From positions 1 through 51,017 of the forward strand of contig CATONV010000011.1 in the NCBI GenBank assembly GCA_951801655.1: a DNA stretch of 51,017 nt, read 5' to 3'. Each line of letters begins with the position of its first letter. Position 1 is the first letter of the stretch. Shown here piece by piece: positions 1 through 51,017 of this stretch. Both the position numbers and the translations under genes were made by a program. The DNA is from an uncultured Oscillospiraceae bacterium. Lineage in GTDB: Bacteria > Bacillota > Clostridia > Oscillospirales > Oscillospiraceae. The notes below the pieces were generated by a model. It was not told where the DNA came from, did no database searches, and saw nothing but the letters and a program-made list of their open reading frames with translations.

Positions 1-274
1 TCACCCAGCCCCGGGCCCGCCAGCCCTTGGCCCAGCCCTTGCCCAGGCCGTCGATAACATATTTGCTGTCGGAGTACAGCTCCACAGTGCAGGGCTCCTT
101 CAGGGCCTCCAGGGCGGTGATAACACCGGTGAGTTCCATGCGGTTGTTGGTGGTTTGGGCCTCGCCCCCAGACAGTTCCTTTTTATGGGCTCCGTAGATC
201 AGAATGGCCCCCCAGCCCCCAGGGCCTGGATTGCCGGAGCAGGCCCCATCGGTGTAGATGGTAACAGTTTTCAT
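1..274 (-). CDS. rnhA: Ribonuclease HI, 3' end cut off by window edge
   Basis: Cleaves the RNA strand of RNA-DNA hybrids during replication and repair in the cytoplasm. The 91 visible residues start at ATG 274 and show the RNase HI core: [13 protein letters not shown] near residue 8 with the first catalytic Asp (about residue 9), NNRMELTG with the catalytic Glu (about 47) and YSDSKYV with a catalytic Asp (about 69). The reading frame stays open to base 1, so the C-terminal part, including the last catalytic Asp, lies outside the window. A GGGAGG stretch precedes the start at a rather long distance. The family is about 145-160 residues, so roughly 60% is present. Identification is firm; bacterial cytosolic type rather than retroelement is inferred from the single-domain start. 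Confidence 0.93.
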
Positions 275-361
275 AAATTTCCCCAAACCCTCCCGCGCAA
301 AATCGACGTCCGGTTGTTAAGAATAAGCGTCTCGAAGACATAAGCGTACCAGTGTAACGAT

Positions 362-480
362 AACGGACCTAATAAAAAGCCAGGATTCGAACCCGGCTAA
401 GCGAGGTCCCGCCCTCTCCCATACAATGCGCCCATTGGCCCCGGCACATTGGGGCTTGACATCCGCCTTTTGCGCAACCA
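362..480 (-). other. tRNA T-arm-like fragment in the rnhA upstream gap
   Basis: The 211-base gap between rnhA and the next gene holds, on the minus strand, a T-arm-like hairpin (stem CCGGG/CCTGG around loop TTCGAAT, about 375-391), preceded by a small hairpin GAGG-GCGGGA-CCTC that resembles a long variable arm. No matching acceptor stem, anticodon loop or CCA end could be found, so this is not called a tRNA gene. It may be a tRNA remnant or chance. Confidence 0.25.
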
Positions 481-485
481 AATTT

Positions 486-941
486 TTATAGCAATTCCGT
501 GGTCCAGTTCTTCTCCTGAATGGTCTCCTCCAGCTCCCGCAGGTCCTTGGACAGGCCGTCCACCTGCTTTTGCAGCTTGCGGACATCCACTGTACTCTTA
601 ATCTTAATCTCACTGGCGCTATGGCGGCGGACCAGAGAGCTGGCATTGTCCAAAAATCCCCGCAGGACGCCCAGCTTGCCTTTGAGGCAGTCCCGCTTTG
701 CCAGCAGGTCGGACAGGGTGGACCCGTCCTCCAGCTTTGTGGAATTGTTGGTGCGGTTAATGGCGGAGATCATCTCCTCCAGCCGGGCATAGTCCGCCTC
801 CAATTCACAGAGAAGCTCCATGGGGTCCTCGGCGGGCTGTTCCCCCTCCTGGACCAGGGCGTTGTTGTTCAGCCGGCTTTCCAGCTGGCGGATTCTCGTT
901 TGCAGCTCAGACCGCTGAGACAGGGCGTTGGCTAACTTCAT
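486..941 (-). CDS. DIP1984 family protein (septicolysin-like)
   Basis: A 151-residue, highly charged, mostly helical protein. The wording (ADYARLEEMISAINRTN, TLSDLLAKRDCLKGKL, SEIKIKSTVDVRKLQKQVD, final EKNWTTELL) matches the DIP1984 / septicolysin-like family as I know it, a widespread family of about 150 residues with no firm biochemical role. Heptad-like Leu spacing at residues 10-60 and 115-145 suggests coiled coils. No signal peptide or membrane segment. Start ATG 941 has GGAG upstream. It lies 3 bases after the stop of the SHOCT-domain gene, so the two are probably co-transcribed. Family assignment is confident; function is unknown. Confidence 0.8.
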   Translation of the reverse strand: MKLANALSQRSELQTRIRQLESRLNNNALVQEGEQPAEDPMELLCELEADYARLEEMISAINRTNNSTKLEDGSTLSDLLAKRDCLKGKLGVLRGFLDNASSLVRRHSASEIKIKSTVDVRKLQKQVDGLSKDLRELEETIQEKNWTTELL

Positions 942-944
942 AGA

Positions 945-1376
945 TTACAGCTCCTTCAAAATCTGTTCCCGCTTTTCCCGGTATTCCCTCTCGTCAATGA
1001 GTCCGGCAGTTTTCAGGCTTTCCAGCTGTTCCAGCCGCCGCTTGGCGTCCAGGGCGGTGGAGAGGATGTGGTCGTGGGTCTGCGCAGGGGAAGGGGGCTG
1101 CTGCGCAGACCTCTCCTCCTCCTCGTCCGTTTCAATCTGGTAAGAGCGGCCCACCAGTCCACTCTTTCCCAGAGAGATCATCGTTCCGTTCACCGCAAAA
1201 AAGATTCCCGCCGCCAGGAATAGCAAACCAATCAGTCCGGCTGATGGAAGAATCGCTGTCAGAGAGATGATGGCGAATATGGTTCCAAAAGCGGCGTGGA
1301 ACACACCCATTCCCCGCATCATGGTCTTTTCCGTTTTGGTAGCGGGTTTATACCGCACCATATATCGTTTTTTCAT
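945..1376 (-). CDS. SHOCT-domain membrane protein
   Basis: A 143-residue protein with two hydrophobic segments (about residues 25-50 and 53-72), then an acidic linker and a C-terminal SHOCT-type domain (LEQLESLKTAGLIDEREYREKREQILKEL, about 115-143). SHOCT domains are short oligomerisation-like tails found on many unrelated bacterial membrane proteins, so a specific role cannot be given. I chose the internal ATG at 1376 over 1406 because AGGAGG lies 8-13 bases before it, and the longer version would begin inside a GC-rich repeat. The gene follows gyrA across that repeat. Confidence 0.7.
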   Translation of the reverse strand: MKKRYMVRYKPATKTEKTMMRGMGVFHAAFGTIFAIISLTAILPSAGLIGLLFLAAGIFFAVNGTMISLGKSGLVGRSYQIETDEEEERSAQQPPSPAQTHDHILSTALDAKRRLEQLESLKTAGLIDEREYREKREQILKEL

Positions 1377-1396
1377 CCCTTGACCTCCTCTCAGGA

Positions 1397-1452
1397 GGGC
1401 GGCCAAAGGCCGCCCCTACAGGGGCCGGCGGGCGGATGATATCCGCCCCTGC
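1397..1452. repeat. Dispersed GC-rich hairpin repeat, copy 1
   Basis: Two adjacent palindromes, GGCGGCC-AAA-GGCCGCC and GGCGGAT-GAT-ATCCGCC, separated by CCTACAGGGGCCGGC, fill the gap between the gyrA stop and the SHOCT gene. The same CCGCCCCTACA end motif recurs at 6486, 7029, 20752, 36683 and 47750. It resembles REP/MITE-type intergenic repeats and could act as a weak terminator or mRNA stabiliser. Confidence 0.75.
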
Positions 1453-1454
1453 GG

Positions 1455-3995
<2,541 letters not shown>

Positions 3996-4032
3996 TTATT
4001 GTGTTCCTCCTTGTTAGAGGTGGGTATTTCAA

Positions 4033-4488
4033 TTAAAAAGTCTCTTTCAGCCAATCCATGCCTGGGTAGGGTTCAAGGGTGTGGATATACCACTCCACGC
4101 ACTTCGCCGCCAGCTCCCGGTCCCTCATGGTGCATTTCATAGGAAATACAGACTGCGAATCGCTGGGCTCTATGGGGGCCTCTTCGTCGGAGTCCAGAAG
4201 CTCCGGGTCGAAACAAGCCCAGGCGGTTTCCGTCTCCGCATCCCAAATTTGCAGGAAAATCAGGTCAGGAGAGGATTCCAGTGTCAGATAGCCCTCCTCG
4301 CCGTATTCATCTGGACACAGCATCAGGCTGCGGCGCTTCCCGGTACGGATATTTTCCACGATACTCTGCATATTCTCTGGAGAAAGGTCGCTGATCTCCT
4401 GATTTGGGAGAGCTCCCCAGCTGGCACTCTGTACTTTGATCTCCTCTGGCATGGGTGGAACTGCTTGTTTTTTGATGATCTCTCCCAT
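4033..4488 (-). CDS. Acidic protein of unknown function between gyrB and gyrA
   Basis: A 151-residue soluble, acidic protein with no signal peptide or membrane segment. Start ATG 4488 follows AAGGAG and lies 12 bases after the gyrB stop; gyrA begins 37 bases later, so the gene is sandwiched in the gyrase transcript. I do not recognise the family with certainty. The alternating hydrophobic pattern in the middle (YLTLESSPDLIFLQIWD), and a C-terminal helix ending EPYPGMDWLKETF after a conserved-looking PMKC strand, are reminiscent of small immunity-protein folds of the Imm1 type, but this is only a resemblance. The position is unusual because gyrB and gyrA are normally adjacent. Confidence 0.6.
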   Translation of the reverse strand: MGEIIKKQAVPPMPEEIKVQSASWGALPNQEISDLSPENMQSIVENIRTGKRRSLMLCPDEYGEEGYLTLESSPDLIFLQIWDAETETAWACFDPELLDSDEEAPIEPSDSQSVFPMKCTMRDRELAAKCVEWYIHTLEPYPGMDWLKETF

Positions 4489-4500
4489 ACAAAACGCTCC

Positions 4501-6456
4501 TTAATAGTCCAGGTTCACCGCATATTTGGCGTTGCGCTCGATGAACTCCTTCCGGGGCTCCACCTTCTCGCCCATGAGGACGGTGAAGGTCTCATCGGCC
4601 CGGACGGCGTCGTCCAGCTCAATACGGCGCAGGGTGCGCTTCTCCGGGTCCATGGTAGTGTCCCAAAGCTCCTGTGGGTTCATCTCGCCCAGGCCCTTAA
4701 AGCGGTTAATCTCCACCTTGGCGTTTGGATTATCCCCCCGCATTTCGGCGGAAATGGCGTCTCTCTCCTCCTCGGAGAAGGCCAGCCTGGTCTGCTTGCC
4801 TCTCGTCAGCTTGAACAGGGGGGGGACGGCGGAGTACACATAGCCATTCTCAATGAGGGGCCGCATGAAGCGGAAGAAGAAGGTAAGCAGAAGGGTGCGG
4901 ATGTGGGCTCCGTCCACGTCGGCATCGGCCATGATGATCACCTTGTGATAGCGCAGCCTGTTCAGGTCGAAGTCGTCTCCGATGCCCGCCCCCAGGGCGG
5001 TAATGACGGGGGTAAGCTTGTCGTTGCCGTATACCTTGTCCGCCCGGGCCTTTTCCACGTTGAGCATCTTGCCCCACAGGGGAAGGATAGCCTGGAAGCG
5101 GCTGTCCCGTCCCTGAGTGGCGGAGCCGCCGGCGGAGTCGCCCTCGACGATATAGAGCTCGGTGAGCTCGGGGTTTGCCTCATTGCAGTCCCGCAGCTTG
5201 TCGGGCATGGCGGCACCCCCCAGGGCGGTTTTCCGGCGGATGGACTCCCGGGCCTTCCGGGCGGCCTCTCGGGCCCGATTGGCCATGAGGGCCTTATCCA
5301 GAATGGCCCGGCCTATAGATGGGTTCTCCTCCAGGTAGGTCTCCAGCTTTTCCGAGACAATGGAGTTGACCAGAGTGCGCATCTCGCTGTTGCCCAGCTT
5401 GGCCTTAGTCTGGCCTTCAAACTGGGCCTCAGTGAGCTTGACTGAGATGACCACACTCAGCCCTTCCCGGCAGTCGTCCCCCGAGACCTTCTCATCGTCC
5501 TTAAGCATTTTGATCTTCCTGCCGTAGGCGTTGAGGACGTTGGTGAGAGCCCGGCGGAAGCCCTCCTCGTGCATGCCGCCCTCGGGGGTATGCACGTTGT
5601 TGGCAAAGGAGACCATGACCTCCTGATAGCCGTCGTTGTACTGCATGGCCACCTCGGCCATGGAGTCCTCCCGGGCTCCGGACATGTAGATCACTTCGCT
5701 GTGCAGGGGATCCTTATTTCGGTTGATGAAGGTGACAAACTCCCGGATACCCCCCTCGTAGCACATGTCGTCCTCCTGCTCCTGTCCAGGGCGCAGGTCC
5801 ACTGTCTGAATACGCAATCCGGCGTTGAGGAAGGCCTCCTCCCGCATGCGGGTGTGAAGGGTGTCGTAGCTGTACTCCAGGGTGTCGAACATCTCCGGGT
5901 CGGGCTTAAAGGTGACGGTGGTGCCGGTGTGGTCGGTCTTGCCCACCACTGTCATCTCCTGGGTAATTTTGCCCCGGGAGAACTTCATCTCATAAATTTC
6001 ACCATTTTTGTGGACCTGGACCTCCAGCCATTCACTCAGCGCGTTGACCACCGAGGCGCCCACGCCGTGAAGACCGCCGGACACCTTGTACCCGCCGCCG
6101 CCGAATTTGCCGCCGGCGTGGAGAATGGTAAAAACCACCTCCAGAGCGGGCTTACCCGTTTGAGGCTGGATGTCCACCGGAATACCCCGGCCATTGTCGG
6201 TAACGGTAATGGTGTTGCCCGGGTTGATGGTAACGGTGATGTCGGTGCAGTGGCCGGCCAGGGCCTCGTCGATGGAGTTGTCCACAATCTCATACACCAG
6301 GTGGTGCAGACCTGACTCCGACGTGGAGCCGATATACATGCCGGGCCGCTTGCGCACCGCCTCCAGGCCCTCCAGAACCTGGATTTCCGACCCGCTGTAC
6401 TCGTGGTCGGTCTGGGTTGTGTTCAGTTCATTCAGCTGGTTCAGTTCTTCAGACAT
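4501..6456 (-). CDS. gyrB: DNA gyrase subunit B
   Basis: ATPase subunit of DNA gyrase, 651 residues with the start at ATG 6456, chosen because CGGAGG precedes it and MSEELNQLN starts there; the longer frame runs into a repeat. GHKL ATPase motifs are visible ([35 protein letters not shown]), then the transducer domain, the Toprim domain ([26 protein letters not shown]) and the C-terminal tail [14 protein letters not shown]. The Toprim segment reads [14 protein letters not shown], where many bacteria have a basic residue in place of Trp; I believe this Trp is common in Ruminococcaceae relatives. Belongs to the recF-remB-gyrB-gyrA block beside the origin. Confidence 0.97.
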
Positions 6457-6485
6457 AGTGTACCTCCGCGATGGTAAAATCCTAT

Positions 6486-6559
6486 TGTAGGGGCGGATAC
6501 GATCCGCCCGAAGACACAGTAACACGCTTTGCAGCGGGCGGATAATATCCGCCCCTGCA
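6486..6559. repeat. Dispersed GC-rich hairpin repeat, copy 2
   Basis: Two hairpins, GGGCGGAT-ACG-ATCCGCCC and GGGCGGAT-AAT-ATCCGCCC, bounded by TGTAGGGG on the left and CCCCTGCA on the right, occupy the gap between the PH-like gene and gyrB. The outer ends are inverted repeats of each other, as expected for a miniature element with terminal inverted repeats. It belongs to the same family as copies at 1397, 7029, 20752, 36683 and 47750. Confidence 0.78.
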
Positions 6560-6576
6560 CCGTTTAGCGGCAGGAA

Positions 6577-7005
6577 TTACAGTTCCAATTCCTCGTCATC
6601 CAGGTCCACGTCCTCGTCGTGGTACTCGGGGCCGCCCTCGCCGCCCACCAGCTCGGTGGCCCGCATGCGGCGTTTATCCTTGGCATTCTCCACATTTTTG
6701 TGGATCAGTCCCTTAACCTGACGGGGATGCTTGACATTTTTCAAATCCAGGTGAGGAATACTTTTATCAGAGGATACCACACATACTGTCCCTACACCGA
6801 AAATCCGCTGGCCCAGAGACATGGTTAGCTGCAAATCCCGCACCCGGTAGAGAAGCACCTCGTCGGATTTAATATTGAAAAAACCTGTCTCACAAAACAG
6901 CCGGTCTTCGCTGAGGCGGTACCGGGTAAAAGACAGGGGCAGCCCCAAATGGCGCTTGCGGTCCTTCCACAGATATTCGATGGATTCCACTATGATAACC
7001 TCCAT
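6577..7005 (-). CDS. PH-like domain protein
   Basis: A 142-residue soluble protein with a bacterial PH-like (bPH2, YdbS-type) pattern: IEYLWKDRKRHLGLPLSFTRYRLSEDRLFCETGFFN followed by DEVLLYRVRDLQLTMSLGQRIFGVGTV and an acidic tail after residue 120. In membrane-bound relatives this domain follows transmembrane helices, but none are present here. Start ATG 7005 is preferred because AAAGGA lies just upstream; the alternative ATG 7029 is the last base triplet of a GC-rich repeat. The gene sits between remB and gyrB. Its role is unknown; a link to the gyrase or recombination genes is only positional. Confidence 0.7.
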   Translation of the reverse strand: MEVIIVESIEYLWKDRKRHLGLPLSFTRYRLSEDRLFCETGFFNIKSDEVLLYRVRDLQLTMSLGQRIFGVGTVCVVSSDKSIPHLDLKNVKHPRQVKGLIHKNVENAKDKRRMRATELVGGEGGPEYHDEDVDLDDEELEL

Positions 7006-7028
7006 TCTATTTCCTTTATGATATACCA

Positions 7029-7104
7029 TGTAGGGGGCGGCCTCTGTGCCGCTCCGCTGTTATGACGCAAGGAGGACGGGGCGGCGCAGAGGCCGCCCCC
7101 TACA
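7029..7104. repeat. Dispersed repeat, long form with inverted ends, copy 3
   Basis: A 76-base element with near-perfect 24-base inverted ends (TGTAGGGGGCGGCCTCTG at left, CAGAGGCCGCCCCCTACA at right) around a short centre. It lies between remB and the PH-like gene; the remB stop codon TAG is formed by the right end of the element. The copy at 36683-36762 is closely similar in both arms, so these two are one subfamily. Confidence 0.8.
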
Positions 7105-7366
7105 GAGCCAACCCGCCCCTCTCCGCCCGATGGGCCAGGGTGGCGGAGGAGAGGGGAGAGATGTAGATCACCGGCTCTCCCCAGCGGCTGTCCACCAGGA
7201 TGAAAGACCGGGGCAGGTCCTCGGTGAGCCAGATGGCCCGACCCTCCGTCTCCGCTCTCTCCAGAAATTCCCGGGTCTTGTAGGCCCAGCTGACGTTGTC
7301 CAGGTCGCAGATGGCCAGAATGTCCCGGTCAGGAATCACAACAGATTGACCTAAGTGAAGATACAT
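7100..7366 (-). CDS. remB: RemB/YaaB-like regulator (extracellular matrix regulator family)
   Basis: An 88-residue protein with MYLHLGQSVVIPDRDILAI at the N-terminus and VIYISPLSSATLAHRA near the C-terminus; these match the RemB (YaaB) family, whose Bacillus member begins MYIHLG and ends in YYSPLSSSTLKKRA. The Bacillus protein affects biofilm matrix genes; its biochemistry is unclear. Start ATG 7366 was chosen by this homology; an in-frame ATG at 7393 would overlap the upstream gene and the Shine-Dalgarno-like AAAAGGAAA is 12-14 bases away. The position between recF and gyrB is the same as in Bacillus. The stop lies inside repeat copy 3, suggesting the repeat inserted right at the gene end. 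Confidence 0.85.
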   Translation of the reverse strand: MYLHLGQSVVIPDRDILAICDLDNVSWAYKTREFLERAETEGRAIWLTEDLPRSFILVDSRWGEPVIYISPLSSATLAHRAERGGLAL

Positions 7367-7374
7367 GACAAATA

Positions 7375-7719
7375 TCACACTTTCCTTTTCCAAAATGCCA
7401 TTTCCAGCAAATATCCAGCTAAAATTCCCAGCATAGCGGAGAACGGCAGGTAAAAATCCAATCCGCCTTCATACCAAAAGCCCCAGGTAAAGGACTGAAT
7501 GCCGACCCACCGAATCAGATAAGGAAGCATAACTGCAAGTAGGGCAAACTCGGCAAAGACCATGGGAAACAAGCGTATTACAGTGCTTTTTATTCTTCCT
7601 CTGACAGCTGAAGCAACCAAAAACGCAGCCGCGCCGGACAACAGAAGGATCGGGAGGATGCAATAGAGATTCTCAGCTGTACACTTCAGAATATATTTTA
7701 CATCGTACCAATCTATCAT
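7375..7719 (-). CDS. Small membrane protein, unknown function
   Basis: A 114-residue protein with three likely transmembrane helices (about 17-38, 48-68 and 90-108), cytoplasmic basic end WKRKV. I do not recognise the family. Its ATG overlaps the recF stop by one base (TAATG), with GGGAGG 9 bases upstream, so it is translationally coupled to recF. remB starts 8 bases after its stop. In Bacillus recF is followed directly by remB, so this gene is an insertion into a conserved block. It is more AT-rich than its neighbours, which may point to later acquisition. Confidence 0.6.
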   Translation of the reverse strand: MIDWYDVKYILKCTAENLYCILPILLLSGAAAFLVASAVRGRIKSTVIRLFPMVFAEFALLAVMLPYLIRWVGIQSFTWGFWYEGGLDFYLPFSAMLGILAGYLLEMAFWKRKV

Positions 7720-8822
7720 TACATCAGCCTCCCATTCTGAATATGAAATGCCTTACCGCCTTCTAAACCCTCCAGCTTCTCCTCCTCACAGCAGGTAATG
7801 AATACCTGTCCGCCCTGGATACGGTTGAGAACAAAGGATTGCCGCTTGGGGTCCAGCTCAGACAGCACATCGTCCAGCAGCAGAACGGGCCACTCGCCGG
7901 TCTCCTCCTGAAAAATTTCCCGCTGGGCCAGCTTGAGGGACAGGGCAGCGGTTCGGGTCTGGCCCTGGGAGGCATAGGTCTTGGCGTTTTTTCCGCCGAT
8001 GTCCACCATCAGGTCGTCCTTGTGAGGACCGGACAGACATTGCCGGCTGTCCAACTCCGCCTGGCGGTGTTTTTCCTGGTGTTCCAGCAGCAACGGGAGA
8101 AGCTCCCGGGGACGCATCAGCGGATCATTCACTGTAGAAACTGTCTGATACCTAAGTTCCAGTTCCTCCCGGCCCCCGGAGAAGTTGGCGTGAATGGCCG
8201 GGGCCCTCTCCCGCAGCCGCTTAATAAAATGAGCCCGGTAATGGATGATAACTGCTCCCGTCTGGGCCATGCGCAAACTGAAGTCGTCCAGCATCTGGAG
8301 AAGAGATGGGTTTTCCTGCCAGTCCCGAAGAATGCGGGTCTTGTGTCCGTAAAGCCGGCTGTACTCCGCCAGCGCCTGGGTATACCGGGGCCGTAGTTGG
8401 CAGATAGCCCCATCCAGGAACCGCCGCCGCTCTTCGCTCCCCGCTCGGATCAGGGACAGGTCCTCCGGACAGAACAAAACGGTATTTAAAATTCCCGCCA
8501 GTTCTCCAGCGGTCTTTAATTTTACTCCGTTGGACCACAGCTGCCGGCCTTTGCCTCGGAGCAGTCTGGCTTCCAGGGTAAAATCCCGATCCCGGCTGAA
8601 TACCTCTCCTTTCACAAAGGCGGAGTCGACATCCAGCATGATCATCTCCCGGTCGTACCGGGCCCGGTGAGATCGGGCGGCGGAGAGATAGGCCACCGCC
8701 TCCAGCAGGTTGGTCTTCCCCTGGGCGTTGTCGCCGTAGATCAGATTGACCCGAGGGTCAAACTCCGCCTCCAGATGGGAGTAGTTGCGGAAAAAGTCCA
8801 GCTCAAGTTTTTTGACAATCAC
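7719..8822 (-). CDS. recF: DNA replication and repair protein RecF
   Basis: SMC-like ATPase that loads RecA at single-strand gaps with RecO and RecR. The 367-residue product is of normal length and has Walker [11 protein letters not shown] (about 30-39), the ABC-type signature LSGPHKDDL (about 266) and Walker [13 protein letters not shown] (about 315). It starts with GTG at 8822, overlapping the yaaA stop by 4 bases (GTGA), so the two are coupled. The dnaA-dnaN-yaaA-recF order is the classical one except for the DUF975 gene between dnaN and yaaA. Confidence 0.97.
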
Positions 8823-9034
8823 GTAACCACAAGCTCCGTCTCGCCGTCAATGACGGCCCTGTCTCCGGGACGCAGTTTTTTCCCCCGCATGGCGCATGTC
8901 TCCCCATTGACGGCCACCCGGCCCTCCTGGATAATCAGCTTGGCGTCTCCGCCGGTTTCTACCGCCCCGGCGAATTTCAGCAGGTCCTGGAGTTTGATAA
9001 ATTCGGTATGAATTTTAATCTTATGTGAATCCAT
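8819..9034 (-). CDS. yaaA: S4-domain RNA-binding protein YaaA
   Basis: A 71-residue stand-alone S4-like domain: [34 protein letters not shown], followed by a basic stretch RGKKLRPGD. It is the usual small gene between dnaN and recF in Firmicutes; members bind RNA and have been linked to ribosome assembly, but the exact target here is not visible. Start ATG 9034 follows AAGGGG. A parS-like palindrome lies 19 bases upstream of the start, in the gap after the DUF975 gene. Confidence 0.9.
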
Positions 9035-9052
9035 TTTATCCCCTTTTTCACA

Positions 9053-9068
9053 TGTTTCACGTGAAACT
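9053..9068. promoter_or_regulatory. parS-like centromere site 1
   Basis: TGTTTCACGTGAAACT matches 15 of 16 positions of the palindrome TGTTTCACGTGAAACA found elsewhere in this window, and 14 of 16 of the Bacillus parS consensus TGTTCCACGTGAAACA. It is the ParB loading site; parA and parB are in the window at 31.5-33.2 kb. It lies in the intergenic gap between DUF975 and yaaA. Confidence 0.88.
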
Positions 9069-9090
9069 CTGCGTTTTCTCCCAAATTTTC

Positions 9091-9837
9091 TTAAAGACTG
9101 CCGTTTCCCAAAGAAAATGGTAATCCGGTACCGGATACCTCACGGTAGAAGGCGGCCTCTGCCACATTCTCATATGGGTTCAGCCATAAGCTGCCAATTC
9201 CAAGGGTAAAGGTGCAGAGAATGGCCCAACCGATGAAGCTGAAATGCAGGCAAAACAGCCTAAACCGGTTGCCGTACATCATCTCCTTGGACGCGGCGAT
9301 TGCCTCCCCGGCAGTTATCTCCGGGTGTTCCGCCAGAATATATCCCGTCATCGCATAGCTGTAGGAGGCGATAATGCCTGGAATAATCAGAAGCAGAGAC
9401 CACAGAAAAATATAGAGTCCCTTCAGAAGCCTGGTACAGACCGCATTTGTCCAATAGGGAAAATATTGAAATAGATTTTCAAAGCCGGCGTCGCCTCCGT
9501 CTGCCAGCAGAAGGGCAAACTTGGCGTAGCCCACGCTGACAACACTTCCCAATAAAAGCCAGACAGCGGCAATGACCAGCGCCGCCAGCAGGATATACAG
9601 GATACCCCCGGCAAGGAGGACCATGATCCCGGGATCACCACCAGTGGGGAAAATGTTTTGGCCCGCGATATTAAGATTTACATTTGCTCCCGACTCCGAA
9701 ATGTTGAATTTGATTTCCGGCCCGCTGCTGCCTGTACCACCCAACACGGCGGCAACCAGAGTAACTATAACGGCAATAAACCACCTTCCGCGCAGGGCGC
9801 CGCGGGCAATTGCTCTGAAGTCTGCCGCGTATTTCAT
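9091..9837 (-). CDS. DUF975 family membrane protein
   Basis: A 248-residue integral membrane protein. Basic N-terminus [19 protein letters not shown] leads into a first helix, an extracellular loop rich in Gly/Asn (about 38-65), then three to four further hydrophobic helices, with the family pattern [46 protein letters not shown] near the C-terminus (about 165-215). That pattern is typical of DUF975 proteins, whose function is unknown. Start ATG 9837 follows AGGAGG closely; a longer frame overlapping dnaN lacks a site. Its insertion between dnaN and yaaA is unusual. Confidence 0.82.
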
Positions 9838-9854
9838 AAGCCTTCCTCCTAAGG

Positions 9855-10967
9855 TCAATTGGCTTTCAGCCGTACAGGCAGGACCATATAGACAAAGTTT
9901 TCCTCTCCCTCGGCGGGCAGGATGACGCAGGGGGCTACTCCGGAGGTGAACTCCATACACAGCTTGTCGGCGGGGGCGGCCTTCAGGGCGTCCATCAGAT
10001 ATCGGTTGTTAAAGCCGATCTCCAGCCCACCGCCGTCTCCGGTGATAAGACACTGATCGGCGGCGTCACCAATGGCGGTTTTGGTGGTGATATCCACCAT
10101 TCCGTCTCCAAAGATACAGCGCAGGGGGGACTTAAGCTTCTCGCTGATGATCAGGGAGACCCGGTCAATGGAAGACAGCAAAGCCCGGGTTTCCACCTCC
10201 ACCTTGATGGAGTTATTTCTGGGGATGGCGTTGCGGTAGGCCAGAAAGTCCCCCTCCAGACGCCGACATACCAGCACAGTGTCGCCGGTCTGGAACATGA
10301 TGTGCCGGGCGCCCTGGGTCACGGTGACCGTCCCCTCACCGGAGCAGATTTTCTCCACCTCGCCCAGGGCGGAACCAGGGACAACGAAGGAGAAGGCGTC
10401 CGCCCCCTTTTTCTCTTCCACCGCCTCGTGGCGCAGGGCCAGACGGTAGCCGTCCACCGAGACCACGGTGAGGCCGTCACCCTCCACCTCAAAAAGGGAA
10501 CCGGTGTGGATGGGGCGGCTTTCATTGTCGCTGACGGCGAACAAAGTCTGAGAGATCATGGACCGCAGCACGGGCTGACCGATGGTGAGTGTGTTCTGCT
10601 GATCCACATTGGGCAGCTCAGGGAACTCCTCCGGGTCGGTACCCAAAATATTAAACTCAGAGAGACCGCATCTGATATTTACCGTGTATTTCTCTTTCTC
10701 CGTGGTAAAGACCACCACGTCGTCGGGCATTTTTCGGACAATCTCACCAAACAGTCGAGCGGACAGCACCAGAGACCCCCCTTCGGTAATTTCGGCGGGG
10801 ACGGTGGCCTGAATACCGGTTTCCAGGTTGTAGCCGGTGAGGCGGAGTGTTTTTCCCGCCTCAATGAGAATGCCTTCCATAGCCGGGATGGAGCTCTTGG
10901 CAGCCACCGCTCTTGAGGTAACAGACACTGCGCTGGACAGCAGGGCCTTTTCACAGGAAAATTTCAT
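9855..10967 (-). CDS. dnaN: DNA polymerase III beta subunit (sliding clamp)
   Basis: Ring-shaped processivity clamp, 370 residues, tethering polymerases and other enzymes to DNA. Three repeats of the clamp fold are recognisable, starting MKFSCEKALLSSAVSVTSRAVA, with FNNRYLMDALKAAP and the ending YMVLPVRLKAN typical of the family; the hydrophobic protein-binding pocket region MVLPVRL is intact. Start ATG 10967 follows GGAGG at good spacing; five extra in-frame residues upstream have no support. It lies 246 bases downstream of dnaA, the gap holding clustered DnaA-box-like sites. Confidence 0.97.
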   Translation of the reverse strand: MKFSCEKALLSSAVSVTSRAVAAKSSIPAMEGILIEAGKTLRLTGYNLETGIQATVPAEITEGGSLVLSARLFGEIVRKMPDDVVVFTTEKEKYTVNIRCGLSEFNILGTDPEEFPELPNVDQQNTLTIGQPVLRSMISQTLFAVSDNESRPIHTGSLFEVEGDGLTVVSVDGYRLALRHEAVEEKKGADAFSFVVPGSALGEVEKICSGEGTVTVTQGARHIMFQTGDTVLVCRRLEGDFLAYRNAIPRNNSIKVEVETRALLSSIDRVSLIISEKLKSPLRCIFGDGMVDITTKTAIGDAADQCLITGDGGGLEIGFNNRYLMDALKAAPADKLCMEFTSGVAPCVILPAEGEENFVYMVLPVRLKAN

Positions 10968-11213
10968 AAGCAGTTCCTCCAATCTCTTTCTCTCCCCGGA
11001 AGGGGGAGGAGAAGATTTATTTTAGTAACAGTAGTCAGTAGGCGGAAAAAATGTGGAAAATCGGCCAAAGGCCTTGACTCTCTAAGAAAAGCGGTTCCAC
11101 ATGGGATGTGGGAAAAATCGCCGGCTTTCCACATGCCCCGTTTTTTTCCACATCTGTCCACCAACATTCCACATTTTAATGTGGAGAACTGAGAGAGATT
11201 TTCAGGGAGTGCA
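10968..11213. other. Origin segment between dnaA and dnaN with DnaA-box cluster
   Basis: This gene-free gap holds seven copies of a TTTCCACA-like 8-9-mer: 11052-11060, 11094-11101, 11107-11115, 11126-11133, 11144-11152, 11166-11173 and 11180-11188, in both orientations. The last two form an inverted pair, CCACA-TTTTAA-TGTGG. They differ from the E. coli box TTATCCACA mainly at position 3. Next to dnaN the segment turns AT-rich (11013-11030), a candidate unwinding element. Together with sites upstream of dnaA this is the likely bipartite oriC. Box identity is inferred from clustering and known DnaA preference. Confidence 0.75.
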
Positions 11214-12518
11214 TTATTCATACCGGCTGTTGATATTGGTTGTGATATCCTTGATGATCTCCGCCTTCTCAGGATCGGTTTTTACCAGGTCCTCAATACG
11301 GTTCAGGGCGCTGAGGACGGTGCTGTGGTCCCGGCCGCCGAACTCTGCGCCAATCTCCTTCAAGGACAGGTTGGTCATGCGGCGGATCTGATACATGGCG
11401 ATTTGCCGGGCCAGGGAGATGTCCTTGGAGCGGCCCTGTCCCCGAAGGAGGGAAGACTCCAGATTGTAGAACTTGCAGACCTCCTCGATGATGACATCGG
11501 CGGTGGGCAAAATATCCGATTTCTCCTTGAAGATGTCCTTTACCGCCCGGATGACGGTGTTTTTGTCCACCTTGTCTCCGTTCAGGTCCTGATAGGCCAT
11601 GATCTTGTTAACAGTACCCTCGATCTGCCGCACATTGGCGGTGATGGTCTCGGCAATCAGCTGAATAATGTAATCGGGCAGTTCCATCCCCATGCGGATG
11701 GCCTTGTTTTTAATAATAGCGGTGCGGGTTTCGTAGTCGGGGGGAATAATATCGGCTAGCAGACCCCACTCGAAGCGGGTCTTCAGCCGGTCCTCCAGCC
11801 GCAGCATCTCCTTTGGAGGGCGGTCGGAGGTGAAGACAATCTGTTTTTTCAGTTCATACAGGGTGTTGAAGGTGTGGAACATCTCCTCCTGGGTGGAGTC
11901 CCGGCCGGCGATGAACTGCACGTCGTCCATAAGGAACACATCGGCCCTGCGGTACTTGTCTCGAAATTCCTGAGTGCGCCCCTCCCGGATGGCGGAGATA
12001 AGTTCATTGGTAAAGGCATCTCCCTTAACATAGATGATTTTATAGTCCGGGTTATCGCTATGAATGGTGTGGGCGATGGAGTAGAGAAGGTGTGTTTTGC
12101 CCAGCCCGGACTCCCCGTAGATGAACAGGGGATTGTAGCTCAATCCTGGATTTTCGGCCACCTTCCGGGCGGCGGCGTGGGCAAACTTGTTGGAGGAGCC
12201 CACTACAAACCGGTCAAAGGTATACTCCTCAGTGCCAGGGAGGAACAGACCGGTTTTGGGCTTTTTTTCTTCTCCCTCGGTGAGGACGGTGACCTGAAGG
12301 TCGGCGGAGAACAGCTCATGAAGGGCGTTTTGGATGGGGGTGACGTAGCGCGTGGCGATAATATCCCGCTTGAACCGGGTAGGGCTGTATAGGACGAAGC
12401 GGTTCTCCTCCAGAGACACGGCCTGGGTGTCGTCAAACCAGGTGTTCAGGGTGGTGGCGGTCATCTCCGCGGCCATGAGGGATTTTACCTTTTCCCAGAT
12501 TTCAGCGGCGGGGTCCAT
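11214..12518 (-). CDS. dnaA: Chromosomal replication initiator DnaA
   Basis: AAA+ initiator that binds DnaA boxes and opens the origin; 434 residues. Domain I (1-85) starts MDPAAEIWEKVKSLM, with a short linker, then the AAA+ domain with Walker A GESGLGKTHLL (about 135), Walker B VFLMDDVQF (about 195) and sensor residues, and domain IV with the DNA-binding signature GGRDHSTVLSALN near the C-terminus. Start ATG 12518 follows AAGGAGG; six further in-frame residues upstream are unlikely. A promoter at 12603-12631 flanked by box-like sites suggests autoregulation by DnaA, as known in other bacteria. Confidence 0.97.
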   Translation of the reverse strand: MDPAAEIWEKVKSLMAAEMTATTLNTWFDDTQAVSLEENRFVLYSPTRFKRDIIATRYVTPIQNALHELFSADLQVTVLTEGEEKKPKTGLFLPGTEEYTFDRFVVGSSNKFAHAAARKVAENPGLSYNPLFIYGESGLGKTHLLYSIAHTIHSDNPDYKIIYVKGDAFTNELISAIREGRTQEFRDKYRRADVFLMDDVQFIAGRDSTQEEMFHTFNTLYELKKQIVFTSDRPPKEMLRLEDRLKTRFEWGLLADIIPPDYETRTAIIKNKAIRMGMELPDYIIQLIAETITANVRQIEGTVNKIMAYQDLNGDKVDKNTVIRAVKDIFKEKSDILPTADVIIEEVCKFYNLESSLLRGQGRSKDISLARQIAMYQIRRMTNLSLKEIGAEFGGRDHSTVLSALNRIEDLVKTDPEKAEIIKDITTNINSRYE

Positions 12519-12602
12519 GGCGCTCCTCCTTTTCATTCATTTAAAGCGCCCTCCCCGCTCGGGCGGAGAAGGCACGAACTCACGTGAATTTCCACACCAT
12601 AC

Positions 12603-12631
12603 ATTATACCAAAAAAGGCGCCGGACAGCAA
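12603..12631 (-). promoter_or_regulatory. dnaA promoter
   Basis: On the minus strand, -35 TTGCTG and -10 TATAAT are separated by 17 bases. Transcription would start near 12596, inside a DnaA-box-like site, leaving a leader of about 80 bases before dnaA. The match to a sigma-A promoter is strong. Confidence 0.82.
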
Positions 12632-12767
12632 GGTTTTTCCACATTTTTTCTTTTTAAATGTGTCCTGGGACACCGCAGGGCTTGTATGGGGAGAGAAAAA
12701 AGACTACAAGATGTGGAGAGAAGGAAAAAAAGTGGAAAAAAACCTTCCCGCCTAGCAAAAAAGATGG

Positions 12768-12797
12768 TTGACAGGGCCGGTATATATCCGTTATAAT
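12768..12797 (+). promoter_or_regulatory. rpmH operon promoter
   Basis: TTGACA (12768-12773) and TATAAT (12792-12797) are perfect sigma-A hexamers separated by 18 bases. Expected start near 12804 gives a leader of about 140 bases before rpmH, GC-rich and able to fold. This is the strongest promoter seen in the window, fitting a ribosomal protein operon. Confidence 0.9.
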
Positions 12798-12946
12798 AGG
12801 GGACGTATCTTTTGGAGAAGGGGTAGTTTGATCCCTTTTCCCGCGCCGTCTGGCGAGGACGGCCGAGACCGCAGACCGCAGTTCCAGCGGAACTGTTGTT
12901 GAGCCGGGAGAGCCGGCTTAAAATCTAAACTGAGGAGGTGTCCCCC

Positions 12947-13081
12947 ATGCTTCGTACCTATCAGCCCAAAAAGCGTCAGCGCTCCAAGGAGCACGGCTTC
13001 CGCAAGCGTATGGCCACCCGCAATGGCCGCAAGGTGCTGGCCCGCCGCCGCGCCAAGGGCCGCGCCCGCCTGACCCACTGA
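12947..13081 (+). CDS. rpmH: 50S ribosomal protein L34
   Basis: A 44-residue, extremely basic protein beginning [21 protein letters not shown] and ending [12 protein letters not shown], the full-length signature of bacterial L34. Start ATG 12947 follows GAGGAGG at 12932-12938. The first gene of the rpmH-rnpA-yidD-yidC-jag operon, transcribed away from dnaA as in nearly all bacteria. Confidence 0.97.
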
Positions 13082-13149
13082 GTTAGACAGAAGAGGCAAA
13101 GCTGCCTCCTGCCGCCAGTGAGTCTTATCGGACCGGGACGTACAGTTTA

Positions 13150-13209
13150 GATAGCGCACAACCAGGGGCGTGGGAGAAAATCCTCCGCCCTATCTGTGCA
13201 TACGGAGGA
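13150..13209 (+). promoter_or_regulatory. rnpA leader with Shine-Dalgarno-sequestering pairing
   Basis: The rnpA ribosome binding site CGGAGGA (13203-13209) is exactly complementary to TCCTCCG (13181-13187), giving a 7-base-pair stem with a 15-base loop. The same upstream bases can instead pair with GGGGCGTGGGAG (13164-13175) in a larger hairpin closed by GATA (13150-13153) and TATC (13191-13194). The two folds exclude each other, so this may tune rnpA translation. Structure is inferred by eye. Confidence 0.45.
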
Positions 13210-13213
13210 AAAC

Positions 13214-13570
13214 ATGAATCATACCGTTGCTTTGAAACAAAATCATGAATTTCGCCGGCTGTACAACAGAGGGAAGAGTGTTGTCTGCCCTTATTTCGTC
13301 ATCTACTGCCGAAAAACCGGACGGCCTGTCAGCCGGCTTGGCATCACCACCGGAGTCAAGTTGGGCAACGCCGTCAAGCGCAACCGGGCCCGCCGGCGTA
13401 TTCGAGAGCTCTACCGCACCCGAGAGAAAGGCCTTCTCCCCGGCTATGACATTGTGGTGGTGGCCCGTACCCGAGCCATTTATGGCAGATATGCAGAGAT
13501 GGACCGCTGTTTTGGTCAGTTGACGAGAAAATTGGGTCTGACCGTAAAAAAAGAGGACAGGCCCCGATGA
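13214..13570 (+). CDS. rnpA: Ribonuclease P protein component
   Basis: Small basic protein, 118 residues, that binds the RNase P RNA and helps mature tRNA 5' ends. Begins [22 protein letters not shown] and contains the family RNR signature as [18 protein letters not shown] (about 50-67). Start ATG 13214 follows CGGAGG; an upstream in-frame ATG (13196) lies in the leader hairpin and is rejected. Its end overlaps the yidD start by 4 bases (ATGA). Confidence 0.96.
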
Positions 13571-13785
13571 AAACTCTGATTTTGTCCCTGATCCGATTTT
13601 ACCAACGCGCGATCTCACCCCTGCGCCCCCCGTGCTGCCGCTTTATTCCCACCTGTTCGGAGTACTCTCTAGAGGCGGTGGAAAAATACGGCGTTGTCAA
13701 GGGGGGCTGGCTGGCCTTGCGCAGAATTGCGAAGTGCCACCCCTTCCACAGGCAGAAGTCCATTGAATATGACCCCGTGCCCTAG
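13567..13785 (+). CDS. yidD: Membrane protein insertion efficiency factor YidD
   Basis: A 72-residue protein with the family features: amphipathic N-terminus [42 protein letters not shown], the Cys-rich [11 protein letters not shown] motif and the ending CHPFH. It assists YidC-dependent membrane insertion at the inner face of the membrane. Overlaps rnpA by ATGA, so translation is coupled. Confidence 0.95.
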
Positions 13786-13822
13786 GGACTCTGCCGCAAT
13801 TTGATATGCGGAGGTATTTTTA

Positions 13823-15262
13823 GTGGGTATTATTTTACAACCCTTTGCCTGGCTGTTGTTGTTTTTCTACAATCTGTTCAACAGCTACGGCATTGCCCTG
13901 ATCCTGTTTGGTATTGTGATCAAGCTGATTTTGTTCCCCGTAACGCTGAAGCAAAAAAAGAGTATGATCCAAACCACCATGCTCTCGGGCAAAATGCAGC
14001 AGCTGCAAAAGCAGTACGGTAAGGACAGAGAACGTTACAATCTGGAGCTTCAAAAACTCTACGAGAAGGAAAAGGTAAATCCCATGGGGGGATGTGTCTG
14101 GTCTCTGATCCCCATGTTTGTACTCATTGCCCTGTACGGCATTATCCGCGAGCCGCTGACCTACTTTATGAGTATGTCCGCTGAGCAGATCCAGATCCTG
14201 GCCTCTCAGTTGAACTGGCCCGAAGTGGCGGTTTCCAGCGGCTGGGTGGCTCAGAACGCCATGGAAAAGCTGCAGGATCAGCTGGCCCAAGGTAAGATTA
14301 CCGGGCTGTTCCAAAACGGGGCCTATAACCAGTTGTATCTTCTCTCTCTGGTCAATTCGGAAAATTTGGCTTCTCTCCAGTCTGCCACCGGGGCTGACGG
14401 TCTGTTTGTGTTGAACTTCCAGTTTCTTGGCATTGATCTGTCCAAGATTCCAACCTGGAGATTCTGGGCCGGCGGAATCACCCCGGAGTCCATTGGCCTG
14501 TTTGTGTTGCCCCTGATCTCCGTCGCCGTGTCTTTCTTGTCTATGAAGGTATCCATGTCCACCAACCAGATGAACAAACAGACGGAAAACAAGCAGATGG
14601 ACAGCACCAACAAGATGATGTTGTGGATGATGCCGATTATGTCTTTGTGGATCGGCTTTACCGTCCCCGTCGGCCTGTCTGTCTACTGGATTACCCAGTA
14701 TTTTGTTACGATGGGGCAGGAGGTCATCTGCGGCAGGATGTTGAAAAAGGACTACGAGGCCGCCCGTGAGGCCTCCGCCAGGCGAGAGGCTGAGGAGAAG
14801 GAAGAGGAGAAGCGCCGCAAGGAGGAGGCCCGTCTGGAGCGCCAGCGCCGGCTGGAGGAGGAAAAGAAGAACCGAGGCAAGAAGAAGCCGAAGAAGGATG
14901 CTGAGCCTGATCAGGAGGGCATCAACCGGGAGGACAGTCGGGAAGGAATCCGGGCCTATGCCCGGGGCCGGTCCTACATTCCGGGCCGTTACGGCGGCGT
15001 AACCCCCTATACCGATCCTAACCAGCTGTTCCGTGCCGTAGAGGCCGCCGAAGCGGGCAAAAAGAAAAAGAAGGGTAAGGAGAAGCAGGAAGGTACTACC
15101 CAGGCCGGGTCCATCCAGATCCCGGAGGGAAAGCCTGTTGAGCCCGTAATTCCAGAGGAAAAACCCACCCCTATCGAGCCCCCCGTGGAGACTGAAGAGG
15201 TTGAAGTGGAAGTTGAGGAGATCGAGGTTGAGGTGGATGAGGATGAGAATAAGGAGGGCTGA
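13823..15262 (+). CDS. yidC: Membrane insertase YidC (SpoIIIJ type) with long charged tail
   Basis: Inserts proteins into the membrane alone or with SecYEG; 479 residues from GTG 13823, which follows GGAGG. The five-helix Oxa1/YidC core starts almost at once (FAWLLLFFYNLFNSYGIALILFGIVIKLILFP), with a Lys in place of the groove Arg, a cytoplasmic coiled-coil hairpin (residues 45-90), an expanded outer loop with FLGIDLSKIP, and last helices to about 300. There is no lipobox. From residue 306 to the end is a 174-residue cytoplasmic tail: an Arg/Lys/Glu coiled coil, a basic patch, then an acidic Glu-Val repeat. This tail is much longer than in Bacillus SpoIIIJ. Followed directly by jag. Confidence 0.95.
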   Translation: MGIILQPFAWLLLFFYNLFNSYGIALILFGIVIKLILFPVTLKQKKSMIQTTMLSGKMQQLQKQYGKDRERYNLELQKLYEKEKVNPMGGCVWSLIPMFVLIALYGIIREPLTYFMSMSAEQIQILASQLNWPEVAVSSGWVAQNAMEKLQDQLAQGKITGLFQNGAYNQLYLLSLVNSENLASLQSATGADGLFVLNFQFLGIDLSKIPTWRFWAGGITPESIGLFVLPLISVAVSFLSMKVSMSTNQMNKQTENKQMDSTNKMMLWMMPIMSLWIGFTVPVGLSVYWITQYFVTMGQEVICGRMLKKDYEAAREASARREAEEKEEEKRRKEEARLERQRRLEEEKKNRGKKKPKKDAEPDQEGINREDSREGIRAYARGRSYIPGRYGGVTPYTDPNQLFRAVEAAEAGKKKKKGKEKQEGTTQAGSIQIPEGKPVEPVIPEEKPTPIEPPVETEEVEVEVEEIEVEVDEDENKEG

Positions 15263-16234
15263 GTGATGTTAAAATGGATTGAAACCACCGGGCGCTCCGA
15301 GGAGGACGCCATTTCCGCTGCGCTGTTCCAGCTGGGACTGGACCGGGACGACGTATCTGTGGAGGTTATTGAGAGGGCCAAGTCCGGATTTTTGGGCTTT
15401 GGCAGCAATCCGGCCAAGGTGCGGGTAAGTTACTGTGAGGTGAACGGGGTGGCCCGTCCTATCGGTGACGAGACTGTAGAGACTGTCTTTGAAGAGAAAA
15501 AGCCAACTCCCAAAGAGGAGCCGGTTGTCCCTGCGGTTAAGCCCCTGGAGGAGGCGATTAAGCCCAAGGAAAAGGAGAAGCCTGCCCCTGCGGCAGAAGA
15601 GACTATTCTGTCCGCCAAGCCGGGAATGGCCCCGCCCAAACCCCGTCAGCCTAAGCTTGAGCGTCGGGAGAGTCCCCGCAGGGAAAACCGTCTTCAGGAG
15701 GGGGACGAGGTTCTCATCGGCAGTACCCCTGCACCCCGTGAAACTGTCACCATGGACCCGGTCAGCCCCGAGGATGAAAAGGCCAACCAGATCAGAGACT
15801 TTCTCACCGGCCTGATGGGCCACCTCCGGGTGGAGGCCGTCCCAGAGATTTTTATCACCAATGAGGGCAGCTACAAGGTGATTCTTCAGGGCAAGGACCT
15901 GGGCGCCATCATCGGCCGCCGGGGCGAAACTCTGGACGCTATCCAGCAGCTCACCAGCTATACTGTCAACCGCAGCCAGTCCAAGCGGGTGCGTATCCAT
16001 GTAGACGCCGAGGGCTACCGGGCCAAGCGAGAGGAGTCTCTGCGCCGGCTGGCTGTGAAGGTGGCGGGCAAGGTAATCAAGTATCGAAAGAACATGACTC
16101 TGGAACCCATGAATGCTTACGAGCGCCATGTGATTCACACCTCTCTTCAGGACTATAAGGGCGTTACCACCTATTCCACCGGCGTGGAACCCAACCGCCG
16201 TACTGTGGTGGCCTACTCTCCTCATCAGAGATAA
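15263..16234 (+). CDS. jag: RNA-binding protein Jag/KhpB (SpoIIIJ-associated)
   Basis: About 323 residues. The Jag N-terminal domain MLKWIETTGRSEEDAISAALFQLGLDRDDVSVEVIERAKSGFLGFG is followed by a Pro/Lys/Glu-rich linker (about 75-165), a KH domain with IIGRRGETLDAIQQL (about 213-227) and an R3H domain ending TYSTGVEPNRRTVVAYSP. The family binds RNA with KhpA and affects cell-wall growth and division. GTG 15263 directly abuts the yidC stop; the ATG one codon later (15266) is equally possible. A strong terminator follows, ending the rpmH operon. Confidence 0.95.
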   Translation: MMLKWIETTGRSEEDAISAALFQLGLDRDDVSVEVIERAKSGFLGFGSNPAKVRVSYCEVNGVARPIGDETVETVFEEKKPTPKEEPVVPAVKPLEEAIKPKEKEKPAPAAEETILSAKPGMAPPKPRQPKLERRESPRRENRLQEGDEVLIGSTPAPRETVTMDPVSPEDEKANQIRDFLTGLMGHLRVEAVPEIFITNEGSYKVILQGKDLGAIIGRRGETLDAIQQLTSYTVNRSQSKRVRIHVDAEGYRAKREESLRRLAVKVAGKVIKYRKNMTLEPMNAYERHVIHTSLQDYKGVTTYSTGVEPNRRTVVAYSPHQR

Positions 16235-16237
16235 GTA

Positions 16238-16270
16238 AAAGGCGGAAGGGAAGACCCTTCCGCTTTTTTT
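16238..16270 (+). terminator. Terminator of rpmH-jag operon
   Basis: A 9-10 base-pair GC-rich stem, GCGGAAGGG-AAGA-CCCTTCCGC, is followed by seven T residues: a textbook intrinsic terminator just after jag. Confidence 0.93.
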
Positions 16271-16310
16271 AATTTTCTGGGCGAATGAAAAAGTTTTTGG
16301 AGGTGATCCT

Positions 16311-17633
16311 GTGTCCACTCCTCTGTGCGATGTTCTAAGAGAGTATGCTGTCCGAAATCCTCTCAGGTTCCACATGCCGGGCCATAAGGGGAAATTTCTC
16401 CCCGTCCCTGAGCTGATGGAGACGGCCCCTTTTGATGTCACCGAACTGTCTCCCACTGGAAATCTTTATGCCGGCGGGGAGCCTTTCGATCAGGCCCAGC
16501 AGCTCTGGGCAGACCTGTTTGGTTTTGAGACCTGCCAGTTTCTTACCGGCGGTTCCACCATGGGTATTCACACCGGGCTGTCCCTGTGCGCCCAACCAGG
16601 AGGCAGAATTCTTATGGACCGGAGCTGTCACCGGGCGGCCTTTAACGCCTTGGCCCTGCTGGATCTGGAGCCCGTCTGGCTGGAGAGGACCTGGTTGCCG
16701 AGTGAAAATTTGATTGGCCCTGTTTCTCCGGGAGTGGTGGAGGAAAAGCTGGAGCAGTACCCGGATATTAAAACGGTCTGTATTACTTCTCCAATTTACT
16801 CCGGAATGCTATCTAATATTGGGGTAATTTCTCGCATTGTCCATACTCACGGTGGAAAACTATTTGTAGACGGCGCCCACGGGGCCCATCTGCCCTTTTT
16901 AGGACTGGACCCTTTCTGCGGGGCGGACGCGGTGGTGGTCAGCGCCCACAAGACCCTCCCCGCTTTGGGGCAGTCTGCCCTGCTGTTTACCAGCGGAATA
17001 GACCCGGACCGAGTGCGGCAGATGGCCTCGGTATATGGAAGTTCCAGCCCATCTTATCTCATAATGGCCTCTCTGGATGGGGCGCGTGACTGGCTGACGG
17101 GAGAAGAGGGCTGGCATGCCTACCGCCGGGCGGCCTGTCGGGTAAGGGAGCTGCGGACAAAATTTCCTTCACTGAGTGATAACCTGTTTTCCTTGGACCC
17201 CTGCCGTTTTACCCTGAAGGTAAAGGCCGGTCCCCCCTTTGCGGAGCAGCTGGAGGAGAGGGGCATCTACTCTGAGATGGAGGACGGCGGTCATGTGATC
17301 TTTATCTGTACCGCGCAGGATAGCGATGAGGACTTTGACCGTCTGGAGAGGGCACTGGAGGATTTGAGAGGCCGGATGGGGGACTGTCCGCCCATTCCCG
17401 CGCCCCCGCTGCCCCGACAGATGGTCTCCCCCCGGACGGCCCTGTTTGCGCCTGGTGAGATGCGTCCGCTGTGGAGCTGCGAGGGAAGGATTGCCGCCTC
17501 TCAGATCGCGCCTTATCCTCCCGGTGTCCCAGTTGTGGCCCCTGGGGAGGAGATTTCAAAAAAAGAGCTGGCCTATTTGGAGAAAATAGGGTATAATATG
17601 CTGTCAGAAGTCCGAGTGATAACCAGAGGCTAG
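16311..17633 (+). CDS. PLP-dependent Orn/Lys/Arg decarboxylase-fold protein (YaaO-like)
   Basis: A 440-residue fold-type I PLP enzyme of the Orn/Lys/Arg decarboxylase family. Evidence: the N-terminal FHMPGHKG signature, DVTELSPTGNLY, FLTGGSTMG, the aspartate contacting the cofactor in KLFVDGAHGAHLPF, and the PLP lysine in VVSAHKTLPALGQSA. A shorter C-terminal domain lacks the long N-terminal wing of the inducible E. coli decarboxylases, as in Bacillus YaaO. The substrate cannot be told from sequence; arginine or lysine decarboxylation leading to polyamines is likely. Start GTG 16311 follows GGAGGTGATC. In Bacillus yaaO also precedes holB and yaaT, but the tmk, yaaQ and yaaR genes normally between are missing here. 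Confidence 0.85.
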   Translation: MSTPLCDVLREYAVRNPLRFHMPGHKGKFLPVPELMETAPFDVTELSPTGNLYAGGEPFDQAQQLWADLFGFETCQFLTGGSTMGIHTGLSLCAQPGGRILMDRSCHRAAFNALALLDLEPVWLERTWLPSENLIGPVSPGVVEEKLEQYPDIKTVCITSPIYSGMLSNIGVISRIVHTHGGKLFVDGAHGAHLPFLGLDPFCGADAVVVSAHKTLPALGQSALLFTSGIDPDRVRQMASVYGSSSPSYLIMASLDGARDWLTGEEGWHAYRRAACRVRELRTKFPSLSDNLFSLDPCRFTLKVKAGPPFAEQLEERGIYSEMEDGGHVIFICTAQDSDEDFDRLERALEDLRGRMGDCPPIPAPPLPRQMVSPRTALFAPGEMRPLWSCEGRIAASQIAPYPPGVPVVAPGEEISKKELAYLEKIGYNMLSEVRVITRG

Positions 17634-17670
17634 AGTATAGCCGGCGGCAAAAGCCAGTGGGAGGGATTCT

Positions 17671-18492
17671 ATGAATCTGTTCGCCTTAGCGGGAAATGAG
17701 AGGGTTAAAGAGCAGCTGTCTCAACAGGAAAAGGGCCGGGGCCTGTCCCATGCCTATATTATTTCGGGTCCCGCTGGTTCCGGGCGGCATACTCTGGCCC
17801 GGTTGTTGGGCTCGGCCATGCTGTGTACCGGCCAGGGAGAGAAGCCCTGCGGCATATGTGTCTCCTGTCAAAAGGCGGCCAAGGGGATTCACCCTGACAT
17901 GACCCTGATCTCCGGGTCGGAGCCGGGCAAGCCCATCGCGGTGGATCAGGTGCGTGCCCTCCGGGCTGACGCCTATATCCGCCCCAATGAGGGCGAGAGG
18001 AAGGTATATCTCTTGGAAGACGCCGACCAGATGAACCCTTCTGCTCAGAACGCTATGCTCAAGCTGCTGGAGGAGGGGCCGGCTTACGCTGTTTTCCTCA
18101 TCATTGCCGGCAATGCCGGAGGACTGCTTCAGACGGTGCGTTCCCGCTGTGAAGAGACGGCCTTGATTCCAGCGGGTGAGACGGAAGAGACAGACTGGGA
18201 GAGACGGAAGCTGGCGGAAAAACTGGCGGCTGCGCTGGAGAGGGCCAGTGAGCCGGAGCTGCTGGAGACCGCTATGGCCCTGGATGCAAAGCGGGGCCGG
18301 GAGGAGCTGTCCGCCCTGCTGGACCTGCTGGAGGAGGAGCTGGCCCTCCGGGCGGCACGGGATGGCGACCGCCGCCGGCTGATGCGGGCGGTTGAGCTGG
18401 TGCGAAAACTGCGCGGCGCGGCAAAGCTTAATGTCAATGGCGGCCAGCTGTCGGGCTGGCTGTGCGCAGGAATGTTTGACGCGCCGCGTTGA
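17671..18492 (+). CDS. holB: DNA polymerase III delta' subunit
   Basis: Clamp-loader subunit, 273 residues. Starts MNLFALAGNERVKEQLSQQEKGRGLSHAYIISGPAGSGRHTLARLL; the P-loop reads GSGRHT with Arg in place of the ATP-binding Lys, as is common in delta' proteins that do not hydrolyse ATP. A zinc-binding cluster CGICVSCQKA (with an earlier Cys), the sensor-like LLEDADQMNPSAQNAMLKLLEE and an SRC-type motif (VRSRC) follow. Start ATG 17671 has GGGAGG upstream. Neighbouring ricT matches the conserved holB-yaaT pair. Confidence 0.94.
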   Translation: MNLFALAGNERVKEQLSQQEKGRGLSHAYIISGPAGSGRHTLARLLGSAMLCTGQGEKPCGICVSCQKAAKGIHPDMTLISGSEPGKPIAVDQVRALRADAYIRPNEGERKVYLLEDADQMNPSAQNAMLKLLEEGPAYAVFLIIAGNAGGLLQTVRSRCEETALIPAGETEETDWERRKLAEKLAAALERASEPELLETAMALDAKRGREELSALLDLLEEELALRAARDGDRRRLMRAVELVRKLRGAAKLNVNGGQLSGWLCAGMFDAPR

Positions 18493-18553
18493 AACCCCCT
18501 TTTTCCCAGGAGATGATTAATACAAATCGCATTATATTGAGGAGAAAATACCT

Positions 18554-19702
18554 ATGGTAGAGATTATCAGCATCCGATTTAAGAACGGCGGAAAGGAATA
18601 TTACTTTAATCCAGATGGCGTTCAGTTCCAGGTGGGAGACGGCGTTATTGTGGAGACAGCCCGGGGGACGGAGTACGCCTACTGTATCCGGGGCAATAAC
18701 ATGGTGGATGAGATTGATCTCACCGCCCCTCTCCGCCCGGTGGTGCGCAAGGCCACTCCGGAGGACGCCAAGCTGGTGGAGAAAAACAAGGAGAGGGAAA
18801 AGCATGCTTTGTCTGTCTGCCAGCAGAAGATTGCCGAGCACGGGCTGGACATGAAGTTGGTCAGCGCCGAGTACAGCTTTGACGGCAGCAAGATTTTGTT
18901 TTTCTTCACCTCTGAAGGCCGGGTGGATTTTCGGGCCTTGGTAAAGGATCTGGCGGGCGCCCTTCACAGCCGCATTGAGCTGCGGCAGATCGGCGTTCGG
19001 GACGAGGCGAAGATGCTGGGCGGACTGGGCATTTGTGGAAAACCCTTTTGTTGTTCTCAGTTCCTGGATGAATTTCAGCCGGTATCCATTAAGATGGCCA
19101 AAACGCAAAATCTGTCTCTCAATCCCACCAAGATTTCCGGAACCTGCGGGCGGCTGATGTGCTGTTTGAAATATGAGCAGGAGGCCTATGAAGATCTGGT
19201 GAAGAAAGCACCCAAGCAGGACTCCTTTGTGGAGACGCCTGACGGCGCGGGGACGGTGTCCGGAGTTAACCTGCTGCGGCAGACGGTCCAGGTGAGGTTG
19301 GAGTCCGATCCGGAAAGCCCGAAAACCTATCACAACTGCGAGCTGTGTGTGGTTCGCAGCGGAAAGGGCAAGCGGCCCGAGGGCTATGTGGAGCCCCCCC
19401 TGGAGGAGCTGGCCAAGCTGCGCCGCAAGGAGACTCCCTCGCCGATGACGGAGGAGGCCTCTCTGGCCGCCGCTATTGAGGCGGCCTTCCCCAGCCGGGA
19501 AAAACCGGAGAGTCAGAACCGCCGCCGCCGTTCCAGAGGGGAGGAGAGAACTCAGAAGGAGAGGTCCCCCCGGGAGGCCACGCCGGAGCAGGGGCCTAGG
19601 GAGGAGCGTCCGCCCCGCGAGGGTGAGTTCCGAAACGGAGGCAGGCGCCGCCGCCACCGGCCGAGAGGGGGCGGCGGAAAGCCCCCCACGTCCCAGCAGT
19701 AG
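18554..19702 (+). CDS. ricT: PSP1-domain iron-sulfur protein RicT/YaaT
   Basis: A 382-residue protein. The PSP1 domain spans about 1-270 with cysteine clusters GICGKPFCCSQFL and GTCGRLMCCLKYE, which in Bacillus RicT take part in binding iron-sulfur clusters with RicA and RicF in the Y complex that stimulates RNase Y processing, sporulation and competence. From about residue 285 the protein has a disordered Arg/Glu/Pro/Gly-rich tail (NRRRRSRGEE, PRGGGGK) that is longer than in Bacillus and may bind RNA. Start ATG 18554 follows GAGGAG. RicA and RicF are not seen in the window. Confidence 0.93.
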   Translation: MVEIISIRFKNGGKEYYFNPDGVQFQVGDGVIVETARGTEYAYCIRGNNMVDEIDLTAPLRPVVRKATPEDAKLVEKNKEREKHALSVCQQKIAEHGLDMKLVSAEYSFDGSKILFFFTSEGRVDFRALVKDLAGALHSRIELRQIGVRDEAKMLGGLGICGKPFCCSQFLDEFQPVSIKMAKTQNLSLNPTKISGTCGRLMCCLKYEQEAYEDLVKKAPKQDSFVETPDGAGTVSGVNLLRQTVQVRLESDPESPKTYHNCELCVVRSGKGKRPEGYVEPPLEELAKLRRKETPSPMTEEASLAAAIEAAFPSREKPESQNRRRRSRGEERTQKERSPREATPEQGPREERPPREGEFRNGGRRRRHRPRGGGGKPPTSQQ

Positions 19703-19706
19703 AGAG

Positions 19707-19744
19707 AAGACGGACGGACCGCCGTTCAGGCGGCCCGTCTTATT
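19707..19744 (+). terminator. Probable terminator after ricT
   Basis: AAGACGG and CCGTCTT flank an inner stem CCGCC-GTTCA-GGCGG, giving an interrupted GC-rich hairpin 5 bases after the ricT stop, then TATTTA. The T-run is weak, so termination may be partial and the AEC gene could be read through. Confidence 0.6.
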
Positions 19745-19767
19745 TACATTTGTAAGGAAGTGAGAGG

Positions 19768-20712
19768 ATGGCCGGTTTTTTTAACGCGTTGTCGGCTTGT
19801 ATGGTGTTGCTGATGCTGATGTCAGTGGGCTATTTCATGGGTGTGCGGGGCTGGATGACGTCGGCGGAAAAGAAATTTGTCAGTAAATTTATTGTCAATA
19901 TTGCGGTACCCTGCAACTGTATTGTGGGGCTGCTGAACAATCTGGACCGGGAGGGCATTGTCCGGGCCGCCGGCATGATGGCCGCCGGGGTGGTGTCTGT
20001 TATCTTAACCGTGCTGGTTTCAGCGGCGGCGGCGACGCTGCTCCGCCTGCCCCGGGAGAGGTGGGGAGTATTTGTTGCCATGGCCGGATTTTCCAACACG
20101 TTATTTATTGGGATTCCGGTGTGTACACAGCTTTTTGGACAGGTGAGTATGCCCTATATTATGCTCTATTACATTGGCCACACCACCCTGATGCAGTCAA
20201 TCGGCATGATGCTGCTGGAGAGGGCCGGGGCCAAAGCGGGCCAGAAAAGCAGTCTTGTCCAATTTCTAAAGGACGTATTCCTCAAACCCCCTATTTTGTC
20301 GGTTATTTTCTCCATTGTATTGCTGGCGCTGGGGCTGAAGCTGCCCGGCATTTTGATGCGCTTTGCCGACTATATCAGCGGGTCGGTGTCCCCGCTGGCC
20401 CTGATCTACTGCGGATTTATCGTCTATGAGGTGGGGTTGAAAAACCTGCGCTTCGCCCGGGGTCTGCCCACTATGCTGATGATACGGTTGGTACTTGCCC
20501 CGGTGATCGGTATGGCCTGCTGTACTTTGATGAGGATGGAGGGGCTGGCTCTCCAGGTGTTTGTCGTGGAGGGCGCCCTGCCGGTGGTGAGTCAGGTTAC
20601 AGTGGCGGCCGGAGCCTATGGCGCGGACGAAAAATATGCTGCCACCGGCGCCTGTTTGTCTATTTTGTGCAGCTTTATAACCATTCCCATTTTAATGCTG
20701 GTTTTAGGATGA
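19768..20712 (+). CDS. AEC-family transporter (auxin efflux carrier-like)
   Basis: A 314-residue integral membrane protein with about ten helices in two five-helix halves. The first half has VSKFIVNIAVPCNCIVGLLNN and GFSNTLFIGIPVCTQLFG, typical of the AEC family; the second has KPPILSVIFSIVLLALGLKLP and EGALPVVSQVTVAAGAYGADEKYA. Members export or import organic acids such as malate; the substrate here is unknown. Start ATG 19768 follows GTAAGGAAGTGAGAGG. It ends in a bidirectional terminator shared with the opposing nagZ-like gene. Confidence 0.88.
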   Translation: MAGFFNALSACMVLLMLMSVGYFMGVRGWMTSAEKKFVSKFIVNIAVPCNCIVGLLNNLDREGIVRAAGMMAAGVVSVILTVLVSAAAATLLRLPRERWGVFVAMAGFSNTLFIGIPVCTQLFGQVSMPYIMLYYIGHTTLMQSIGMMLLERAGAKAGQKSSLVQFLKDVFLKPPILSVIFSIVLLALGLKLPGILMRFADYISGSVSPLALIYCGFIVYEVGLKNLRFARGLPTMLMIRLVLAPVIGMACCTLMRMEGLALQVFVVEGALPVVSQVTVAAGAYGADEKYAATGACLSILCSFITIPILMLVLG

Positions 20713-20821
20713 AAAACCCGCCGCACTCAAGGGCGTTGTTTTAAGAAACCCTGTAGGGGCGCATAGTATGCGCCCCTACAAAGGTTTTTTCATCTCAACG
20801 CCCCGTCCTGCGGCGGGTTTA
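20713..20821. terminator. Bidirectional terminator with a repeat nested in its loop
   Basis: Nested inverted repeats: outer AAACCCGCCGC (20714-20724) with GCGGCGGGTTT (20810-20820), middle GGGCGTTG (20731-20738) with CAACGCCC (20796-20803), inner AAACC (20746-20750) with GGTTT (20783-20787), and at the centre repeat copy 4. The outer arms carry A and T runs on either side, suiting termination for both converging genes. Confidence 0.8.
20752..20780. repeat. Dispersed GC-rich hairpin repeat, copy 4
   Basis: A short-form copy: TGTAGGGGCGCATA-G-TATGCGCCCCTACA, a near-perfect 14-base-pair palindrome with the family's TGTAGGGGCG ends. It occupies the loop of the nagZ/AEC terminator. Confidence 0.82.
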
Positions 20822-20823
20822 TT

Positions 20824-22014
20824 TTAAATCAGTCCCAGGTCATATTTCCAGTCCAAAACCCGGCGTACGGCCTGGTCCACCCGACTTTGGGAGAGGGAGC
20901 CGTCCTCCAGGGCGGAGAGGACCTGGGGAATTTGGGTTTGAAAATCGGTGGTGACCACCATGTCGCATCCCGCTGTCAGGGCCAGCACGGCGGGGGATTG
21001 ACGCTTCTCCTTGGCAAATTGGGTAATGGCTTTCATGGCCAGGTCGTCGGTAATGGCCGGGCCATCAAAACCAATCTCCTCTCGGAGAATCCGGTATACA
21101 GCCGGGGAGAGGGAGGCAGGCCGATCTGGGTCCAGGCAGGTGACAATGTTGTGGGAGACCAGCACGGCGGAGGTGCCGTTGCTGGTCTCAATTCCCGCCT
21201 GAAAGGGGAGGAAATCCTCCTCCTGGAAGGTCTCCAGAGAGCGTTCATCCACTGCCATGCCCTCGTGGGTGTCGGCGTTGTCGCCGTAGCCGGGAAAGTG
21301 CTTCAATACGCTGCCCATGCGGTCCGCCTCCATCTGAGCCACCACAGCGGCAATGTATTCGCAGGTCTCCTCCGCGCCCAGGCCCAGGGTGCGGTCGTAG
21401 ATAAAATCGCCGGGGTTGGTGGACAGGTCGGCCACCGGGGCGAAATTGACGTTGATGCCTAGGGAGGAGAGCAGTTCATCCTTCTCTCGGCAGTCAGCCA
21501 AGACGGCCTCCAGCCCGCCCTGCTTGTACAGCTTCTGAGGGGAGGAAAACCGCTTCTCCCTCAGCTGGGGATTGGAGCTTACCCGAACCACGGTACCCCC
21601 CTCCTCGTCCACGCCGATAAGCATGGGGAGGTGGTTGGCCGCCTGGTAGACGGAAATCTGATCCTGCACCTCCTGGGCGGTCTTGTCCTTGAAGTCCCGG
21701 GCAAAGAGGAGGTAACCCCCCAGGAGATATTCCGCCGCGATCTCGCCTCCATAGTCGTTTCCGGGGCATCGGGCAAAAAAGAGCTGGCCCACTTTCTCCT
21801 CTATTGTCATGGAGGCCAGCAGACTGTCGATGGTCTCCTGCCGGGGATCGGGTTCCGGTTCGGGATCAGGAAACTCCACGGGTGCGAACACCTCCTGCCC
21901 CTCCGCCGGGGGAGGGGAGGGGGGTGGCGTGCTTACATCCTCCACGGGGGGAGACACAGAGGCGCAGCCCACCAGCAGGAGGGCCATCAGAGAAAGGGCA
22001 AGATATTGTTTCAT
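20824..22014 (-). CDS. Glycoside hydrolase family 3 lipoprotein (NagZ-like)
   Basis: A 396-residue exported lipoprotein: signal peptide MKQYLALSLMALLLVGCAS with lipobox LVGC (Cys17), a Pro/Glu-rich linker (20-58), then a GH3 beta-N-acetylhexosaminidase domain. GH3 motifs: MLIGVDEEGGTVVR, KHFPGYGDNADTHEG (Asp-His general acid pair; Gly-Tyr replaces the usual Gly-His), and AITDDLAMKAI with the nucleophile Asp. It probably trims N-acetylglucosamine-containing muropeptides or glycans at the outer face of the membrane. Gram-positive homologues are often secreted in this way. Start ATG 22014. Converges with the AEC gene. Confidence 0.88.
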   Translation of the reverse strand: MKQYLALSLMALLLVGCASVSPPVEDVSTPPPSPPPAEGQEVFAPVEFPDPEPEPDPRQETIDSLLASMTIEEKVGQLFFARCPGNDYGGEIAAEYLLGGYLLFARDFKDKTAQEVQDQISVYQAANHLPMLIGVDEEGGTVVRVSSNPQLREKRFSSPQKLYKQGGLEAVLADCREKDELLSSLGINVNFAPVADLSTNPGDFIYDRTLGLGAEETCEYIAAVVAQMEADRMGSVLKHFPGYGDNADTHEGMAVDERSLETFQEEDFLPFQAGIETSNGTSAVLVSHNIVTCLDPDRPASLSPAVYRILREEIGFDGPAITDDLAMKAITQFAKEKRQSPAVLALTAGCDMVVTTDFQTQIPQVLSALEDGSLSQSRVDQAVRRVLDWKYDLGLI

Positions 22015-22026
22015 GGTGTTCTCCTT

Positions 22027-22056
22027 AAAAACCGCCCCGCCTTCTTCAGGCGGGGC
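22027..22056 (-). terminator. Terminator of aspS
   Basis: On the minus strand GCCCCGCC-TGAAGAA-GGCGGGGC is followed by GGTTTTT, 8 bases after the aspS stop: a good intrinsic terminator. Confidence 0.9.
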
Positions 22057-22064
22057 AGTCCGGC

Positions 22065-23855
22065 TTATTCTTCTTCCATCTTGGTGATGGCAATGTTCAG
22101 CTCGTCTAGCTGCTTCTGCTCCACGGTGGAGGGCGCGCCCATCATCAGATCCTGAGCATTCTTGTTCATGGGGAAGGGGATCACTTCCCGAATGGACTCC
22201 TCCCCGGACAGGAGCATGACCATCCGGTCCACCCCGGGGGCGATGCCCGCGTGGGGAGGCGCGCCATAGGTGAAGGCGTTGTACATGGCGGGGAATTTTT
22301 TCTGTACGTCCTCCTCCGTCAGACGGACCAGCTTAAAGGCTTCCACCATGATTTCCGGGTCGTGGTTGCGCACCGCGCCGGAGGACAGCTCCACCCCGTT
22401 GCACACCAGGTCGTACTGGAACGCGGTGATGGACAGGGGGTCCACCTCACCCTTGATGGCCTTTTCGATGATCTCCAGGCCGCCGTTGGGCATGGAGAAG
22501 GGGTTGTGGCAGAATTCCAGCTCGCCGGACTCCTCCCCAATCTCATACATGGGGAAGTCCACGATCCAGCAGAACTCATACCTCTCCTTGTCCATATGCA
22601 CGGGGCAGAAAGCCCCCAGCTTGTTGCGCAGCACGCCGGCGGTTTTCTGGGCGGCCAGCAGGGCGCCGGCGGTGAGGCCTACGAAGCAGCCCTTCTCCAA
22701 ACGGAGGGCTTCCACCACCTGGTCCTTGATAGGCTGAACAAACTTGGCGATACCGCCCACAATCTCCCCGTTCTCGTCGTAGCGGAACCAGTAGGCTTTG
22801 CTGCCCGACTGGACCTCCACCTCGTTGCACAGCTCATCGATCTGCTTTCGGGTTCCGGAGAAGTCGGACACAACGATGGCTTTCACGGTCTGATTTTCAA
22901 AGGGCGGGAAGCCGCAGCCGGCCAGCAGAGAGGTGGCGTCGGTCACGGTCAGGTCGATGCGCAGGTCGGGCTTGTCGGAGCCGTATTTTTCCATGGCTTC
23001 CAGGTAGGGGATGCGGACAAAGGGCGCCTTTGAGGCAATGTCGTACTTGCCGTACTTGGCAAAAATGGGGGGAAGAACATCTTCCAGAACGGCGAAGACA
23101 TCCTCCTGATTGGCAAAGGCCATCTCCATGTCCAGCTGGTAGAATTCGCCGGGGGAGCGGTCGCCTCGGGCGTCCTCGTCCCGGAAGCAGGGGGCGATCT
23201 GGAAGTACTTGTCAAAGCCGGAGGCCATCAGCAGCTGCTTGAACTGCTGGGGGGCCTGGGGCAGGGCGTAGAACTTGCCGGGGTGCTTGCGGGAGGGCAC
23301 CAGGTAGTCCCGGGCCCCCTCGGGGGAGGAGGCGGTGAGAATGGGGGTGGTAATCTCCAAAAAGCCGTGGTCGGTCATGGCGGAGCGCAGGGCGGACACC
23401 ACTTGGCAGCGCAGGACGATGTTCTGCTTGACCTCGGGGTTGCGCAGGTCCAGATAGCGGTATTTCAGCCGGGCGGACTCGTCCGCTTCCCGGCTGCGGT
23501 TGATAGGGAAGGGCAGCTCATTGTGCCGGCAGCGGCCCAGCACCTCAATTTTGGCGGGGACCACCTCAATGTCGCCGGTGGGCAGCTTGGGGTTCTTGCT
23601 GTCCCTCTCCCGGACGGTGCCGGTGACTGAAATCACCGTCTCCTTGTTCAGCTCCTTGACGGTTTGGATGGTATCCTCCGTCTCCAGCACGACCTGGGTG
23701 GTGCCATAGAAATCCCGCAGGACCAGGAAGGCCAGGCTTTGACTGACCTCCCGCAGGTTTTCCATCCAGCCCGCCAGGGTCACTTCCTGGCCTGCCTGCT
23801 CCATGCGCAGCTCGCCGCAGGTGTGGGTGCGGTAAAAGGTGGTTGTGTCACCCAT
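22065..23855 (-). CDS. aspS: Aspartyl-tRNA synthetase
   Basis: Class II synthetase of the long bacterial type, 596 residues. N-terminal OB-fold anticodon-binding domain (about 1-110, GWMENLREVSQSLAFLVLRDF), catalytic core with motif 2 FRDEDARGDRSPGEFYQLDMEM (about 218-240), the bacterial GAD insertion domain (about 290-420) and motif 3 GIAPGVDRMVMLL near 535-550. Whether it discriminates Asp from Asn tRNA is not decidable here. Start ATG 23855. No T-box leader fits upstream, since only 36 bases separate it from the next gene. Confidence 0.96.
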   Translation of the reverse strand: MGDTTTFYRTHTCGELRMEQAGQEVTLAGWMENLREVSQSLAFLVLRDFYGTTQVVLETEDTIQTVKELNKETVISVTGTVRERDSKNPKLPTGDIEVVPAKIEVLGRCRHNELPFPINRSREADESARLKYRYLDLRNPEVKQNIVLRCQVVSALRSAMTDHGFLEITTPILTASSPEGARDYLVPSRKHPGKFYALPQAPQQFKQLLMASGFDKYFQIAPCFRDEDARGDRSPGEFYQLDMEMAFANQEDVFAVLEDVLPPIFAKYGKYDIASKAPFVRIPYLEAMEKYGSDKPDLRIDLTVTDATSLLAGCGFPPFENQTVKAIVVSDFSGTRKQIDELCNEVEVQSGSKAYWFRYDENGEIVGGIAKFVQPIKDQVVEALRLEKGCFVGLTAGALLAAQKTAGVLRNKLGAFCPVHMDKERYEFCWIVDFPMYEIGEESGELEFCHNPFSMPNGGLEIIEKAIKGEVDPLSITAFQYDLVCNGVELSSGAVRNHDPEIMVEAFKLVRLTEEDVQKKFPAMYNAFTYGAPPHAGIAPGVDRMVMLLSGEESIREVIPFPMNKNAQDLMMGAPSTVEQKQLDELNIAITKMEEE

Positions 23856-23891
23856 AAGATCAACTCCTATTTGTATTATTATTTTTGAATA

Positions 23892-24353
23892 TTACTGATC
23901 GCATATGGATTTCAGCGTTTCTTGAAGCTTGTCCGGGTTGGAGGGGGCGTAGCCCTGCCACTGGTTCTCCTCCTTCCCGGAGACCCACAGATGCTTGCCG
24001 TCCCAATAGGCGATATAAAAGGAGGAACAGCCGCTGACCTCACGGACTGCAATCCCGTTCGTGCCGGGTCTCTGGAACGGGAGAATCCGGGTGTACCTCT
24101 GCCCACGCAGGGCGTTTAATGCAGCCCGCCCCGGTGCGGCCTGCTCCGCTGTAACGGGGAAGTCGCTCATACCGGGATAATCGCCCTCGTGGAGAATGCC
24201 GATGGTATGGACCGCTATTTCCGGTATCCCACAGCCGGAGTTCTTAATTTGGTCGTAGGTAAGCTCCTCCGTCAAATAAGCCGCAGTCAGACCAAGGCCG
24301 AAGGCGGTCAAAAGGACAAGGAGGGTGCAAAGGGGCCAGAGCAGCTTTTTCAT
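23892..24353 (-). CDS. Small secreted or membrane-anchored protein, unknown
   Basis: A 153-residue protein with an N-terminal hydrophobic signal or anchor (MKKLLWPLCTLLVLLTAFGLGLTAAYL, about 3-27) and a soluble outer domain of about 125 residues with three Cys (Cys41, Cys108, Cys151), possibly disulfide-forming. I do not recognise the family. The ATG at 24353 overlaps the hisS stop (ATGA) with AAAGGAG upstream, so it is translated with hisS. It lies between two tRNA synthetase genes, but nothing in its sequence links it to translation. Confidence 0.65.
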   Translation of the reverse strand: MKKLLWPLCTLLVLLTAFGLGLTAAYLTEELTYDQIKNSGCGIPEIAVHTIGILHEGDYPGMSDFPVTAEQAAPGRAALNALRGQRYTRILPFQRPGTNGIAVREVSGCSSFYIAYWDGKHLWVSGKEENQWQGYAPSNPDKLQETLKSICDQ

Positions 24354-25720
24354 AGAGCTCCTTTGTCCAAAATGGGAGTTTCGCCGCTCTTGGCGGTAAT
24401 GGCGGCAACGATTTTGCCCACAGCCTCGCCGGTGGGAATCAGCTCCTGCTCGCCGGAGCGCATATCCTTCAAGGACACCTTGTCCTGTTTAATCTCGTCG
24501 TCCCCCAGGAAGACCACATAGGGGACCCCCAGCTTATCGGCGTAATTCATCTTCTGCTTGAACTTCTTCTGCTCGCCGTAGATCTGGGTGCGGACCTGGC
24601 AGCCCCGCAGCTGGGTGGCCAGGGCGATGGCGGGGCCCATGTCCCCGGTCATGGGGAGGATGAGGACGTCGGCGGGGGCGGTGTTCAGGGCGTCGTTCAG
24701 ATAGCCCTGATCCTCCAGAACGAAGAACAGCCGTGTCAGACCGATGGAAATTCCAACGCCGGGGAGTTGTTTATCGGTGTAATATTCCGCTAAGTTATCA
24801 TACCGGCCTCCGGAACAGATGGAACCGATCTCCGGGTGGTCCAGCATGGTGGTCTCGTAGACGGTGCCGGTGTAGTAGTCCAGCCCCCGGGCGATGGTCA
24901 GGTCCAGCACAAAGTGGGTTTCAGGTACGCCGAAGGCGGCCAGATTTTGGGCCACTGCCGTCAACTCGTCCAGGCCCTCGTCGAACATGGGGTTTCGGCC
25001 TCGGTAGGCATCCAGGGCAGCCAGAACCTGGGCGTTGTTCCCCCGGATGGCGATGAATTTCAGAATCTCGGCAGCCTGTTCGTCGTTAAGGCCGATGTCG
25101 GGAGAGGTGAGAAGGTCCCGGACAGATTTTTCACCGATTTTCTCCAACTTGTCCACCGTGCGCATAATAGACCCGGCCTGAGGGGTCAGGCCCAGCATGG
25201 CATAGAAGCCGTTTAAAATTTTCCGGTTGTTGACCCGGATCTGGAACCGCTTCAGCCCCAGGGAGGTGAAGGTTTGGTAGATGACGGCGGGAATCTCGGC
25301 ATCGTTGAAGATGTCCAGCTTGCCGTCGCCAATGATGTCAATGTCCGCCTGATAGAACTCCCGGAACCGGCCCCGCTGGGCCCGCTCGCCCCGATAGACC
25401 TTGCCGATCTGGAAACGGCGGAAGGGGAAGGCCAGCTTGGCGTAATTCAGGGCCACGTACTTGGCCAGAGGGACTGTCAGGTCAAAGCGGAGGGACAGGT
25501 CGCTGTCCCCCTTGGTGAAGCGGTAGATTTGTTTTTCCGTCTCGCCGCCCCCCTTGGCCAGCAGAACCTCGCTGGCTTCAATCAAGGGGGTGTCCAGGGG
25601 GGTGAAGGCATACCGGGAGAAGGACTCCCGGATGATGGCCGCCATGCGGTCAAAATGGATCTGCCGGGCAGGAAGGAGCTCCATAAAGCCGGACAGGGTG
25701 CGGGGTTGTACCTTAGCCAT
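24350..25720 (-). CDS. hisS: Histidyl-tRNA synthetase
   Basis: Class II synthetase, 456 residues. Contains motif 1 region (MAAIIRESFSRYAFTPLDTPLIEASEVLLAKGGGETEKQ), motif 2 FRRFQIGKVYRGERAQRGRFREFYQADID, the histidine-specific motif ARGLDYYTGTVYE, motif 3 (GGRYDNLAEYY with GVGISIGLTRLF) and a C-terminal anticodon-binding domain from about 345. A LSLRFDLTVPLAKYVA block is typical. It could be confused with HisZ, but the intact RGLDYYTG motif and the C-terminal domain favour HisS. Start ATG 25720 follows AAAGGA. Confidence 0.94.
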   Translation of the reverse strand: MAKVQPRTLSGFMELLPARQIHFDRMAAIIRESFSRYAFTPLDTPLIEASEVLLAKGGGETEKQIYRFTKGDSDLSLRFDLTVPLAKYVALNYAKLAFPFRRFQIGKVYRGERAQRGRFREFYQADIDIIGDGKLDIFNDAEIPAVIYQTFTSLGLKRFQIRVNNRKILNGFYAMLGLTPQAGSIMRTVDKLEKIGEKSVRDLLTSPDIGLNDEQAAEILKFIAIRGNNAQVLAALDAYRGRNPMFDEGLDELTAVAQNLAAFGVPETHFVLDLTIARGLDYYTGTVYETTMLDHPEIGSICSGGRYDNLAEYYTDKQLPGVGISIGLTRLFFVLEDQGYLNDALNTAPADVLILPMTGDMGPAIALATQLRGCQVRTQIYGEQKKFKQKMNYADKLGVPYVVFLGDDEIKQDKVSLKDMRSGEQELIPTGEAVGKIVAAITAKSGETPILDKGAL

Positions 25721-25794
25721 AACTCAAAATCCTTTCTTTTCAAATACACACATAGTTGTTCTTTTTCTTTTGTGAAAAAAGAAAAGAATCAAAA

Positions 25795-25840
25795 GAAAAA
25801 AGGAACAAACGCTCCCATCCCCAGAATCGGACGGGAGCGC
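25795..25840 (-). terminator. Terminator of the mgsA-like gene
   Basis: Minus-strand hairpin CGCTCCC...GGGAGCG (with extra pairs CGTCC/GGAT) followed by TTTGTTCCTTTTTTC, about 23 bases after the mgsA-like stop and upstream of hisS. Strong terminator shape; the gap to hisS is too short for a T-box. Confidence 0.85.
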
Positions 25841-25862
25841 GTACATGCGGCGGGGGCCCCGG

Positions 25863-26279
25863 TTACAGGGCGAAGGGCACCCGGTTGGGGTTCATAACCT
25901 CGCGCCAGCCCAGATCACCCCGAGACAGGCCGTGGATCAGCAGCTCGGCGGTGGCCACATTGGTGGCCACAGGGACAGAGTGCTGGTCGCACAGGCGGGT
26001 GATGTACAGCACATCTTTGTCCATTTCGTTGTCCTGGGGGGAGTTGAAAAAGAAGACCATGTCGATCTCGTTGTAGATGATGCGCTGGCCAATTTGCTCA
26101 ATCCCGCCGTGTTCATGGGACAAAAAAAGCTGGACAGGCAGGCCGGTGGCCTCCGCAACCATACGTCCGGTGGCGTTGGTGCCGCAGACGGAGTGCTTGG
26201 ACAGGACGCCGCAGTAGGCGGTACAGAATTGTACCATCAGTTCCTGCTTTTTTGTATGGCTCATAATGGCGATGTTCAT
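25863..26279 (-). CDS. Methylglyoxal synthase-like protein lacking the catalytic Asp
   Basis: A 138-residue protein colinear with methylglyoxal synthase (MgsA), which turns dihydroxyacetone phosphate into methylglyoxal. It starts MNIAIMSHTKKQELMVQF and has IPVATN-type motif VPVATNVATAELL (about 102-114). The normal active-site signature SGP(M/L)GGDQQIG reads SHEHGGIEQIG, so the catalytic Asp (Asp71 in E. coli) is Ile60, followed by Glu. The GTTG phosphate loop is GTNATG, and the His before the second conserved Asp (Asp89 here) is Met86. MgsA activity is therefore doubtful; it may bind a ligand or regulate. Start ATG 26279 has AGGAGG upstream. It lies 42 bases after minD, a pairing known from clostridial mreBCD-minCDE-rodA-mgsA clusters. 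Confidence 0.85.
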   Translation of the reverse strand: MNIAIMSHTKKQELMVQFCTAYCGVLSKHSVCGTNATGRMVAEATGLPVQLFLSHEHGGIEQIGQRIIYNEIDMVFFFNSPQDNEMDKDVLYITRLCDQHSVPVATNVATAELLIHGLSRGDLGWREVMNPNRVPFAL

Positions 26280-26320
26280 GGCAGCAATACCTCCTTGATT
26301 CCTTGTAATGGGCGGATAGG

Positions 26321-27055
26321 CTAGCGAATGCGCATAATGGGTACCCGCCGTCCCTCCAGCCGCTGGGCGATGTTCCAGCAGGCCAGGGCGGCCCCCCGTC
26401 TGCCGCGGACGGTGAGGGGCTGACCTAGGTTGGCGCACAGGATGACCTGTGGGTCTTCAGGAACCACACCGAGGAGGGGCAGACCGGCGGTATCCATGGC
26501 GTCGTCAATGGTGGTGCGCAGCTTGCGCAGCAGCCGGGTTTGGATACGGTTCATCACCAGATGGATCTGTTTCAGATGTTCCAGTTCAGCCACCGTCCGC
26601 TGGGCATCCCGCAGGGAAGAGGCGTCGTTGGTGGCGATTACCACGGCCCGGTCCACCTCTCGGGTGGCCAGGCGGAAGCCGACGCCCAGGCCGGCTGGGG
26701 AGTCGATTAGAATGTAGTCGTAGAGGGTGCGGGCTTCCTCCAGCAGGGTGCGGATTTTTTCTGAGGTAAGGCTGGCGGGGAGAGACATGGGAGACGTGAG
26801 AAGGGAGAGACCTTTCAGGTCCGGATGTTCCACGGCGGCCCGGGCCAGGGGACAGCGCCCCAGGGCCACGTCGGAGAAATCCATCAGCGCTCGGTCATTC
26901 AAGCCCAGGGAGATGTCCAGATTTCGCAGGCCGATGTCCATATCAATGCACAATACCCTGCGTCCCATTTCGGCCAGCGAGGCGGCCACGCCGCTGGTAA
27001 TGGAGGTCTTCCCGGTGCCGCCCTTACCGGATGTAATCGCGATCACGGTGCCCAT
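26321..27055 (-). CDS. minD: MinD-like ParA-family ATPase
   Basis: A 244-residue deviant-Walker ATPase. N-terminus MGTVIAITSGKGGTGKTSITSGVAASLAEMGRRVLCIDMDIGLRNLDISLGL matches MinD, which directs septum placement by binding MinC at the membrane. Walker A' is KGGTGKTS; Switch motifs YDYILIDSPAGLGVGF follow. The C-terminal end (AQRLEGRRVPIMRIR) is a short basic amphipathic stretch that could be a membrane-targeting helix, though less hydrophobic than usual. Neither minC nor minE is in the window, so its partner is unclear. A good promoter lies just upstream and the mgsA-like gene follows in the same transcript. Confidence 0.88.
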   Translation of the reverse strand: MGTVIAITSGKGGTGKTSITSGVAASLAEMGRRVLCIDMDIGLRNLDISLGLNDRALMDFSDVALGRCPLARAAVEHPDLKGLSLLTSPMSLPASLTSEKIRTLLEEARTLYDYILIDSPAGLGVGFRLATREVDRAVVIATNDASSLRDAQRTVAELEHLKQIHLVMNRIQTRLLRKLRTTIDDAMDTAGLPLLGVVPEDPQVILCANLGQPLTVRGRRGAALACWNIAQRLEGRRVPIMRIR

Positions 27056-27082
27056 GGAAGATACCTCCTAATTCACAGCTTT

Positions 27083-27110
27083 AATATATCATAAATCTGC
27101 CATACGTCAA
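27083..27110 (-). promoter_or_regulatory. minD promoter
   Basis: Minus-strand -35 TTGACG and -10 TATATT, 16 bases apart, in an AT-rich gap between rsmG and minD. Transcription would start near 27076 and cover minD and the mgsA-like gene. Confidence 0.78.
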
Positions 27111-27174
27111 CCATTTTTTTGCAAAATTTTAGAAAAAATTTACAAATCAGCCGATATTTTTCGATTTCTTCTGA

Positions 27175-27891
27175 TCAAAGGGGTTCTTTTTGTATTTTCG
27201 ACCATCGCCGGGGGTATTCCTTCAGAGTGGGAGCCATTTTTTGAATGATGACAAGACGGTGCGTAATATCGGTTCCGGGGATGAGGTAGTCCTGAATTTC
27301 TGATATTCTTCCGCCCAGCAGGCGGATGGCGTGATCTGCTTCAGCCAGCTCCTGGTCGCTGCCGGTGGACTTCATGGACAGGAAATATCCTCCCACCTTT
27401 ACGTAGGGCAGGCACAGCTCGCACAGGACCCGCAGGTCGGCTACGGCCCGGGCGGCGGCAAAGTCGAAGCTGTTCCGCCAGCCTTTTTCCAGGGCCTGTT
27501 CCTCCGCCCGGGCGTGGACGGCGGTCAGATTCGCCGCGCCGTCCAGCTGCTGACTGATCTGAATCAGCCAATCCAGGCGTTTGTTCAGGCTGTCCAGCAG
27601 GGTGACGTCCAGAGAGGGGACCAGAAGCTTCAATACCATTCCGGGAAAGCCCGCTCCAGTGCCCACGTCAATGAGGGTTTTGTTTTGGAAGTCGCAGAAC
27701 TTGAGAAGGGCGGCGCAGTCCAGCATATGCAGTCGGGCCACCTTTTCCGGTTCTCGGATGGCGGTAAGGTTCATCACCTGGTTTTTTTCCAGAAGAAGCC
27801 GTCCATATTGGGCCAGCTTTGCGGGGGCGTCCTGGGGGACCTGCCAGGTCAGTCCAAGGGCCTGCAGTCCCGCGGAGATGACTGCTTCCAT
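27175..27891 (-). CDS. rsmG: 16S rRNA (guanine527-N7)-methyltransferase
   Basis: SAM-dependent methyltransferase, 238 residues, that modifies G527 of 16S rRNA (known in E. coli numbering). The SAM-binding loop is DVGTGAGFPGMVLKL (about 76-90) and the family block FDFAAARAVADLRVLCELCLPYVKVGG (about 138-165) is clear. Start ATG 27891, 3 bases after the stop of the small membrane protein. In Firmicutes rsmG normally precedes noc-parA-parB; here it lies downstream of them. Confidence 0.94.
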   Translation of the reverse strand: MEAVISAGLQALGLTWQVPQDAPAKLAQYGRLLLEKNQVMNLTAIREPEKVARLHMLDCAALLKFCDFQNKTLIDVGTGAGFPGMVLKLLVPSLDVTLLDSLNKRLDWLIQISQQLDGAANLTAVHARAEEQALEKGWRNSFDFAAARAVADLRVLCELCLPYVKVGGYFLSMKSTGSDQELAEADHAIRLLGGRISEIQDYLIPGTDITHRLVIIQKMAPTLKEYPRRWSKIQKEPL

Positions 27892-27894
27892 TGC

Positions 27895-28266
27895 CTACCC
27901 CCCCAGAATGGAGATGCCGAATACGGTGACGTAATCGGAGAAGTTGGACAGCAGACCGACGATGCCGATGGGCAGGGTAATCAGGGCCAGCAGCCAGCAC
28001 AGGACGGCCAGGGCGATGGCGGGCCGTTTTCCCGGTTTGCCGGTGCTTTTCCAGGACACGAGGGCCACCACGCCCAATCCGATGAGACCGGGGACGGTGA
28101 GAAGAGGTCCCAGATTTCTCAGCCCGGTTGCGGTGAAAAAGAAGTAGGTGGTCAGAGACAGCAGGATGAGGGCATAGGCCAGGCCGATCCAGGCCAGGGT
28201 CCGCTTTACGGGGGAGGAGGGGGTGAAGCCGCTGTTCTTCGTCTCCTCGCGGGTACGTTTGTCCAT
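27895..28266 (-). CDS. Small membrane protein, unknown
   Basis: A 123-residue protein with a charged N-terminus (MDKRTREETKNSG), then three probable helices (about 25-47, 54-69 and 82-105). No family recognised. Its ATG follows the mscL stop without a gap (TAAATG), with AAGGAGAAAG upstream, so it is translationally coupled to mscL. rsmG starts 3 bases after its stop, making a tight mscL-orf-rsmG unit. Confidence 0.65.
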   Translation of the reverse strand: MDKRTREETKNSGFTPSSPVKRTLAWIGLAYALILLSLTTYFFFTATGLRNLGPLLTVPGLIGLGVVALVSWKSTGKPGKRPAIALAVLCWLLALITLPIGIVGLLSNFSDYVTVFGISILGG

Positions 28267-28653
28267 TTATGCTTTCTCCTTTAACAGGTCGCGGATCTCA
28301 GTAAGCAGCTTTTCCTCGGCGGAAGGCTGGGGAGCCGCCGGGGGCGCTTCCTCCTTCTTGTGGTGAAGTCTGTTCATGGTTTTTATGAGGCAGAACACCA
28401 CAAAGGCCATAATCAGGAAGTTAAGGATGGCCTGGATAAAGTTGCCGTAGGCGATGACCGCTCCGTTGACGGTAAAAGAGAGGGCCGCAAAGGAGATACT
28501 GCCGGTGAAGATGCCCAGGATGGGCATAATGATGTCGTTAATGAGAGAGGTGGTGATGGCGCTGAAGGCGCCGCCGATGATAACGCCTACAGCCATATCC
28601 ATCACGTTGCCCCGGGCAATGAACTGCTGGAATTCTTCCATGAATTTTTTCAT
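28267..28653 (-). CDS. mscL: Large-conductance mechanosensitive channel
   Basis: Pore protein that opens at high membrane tension and prevents lysis in osmotic downshock; 128 residues. N-terminal amphipathic helix [44 protein letters not shown] matches the channel signature (RGNVxDxAVGVIIG), with two membrane helices and a cytoplasmic tail. The tail includes HHKKEEAPP and a C-terminal helix [15 protein letters not shown]. Start ATG 28653 follows GGAGG; a longer frame lacks a site. Confidence 0.96.
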
Positions 28654-28675
28654 GTAAATCCTCCTGTTTTGTAAA

Positions 28676-29425
28676 TTACCGCGCCCGGTCCTCACTGCTG
28701 CGAATGCGGGTCTCCTTGATACCCATCTGCAGGTTGTACAGGGTCTTGTTCAGGGAGGTGATCTCCTGTTCGGTGAGCTGGGCGAAGAGGATGCCGTAGC
28801 GGAACTGCCCCGGGGCGTGTTCTACGCACCGGACGATTTGTCCCAGGAAGTTCAGTGGGGCGTACTCCTCCAGCTTCACCCGGATTCGGACCACCTCGTC
28901 CTCCATGTGAATATACTCGGATTGAACGCAGCATCCCCCGGTGCTGATGTTTACCAGCTGGCAGTTCTCCGGGTTTTTGAAGCGGTCATCATCCCTGCGG
29001 TACAGGGAGACAGGGGTGGTGAAGGGGAGACGGAAGGCCCCTCGATTTTCCACGTGACTCTCCATTTTCAGGTTTTTCAGCTTGAGGACGGTCCGGCTGG
29101 ACTCCTGTACGATGGCGCTGAGGCAGATGGGAATCAGCTTTTTGTCATAGCCGCTGAGACTCAGCGCCGCGCCGATGGGCGACACCTTGAAGGACAGCTC
29201 TCCTGGCAGCCGATTCAGGGTGAGAGTATCGTCGGTGAGTTCAGCGATCCGACCGGTCAGAAGGGGGTCCCCGTCTTTGGTCATGACCTCGATATGCATT
29301 CCGGTAAACAGCTCTCCGGTGGGGGCGCTCTCCGGCTGTACGGACGTGCGCTGAGTGGTCTGCTCTTCGTCAAGCAGCTCCTCGTCCTCCTCTTCATCTC
29401 GGGAGAAGAATGAAAAAATACCCAT
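28676..29425 (-). CDS. PilZ-domain protein, probable c-di-GMP receptor
   Basis: A 249-residue cytoplasmic protein with an acidic start ([13 protein letters not shown]), an N-terminal YcgR-like beta domain (about 40-125) and a C-terminal PilZ domain (about 127-235). The c-di-GMP binding motifs are both present: RGAFR (RxxxR) at about 128-132 and NISTGG (NxSxxG) at about 159-164. It therefore likely senses c-di-GMP and may affect motility or surface behaviour, as YcgR-type proteins do. No diguanylate cyclase is in the window. Located between mscL and serS. Confidence 0.82.
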
Positions 29426-29446
29426 TTGGAGTCTCCTTTCCCAGTG

Positions 29447-30748
29447 TTATTTCTTGGGGATCATCATGTTAAGGCCGCCCATATAGGGGCGGAGCACTTC
29501 GGGAATCAATACACTGCCGTCGGCCTGGAGGTTGTTTTCCAGAAAGGCAATGAGCATGCGGGGAGGCGCTACTACAGTGTTGTTCAGGGTGTGGGGCAGG
29601 TAGGTGCCCTTTTCGCCCTTCACCCGCATTTTCAACCTTCTCGCCTGGGCGTCCCCCAGGTTGGAGCAGGAGCAGACCTCAAAATACTTTTGCTGTCGGG
29701 GGGACCAGGCCTCGATGTCGCAGGACTTGACCTTCAAATCGGCCAGGTCGCCGGAGCAACACTCCAGCTGGCGCACAGGGATGTCCAGCGAGCGGAAGAG
29801 CTCCACGCTGAACCGCCACATCTTTTCGTACCAGGCCATGGAGTCCTCGGGTTTGCAGACAACGATCATCTCCTGCTTCTCAAACTGGTGGATGCGGTAG
29901 ACGCCTCTCTCCTCGATACCGTGGGAGCCCTTCTCCTTGCGGAAGCAGGGGGAGTAGGAGGTGAGGGTCTGGGGCAGGGAGCCTTCAGGGATAATCTGGT
30001 CGATGAATTTGCCGATCATGGAGTGCTCGCTGGTGCCGATGAGGTAGAGATCCTCCCCCTCGATTTTGTACATCATGGCCTCCATGTCGGTCTGACTCAT
30101 CACGCCCTCCACCACGTTGCCGTGGATCATAAAGGGAGGGATGCAGAAGGTAAAGCCCTTGCTGATCATAAAGTCCCGGGCGTAGGCCAGCACCGCCTCG
30201 TGGAGGCGGGCCACGTCGCCCAGCAGGTAGTAGAAGCCGTTGCCCGATACGCGACCGGCGGCGTCCATGTCCACCCCGTTGAAAGACTCCATGATTTCGG
30301 TATGATAGGGAATCTCAAAGCTGGGGACCTTGGCTTCGCCGAAGCGTTCCACCTCCACATTGGCGCTGTCGTCCGGGCCGATGGGGACGGAGGGGTCGAT
30401 GATATTGGGAATGACCAGCATGATCTTCCGGATTTTTTCCGCCAGCTCGGTCTCCTTCTGCTCCAGCTCAGCCAGGCGGTCGGCGTTGGCCTTGACCTTG
30501 GCCTTGGCTTCCTCGGCCTCGGCCAGCTTGGAGGGGTCCTTCTTGGCCTGGCCCATGAGAATGCCTACCTGCTTGCTGAGGGTGTTCCGGGCGGCCCGGA
30601 GCTCGTTGGCCTCGGACATGGCGGAGCGGTTCTCGGCGTCCAGCTCCAGCACCTGGTCTACCAGGGGGAGTTTCTCCTCCTGGAACTTCTTTTTTATATT
30701 TTCCTTTACAGCGTCGGGATTCTCCCGGACGAAACGAATGTCAAGCAT
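29447..30748 (-). CDS. serS: Seryl-tRNA synthetase
   Basis: Class II synthetase, 433 residues. The N-terminal tRNA-binding coiled-coil arm (about 30-100, rich in Glu/Lys/Ala) precedes the catalytic core with EHSMIGKFIDQIIPEGSLPQTLTSYSPCFRKEKGSHGIEERGVYRIHQFEKQEM (motif 2) and the motif 3 end NTVVAPPRMLIAFLEN. I chose ATG 30748, which has AGGAGAGG upstream and begins MLDIRFVRENPD; the longer frame to 30796 runs through a parS palindrome. No T-box leader is evident. Confidence 0.95.
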   Translation of the reverse strand: MLDIRFVRENPDAVKENIKKKFQEEKLPLVDQVLELDAENRSAMSEANELRAARNTLSKQVGILMGQAKKDPSKLAEAEEAKAKVKANADRLAELEQKETELAEKIRKIMLVIPNIIDPSVPIGPDDSANVEVERFGEAKVPSFEIPYHTEIMESFNGVDMDAAGRVSGNGFYYLLGDVARLHEAVLAYARDFMISKGFTFCIPPFMIHGNVVEGVMSQTDMEAMMYKIEGEDLYLIGTSEHSMIGKFIDQIIPEGSLPQTLTSYSPCFRKEKGSHGIEERGVYRIHQFEKQEMIVVCKPEDSMAWYEKMWRFSVELFRSLDIPVRQLECCSGDLADLKVKSCDIEAWSPRQQKYFEVCSCSNLGDAQARRLKMRVKGEKGTYLPHTLNNTVVAPPRMLIAFLENNLQADGSVLIPEVLRPYMGGLNMMIPKK

Positions 30749-30779
30749 GCTGATCCTCTCCTTTAAATAGTAAAGTTGA

Positions 30780-30795
30780 TGTTTCACGTGAAACA
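30780..30795. promoter_or_regulatory. parS-like centromere site 2
   Basis: TGTTTCACGTGAAACA is a perfect 16-base palindrome, one base from the Bacillus consensus. It lies upstream of serS, 31 bases before its start codon, in a gap with the membrane coiled-coil gene. Site of ParB loading. Confidence 0.93.
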
Positions 30796-30839
30796 TTGGC
30801 TGGTATTGGGAAAGCCTTCTTCCTGGGAAAAGCTCGTTC

Positions 30840-31496
30840 CTATTTGATAACCTTGTTCCGGATCTCCATATACCGGTCGTAGGGGGAGAAGCGGTCGGTC
30901 CCGGTGGAGTTCTCCTTGGGGAGGTACTCCATCAGCGGGCCCGCTTCGGGGGTTGTGTCCGGACTCTCAATTTGAGAGATCAGGTTGCGGCACAGCGCAG
31001 TCCGCCCCCGGACGTAGGCGTCATTGATCTGCCAGAAGTAGTCCATGGCCTGGGTTGTCCATTCAAGGACATTCTCCGTGTGGGCGAGGGTATCGGTGAC
31101 GTCTCTCAGGTTGACCTCGAATTCATCTGCCGCCGCCTTCTGCTTGGTGAGCTCCTGCTCCAGTTCAGCAACCTTTGCCTGAAGAACGCTGTTTTCATTC
31201 ATCAGCCCCTGGAGGGTCTGGACGGCGGAGGCCGACTGTTTCAGGTCGTCGATCTGCTGTCGGCTTTGCCGTCTCTCCATCATAAAGGTGAACAGCAGGA
31301 GAACAAAGGCGGCCATAAAGAGAATGGCAATATACTGGAAGACAGAGTTTCGCCGTTTGCGTTGCTGGGCCCGGCGTCGCCTGGCGTCCTGGTCGGCAGG
31401 GGAGGAGGGACGGCGTTTTTTTTCACCGGTGTCGGGGAAGCGGTGCGCATCCTCAATAAAAGGTTCGCTGGTGTTCCTTCGGCGTCCCTCAGCCAT
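30840..31496 (-). CDS. Membrane protein with coiled coil, downstream of parB
   Basis: A 218-residue protein with a basic, disordered N-terminus (about 1-50, ending RRRRAQQRKRRN), one transmembrane helix (FQYIAILFMAAFVLLLFTFMM, about 52-72), then an outward coiled coil (about 75-130) and a soluble C-terminal part. The topology is single-pass with the basic end inside. Not recognised; similar layout to septal or envelope anchors such as FtsL/DivIC-like proteins, but no motif supports that. ATG 31496 overlaps the parB stop by 8 bases after GGAGG, so it is in the parA-parB operon. A link to chromosome segregation is only positional. Confidence 0.65.
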   Translation of the reverse strand: MAEGRRRNTSEPFIEDAHRFPDTGEKKRRPSSPADQDARRRRAQQRKRRNSVFQYIAILFMAAFVLLLFTFMMERRQSRQQIDDLKQSASAVQTLQGLMNENSVLQAKVAELEQELTKQKAAADEFEVNLRDVTDTLAHTENVLEWTTQAMDYFWQINDAYVRGRTALCRNLISQIESPDTTPEAGPLMEYLPKENSTGTDRFSPYDRYMEIRNKVIK

Positions 31497-32382
31497 CCTG
31501 TCCACCTCCCTGCGTGTTTAAACTCTGAAGCAGTGATAAAAGGACCTCCAGATCTTGTTCGTTGTAGTATTCCAGCTCAATGCGGCCTTTTTTGCCCTTG
31601 TGGGCGATTTTTACCTTTCGGCCCAGGTGTCCGGCTAGATCCTTTTCCAGCTCTCCCAGGTAGAGGGAGAGATCGGGACCTGTTTCCCTGGGCTTTTCCC
31701 TTTTCTCCTTTTGAAGTGCTTTGACAAGGGACTCGGTCTGCCGCACGGAAAGTCTCTCCTGAACTACCCGAAGGGCAACCTCTTTTTGCAGGGCGGCGGT
31801 GGGGGCTCCTAAAATGGCCCTGGCGTGCCCGGCAGAGAGAGAACCGTCCTCCATCAGAGACATCACCTCGTCAGGTAGGGCCAGCAGGCGCAGTGTATTG
31901 GTAATAGCGGGCCTGGATTTGCCCATTTGCTGGGCCACCTGCTCCTGTGTCAGGCCGTAATCCTCCATCAGGGTTCGATAGCCCCGGGCCTCCTCGGCGG
32001 GATTCAGGTCCTCCCGCTGAAGGTTTTCGATGAGGCCCAGCTCCATCACCTTCCGGTCGTCGGCCTCGATAATGATGGCCGGCACCTCTGCCAGCCCGGC
32101 GGCCTTGGCCGCCCGCCACCGCCGTTCCCCGGCGATGATCTGATAGTAGCCGCTGGCCAGGCGCCGGACGGTCAGGGGCTGAATGATGCCGTGGACCCGG
32201 ATAGACTCGGCCAGATCGTCCAGCGACTCCTGGTCAAATCGCTTTCTGGGCTGATTCAGCCCGGGTTCCACCTGAGAAATAGGCAAGGTTATCGATCCTT
32301 CTCCCTGGGCGGGCAGCTCCGGGTCGCCCAGAAGGGCGTTCAGTCCTCGGCCCAGGCCCAGTTCTGTCTTTCGTTTTGCCAT
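31489..32382 (-). CDS. parB: Chromosome partitioning protein ParB/Spo0J
   Basis: DNA-binding CTPase clamp that loads at parS; 297 residues. Features: the CTP-binding ParB N-terminal domain with GERRWRAAKAAGL and the ENLQREDLNPAEEARGY motif (about 75-115), an HTH core TQEQVAQQMGKSRPAITNTLRLLALP (about 130-155) and a C-terminal dimerisation domain. It is immediately downstream of parA (51 bases). Four parS-like sites are present in the window. The Spo0J type in Firmicutes also regulates sporulation and initiation through ParA. Confidence 0.96.
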   Translation of the reverse strand: MAKRKTELGLGRGLNALLGDPELPAQGEGSITLPISQVEPGLNQPRKRFDQESLDDLAESIRVHGIIQPLTVRRLASGYYQIIAGERRWRAAKAAGLAEVPAIIIEADDRKVMELGLIENLQREDLNPAEEARGYRTLMEDYGLTQEQVAQQMGKSRPAITNTLRLLALPDEVMSLMEDGSLSAGHARAILGAPTAALQKEVALRVVQERLSVRQTESLVKALQKEKREKPRETGPDLSLYLGELEKDLAGHLGRKVKIAHKGKKGRIELEYYNEQDLEVLLSLLQSLNTQGGGQDG

Positions 32383-32433
32383 AGCGTTACCTCACAATGC
32401 AGTCTTGTTCTGTTTTCTTACAAAAGAAAAGGA

Positions 32434-33192
32434 TCACGCGTCCCCGGCGCACATCTCCTCAGCCAGCAGCCGGTAGGCCTCGGCGCCCCGGGAATAGGGG
32501 TCGTAGGCGTTGATGGGTTTGCCGTGGCTGGGGGCCTCAGACAGGCGGACATTCCGTGGGATAACGGTGGCGTACACCTGTCCCGGGAAATGGCGCTTGA
32601 CCTCCTCCGCCACCTGGAGGGACAGGTTGGTCCGGCTGTCAAACATGGTGAGCAGTACGCCCTCCATGGTCAGGCCGGGGTTGAGGCGCCGTTTCACCAA
32701 CCGGATGGTGGCCAGCAGATCGCTCAGACCCTCCAGGGCGAAGTACTCGCACTGAACGGGCACCAGCAGGGAGTGGGCGGCGCACAGAGCATTAACGGTG
32801 AGCAGCTCCAGGGAGGGGGGGCAGTCGACAAAGATAAAATCGTAGCGATCGGCCAGGCTGTCTAGGGCGTTTTTCAAGAGACACTCCCGGTTGTCAATGC
32901 CGATCATCTCAATGCCTGCCCCGGCCAGGGCCTTGTTGGAGGGGAGAACGTCGCCGAATTTGGTGGATACCACTGCCCGGACGGGGTCCGCGCCGCTGAC
33001 CAGCAGATCATAGACGTTGGGGGAGGCGGTGTTCTTATCCACGCCCATGCCGGAGGTGGCGTTGGCTTGGGGATCAAAGTCGCACAGCAGCACCCGCTTG
33101 CCCAGCGCGTGGAGGGCGGCAGTAATATTGACGGTAGTGGTGGTCTTTCCCACGCCGCCTTTTTGGTTGACAACGGCGATGATTTTAGCCAT
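32434..33192 (-). CDS. parA: Chromosome partitioning ATPase ParA/Soj
   Basis: Deviant Walker ATPase, 252 residues, that binds nucleoid DNA as an ATP dimer and is released by ParB; in Bacillus it also controls DnaA. Motifs: KGGVGKTTTT at the N-terminus, DFDPQANATSG, VDCPPSLELLTVNALCAA. Start ATG 33192 follows AAGGAGG at proper spacing; the in-frame extension to 33363 is rejected because it enters a terminator-like region. Located 51 bases before parB, with a strong promoter 50 bases upstream. Confidence 0.96.
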   Translation of the reverse strand: MAKIIAVVNQKGGVGKTTTTVNITAALHALGKRVLLCDFDPQANATSGMGVDKNTASPNVYDLLVSGADPVRAVVSTKFGDVLPSNKALAGAGIEMIGIDNRECLLKNALDSLADRYDFIFVDCPPSLELLTVNALCAAHSLLVPVQCEYFALEGLSDLLATIRLVKRRLNPGLTMEGVLLTMFDSRTNLSLQVAEEVKRHFPGQVYATVIPRNVRLSEAPSHGKPINAYDPYSRGAEAYRLLAEEMCAGDA

Positions 33193-33241
33193 GGGGTAGG
33201 CCTCCTTGGGAAAATGAAATAATAAGGTTGTGCAATTTCCC

Positions 33242-33270
33242 ATTATATCAACTGCCGCAGAGGATTTCAA
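33242..33270 (-). promoter_or_regulatory. parA promoter
   Basis: Minus-strand -35 TTGAAA and -10 TATAAT with 17-base spacing. Start expected near 33235, giving a leader of about 43 bases before the parA ATG. Confidence 0.87.
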
Positions 33271-33283
33271 CTGTTTTTGAAGG

Positions 33284-33314
33284 AAAAATAAAAAGGCCCC
33301 CGGAAAAGGGAGCC
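33284..33314 (-). terminator. Terminator upstream of the parA promoter
   Basis: On the minus strand GGCTCCC-TTTTCC-GGGGGCC followed by TTTTTATTTTT. It should end transcripts coming from noc or the spacer just before the parA promoter. Confidence 0.85.
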
Positions 33315-33437
33315 TGCGCCGCCGCCGGCGGCCAAAATGGAGACCAGTGGAGAGCGGCCCCATTGAAGAGGAGGGGCGACGAAATGAGAGAGACTTCGAG
33401 CTTGGGCGGAAGCGAAGGATGGAAGCTGCGACAACGA

Positions 33438-33453
33438 TGTTTCACGTGAAACA
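33438..33453. promoter_or_regulatory. parS-like centromere site 3
   Basis: TGTTTCACGTGAAACA, identical to site 2, located in the noc-parA spacer. Confidence 0.93.
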
Positions 33454-33557
33454 TGGTCAAGGCAGAGTCCGCTTTGCTCAAAGCACCCTGCCGGACATTT
33501 TTTGCTCCGCCTGCTTGCCGTTCCTCTCCAAATCGAACCCGCCGGGCTTTGATTTGG

Positions 33558-34367
33558 TTATGTAACTCTGCGGGGGATATGGATGGTGAGAGTAATTTCC
33601 TCCTCGTTGTCCTGGCGTTTGCACTGGGCGTCCACTCCGGCGGAGCGCATGATATCCAGACTGCGGGTGATGGTGTTCAAAAACAGGCGCACATCCTTGA
33701 TGACAAAGGTGGGCCGTTTTCGTCCCGCCGGGGACTTGACCATAAGGGTGCCATCCACCAGGGCCTCAGTCTGGGCAACGGTGAGGTTGTCCGCCACAAT
33801 TTGGCGGGCGGCCTCCAGCTGAGAATCCGGAGTATCCAGCCGTAGGAGAGCCCGGGCGTGGCGTTCAGTGGCGCCGTGATCCCGGAGGAGCTCCAGCACC
33901 TCCTGGGGCAGCTTGAGCAGACGGAGCTTATTGGCCACAGCGGACTGGCTTTTGCCGATGCGCCGGGCCACATCCTCTTGAGAGACGTGATAAGTGTCGA
34001 TCAGGCGGCGGAGGGCCAAAGCCTCCTCCCAGAAGTCCAGGTCGCGGCGCTGGAGGTTTTCAACCAGGGCCATCAGGGAGGAGGACTGGCTGTCCGTCTG
34101 GATGGACAGGCAAGGGACGGTGTCCAGCCCGGCCAGTCTAGCTGCCCGCAGGCGGCGCTCTCCGGCCACCAGCTCCCAATGGCTGTCTCTGCGGCGGACA
34201 GTGAGGGGCTGAAGCACGCCCAGCTCCCGAATGGAGCCGGCCAGCTCCTCCAGTTCCTCCTGGGTAAAGGTGCGCCGGGGCTGATAGGGGTTGGGCAAAA
34301 TGGCGTCGACAGAAAGAAAAATCACACGTCCGGTTTCAAAAATACCCTTCTTTGCCAGTGGCCACAT
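33558..34367 (-). CDS. noc: Nucleoid occlusion protein Noc
   Basis: A ParB-family paralogue, 269 residues, which in Bacillus binds NBS sites and blocks division over the nucleoid. It has the ParB-like CTP-binding region with GERRLRAARLAGL and ENLQRRDLDFWEEALALRR, and an HTH with IGKSQSAVANKLRLLKLP, a phrase highly characteristic of Noc. The short N-terminus MWPLAKKGIFE before the domain could be the amphipathic membrane-binding helix. A second ParB protein (297 aa) occurs downstream, and this one lies directly before parA as in Bacillus. Start ATG 34367 follows AAGGTGG. Confidence 0.88.
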   Translation of the reverse strand: MWPLAKKGIFETGRVIFLSVDAILPNPYQPRRTFTQEELEELAGSIRELGVLQPLTVRRRDSHWELVAGERRLRAARLAGLDTVPCLSIQTDSQSSSLMALVENLQRRDLDFWEEALALRRLIDTYHVSQEDVARRIGKSQSAVANKLRLLKLPQEVLELLRDHGATERHARALLRLDTPDSQLEAARQIVADNLTVAQTEALVDGTLMVKSPAGRKRPTFVIKDVRLFLNTITRSLDIMRSAGVDAQCKRQDNEEEITLTIHIPRRVT

Positions 34368-34579
34368 AGTAGTACCACCTTTCTCATATGAATTGGCCGC
34401 CCTGCAGCCTCAGCTCAAGTTTACCATAAAATGGAAAATACACCGTCGAAGCCTGTCGTCCGCAGAAAATTTCCCGGGGAAGGTCAAAGACGGCGAATGA
34501 AAGATGGAATAATTTGGAAGATGCGCGGGGAGATACCAAAAGAATATACAAAATTCGGAAGGAAAACCGAAAAAAGGGA

Positions 34580-34608
34580 TTGAAAAAAAGAGAAGCTTCC
34601 TGTACAAT
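34580..34608 (+). promoter_or_regulatory. xpt promoter
   Basis: -35 TTGAAA (34580-34585) and -10 TACAAT (34603-34608), 17 bases apart. Start near 34615, 76 bases before the xpt ATG. Confidence 0.82.
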
Positions 34609-34633
34609 GTAGCTGTGATAATTTCCGCGAGAG

Positions 34634-34670
34634 GACGTGGCCCGGAAAATTCGGGCCACCGTCGTTTTTT
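34634..34670 (+). terminator. Leader terminator upstream of xpt (attenuator)
   Basis: GTGGCCCG-GAAAATT-CGGGCCAC, extended by GAC (34634-34636) with GTC (34661-34663), followed by six T residues (34665-34670), lies within the xpt leader, only 20 bases before the start codon. Its 3' arm bases CCACCG (34656-34661) can also pair with CGGTGG (34679-34684) at the xpt ribosome site. Such an arrangement suggests attenuation, with an unknown signal. Confidence 0.7.
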
Positions 34671-34690
34671 CAGAAAGGCGGTGGAGGCCT

Positions 34691-35266
34691 ATGGAGCTGC
34701 TGAAGAAGCGGATCCGTGAGGATGGTATCGTGAAGGGGAACGACGTGCTGAAGGTGGACAGTTTTCTGAACCACCAGATGGATGTTGCCCTTTTTGAGGA
34801 GATCGGCAAAGAGTTCCTGCGCCGGTTTGACGGCTGCGGCGTGAACAAGATCCTGACCATTGAGGCCTCCGGCATCGGGATCGCCTGTGTCACGGCGCAG
34901 TCTTTTCATTGCCCGGTGGTCTTTGCCAAGAAGAGCCGGACCAAAAACATCGCCGGTGACGTGTACACCACCAAGGTGGAGTCCTTTACCCACGGGCAGG
35001 TGTACGACGTGATTGTATCCACCAAGTTTCTGGGGTCCGGGGACAAGGTCCTTATCATTGACGACTTTTTGGCCAACGGCGCGGCGTTGGAGGGCCTCAT
35101 TGACCTGGTGAACCAGGCGGGGGCGGAGTTGGCTGGAGCCGGCATTGTCATCGAGAAGGCTTTCCAGCCCGGTGGCAAGCGTCTGCGGGCCCGGGGCGTC
35201 CGGGTGGAGTCTCTGGCCCGGGTCAAATCCATGGACGAGGAAAGCGGCGTAGAGTTTGTGGATTAA
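34691..35266 (+). CDS. xpt: Xanthine phosphoribosyltransferase
   Basis: Converts xanthine and PRPP to XMP in purine salvage; 191 residues, as in Bacillus Xpt. Sequence is typical: MELLKKRIREDGIVKGNDVLKVDSFLNHQMD at the start, AGDVYT, and the PRPP-binding motif VLIIDDFLANGAA (about 117-129). Start ATG 34691 follows GGTGGAGG; the in-frame upstream extension runs through the leader terminator. The next genes encode a BMP-type nucleoside importer, so both uptake and salvage are here. Confidence 0.95.
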   Translation: MELLKKRIREDGIVKGNDVLKVDSFLNHQMDVALFEEIGKEFLRRFDGCGVNKILTIEASGIGIACVTAQSFHCPVVFAKKSRTKNIAGDVYTTKVESFTHGQVYDVIVSTKFLGSGDKVLIIDDFLANGAALEGLIDLVNQAGAELAGAGIVIEKAFQPGGKRLRARGVRVESLARVKSMDEESGVEFVD

Positions 35267-35289
35267 AACCGGCTCCATCCGGTTTTAAT
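35262..35289 (+). terminator. Palindrome after xpt
   Basis: ATTAAAACCGG and CCGGTTTTAAT are perfectly complementary across a 6-base loop; the xpt stop TAA lies in the left arm. The stem has A and T outside, so it can act as a weak bidirectional terminator between xpt and the ABC importer genes. Confidence 0.6.
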
Positions 35290-35337
35290 ATATAAGGTAG
35301 GAATGAAACGAACCCGAACTACGAAGGAGGAAACAGA

Positions 35338-36609
35338 ATGAAGAAAATTCTCGCGCTGGCTCTGGCTGCGGCCATGAGCCTGTCCCTTGTCGCCTGCGGC
35401 GGCGGGAATACCAGTACCCCTGCGGCCAGCAGCAAGCCGGGCGCATCCGGCAGCGGCGCCGACGTGTCCACTCCCCCTCCCGCCGACAGCGGCGAGTTTA
35501 AGGTGGGCGCCATCTATATCAACAGCCAGAACGACACCGCCGGCTACACCTTCCAGCATCACAACGGCATCACCACCGCCATGAAGGACCTGGGAATGGA
35601 CCCGGCCACCGATCTTCTCATTGTAGACACCGTGGCGGAGAACTATGACGATGTGTGCAAGGCCATCGACACCCTGGCCAACCAGGGGGCCAACATCATT
35701 TTCGGCATCTCCTTCGGCTATATCGACGCCATGAACGACAAGGCCGCCGAATACCCCGACATCTGCTTCTCCCACGGCACCGGCTACATGGCCAACGACA
35801 CCAACTTTAACAACTACTTCGGCCGTATCTACCAGGCCCGCTACCTGGCCGGCATCGCTGCCGGACTGAAGTCCGCAGAGCTGGGCAACAACTCCATCGG
35901 CTACGTGGCCGCCTACAACACCGAGTACGCTGAGACCTGCTCCGGCATCAACGCCTTCGCTCTGGGCGCCCAGTCCGCCAACCCCGACGCCACCGTCTAC
36001 GTGAAGAAGATCAACACATGGGGCGACGAGAACCTGGAGCGCCAGGCCGCCCAGGCCCTGGTGGACACCTACAACTGCGGTGTCATCTCCCAGCACTGCG
36101 ACTCCGCCCAGCCCCAGCTGGTGGCCCAGGAGAACAACGTCTTTGGCTGCGGCTATAACTCCGACATGACCGAGCAGGCCCCTAACGCCCACCTTACCGC
36201 TGCTATCTGGCACTGGAACGTGTACTATCAGACCGCCATCCAGGCCGCCATGGACTGCGCCGGCGATGCCTCCAAGTTTGTGGAGAAGATGGGCGGCAAC
36301 GCCTACTACGCCGGCCTGGCCGAGGGCTTTGTGGACGCCTCCCCTGTGAACGAGGCCGTGGCCGCCCCCGACACCGCCGCCGTAATGGACGCCGTCCGCA
36401 GGCTGATCAAGTCCGGCGACTGGGATGTGTTTACCGGCGTGAAGCTGAGCTATACCGTTGTTGACGGCAAGGTGGAGATTATCAAGACCGACGCCGACCT
36501 GGCGGACAACCAGGGCAACGTGATCGTAGCCGCCGGCGGCCCCTCCGTGGACGACGGCGTCATCAAGGGCAGCATGAACTACAACGTGGCGGGCGTGCAG
36601 GAGGGCTAA
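35338..36609 (+). CDS. BMP-family nucleoside-binding lipoprotein
   Basis: Extracellular substrate-binding component of a BMP-type ABC importer, 423 residues. Lipoprotein signal MKKILALALAAAMSLSLVACGGG with lipobox (Cys20), a Ser/Pro/Gly linker to about residue 55, then a two-domain PnrA/Med-type fold with GAIYINSQNDTAGYTFQHHNG, ANIIFGISFGYIDAM and YGRIYQARYLAGIAAGL-like block (GRIYQARYLAGIAAGLKS). Relatives bind purine nucleosides, fitting the ATPase/permease genes downstream and xpt upstream. Start ATG 35338 follows AAGGAGGAAACAG. Codon use is strongly GC-ending, as in highly expressed genes. Confidence 0.9.
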   Translation: MKKILALALAAAMSLSLVACGGGNTSTPAASSKPGASGSGADVSTPPPADSGEFKVGAIYINSQNDTAGYTFQHHNGITTAMKDLGMDPATDLLIVDTVAENYDDVCKAIDTLANQGANIIFGISFGYIDAMNDKAAEYPDICFSHGTGYMANDTNFNNYFGRIYQARYLAGIAAGLKSAELGNNSIGYVAAYNTEYAETCSGINAFALGAQSANPDATVYVKKINTWGDENLERQAAQALVDTYNCGVISQHCDSAQPQLVAQENNVFGCGYNSDMTEQAPNAHLTAAIWHWNVYYQTAIQAAMDCAGDASKFVEKMGGNAYYAGLAEGFVDASPVNEAVAAPDTAAVMDAVRRLIKSGDWDVFTGVKLSYTVVDGKVEIIKTDADLADNQGNVIVAAGGPSVDDGVIKGSMNYNVAGVQEG

Positions 36610-36682
36610 AAGCTTTCCGCCCAATTGACGCAGACCCTAACCGGGCCGGCCGGAGATTCCGGCCGGCCCGCGAAATTTCTCC

Positions 36683-36762
36683 CGTAGGGGGCGGCCTCCG
36701 CGCCGCCCCGTTTATACCAGGTAATTTCCGCAAGCGGGGCGGCACAGAGACCGCCCCCTACA
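36683..36762. repeat. Dispersed repeat, long form, copy 5
   Basis: About 80 bases with inverted ends (GTAGGGGGCGGCCTCCGCGC at left and the complementary arm ending GACCGCCCCCTACA at right, imperfect) around a short centre. Very similar to copy 3 at 7029. It separates the lipoprotein gene from the ABC ATPase gene, within the same likely operon. Confidence 0.8.
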
Positions 36763-36777
36763 GAATAGGGAGGGACT

Positions 36778-38364
36778 ATGGAGAAACAGCAATACGCCAT
36801 TGAGATGCGGGGCATCTGCAAGAGCTTTGGCAGCGTGGCTGCCAATAAAAACGTCAACCTGAACGTGAGGCCCGGGGAAATTCTTGCCCTGCTGGGGGAA
36901 AACGGCTCAGGAAAGACCACATTAATGAACATGCTGTCGGGCATCTACAAGCCGGACAGCGGAGTCATTCTGGTGGACGGGCAGGAGGTTGTCATTAACT
37001 CACCGGAGGACGCCAAGCGGCTGGGCATCGGCATGGTCCACCAGCATTTCAAGCTGGTGGACATCTTCTCTGCGGCGGACAACATCTGGCTGGGGGATGA
37101 CAAGTCGGGGGCCATTTTGAAAAAGGACCGGTACACCACCGTCCGAGACATGGCCCAAAAATTCGGCTTTGACATTGACCCCCGGAAAAAGGTATACAAT
37201 ATGGCCGTGTCGGAGAAGCAGACGCTGGAGATTGTCAAGGTCCTCTGCTACGGAGCCAGGATCATCATCCTGGACGAGCCCACCGCGGTTCTCACCGTGC
37301 AGGAGACGGCCAAACTCTTCGACGTGCTGCGCCGGATGAAGGCGTCGGGCCACGCCATCATTATCATCACCCACAAGCTTAATGAGGTGCTGGAGATCTC
37401 CGACCGTGTGGCCATTCTCCGCAAGGGGGAGTACATCACCACCGTGGATACCGCCTCCACCGATGAGCAGCGTCTCACCGAGTACATGGTGGGGCGCAAG
37501 GTGGAGCTGAACATCCAGCGGCCGGTGGTGGAGAAGACACGTCCTCTGCTGGAGCTGCGGGACCTGACCATTAAAAATGACGAGGGCGCCGTGGCCATCG
37601 ACCAGGTAAGTTTCTACATCCGGGGGGGCGAGATCCTGGGGGTGGCCGGCATCGCCGGCTGTGGCCAGAAGGAGCTGTGCGAGGCCATCGCCGGGCTGCG
37701 GCCCATTGAGAAAGGCATGATGATCCACAAGGGGGCCAACATTGTGGGCCTGCCGCCCAAGGCCATCCTGGAGAAGGGCATCTCCATGTCCTTCATCCCG
37801 GAGGACCGGCTGGGCATGGGCCTGGCCCCCTCCATGTCGGTAACGGACAACATGCTGCTGAAGAAGTACGACCAGTCCAAGGGGCCTTTTGTAGACCGGA
37901 AGACCGGCCGTGCGGAGGCCCAGCAGATCATCAAGGAGCTGGAGATTGTCACCCCCTCCACCGAGACGCCGGTGCGCCGGCTGTCCGGGGGCAACGTGCA
38001 AAAGGTGCTGCTGGGCCGGGAGATCAAGGCCGGGCCCAACGTAATTGTCACCGCCTACCCCGTCCGGGGGCTGGATATCAACTCCTCCTATGCCATCTAC
38101 GACATCCTCAACCGGCAGAAGAAGGACGGCGTGGGCATCCTCTTCGTGGGGGAGGACCTGGACGTGATGATCGACCTGTGCGACAAGATCATGGTGCTGT
38201 GCCACGGCAGGGTGATGGGCGTGGTTCACGCCCACAAGACCTCCAAGGAGGAGCTGGGCCTGATGATGACCGGTGCCTTGGACCTGAGAAACAAGCATGA
38301 GGACAAGCCGGCGGGCATCGCCAGAGACAGCCGGATTGAAGACAGAGAGGAGGAGGAGGGATGA
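36778..38364 (+). CDS. Nucleoside ABC importer, double ATP-binding protein
   Basis: A 528-residue ATPase with two nucleotide-binding domains, of the sugar/nucleoside (RbsA/NupO-like) class. Domain 1 has Walker A GENGSGKTTLM (about 40-50), Walker B IIILDEPTAVLT; its signature loop reads NMAVSEKQTLEIVKVL. Domain 2 (from about 255) has a degenerate Walker A GIAGCGQKEL, signature RRLSGGNVQKVLLGREI and Walker B NVIVTAYPVRGLDINS in which the usual catalytic Glu position is altered, as typical of this family. Works with the two permeases that follow and the BMP lipoprotein. Start ATG 36778 follows AGGGAGGG. Confidence 0.92.
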   Translation: MEKQQYAIEMRGICKSFGSVAANKNVNLNVRPGEILALLGENGSGKTTLMNMLSGIYKPDSGVILVDGQEVVINSPEDAKRLGIGMVHQHFKLVDIFSAADNIWLGDDKSGAILKKDRYTTVRDMAQKFGFDIDPRKKVYNMAVSEKQTLEIVKVLCYGARIIILDEPTAVLTVQETAKLFDVLRRMKASGHAIIIITHKLNEVLEISDRVAILRKGEYITTVDTASTDEQRLTEYMVGRKVELNIQRPVVEKTRPLLELRDLTIKNDEGAVAIDQVSFYIRGGEILGVAGIAGCGQKELCEAIAGLRPIEKGMMIHKGANIVGLPPKAILEKGISMSFIPEDRLGMGLAPSMSVTDNMLLKKYDQSKGPFVDRKTGRAEAQQIIKELEIVTPSTETPVRRLSGGNVQKVLLGREIKAGPNVIVTAYPVRGLDINSSYAIYDILNRQKKDGVGILFVGEDLDVMIDLCDKIMVLCHGRVMGVVHAHKTSKEELGLMMTGALDLRNKHEDKPAGIARDSRIEDREEEEG

Positions 38365-39482
38365 AAAAACGTCAGCCCCTTTTTCACGTGGTGAAGCGGG
38401 AGCAGGCTGGCCCCAGCCGTCAGATCCTGGCCTATGTGGCGGCGGTGGTGCTGGCCCTGTCCGTAGGCGCGGTGCTGCTGACCGTTCAGGGCGTGGAGCC
38501 CGTCACCTTCTACCGGCAGCTGCTTACCATGGGCATCCCGGGAAGCCGCTACCCTTGGCGGTCGGTGGAGAACTTCATCAAGCTGTTTGTTCCCCTTCTC
38601 ATCACCTCCATGGCCCTGGCGCTGGCCTTTAAAATGCGCTTTTGGAACATCGGCGGCGAGGGCCAGTTCATTATGGGCGCCTTTTGGGCGGGCTTCGCGG
38701 CCATGAAGCTGGGAGAAATTCTGCCCCAGCCGCTTATGGTGCTGGTCATGACTCTGTGCGGGGCGCTGGGGGGCGGTCTGTACGGCGTGTTCGTGGCGGC
38801 GCTGAAGGTCCGCTTCGACACCAATGAGACCCTTCTTACCCTGATGCTCAACTATGTGGCCCTATACTTTCTGCAATATTTTGCAGAGACTAAAACGGAA
38901 TGGAATTTTTTCCTGGACGCCAACTCCGCCCGACCCAAGTTCGCCAAGTTCCCGGAAAACTCTCAGATGCTCACCATTCCCATCGGCCCCTTTCAGCTGA
39001 ACCTGTCACTGCTGGCAGCGGCGGTCATCTGCGTGCTTCTATACATCTATCTCAACTATACCAAGCGGGGCTATGAGATCGCCGTGGTGGGCGACAGCCC
39101 CAACACCGCCCGGTACGCTGGGATGCGCGTGGGAAAAATTGTCATCCGCACCATTTTTCTGTCCGCCGCCCTCATCGGCCTGGCAGGGGCCTTCCAGGTG
39201 TCCTCGGCCGGCGTGCTGTCCACCTCCATCACCAACGACGTGGGCTGGACCGGGGTTGTGGTGGCCTGGCTGGCCAAGCTGAACACGGTTGGGATTGTGG
39301 CGGCCTCGCTGCTGATTACCGTTTTGCAGTTTGGCTGTCAGGCAGCCAGCACCGCCTACCCCTCCATCGACGCCAACTTCGCCAATCTGCTTCAGGGCGT
39401 CATCCTCTTCATTGTACTGGCGGCGGACTTTTTCACCCGCTTCAAGCTGGTTCCACGAAGCAGAAAGGAGGCAGTCAAATGA
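38361..39482 (+). CDS. Nucleoside ABC importer permease 1
   Basis: A 373-residue membrane permease of the BPD_transp_2 type, with eight to ten helices, a large first loop and the family pattern GFAAMKLGE...LRVRFDTNETLLTLMLNYVALYFLQYF and YTKRGYEIAVVGDSPNTARYAGM (EAA-like region). Its ATG overlaps the ATPase stop by 4 bases (ATGA), so they are coupled. Transports the substrate delivered by the BMP lipoprotein. Confidence 0.92.
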   Translation: MKKRQPLFHVVKREQAGPSRQILAYVAAVVLALSVGAVLLTVQGVEPVTFYRQLLTMGIPGSRYPWRSVENFIKLFVPLLITSMALALAFKMRFWNIGGEGQFIMGAFWAGFAAMKLGEILPQPLMVLVMTLCGALGGGLYGVFVAALKVRFDTNETLLTLMLNYVALYFLQYFAETKTEWNFFLDANSARPKFAKFPENSQMLTIPIGPFQLNLSLLAAAVICVLLYIYLNYTKRGYEIAVVGDSPNTARYAGMRVGKIVIRTIFLSAALIGLAGAFQVSSAGVLSTSITNDVGWTGVVVAWLAKLNTVGIVAASLLITVLQFGCQAASTAYPSIDANFANLLQGVILFIVLAADFFTRFKLVPRSRKEAVK

Positions 39483-40474
39483 ACGACCCCATCAATGTGC
39501 TGACACTGTTTCTCTTTAATATTATCCTGGTGAACATTCCGCTTCTCTACGGAACGGTGGGAGAAATTCTGGTGGAGAAGTCGGGCAGCCTGGATCTGGG
39601 CGTGGAGGGCACCATGGCCATCGGGGCCATCTTTGGCTATCTGGCGGGGTGTGCCGCCAACAGTCTGGCAGTGGGGCTGCTGGTGTCCTTCCTGACGGCG
39701 GGGCTGTGCGGACTGCTTTTTTCGCTTCTCACCGTATCTCTCCAGGCCAACCAGAACGTAACCGGCCTGACCATTACTACCTTTGGCCTGGGGCTGTACT
39801 TCTTTGTGGGAAAGGGCATAGGGGAGAGGTGGCCGGCCATGACCGCCTCTGAAGGACTGGTAAAGGGCTATGCCTCTTTGGAATTTCCCCTCCTTTCTAA
39901 ACTTCCTGTAATCGGAAAGGCCCTGTTTTCCCACAACATCCTGGTCTATTTGGGCATTGCCATCGCCATTGCGGTGTGGTGGTATCTCAACTTCACCAAG
40001 ACCGGCCTGCGTCTGCGTGCAGTGGGGGAAAACCCCGGCGCTGCTGACTCGGTGGGAGTAAACACCCTGCTGTACAAGTATGTTCACCTGATCGTCGGCT
40101 CCGGGATTATGGGTCTGGGCGGCTTCTACATGGCCCTGTACATGAGCGGCTCCTTCGAGGGCTCCAACTGCTGGATCAACGGCTACGGCTGGATTGCCAT
40201 TGCCCTGGTCATCTTCGCCAATTGGAACCCCGCCCTGGCCATTTTGGGCACCCTGGTCTTCGGCTTTTTCAACACCCTGCAAATCTATTCCGGTCCTCTG
40301 GCCGGAGTGTTTCCCGGCCCTCTCGGCTGGCTCAATGCCATTCCACCTCAGTTGTACAAGGCCCTGCCCTTCCTGATAACCGCCATTGTGCTGGTGGCGT
40401 CCTCAGTCCGTAAGCGGGAGGGCTCCGGCCAGCCCGCCGCCCTGGGCCTGAACTACTTCCGTGAGGAACGCTGA
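39479..40474 (+). CDS. Nucleoside ABC importer permease 2
   Basis: A 331-residue second permease of the same class, starting MNDPINVLTLFLFNIILVNIPLLYGTVGEILVEKSGSLDLGVEGTMAIGAIFG and with the cytoplasmic coupling block FTKTGLRLRAVGENPGAADSVGVNTLLYKY. Its ATG overlaps the permease 1 stop by 4 bases. It forms a heterodimer with permease 1. The operon ends in the 40509-40536 hairpin. Confidence 0.92.
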   Translation: MNDPINVLTLFLFNIILVNIPLLYGTVGEILVEKSGSLDLGVEGTMAIGAIFGYLAGCAANSLAVGLLVSFLTAGLCGLLFSLLTVSLQANQNVTGLTITTFGLGLYFFVGKGIGERWPAMTASEGLVKGYASLEFPLLSKLPVIGKALFSHNILVYLGIAIAIAVWWYLNFTKTGLRLRAVGENPGAADSVGVNTLLYKYVHLIVGSGIMGLGGFYMALYMSGSFEGSNCWINGYGWIAIALVIFANWNPALAILGTLVFGFFNTLQIYSGPLAGVFPGPLGWLNAIPPQLYKALPFLITAIVLVASSVRKREGSGQPAALGLNYFREER

Positions 40475-40508
40475 AAATTACTAAAAGTATAATCAGAGCG
40501 TAAAATTA

Positions 40509-40536
40509 CAGGAGTGTCCCATTCGGGACACTCCTG
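40509..40536. terminator. Perfect hairpin after the importer operon
   Basis: CAGGAGTGTCCC-ATTC-GGGACACTCCTG, a perfect 12-base-pair stem, 34 bases after permease 2 and 4 bases before the 49-aa gene stop. It is followed by CGCTTTATG, so T-rich only weakly. Similar in sequence to the hairpin at 41048. Confidence 0.72.
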
Positions 40537-40540
40537 CGCT

Positions 40541-40690
40541 TTATGCTTTCGCTGCCTTATCCTCAGTGCTGCCCCCCGCCTCCAGATACATCTCTTCCAG
40601 TTCCCTTTGCGTTCTCTCAATTTCTTTTGTTAGGTCGGTCAGTCGGTTGAATGCGTGATAATAGAGTTTCTTGTACGTTTCGTTTTCCAT
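40541..40690 (-). CDS. Small 49-residue protein, mobile-element type
   Basis: A 49-residue ORF: starts MENETYKKLYYHAFNRLTDL and ends STEDKAAKA, helical throughout. It resembles the small YKxLYxxLFNxxTD proteins common in clostridial prophages and integrative elements, whose role is unknown. ATG 40690 has AAGGAGG at ideal spacing. A promoter (-35 TTGATT, -10 TAAAAT) lies just upstream. It is divergent from the XRE regulator, with two palindromes between. High density of charged residues and AT-richer DNA set it apart from its neighbours. Confidence 0.72.
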   Translation of the reverse strand: MENETYKKLYYHAFNRLTDLTKEIERTQRELEEMYLEAGGSTEDKAAKA

Positions 40691-40710
40691 GTCGAACCCT
40701 CCTTAATTCT

Positions 40711-40738
40711 ATTTTACCTGTTTGGCCGGTAAAATCAA
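40711..40738 (-). promoter_or_regulatory. Promoter and palindrome of the 49-aa gene
   Basis: Minus strand: -35 TTGATT and -10 TAAAAT, 16 bases apart. An inverted repeat ATTTTACC (40711-40718) with GGTAAAAT (40728-40735) covers the -10 region, a possible operator. Confidence 0.6.
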
Positions 40739-40744
40739 GAGCTT

Positions 40745-40779
40745 TTGCAAATATTATCTGATTATCAGATAATTTGCAA
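40745..40779 (+). promoter_or_regulatory. XRE gene promoter with overlapping palindromic operator
   Basis: -35 TTGCAA (40745-40750) and -10 GATAAT (40768-40773) are 17 bases apart and lie inside an inverted repeat whose arms are TTGCAAATATTATCTGAT and ATCAGATAATTTGCAA (a 2-base slip). The position over the promoter fits autorepression by the XRE protein. Confidence 0.62.
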
Positions 40780-40792
40780 GGAGGACACCTTT

Positions 40793-41047
40793 GTGCCAAA
40801 GAGGAGGAGCGTCGGTTCAGAAAACTTGATTGGACAAAATGTAGTTTTATTTCGCAAACGTATAGGGTTAAACCAAGATATGTTACTCTCCAGATTGCAG
40901 GTATGGGGAATTGATATTAGCCAGACAACGCTTTCTGATATTGAGGGGCAGAAGCGAAAGGTGTTTGACAAAGAGCTGCTTGCACTGGCTGATATTTTGG
41001 GAGTCACACTGGAGGATCTGTTCTCCGGTCCAGAGAAAGAAAAATAA
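40793..41047 (+). CDS. XRE-family HTH regulator (84 residues)
   Basis: A short DNA-binding protein of the XRE/Cro class: IGQNVVLFRKRIGLNQDMLLSRLQVWGIDISQTTLSDIEGQKRKVFDKELLALADILGVTLEDLF. The two-helix HTH with recognition helix around SQTTLSDIEGQ is clear. Start GTG 40793 follows AAGGAGG (40778-40784); an in-frame TTG at 40745 lies in the promoter and is rejected. Likely represses itself and the divergent 49-aa gene through the palindromes. Ends with a terminator hairpin at 41048. Confidence 0.83.
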   Translation: MPKRRSVGSENLIGQNVVLFRKRIGLNQDMLLSRLQVWGIDISQTTLSDIEGQKRKVFDKELLALADILGVTLEDLFSGPEKEK

Positions 41048-41074
41048 CAGGGGTGTCTGGTTGAGACACCCCTG
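41048..41074 (+). terminator. Terminator after XRE gene
   Basis: CAGGGGTGTCT-GGTTG-AGACACCCCTG, a perfect 11-base-pair stem followed by TTTGCTATTTTA, starting at the XRE stop. Possibly also ends the opposing regulator transcript. Confidence 0.85.
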
Positions 41075-41083
41075 TTTGCTATT

Positions 41084-41824
41084 TTATGATACAGCCCGAC
41101 TTCGGGACACATGCCTTGAGGAGAACAAAAGCCGGCCCAATTGAAAGGCGGCGGCCAGGCAGGCGTGGGAGAAAAAGGCGGTCTGTTCGCACAGGGTGAA
41201 GCCGAGGAACCACCGGACGGGGTTGGAGGGGAAGTGCCCGTCAAAGGGGACGCCGCCGGTGATCAGGTCGTACAGCCGCCAGAGAAGGGGGACCGGCATA
41301 ATATAGACATAAACGCCCAAAAACAGCGCGGCTGCGGCGATGAGGAGGGAACGCCTTTTGTTCACCGACTGGCCCCGGTCCCACCAGGCAAAGCACAGCC
41401 CGATGGTGCAGCAGACGCACAGGCGCAGGAGGAGTCCGGTCAGGTTGAAGGCGAGACTGGGATAGGTGGCGTATATGGAGATATCCCAGAGGAACAGTGG
41501 AATGTCGCACAGGAGGGTTACGGCCAGGAGGCGCAAAACAAGCCTTCGCCGGGACACGCCATCCGGCCCGGGGGACGCAGAGACTGTCTCCAGCAGCGGC
41601 GGCAGGACTGCCGGAGTCTCTATACCCTCCGCGCTGTTGAGAAGGTCGTCCACCGGCACGCCGTACAGCCGACTCAGCGCCAGCAGGTTTTCCGCCGAGG
41701 GCAGGGCGGCCCCCGTCTCCCATTTGGAAACGGTCTGCCGGGAAACCTCCAGCGCCTCGGCCAGTTCAATCTGGGACAGGCCCTGTTTCTTTCTAAAGAA
41801 GACCAAGGTCTCTTTCAAATCCAT
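41084..41824 (-). CDS. Membrane-bound XRE-family regulator
   Basis: A 246-residue protein with an N-terminal HTH_3 domain (MDLKETLVFFRKKQGLSQIELAEALEVSRQTVSKWETGAALPSAENLLALSRLYGVPVDDLL, 1-62), a short linker and about four hydrophobic helices from about 95 to 240. This architecture, an HTH joined to a membrane domain of unknown ligand, is common in clostridia. Start ATG 41824 follows AAGGAGG; longer frame unsupported. Has its own promoter (41870-41898). Confidence 0.8.
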   Translation of the reverse strand: MDLKETLVFFRKKQGLSQIELAEALEVSRQTVSKWETGAALPSAENLLALSRLYGVPVDDLLNSAEGIETPAVLPPLLETVSASPGPDGVSRRRLVLRLLAVTLLCDIPLFLWDISIYATYPSLAFNLTGLLLRLCVCCTIGLCFAWWDRGQSVNKRRSLLIAAAALFLGVYVYIMPVPLLWRLYDLITGGVPFDGHFPSNPVRWFLGFTLCEQTAFFSHACLAAAFQLGRLLFSSRHVSRSRAVS

Positions 41825-41869
41825 AGCGAATACCTCCTTGTTTCTGCAGTGTTGTTGAATTATAAGGAC

Positions 41870-41898
41870 ATCATATCCTCTGCGGCCGGATTTGGCAA
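41870..41898 (-). promoter_or_regulatory. Promoter of the membrane-bound XRE regulator
   Basis: Minus-strand -35 TTGCCA, -10 TATGAT, 17-base spacing, leaving a leader of about 40 bases to the start codon. Confidence 0.78.
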
Positions 41899-41970
41899 CC
41901 AACTTTAGTTTACATTGGAGGTATTTTCAAGAAATTTGGGGAAAAGCCCTGTGGGAACTCCGGTGTGGCG

Positions 41971-43167
41971 TCAGCCGGCCAACTCCGCCTGAACGGCGGA
42001 CTGGAGAGACAGCATCTGATCCCAGAAGGAACCCACATCCAGCTTGACAAGGGCGTCCATCTTCGCCAGGTCCAGTTCGGCCTTCTCTATTTTTTCCTCC
42101 AGCAGGGAAGAGATGCACTCATCCCGGAAGTCGTCCGGGTTCATAGGCAGGCGGAGAATGATGTGGTAGCCGAAATCGCTCTCCACCACGTCGCTGATCT
42201 CCCCGTCCTTCAGGGCCAGGGCGGCCTGCTCAAAGGGGGCGACCATTTCGCCCTTTCTAGTGGTGTAGCCGTCAGGATTGGCGGCCAGACCGGTGTCCTC
42301 GCTGTACTCGTTCATCAGGGTGTCAAAGAGGGCGATGGGGTCCTCTGCCGCCCGGAGTTGGGAGAGAAGGTCATCAGCGGCAGCTTTTTTCTGAGCGATG
42401 GCAGTCTCGTCCAGCGGTTCCCGTGTGTCCAGATCGATGGTAGCCAGCAGGATATGCTTGGCCCGGTACTGGCCGGACCTGTCTAGGTAGGCGTTTACCT
42501 CGGCGTCGGTGGGGTAGTGGCCGCTGTTTTCTCCGAAATAAAGCTCCTGAAGCTGATCATACAGGTCGCTGTTCTCATTCAGGCGGATGAGGAGGTCCTT
42601 TGTCAGCATGCTGGACCAGAAGGAGTGGATCACCCGATTCTCGTCACTGCCGGCCTGTACGACCAGGTTGGCGTACTGCTTGTCAACCTCGGCGGCCACA
42701 GAGGGGGCAGGGGTGAGGGACTCCTGCCGGGCCAGCTCCCGCAGGGAGGCGTGAAAGCAGGCGGCGTCCATAGCCTGATCCAGCATATACTGGCTGAAGG
42801 TAACTCCCTCGGCCATCTCGGTGTCCCAGGGCAGGGTGGTCATCTGGCCGTTGAACGGAGACAGGTAATTTTCGATGGTGCGGTTAAGCCAGTAGGACAG
42901 CTCCCCGGCGGTAATGGCAGTCTCACCCAGAGTGGCCACCACCTCGTCCCCGGCCAGGCCGGAAACAGACAGGCAGGGGTCCGTCACCTGGGACAGATCC
43001 ATGGGCGTGATCTGGGAGGCGTCTGCGGAGGAGGAGCCGTCGGGTAGGGAGCCATCGGGCAGAGAACCGGCGGTGAAGTCAACGTTTTTGCCCCCGCAGC
43101 TGCTCAGGGCGGTCAGGGCCGTCGCAAGGGCCAGCGTCAGGCCCAAAAGGCGTTTTGTTTTTTTCAT
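41971..43167 (-). CDS. Parvulin-type peptidyl-prolyl isomerase lipoprotein (PrsA-like)
   Basis: An exported foldase of 398 residues. Lipoprotein signal MKKTKRLLGLTLALATALTALSSCGG (lipobox LSSC, Cys24), a low-complexity GSLPDG repeat (two copies at about 34-45), a SurA/PrsA-type helical N-domain, then a parvulin domain with YRAKHILLATIDL and GEMVAPFEQAALALKDGEISDVVESDFGYHIILRL (about 235-345), and a C-terminal helix. It folds secreted proteins outside the membrane. A promoter lies just upstream (43210-43238), with no obvious terminator after it. Confidence 0.88.
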   Translation of the reverse strand: MKKTKRLLGLTLALATALTALSSCGGKNVDFTAGSLPDGSLPDGSSSADASQITPMDLSQVTDPCLSVSGLAGDEVVATLGETAITAGELSYWLNRTIENYLSPFNGQMTTLPWDTEMAEGVTFSQYMLDQAMDAACFHASLRELARQESLTPAPSVAAEVDKQYANLVVQAGSDENRVIHSFWSSMLTKDLLIRLNENSDLYDQLQELYFGENSGHYPTDAEVNAYLDRSGQYRAKHILLATIDLDTREPLDETAIAQKKAAADDLLSQLRAAEDPIALFDTLMNEYSEDTGLAANPDGYTTRKGEMVAPFEQAALALKDGEISDVVESDFGYHIILRLPMNPDDFRDECISSLLEEKIEKAELDLAKMDALVKLDVGSFWDQMLSLQSAVQAELAG

Positions 43168-43209
43168 AAAGCGGATTCCTTTCTTGGTAAAAGAGGATGA
43201 ACAGCCCCT

Positions 43210-43238
43210 ATCATACCACAGATTGGGGTGTGGAGCAA
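43210..43238 (-). promoter_or_regulatory. prsA-like gene promoter
   Basis: Minus-strand -35 TTGCTC and -10 TATGAT, 17-base spacing, in the gap between mfd and the foldase gene; leader of about 35 bases. Confidence 0.75.
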
Positions 43239-43275
43239 GTCTGATTCTGGCTGGAACATATTTGCAGGCGGATGT

Positions 43276-46200
43276 TTATTCCAGCACCTTGGCGTAGTCT
43301 TCCACCACCTGCCGGGCGCACCGGAGGGGGTCCTCATTCCGGATCAGGCGGAAAGAGAATCGGGGGATGTCTCCGGGCATCAGAAGCAGGCGCCTGGAAT
43401 ACTTCTCCTGGGCGCACAGAGAGGAGAATGGTTCCAGCTGAAATTCGTCCAAAGTAAAGAGCAGCTTATCCCCCTTCTGGGCCAGGTCGCTGATGCGGCA
43501 CCGGGCGGCGTCGGCCCGGAGGAGGGCCACGGAGATCAGGTTGTTCACCGGCCTGGGGGGTTCGCCGTACCGGTCGATGAGCTCATCCACCAGCTCGTCG
43601 GCCTCGTTCTCGTCCCGAATCGCGGCAATGCGGCGGTACAGGTCCATTCTCTGCTCTGGAGAGGGGACATATCTGTCCGGGATGGAGGCGGACACGCTGA
43701 GATTGGCGGCGCACTCCGTGCGGGTGGGGATGGGCTGGCCCTGCTCCAGCAGAACGGCCTCCTCCAGCAGCTTCAGGTACATGTCATAACCCACCGAAAG
43801 CAAAAAGCCACTCTGCTCCGGGCCCAGCACGTTGCCTGCCCCCCGGATTTCCAGGTCCCGCATGGCGATCTTAAAGCCGGAGCCGAACTCGGCAAACTCC
43901 CGGATGGCCTCCAGCCGCTTGGAGGCCACCTCGGAGAGAACCTTGCCTCGGCGGTAGGTGAGATAGGCGAAGGCACGCCGGTTGGAGCGGCCCACCCGTC
44001 CCCGGATCTGGTGAAGCTGAGCCAGCCCCAGCCTGTCGGCGTCCTCCATGATGAGGGTGTTCACGTTGGGCAGGTCGATACCCGTCTCAATGATGGTGGT
44101 GCAGACCAACACGTTCAGCTCTCCGTCGGTCATCTGGGCCATCACGTCGTCAATGGCCTCCTGACTCATCCGTCCATGGGCCACGCCTACGGCCACATCT
44201 TCTCCCAGCAGCGTCTGGATGCGGGCGGCGCAGCGGTCGATGGTCTCGACACGATTGTGAAGGTAAAATACTTGCCCTCCTCTCTCCAGCTCCCGGCGCA
44301 TGGCGTCAGCGAGAAGATTCCAGTCGTGCTCCAGCACATAGGTCTGTACCGGCTGACGGTTGGCAGGAGGCTCTTCCAGGGTGGACATGTCCCGGATACC
44401 GCTGAGGGCCATATTCAGCGTCCGGGGGATGGGGGTGGCGGACAGGGTGAGGACGTCCACCTGCTGAAAGTTCTCCTTCAGCTTCTCCTTGTGCTGCACT
44501 CCGAAACGCTGCTCCTCGTCCACCACAAGAAGGCCGAGATCCTTAAACCGCACGTCCCTGTTAAACAGCCGGTGGGTGCCGATGAGGATGTCCACCTCGC
44601 CGTTTTCCACCCGTCGCAGGGTCTCCTTCATCTGGACAGGGGTGCGGAAGCGGGACACGACATCAATATTTACCGGGTACTTCTGGAACCGGCGCAGGGC
44701 GGTGAGGTAGTGCTGCCGGGCCAGCACAGTGGTGGGCACCAGAATGGCGGCCTGTTTGCCGTCCAGCACGCACTTCATCATGGCCCGGAAGGCCACCTCC
44801 GTTTTGCCGTAACCTACGTCGCCGCACAGCAGCCGGTCCATGGGGGTGGGCCTCTCCATGTCCCGCTTGATTTCCCCGATACACCGCAGCTGATCGTCGG
44901 TTTCCGTGTATTCAAACTGCTCTTCAAACTCCCGCTGCCATGGGGAGTCGGGGGCGAAGGCGTAACCCGGCTGACGCTGGCGCTGGGCGTAAAGCTGAAT
45001 CAGTCCCTTGGCCAGGTCCTGCACTGCCTTTTTGGCCTTCTTCTTGGCCTTTTCCCACTCCTGGCCTCCCAGGCGGTTGAGTTTTCTGGTCTCGTTGGCG
45101 TCCTCGCCCCCGCCGATATACTTACTCACCAGGTCCAGTTGGGTGGCGGGGACGTAGAGAACGTCGGTGCCGGCGTAGGCGATTTTCACATAATCCTTCT
45201 CGATACCGTCTACCGGCATCTTCACCATGCCCGCGTAGCGGCCCACGCCGTGGTGCTCATGGACCACCAGATCGCCGGGGGCGAGGTCGGCGTAAGACTT
45301 CAGCTTCTGGCGGTTGGTGGCGTCCTTCTGCCGCCGGGGCTTCTTGGCTGTCTTCTCTCCCTCGGTGAGAACGGCCAGCTTCAGTTCCGGGTACTCAAAA
45401 CCTCCCGACAGCCCGCCCAGGGCAATGATGATCTGACCTGGCTGGGGAAGGGCTTTCAGCTGAAAATCCACGGCGGATTTGATCTTCTGCTCTCGAAGGA
45501 GGGTCTGGAGGTCCAATGCCCGCTGTTCTCCGGACACCAGCACCAGACTGGCAAAGCCGCTGTTCTGATAGTGGGCCAGGTCCTGTACCGCCGTCTCCAG
45601 GCTGGCCAAAAAGGGGGGCAGCTGCTTGGCGGTGATAGAGAACAGACTCCTGGGGGGCGTGGGGTAGTTGGAGGTGGTGAAGGAGTCCAGATAGACCAGG
45701 GGGAAGTCCTCCAGCCGGCCCAGAAGCTGGGAGAAGGTAAGGGCCGGTTCGCCGCAGGAGCCGTCCAGCTCCCCCTGTTCCAGCAGGGCTTTCACATCCT
45801 CCTCCAGCTGCCACTGGTAGCTCTTGGCCCGGTCGGCCACCCGGGCGCACTGGTCGAAGATGACGCAGGCGTCAGGGGGGAGATAGTCGGCTCCTCCGGC
45901 CGGCTTGGGGTAGATCAGGGACAAATACCGATCCAGGGCGGGAAAGGTCCGCCCCTGGGCGATGGCCTCGCCGTCCTGCTCCAGGGTTTTGTTCAGCGCC
46001 TTGTTCCCGTTTTGCAAAGCCTTGGCGGCCAGCTGAGCCAGCTTTTTGCCCAAGGCCGCCGACCCGCCGGGAGACATCTGGGGCAGGACCTCCGCAGCGG
46101 GGAGGAGGAGGGCGCTGTCGAGGTTTTCCGTCCGTCTCTGGGTGGCCGGGTCGAAGACGCCCATGGCGTCCAGCTCATCCCCGAAGAACTCCGCCCGGAC

Positions 46201-46770
46201 CGGGACCTCCATCCCCGGAGAAAAGACGTCTAGGATTCCTCCACGCAGGGCGAACTGGCCCACACCCTCCACCTGTCCGCACCGGACATAGCCGGCGGCG
46301 GCCAGGGCCTCGGCTAGCTCGTTCAGGTCGTAGGAGCCGCCGACGTTCAGTTCCCGGCAGCAGGCGGCCAGGGTCTCCGGGGGCATGGTGCGCTGGAGAA
46401 GCCCCTCCACCGTGGCCACCAGAAAGGGAAGCTGACCGGCGGCCAGCTGGTGCATCAGCGTCAGCCGGCTGTGTTCCCACTGGTGGGAGAGGGCGGCCGC
46501 GTTGTGAAAGGTAAAGTCTCTGGGGCCCAGCACAGGGACGGTTGTTTCGGCAAGGGCGCCCAGATCCCGGGCCAGCTTGCGGCCCTCGCTCTCGTCTGCG
46601 CAGACCACCACCACAGGCCGGCCGGTGATCAGGCCGATAGCAGCGGCGACGTGACAGCGGTGGAGGGCGGCGACTCCTGACACAGAGGCGGGGGAGAGAC
46701 CTTCCTCCAGCGCGGTGAGGAGCTGCTGAAATTCCGGAAGGCGGCTCAGGGCGGCGGTAAGCAGTTTCAC
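43276..46770 (-). CDS. mfd: Transcription-repair coupling factor
   Basis: DNA translocase, about 1164 residues, which removes stalled RNA polymerase and recruits UvrA. UvrB-homology N-part (GRPVVVVCADESEGRKLARDL), RNA polymerase-interaction domain (YADLAPGDLVVHEHHGVGRYAGMVKM), RecG-like helicase motifs (GDVGYGKTEVAFRAMMK, DEEQRFGVQHKEKL, TLSATPIPRTLNMALSGIRDMS, TTIIETGIDLPNVNTLI, RIRGRVGRS-type QIRGRVGRSNRRAFAYLTY) and a C-terminal TRCF domain. Two GTG starts are possible: 46779, too near the ribosome site, and 46770, with GAGGTG 6 bases upstream, which I prefer. The start region overlaps a parS-like palindrome. A promoter is visible at 46849-46878. Confidence 0.95.
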   Translation of the reverse strand: MKLLTAALSRLPEFQQLLTALEEGLSPASVSGVAALHRCHVAAAIGLITGRPVVVVCADESEGRKLARDLGALAETTVPVLGPRDFTFHNAAALSHQWEHSRLTLMHQLAAGQLPFLVATVEGLLQRTMPPETLAACCRELNVGGSYDLNELAEALAAAGYVRCGQVEGVGQFALRGGILDVFSPGMEVPVRAEFFGDELDAMGVFDPATQRRTENLDSALLLPAAEVLPQMSPGGSAALGKKLAQLAAKALQNGNKALNKTLEQDGEAIAQGRTFPALDRYLSLIYPKPAGGADYLPPDACVIFDQCARVADRAKSYQWQLEEDVKALLEQGELDGSCGEPALTFSQLLGRLEDFPLVYLDSFTTSNYPTPPRSLFSITAKQLPPFLASLETAVQDLAHYQNSGFASLVLVSGEQRALDLQTLLREQKIKSAVDFQLKALPQPGQIIIALGGLSGGFEYPELKLAVLTEGEKTAKKPRRQKDATNRQKLKSYADLAPGDLVVHEHHGVGRYAGMVKMPVDGIEKDYVKIAYAGTDVLYVPATQLDLVSKYIGGGEDANETRKLNRLGGQEWEKAKKKAKKAVQDLAKGLIQLYAQRQRQPGYAFAPDSPWQREFEEQFEYTETDDQLRCIGEIKRDMERPTPMDRLLCGDVGYGKTEVAFRAMMKCVLDGKQAAILVPTTVLARQHYLTALRRFQKYPVNIDVVSRFRTPVQMKETLRRVENGEVDILIGTHRLFNRDVRFKDLGLLVVDEEQRFGVQHKEKLKENFQQVDVLTLSATPIPRTLNMALSGIRDMSTLEEPPANRQPVQTYVLEHDWNLLADAMRRELERGGQVFYLHNRVETIDRCAARIQTLLGEDVAVGVAHGRMSQEAIDDVMAQMTDGELNVLVCTTIIETGIDLPNVNTLIMEDADRLGLAQLHQIRGRVGRSNRRAFAYLTYRRGKVLSEVASKRLEAIREFAEFGSGFKIAMRDLEIRGAGNVLGPEQSGFLLSVGYDMYLKLLEEAVLLEQGQPIPTRTECAANLSVSASIPDRYVPSPEQRMDLYRRIAAIRDENEADELVDELIDRYGEPPRPVNNLISVALLRADAARCRISDLAQKGDKLLFTLDEFQLEPFSSLCAQEKYSRRLLLMPGDIPRFSFRLIRNEDPLRCARQVVEDYAKVLE

Positions 46771-46778
46771 GTGGAACA
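46763..46778. promoter_or_regulatory. parS-like centromere site 4 at the mfd start
   Basis: AGTTTCACGTGGAACA; on the other strand TGTTCCACGTGAAACT, matching 15 of 16 positions of the Bacillus parS consensus TGTTCCACGTGAAACA. It covers the mfd ribosome site and start codon. Confidence 0.85.
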
Positions 46779-46812
46779 CCTCATTTTCAACAAAGCTGAG
46801 GACGCGGCAATG

Positions 46813-46837
46813 CCCCTGCCCCCGTGAGGGGGAGGGG
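46813..46837. repeat. GC-rich hairpin in the mfd leader
   Basis: CCCCTGCCCCC-GTGA-GGGGGAGGGG, about 10 base pairs, in the leader between the mfd promoter and start. It differs from the dispersed repeat family. May stabilise the transcript or affect initiation. Confidence 0.55.
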
Positions 46838-46848
46838 TAATGTCATCC

Positions 46849-46878
46849 AGTATACTGGTGAGGGCGGGAGAAAGTCAA
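46849..46878 (-). promoter_or_regulatory. mfd promoter
   Basis: Minus-strand -35 TTGACT and -10 TATACT, 18 bases apart, just after the divIVA terminator. Leader about 70 bases. Confidence 0.8.
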
Positions 46879-46893
46879 GTAAATTTTTGGCAA

Positions 46894-46918
46894 GAAAGCC
46901 CGACCGCAAGGCCGGGCT
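46894..46918 (-). terminator. Terminator of divIVA
   Basis: Minus-strand AGCCCGGCC-TTGC-GGTCGGGCT followed by TTCTTG, 11 bases after the divIVA stop. One A-C type mismatch in the stem; still a convincing terminator. Confidence 0.8.
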
Positions 46919-46929
46919 GAGGGATTGCT

Positions 46930-47697
46930 TCAGGTAATCTCATAATCCTGTCCGAACTGGAGCTCGCCAAAGTTAATGCGGCTGCCGCTGGGGGGACGGT
47001 AGTCATTCTCGTCGTAGTCCTCGTCATAATCCTGGTCATCCACGGGAGGAAAGTCCTCTTCTGCGGCGGGAGAGCCGGGAGAGAACTCGGCGGTATCGGA
47101 GAGGTCTCTCTCCTCCTGTTCCGCCCGGGCGCGGAGATTCTCAGCGGTAGCGGCCTCCATGGCCTGGGCCAGCAGGCGCTGAACATTGTCGTCAATCTCA
47201 TCGGCTTTTTCCTGTACCGGGTCCACGGTGGGCTGGGTTTCAGGGGGATAGAGGTCCTCCAGCTGCGCCAGGTACTCCGCCTCTTGGGCATGGAGGGCGC
47301 GCACCTTTTCCACAAAGGCGGCGGTCTTCTCCTGGGCCTTTTTCAGCCGATACTCCTCCGTTTCCAGCTGGTGGAACAGCTCCTCCTTGCGGGCGGCGGC
47401 GTCCTTTTCAGTCTGGGCCAGCATAGCGTCTTTTTTCTCCTCAGCCTCTTTCACCAGGTCGTCAGCCATCCGCTGGGCGGCCAGAAGGGCCTTGCGCATG
47501 GCCTCCTCGGTGGAGCGATACTCCTCCACCTTGTCTACCAGCACCTTCATCTTGTTTTTCAAGACCGCGTTTTCGTTAAACAGCGCGGAGTAGTCCCCGG
47601 TAAGGATGTCCAGAAATTCATCCACCTGGGCCATGTTATAGCCGCCGAAGGACGCCTTCTGAAAGGCGCGCTCGGAGACCTCCTGTGGTGTGAGCAT
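46930..47697 (-). CDS. divIVA: DivIVA-domain cell-division protein
   Basis: A 255-residue coiled-coil protein that marks curved membranes at the poles and septum. The N-terminal lipid-binding region MLTPQEVSERAFQKASFGGYNMAQVDEFLDIL is diagnostic; long coiled coil about 30-165, then an acidic Asp/Glu/Tyr-rich tail (DQDYDEDYDENDY) and a short conserved-looking end. Start ATG 47697 follows GGAGG; longer frame to 47748 is unsupported. Belongs to the sepF-divIVA cluster; the ylmG and S4-domain genes (ylmH) often found between are absent. Confidence 0.92.
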   Translation of the reverse strand: MLTPQEVSERAFQKASFGGYNMAQVDEFLDILTGDYSALFNENAVLKNKMKVLVDKVEEYRSTEEAMRKALLAAQRMADDLVKEAEEKKDAMLAQTEKDAAARKEELFHQLETEEYRLKKAQEKTAAFVEKVRALHAQEAEYLAQLEDLYPPETQPTVDPVQEKADEIDDNVQRLLAQAMEAATAENLRARAEQEERDLSDTAEFSPGSPAAEEDFPPVDDQDYDEDYDENDYRPPSGSRINFGELQFGQDYEIT

Positions 47698-47749
47698 AGT
47701 TATCCCTCCTGCTCTGTGTTCTATAGCAATCTTCAAACATCGCAACACT

Positions 47750-47777
47750 TGCAGGGCGGGTAATACCCGCCCCTACA
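47750..47777. repeat. Dispersed GC-rich hairpin repeat, copy 6
   Basis: Short form: GCAGGGCGGGTA-A-TACCCGCCCCTAC, between divIVA and sepF, with the family's CCGCCCCTACA end on the right. Confidence 0.75.
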
Positions 47778-47812
47778 GGCGTCTGCGCATTAACAGAATG
47801 GAGAATTAGGAC

Positions 47813-48313
47813 TTAAAAATACAGCCCGTTGTTTTCCAGCTCGTCAATCAGGTCTCCTAAAATGTCCACGTTATAAGGGGTAATGATGTAGGTAGAGATG
47901 GCCACCTTTTTAATTTTACCCTCATTGGCGTAAGACACGCCGGCCAAAAAGTCCAGCAGGCGGCGGGCGATCTCGCCGTTGGTAGACTCCAGATTGAGAA
48001 CCACAGTGCGTTTCTCCCGCAGGTGATCGGCGATGGAGGAGGCATCCTCAAACCTCTCAGGCTTTACCAGCACCACCTGAAGCTGGGTCGCTGCCCGGAT
48101 ATTCACCACCTTGTTAGAACGGCGGTCGTCATCGGCGGGGGGGATGTAGCTGCTATAGCTGCTGTTGTAGCTGGTGTCCCGAGAGGCGCGCTCGGAAGAA
48201 GTCCGTTCCCGGCGCTCCACAGGGCGGGGGGAGATATCAAAATCGTCGTAATCGTCCTCGTCTTCATCCTCGTAAGGGCGGGCCAGCCGCTTAAACTCAT
48301 CAAAAATTCCCAT
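47813..48313 (-). CDS. sepF: Cell division protein SepF
   Basis: A 166-residue FtsZ-binding membrane-anchoring protein. N-terminal amphipathic start MGIFDEFKRLARPYEDEDEDD, a Ser/Tyr-rich disordered linker (about 35-66), then the DUF552 domain (KVVNIRAATQLQVVLVKPERFEDASSIADHLREKRTVVLNLE... to FLAGVSYA). The family bundles FtsZ filaments and links them to the membrane. Start ATG 48313. Position between yggS and divIVA is the conserved one. Confidence 0.95.
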   Translation of the reverse strand: MGIFDEFKRLARPYEDEDEDDYDDFDISPRPVERRERTSSERASRDTSYNSSYSSYIPPADDDRRSNKVVNIRAATQLQVVLVKPERFEDASSIADHLREKRTVVLNLESTNGEIARRLLDFLAGVSYANEGKIKKVAISTYIITPYNVDILGDLIDELENNGLYF

Positions 48314-48339
48314 CAGTTCTATCCTCTCTTCTCATATGT

Positions 48340-49077
48340 TCAGAGTATATCCGTCGATATTCTCTCTTCCGGGCGGCCCATAGTCAGCGGGCGGGCGCCG
48401 AAGAGGGCGGTGCCCACCCGAACAAGGGTGGCGCCCTCAGCGACAGCGTCCTGATAGTCGCCGCTCATGCCCATAGACAGACAGTCCACAGCATTATGAT
48501 TATCCGACATTTTCCCAATTATGTCAACAAGAAAATGCCTCATTTGGGCAAAATATTTTCGGTTGCCGCCTGAAACCGTTGATACAGGCGGAATTGCCAT
48601 CAAACCCCGCAGACGGACGTGGGAACAGTTAAGGGCCGTCTCAGCCAGGATGGGCAGAGACTCGGGCAAAACGCCCCCCTTGCTCTCCTCCCGGGCCACA
48701 TTGACCTCCAGAAGGATATCCTGGACAATGTCCAGCTTTTGGGCCTGGCTGTCGATGGCTCGAAGCAGCCTCTCCGAGTCCACCGAGTGGATGAGGGCCA
48801 CCTTGCCCACCACCTGGCGCACCTTGTTGGTCTGAAGGTGGCCGATGAAGTGGACCTCCGCCCCGGCGTAGGCGTCGGCCTCCAAATGTGCGGTAAGCTC
48901 CTGCACCCGGTTTTCCCCGCACAGGCGGATGCCGGCGGCGACGGCGGCGCGGATGGTCTCATCGGTCTGAACCTTGGTGGCGGCGCACAGGGCGATCTCA
49001 CCGGGATCGCGCCCTGCGGCGCGGGCGGCAGCGGCGATTTTTTCCTGCACGGCTTTGACATTTTGGGATAGATCCAT
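48340..49077 (-). CDS. yggS: YggS-family PLP-binding protein
   Basis: A 245-residue alanine-racemase-fold protein that maintains PLP balance (PLPHP). The cofactor Lys is in LCAATKVQTDETI (about residue 35), followed by GENRVQEL, HFIGHLQTNKVRQVVG and the C-terminal phosphate-binding DCLSMGMSGDYQDAVAEGATLVRVGTALFG. The ATG at 49077 has AAGGA at proper distance; ATG 49080 is one codon earlier. Adjacent to sepF as in most Gram-positives. Confidence 0.93.
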   Translation of the reverse strand: MDLSQNVKAVQEKIAAAARAAGRDPGEIALCAATKVQTDETIRAAVAAGIRLCGENRVQELTAHLEADAYAGAEVHFIGHLQTNKVRQVVGKVALIHSVDSERLLRAIDSQAQKLDIVQDILLEVNVAREESKGGVLPESLPILAETALNCSHVRLRGLMAIPPVSTVSGGNRKYFAQMRHFLVDIIGKMSDNHNAVDCLSMGMSGDYQDAVAEGATLVRVGTALFGARPLTMGRPEERISTDIL

Positions 49078-49174
49078 CATGATTCCTTCTCTCTATATAT
49101 TGGCGGCAGTGATCAGAATTGCGGACATGTGCGGACCGCTTCCGAAAATTTGCGTCCCGTTTCAGAAACGGACG

Positions 49175-50449
49175 TTACCCCTCCAGCCGCAGCCCGTCCT
49201 GAAGGCCGGTGCCCTCAACGATAATGGTGTCCCCATCCCGGAGGACCTTGCGGCCGGCCCCCACAGAGCGAACCACATAGTAGTCAGAGCCCTCGTGTAC
49301 AATTTCCGCCTCCCGGAACTCCACACGGCCATTGACCAGGGCGTACACGCCGGACTTGGTGACGGACGAGGGAGAGGAACCGGAGACCTCTCCGGACGCC
49401 TGGACGAACTCCACCAGACGGAATGCCTCCTTGGGTATCCGCAGCCCGGACCAGCTCTCAAAGATGAGCTCCACGGTCTGGTGGCGCAGAAGGGTGGTAA
49501 GGGTTAAGTAGCGGTTGGAGGAGAAGATCACCAGGGTTGTCCCACTTTGTGTGGGACCGACTCTCTCCACCTTCATCTTCACGTCCCGGTTCAGCTCTCC
49601 GGAGAAGCGCAGGGTGGCAAAGTCCTCCTCCTCCAGCCGGGCCGCCGCCGCCATAGGCAGATTGGCGGCGAAGTACCAGGTGTCGGAGGTAATCAGCTTG
49701 CCCATAGCGCCGCTGTCCTCCCCGGCGGGACTGTTGATCAGCTCCTGCAGGGCGGAAGGGGTCAGCTCCTGAAGACTCTCCGGAGTGAGGCGGGACTCAT
49801 AGCCGTCTACCAGACTGGAAAACACTCCGGGCACCGAGGCAATGATCTGGGTGGTGGCCCGGGCGGACTGCCGGGTGAGGACATCCAGGTCCTGGCGCAG
49901 CTGGTGCAGCCGGGCGGAGAGCTCTGCAGAGGTGAGACTCTCTCCATAGGTGTAGCCCCGCTTGAGGACGCGGCTTTTTACCTCCATGGATTGGTCCCGC
50001 AGCTGGGTGTAGTCCCCCAGCGCGTAGGAGGAGCGCAGATCCACCACAGCCTGGAGGATATCCTCGTCCAGCCGGGCGGCGGACTCCAGATCGCTGGACT
50101 GGGAGACGGCCTCCTCCAGCAGCTGGATATCCATGGTCATCTCTTCAATCTGGGCCTGATTGGCCTGGGCCTGACTGTCCCGGTAGACCAGGGCCACCTG
50201 CTGTCCCTTGCCCACCTTTTCGCCCTCGGCCCGGGTGATCTCCAGGATACCGGTCTGCGAGGGGAGGACCAGGGCCTCCCGCACCACCAGACCCTCGGCG
50301 GTCACGCTGTCGTTGGCCGTGTAGGCGTACACCTGGGTGGTGCGGTAGGGCTCGTTGAGGCAGTTGAAGATGTAGTAACCGAAATAGAGGGCTAAAACGG
50401 CGGCCATAGCCAGGATAACCAGCGTAATCAGGGATTTTCCTTGTTTCAT
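49175..50449 (-). CDS. HlyD-like membrane fusion protein
   Basis: A 424-residue single-pass membrane protein: anchor MKQGKSLITLVILAMAAVLALYFGYYIF (about 8-29), a barrel-sandwich hybrid domain (GLVVREALVLPSQTGILEITRAEGEKVGKGQQVALVYR, about 50-95), a helical hairpin (about 95-215) and a beta-rich C-terminal part. The HlyD/periplasmic adaptor family works with ABC or RND exporters in other bacteria, but no transporter is next to it. In Firmicutes a similar gene is often found upstream of yggS-sepF. Exact role unknown. Confidence 0.8.
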   Translation of the reverse strand: MKQGKSLITLVILAMAAVLALYFGYYIFNCLNEPYRTTQVYAYTANDSVTAEGLVVREALVLPSQTGILEITRAEGEKVGKGQQVALVYRDSQAQANQAQIEEMTMDIQLLEEAVSQSSDLESAARLDEDILQAVVDLRSSYALGDYTQLRDQSMEVKSRVLKRGYTYGESLTSAELSARLHQLRQDLDVLTRQSARATTQIIASVPGVFSSLVDGYESRLTPESLQELTPSALQELINSPAGEDSGAMGKLITSDTWYFAANLPMAAAARLEEEDFATLRFSGELNRDVKMKVERVGPTQSGTTLVIFSSNRYLTLTTLLRHQTVELIFESWSGLRIPKEAFRLVEFVQASGEVSGSSPSSVTKSGVYALVNGRVEFREAEIVHEGSDYYVVRSVGAGRKVLRDGDTIIVEGTGLQDGLRLEG

Positions 50450-50528
50450 AGGATTCTCTCTTTCGTTGCGTGTGCAGGGGCGCCGTTTTCAGCGGCCCGC
50501 GGGAAAACAGGCGGCGGGGCGAAGCGTG

Positions 50529-50762
50529 TTACATGCCGTCCGGTTCTGTCAGCGGAACAGGCCGTTCAGGCACGATGGTGGAGATGGCGTGCTTGTAGAT
50601 GATCTGCTGTTTTCCGTCGCTGGAAAGCACGACAATAAAGGCGTCGAAGCCGGTGATGCAGCCTCGCATCTGAAAGCCGTTCATCAGGAACATGGTGACG
50701 GGCCGGCGCTCCCGGCGGGCCTGAGTGAGAAAAATGTCCTGGAGGTTGTTGGTTTTTGTCAT
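50529..50762 (-). CDS. hfq: RNA-binding protein Hfq
   Basis: A 77-residue Sm-like hexameric RNA chaperone. Sm1 motif region [41 protein letters not shown] and Sm2 [14 protein letters not shown] are both visible. Start ATG 50762 is preferred; a GTG four codons upstream is too near AAGGAG. Located downstream of miaA, the classical miaA-hfq pair. Confidence 0.94.
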
Positions 50763-50815
50763 TATGTAGCACACTCCTTATTTCTTTCACGCAGGGACAA
50801 GCCCTGCGGGTGCCA

Positions 50816-50964
50816 CTATGATATACCATTTTCTTCCAGAAAAGCTGTCGAACGCTGTAGCACGTCCGCAAAATTTGGCTTGGGTGTCCACAGGATAGTC
50901 TTGGCCTGCTGATTGCGCCTGAACCAGGTGCGCTGCCGCTTGGCGTACTGGCGGGAGTGAAGTT
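50816..50964 (-). pseudogene. miaA: miaA 3' end, apparently interrupted at 50964
   Basis: The last 49 residues of tRNA dimethylallyltransferase, KLHSRQYAKRQRTWFRRNQ and onward to ENGIS, with the family's RQYAKRQxTWFRR motif. The stop TAG is at 50818-50816. Beyond the KLHSRQ codons the frame continues into SVSYPHYSTFLSIGTAS, which does not look like MiaA, and the DNA becomes AT-rich. Either the gene is broken by an insertion here, or its upstream part is unusual. Only 53 bases are visible beyond the junction. Confidence 0.6.
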
Positions 50965-51017
50965 TAGAAGCTGTACCAATAGATAAAAAGGTGCTATAAT
51001 GAGGGTATGATACAGAA
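50965..51017. other. AT-rich sequence with promoter-like -10 at the right edge
   Basis: About 36% GC against nearly 60% in neighbouring genes. Contains TGCTATAATG with a TATAAT box (50995-51000), but no good -35 partner, and an ATG on the plus strand near the end. It joins the MiaA coding end without a recognisable boundary repeat. Could be the first bases of a mobile element or simply divergent DNA. Confidence 0.4.

Follow-up and report, generated by a model that had tools for sequence, protein, structure and literature searches.

Introduction

In carbamoyl-phosphate synthetase the MGS domain has an allosteric and not a catalytic part, and so offers an analogy for a sensor role. For methylglyoxal synthase (MgsA) itself, one account (PMC7843640) describes D71 as the base that takes the proton, H19 as stabilising the O3 hydroxyl and H98 as accessory and not critical; the phosphate is held by K23, S65 and T45-G49, and the loop after S65, with G66-P67, covers the substrate DHAP. 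In Bacillus subtilis, MgsA has been claimed to bear on cell elongation through methylglyoxal itself (mentioned in PMC10714963), and its regulation by Crh is reported (PMC12291648). A search of one open-access library returned no report linking methylglyoxal synthase with MinD and none of a D71-less MgsA-like pseudoenzyme.

The window analysed here is a stretch of 51,017 nucleotides from an uncultured Oscillospiraceae bacterium (assembly GCA_951801655.1, contig CATONV010000011.1), in which a preliminary description had proposed an MgsA-like protein with its catalytic Asp replaced by Ile, a selected change of function and an operon with minD.

Active site of the MgsA-like protein

The MgsA-like gene (25863..26279, minus strand, ATG at 26279 and stop ending at 25863) was identified as an open reading frame with profile and fold matches. 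It encodes 138 aa, in which domain matches place the MGS fold without the catalytic Asp, and its translation contains the motifs SHTKKQ, GTNATG, SHEHGGIEQ, NEMDKD and VPVATNVATAELL. A ribosome-binding site, AAGGAGG, found by eye at 26290..26296 on the minus strand, ends 10 bases ahead of the ATG.

Residues are numbered according to E. coli MgsA (K-12 record), to which, together with B. subtilis MgsA, the window protein was aligned. The catalytic D71 of GGDQQ corresponds to I60 within GGIEQ, T45-G46-T47-T48-G49 reads T-N-A-T-G (G46N, T47A), and H98 corresponds to M86, a placement which hinges on an alignment gap; the position of H98 varies with the gaps between alignments, and what follows relies solely on a His being absent. 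The replacement of the Asp, the altered phosphate loop and, subject to that gap, the Met in place of His had all been described previously and are borne out by these alignments. Missed at that stage were D20 (now T9), K23 (Q12) and D91 (S80), as well as the loop changes G66 to H55, M68 to H57 and Q72 to E61. Unchanged are H19, T45, T48, G49, S65, Q73 and D101 (= D89).

The phosphate-binding set of K23, S65 and T45-G49 is incomplete in the window protein (K23Q, G46N, T47A) and, given the roles assigned to these residues in the MgsA account (PMC7843640), the base is gone, as is part of the phosphate site, because D71, K23, G46 and T47 are replaced. The protein scores 101.3 bits against NF003559 (methylglyoxal synthase), above the cut-off of 84, and 100.7 bits against TIGR00160, 46 bits below the cut-off of 146.9. 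Going by the residues, the protein ought not to be classed as a working methylglyoxal synthase, though it is descended from one.

Conservation among relatives

The closest relatives were collected by a genome scan with short query patterns, including HEHGGIEQ, which gave 50 loci and, with the window gene, an own clade of 51; as the patterns were those of the query itself, this set is enriched for look-alikes and holds close kin only. The 50 relatives are 80 to 98% identical to the window protein and come from records of Lawsonibacter, Pseudoflavonifractor, Flintibacter, Colidextribacter, Flavonifractor, uncultured Oscillospiraceae and others; 47 of the 51 proteins, window included, are distinct. 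Position 71 is Ile in 48 and Val in three, D71 being found in 0/51. K23 is replaced by Q in 49/51, T47 by A in 50/51 and D91 by S or Y in all 51, and both G66 and M68 are His in every sequence (HxH). The gene has the same length, 414 coding bases, throughout the clade. The median dN/dS was 0.074 over 1171 of the 1275 pairs, after removal of identical pairs, of failed ones and of those whose dS lay beyond the 0.05-1.5 range, and 0.055 over the 48 pairs containing the window gene, which indicates strong purifying selection. Shared by almost every one of the 50 nearest loci, in a gene under such selection, the residue changes go beyond chance; the earlier view that the fold is kept and that this is more than a single drift stands, and the Ile is no isolated change among homologues that have the Asp. 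An isolated mutation or a sequencing error was ruled out by the 50 further loci without D71.

Two loci of the clade (L079 and L080) retain D20 and K23 alongside GGIEQ, from which it would seem that D20 and K23 were altered later than the base, Q72 and D91. Four congeners, found independently of the patterns by the MgsA profile, carry GGIEQ (three) or GGVEQ (one); at 97 to 98% completeness each has a single MgsA-profile match, and the proteins of three are identical to own-clade loci from the pattern scan. Compensation by a second MgsA was considered and rejected, none being found in the window's own genome (89% complete) or in the congeners; the own genome showed the window copy and one carB-sized MGS protein (1076-aa frame) only. 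As for regulation through Crh of the B. subtilis kind, no Crh-type protein was seen there, and its two HPr-type proteins (L287, L288) both have the active-site His by eye.

In the bacterial family of the window, 237 of 250 genomes have an MgsA-profile match (157/160 of the near-complete ones), nine of the matches scoring 195 to 205 bits and the remainder no more than 133. The nine are the long canonical genes described below, and the others are kin of the window gene. The loci of this kin read among the 237 genomes comprise 132 from outside the window's genus (130 genomes, 99 genera; one gene is counted twice, as L018 and L185), or 136 with the four congeners, G069 standing for two different loci; the first 87 were the better-scoring part, and 49 mostly lower-scoring ones were added for balance. 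D71 occurs in 11/132 and never together with H98 (0/132), and 90 of the 99 genera are without any D71. The rest of the pocket is largely kept: H19 in 121 of the 132, D20 and K23 in 127 each, T45 in 130, T48 in 129 and D91 in 123. Position 71, flanked by G70 (132/132) and Q73 (131/132), takes 16 residue types among the 136 loci, and the 93-101 loop is likewise hypervariable. Free variation of this kind, between a GG and a QQ that hardly change, suggests a position released from catalysis more than the selection of a single new residue. HxH at 66/68 is found in 39/132 loci and 23/99 genera; by MinD status it occurs in 43/108 loci with MinD and 0/27 without.

On this comparison the family at large appears to have released the base and kept the phosphate pocket, and the window's clade then to have altered the pocket too; the predicted loss of catalysis is family-wide and stepwise, and not peculiar to this strain. 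The selected change of function that had been proposed is upheld as far as loss of catalysis and purifying selection go, but not as selection of one residue, given a change that is family-wide and a position that varies freely. Similarly, GGIEQ marks a clade of its own (Ile or Val at 71 in 51/51), but the retained phosphate-binding residues expected of it are a property of the family, K23 and T47 having gone from the clade itself.

Beyond the family, MgsA-profile matches were found in 95/97 sampled genomes of the order and 39/59 of the class. Short-form copies were read in 46 bacterial families, many represented by one or two genomes each; 22 have only D at position 71, 15 never have it and nine have both. 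On a 293-row tree made without columns 65-73 and 97-101, D/non-D changes at position 71, which are losses or regains, number 27, with at least 20 at SH-aLRT of 80 or more and at least eight at 95; the trees are of a quick type with few columns, and support falls under 80 for 116 of the 231 inner branches in the first of them, which has 244 rows and 122 columns. Among 257 genomes with loci read, 161 have only a short copy without D71, 73 only a short copy with D71, 16 a D71-less short copy alongside a long canonical one, two a long copy alongside a short one that has D71, four a long copy only and one both kinds of short copy. With 161 of 257 genomes having a D71-less short copy alone, replacement by a second enzyme fails as an explanation for most losses.

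The 22 long-form genes (nine from the family, 13 from the order and class) are canonical, all 12 checked residues being kept in 22/22, and a branch with SH-aLRT 99 sets them apart together with E. coli MgsA. No minD was found within 1.5 kb on either side of any of them. The long canonical MgsA (L003-L011, L083-L090, L113-L116, L128) is sporadic in Clostridia, lies away from minD and was possibly acquired separately. Even more divergent MgsA-like copies occur in other families (L145, L146, L147, L149, L151, L152); four of these (L145, L146, L147, L149) adjoin minC-minD-minE, lack D71 and are missing one Gly of the GG motif.

Gene neighbourhood

Directly upstream of the MgsA-like gene, on the same strand and across a 41-base gap, lies a minD-family ATPase gene (26321..27055, minus strand), which scores 208.7 bits against TIGR01968, under the curated cut-off of 212.9. 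A promoter-like site upstream of minD (27083..27110, minus strand; TTGACG-16-TATATT with TG) is weak evidence, because shuffles yield 0.9 such sites on average and the region has one. Just 3' of the MgsA-like gene, the hairpin scan found a terminator-like hairpin with a T-rich tail (25809..25840, minus strand); the region has two terminator-like sites and its shuffles 1.8, whilst such hairpins follow the gene at 17/51 own-clade loci against 13/255 shuffles and at 36/87 family loci against 21/435. An operon of the MgsA-like gene with minD is suggested by the 41-base gap and by the promoter- and terminator-like sites, though within the region these are no commoner than in shuffles; that part of the preliminary description is sustained for the adjacency and more loosely for the operon itself. 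The hairpin, GCGCTCCCGTCC...GGATGGGAGCG, separates the MgsA-like gene from hisS and turns up again in several relatives, and may be a terminator or a hisS leader; an Rfam scan of 21000-31000 at the gathering threshold returned no known structured RNA.

Next downstream is hisS (24350..25720, minus strand). Further on, adjoining aspS, is a glycoside hydrolase family 3 gene (20824-22014, minus strand; Pfam, 183.7 bits) with a lipoprotein-like N terminus by eye. In many loci of the order the genes run mreC, mreD, pbp2, minD, MgsA-like gene, hisS, aspS, with hisS and aspS the commonest right-hand neighbours among the loci read, and in several other families of the class minE and rodA, or minC-minD-minE, are directly upstream. 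Each neighbour cluster takes its name from a single representative; Pfam confirms the window's AspS as well as PBP2, MreC, MinE, MinC and RodA/FtsW but gave no match for the representative of MreD, and the M23 and SpoIVFB clusters were named by eye.

Adjacency to MinD was computed by tblastn because a simple gene caller gave antisense artefacts (clusters 1, 5 and 22). By this measure minD is directly upstream at 51/51 own-clade and 106/136 family loci. The association is complete in the clade but not obligatory in the family, where 27 loci with at least 1 kb upstream read have no MinD, which for loci from the family, order and class profile searches means none within 1.5 kb. A genome-wide search in 15 of these 27 genomes returned nothing above 97 bits, and the MgsA-like gene is kept in all 15, directly after pbp2 in ten. 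D20 and K23 are each kept at 26 of the 27 MinD-less loci. Residue differences between MinD-bearing and MinD-less relatives are many; they probably follow the tree, and no conclusion is drawn from them for that reason. The 13 family genomes without an MgsA match have MinD scores of 80 bits or less in 11 cases, 106 in one and 153 in one, and one genome (G270) has a MinD match of 167.7 bits and no MgsA match; missing MgsA/MinD pairs may partly be assembly gaps.

Profile searches found MinE in 0/41 sampled family genomes and a MinC C-domain above cut-off in 0/41; among 14 control genomes the same models were positive in three (MinE) and six (MinC), and they also recognise the MinE and MinC representatives of another Clostridia family. 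In these 41 genomes the minD of the family, as in the window, persists without both textbook partners.

Discussion

We put at roughly 55% the probability that the window gene is a descendant of a short-form mgsA that lost catalysis and was kept in the family as a folded, conserved, non-catalytic protein, a pseudoenzyme with a phospho-ligand pocket which signals to a partner. The basis for this, obtained by computation, is the fold, the loss of catalytic residues, its family-wide spread, purifying selection and the gene neighbourhood. The gene probably has a second, non-enzymatic job, because relatives without the catalytic residue still keep it near cell-division and cell-shape genes. The ancestor would be a short-form mgsA carried by Clostridia near min and cell-shape genes; in this family methylglyoxal synthase catalysis would have been lost (base D71, H98 loop) and the protein retained, most likely to hold phosphate, or else some small phosphorylated metabolite, in the kept pocket of H19, D20, K23, T45, T48 and D91, and the ligand state may be passed to, or a partner scaffolded in, cell-wall elongation or division. 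A second remodelling in the window's clade (K23Q, D20T, T47A, D91S, Q72E and new His at 66 and 68) is the reason to suppose that the protein there may bind another ligand or act as a scaffold only; the two new His and the Glu at 72 would make a different ligand, a metal or a new reaction conceivable there. The sensor role is proposed by analogy with the MGS domain of carbamoyl-phosphate synthetase, and the disappearance of the phosphate ligands K23 and T47 from the own clade counts against it. Against full loss of catalysis counts the D71 kept in 11/132 family loci, though without H98. The neighbourhood could reflect hitch-hiking, since hisS and aspS are the commonest right-hand neighbours, and the D20, D91 and H19 retained in the family could serve other chemistry. 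More tentatively, MgsA encoded with mre and min genes might have had an old non-catalytic role in morphogenesis across Clostridia, with catalysis shed many times, the family pseudoenzyme coupling wall elongation or division to the phosphate status of glycolysis and the window's clade having a second, HEH-bearing pocket.

The remodelled loop raises the question of a new enzyme, whose MGS pocket would run another reaction with H55 and H57 (positions 66 and 68), near E56 and E61 in sequence, as a new base or as a metal site with H8. The loop corresponds to the one which, in the MgsA account, covers C1 and C2 of the substrate (PMC7843640); HxH is universal in the own clade, present in part of the family and confined there to loci with MinD, and purifying selection on the gene is strong. 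However, a new active site should not be hypervariable at position 71 and in the 93-101 loop as the family is, most family loci keep the gene without HxH, and D20, K23 and D91 are lost in the own clade; we regard a new enzyme as unlikely. The different carbon-oxygen lyase put forward in the preliminary description would be a possible function. The absence of MinE and MinC from the sampled family genomes (0/41 each) gives rise to another idea, that the protein is a dedicated MinD partner in their place. The position of minD directly upstream agrees with this, as does the finding that only one of the 13 family genomes without an MgsA match has MinD above 110 bits. Yet the gene is retained at the 27 loci without MinD, including the 15 genomes with no MinD above 97 bits, D71-less copies also adjoin minC-minD-minE, and G270 has MinD without MgsA, gaps in assembly being a possible cause of missing pairs; on balance such a partnership seems distinctly doubtful.

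That the protein is a weak or altered methylglyoxal synthase, with another residue substituting for D71, is improbable: it passes the NF003559 cut-off and keeps H19, T45, T48 and S65, but an Ile cannot act as the base, the role of D71 in the MgsA account (PMC7843640), K23, D20, D91 and H98 are changed as well, and the TIGR00160 cut-off is missed (100.7 against 146.9). A decaying relic or an assembly artefact can hardly be credited; many active-site residues are lost and the assembly that contains the window, in 150 contigs, reaches 89% completeness, but a dN/dS of 0.074, the same gene length in all 51 own-clade genes, the presence of named isolates and a complete genome among the own-clade records and the matches in 237/250 family genomes all argue otherwise.

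If the protein is indeed a non-catalytic descendant of MgsA, a widely conserved gene of these gut bacteria has an unrecognised function, and a protein over the NF003559 cut-off in 237/250 family genomes would, in the majority of them, produce no methylglyoxal, so that surveys which count gut methylglyoxal producers by mgsA could overestimate their number. That a single gene has lost one catalytic residue time and again also provides natural replicates for the study of non-catalytic roles of MgsA.

Set against the described systems, the window protein differs from MgsA (EC 4.2.3.3; NF003559 / TIGR00160; PDB 1b93, 6f2c, 1wo8) at D71, D20, K23, T47, D91 and H98. The MGS-like allosteric domain of CarB, the large subunit of carbamoyl-phosphate synthetase, is a C-terminal fusion, whereas the window protein stands alone at 138 aa. 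A third system is the short-form mgsA of other Clostridia families (such as L117, L119, L120, L122-L127), which like the window gene has minD, minE or a rodA-type gene directly upstream and falls outside the long-form group on the tree; unlike the window protein, it keeps D71, H98 and the full phosphate loop, and it is the probable ancestor type of the window gene.
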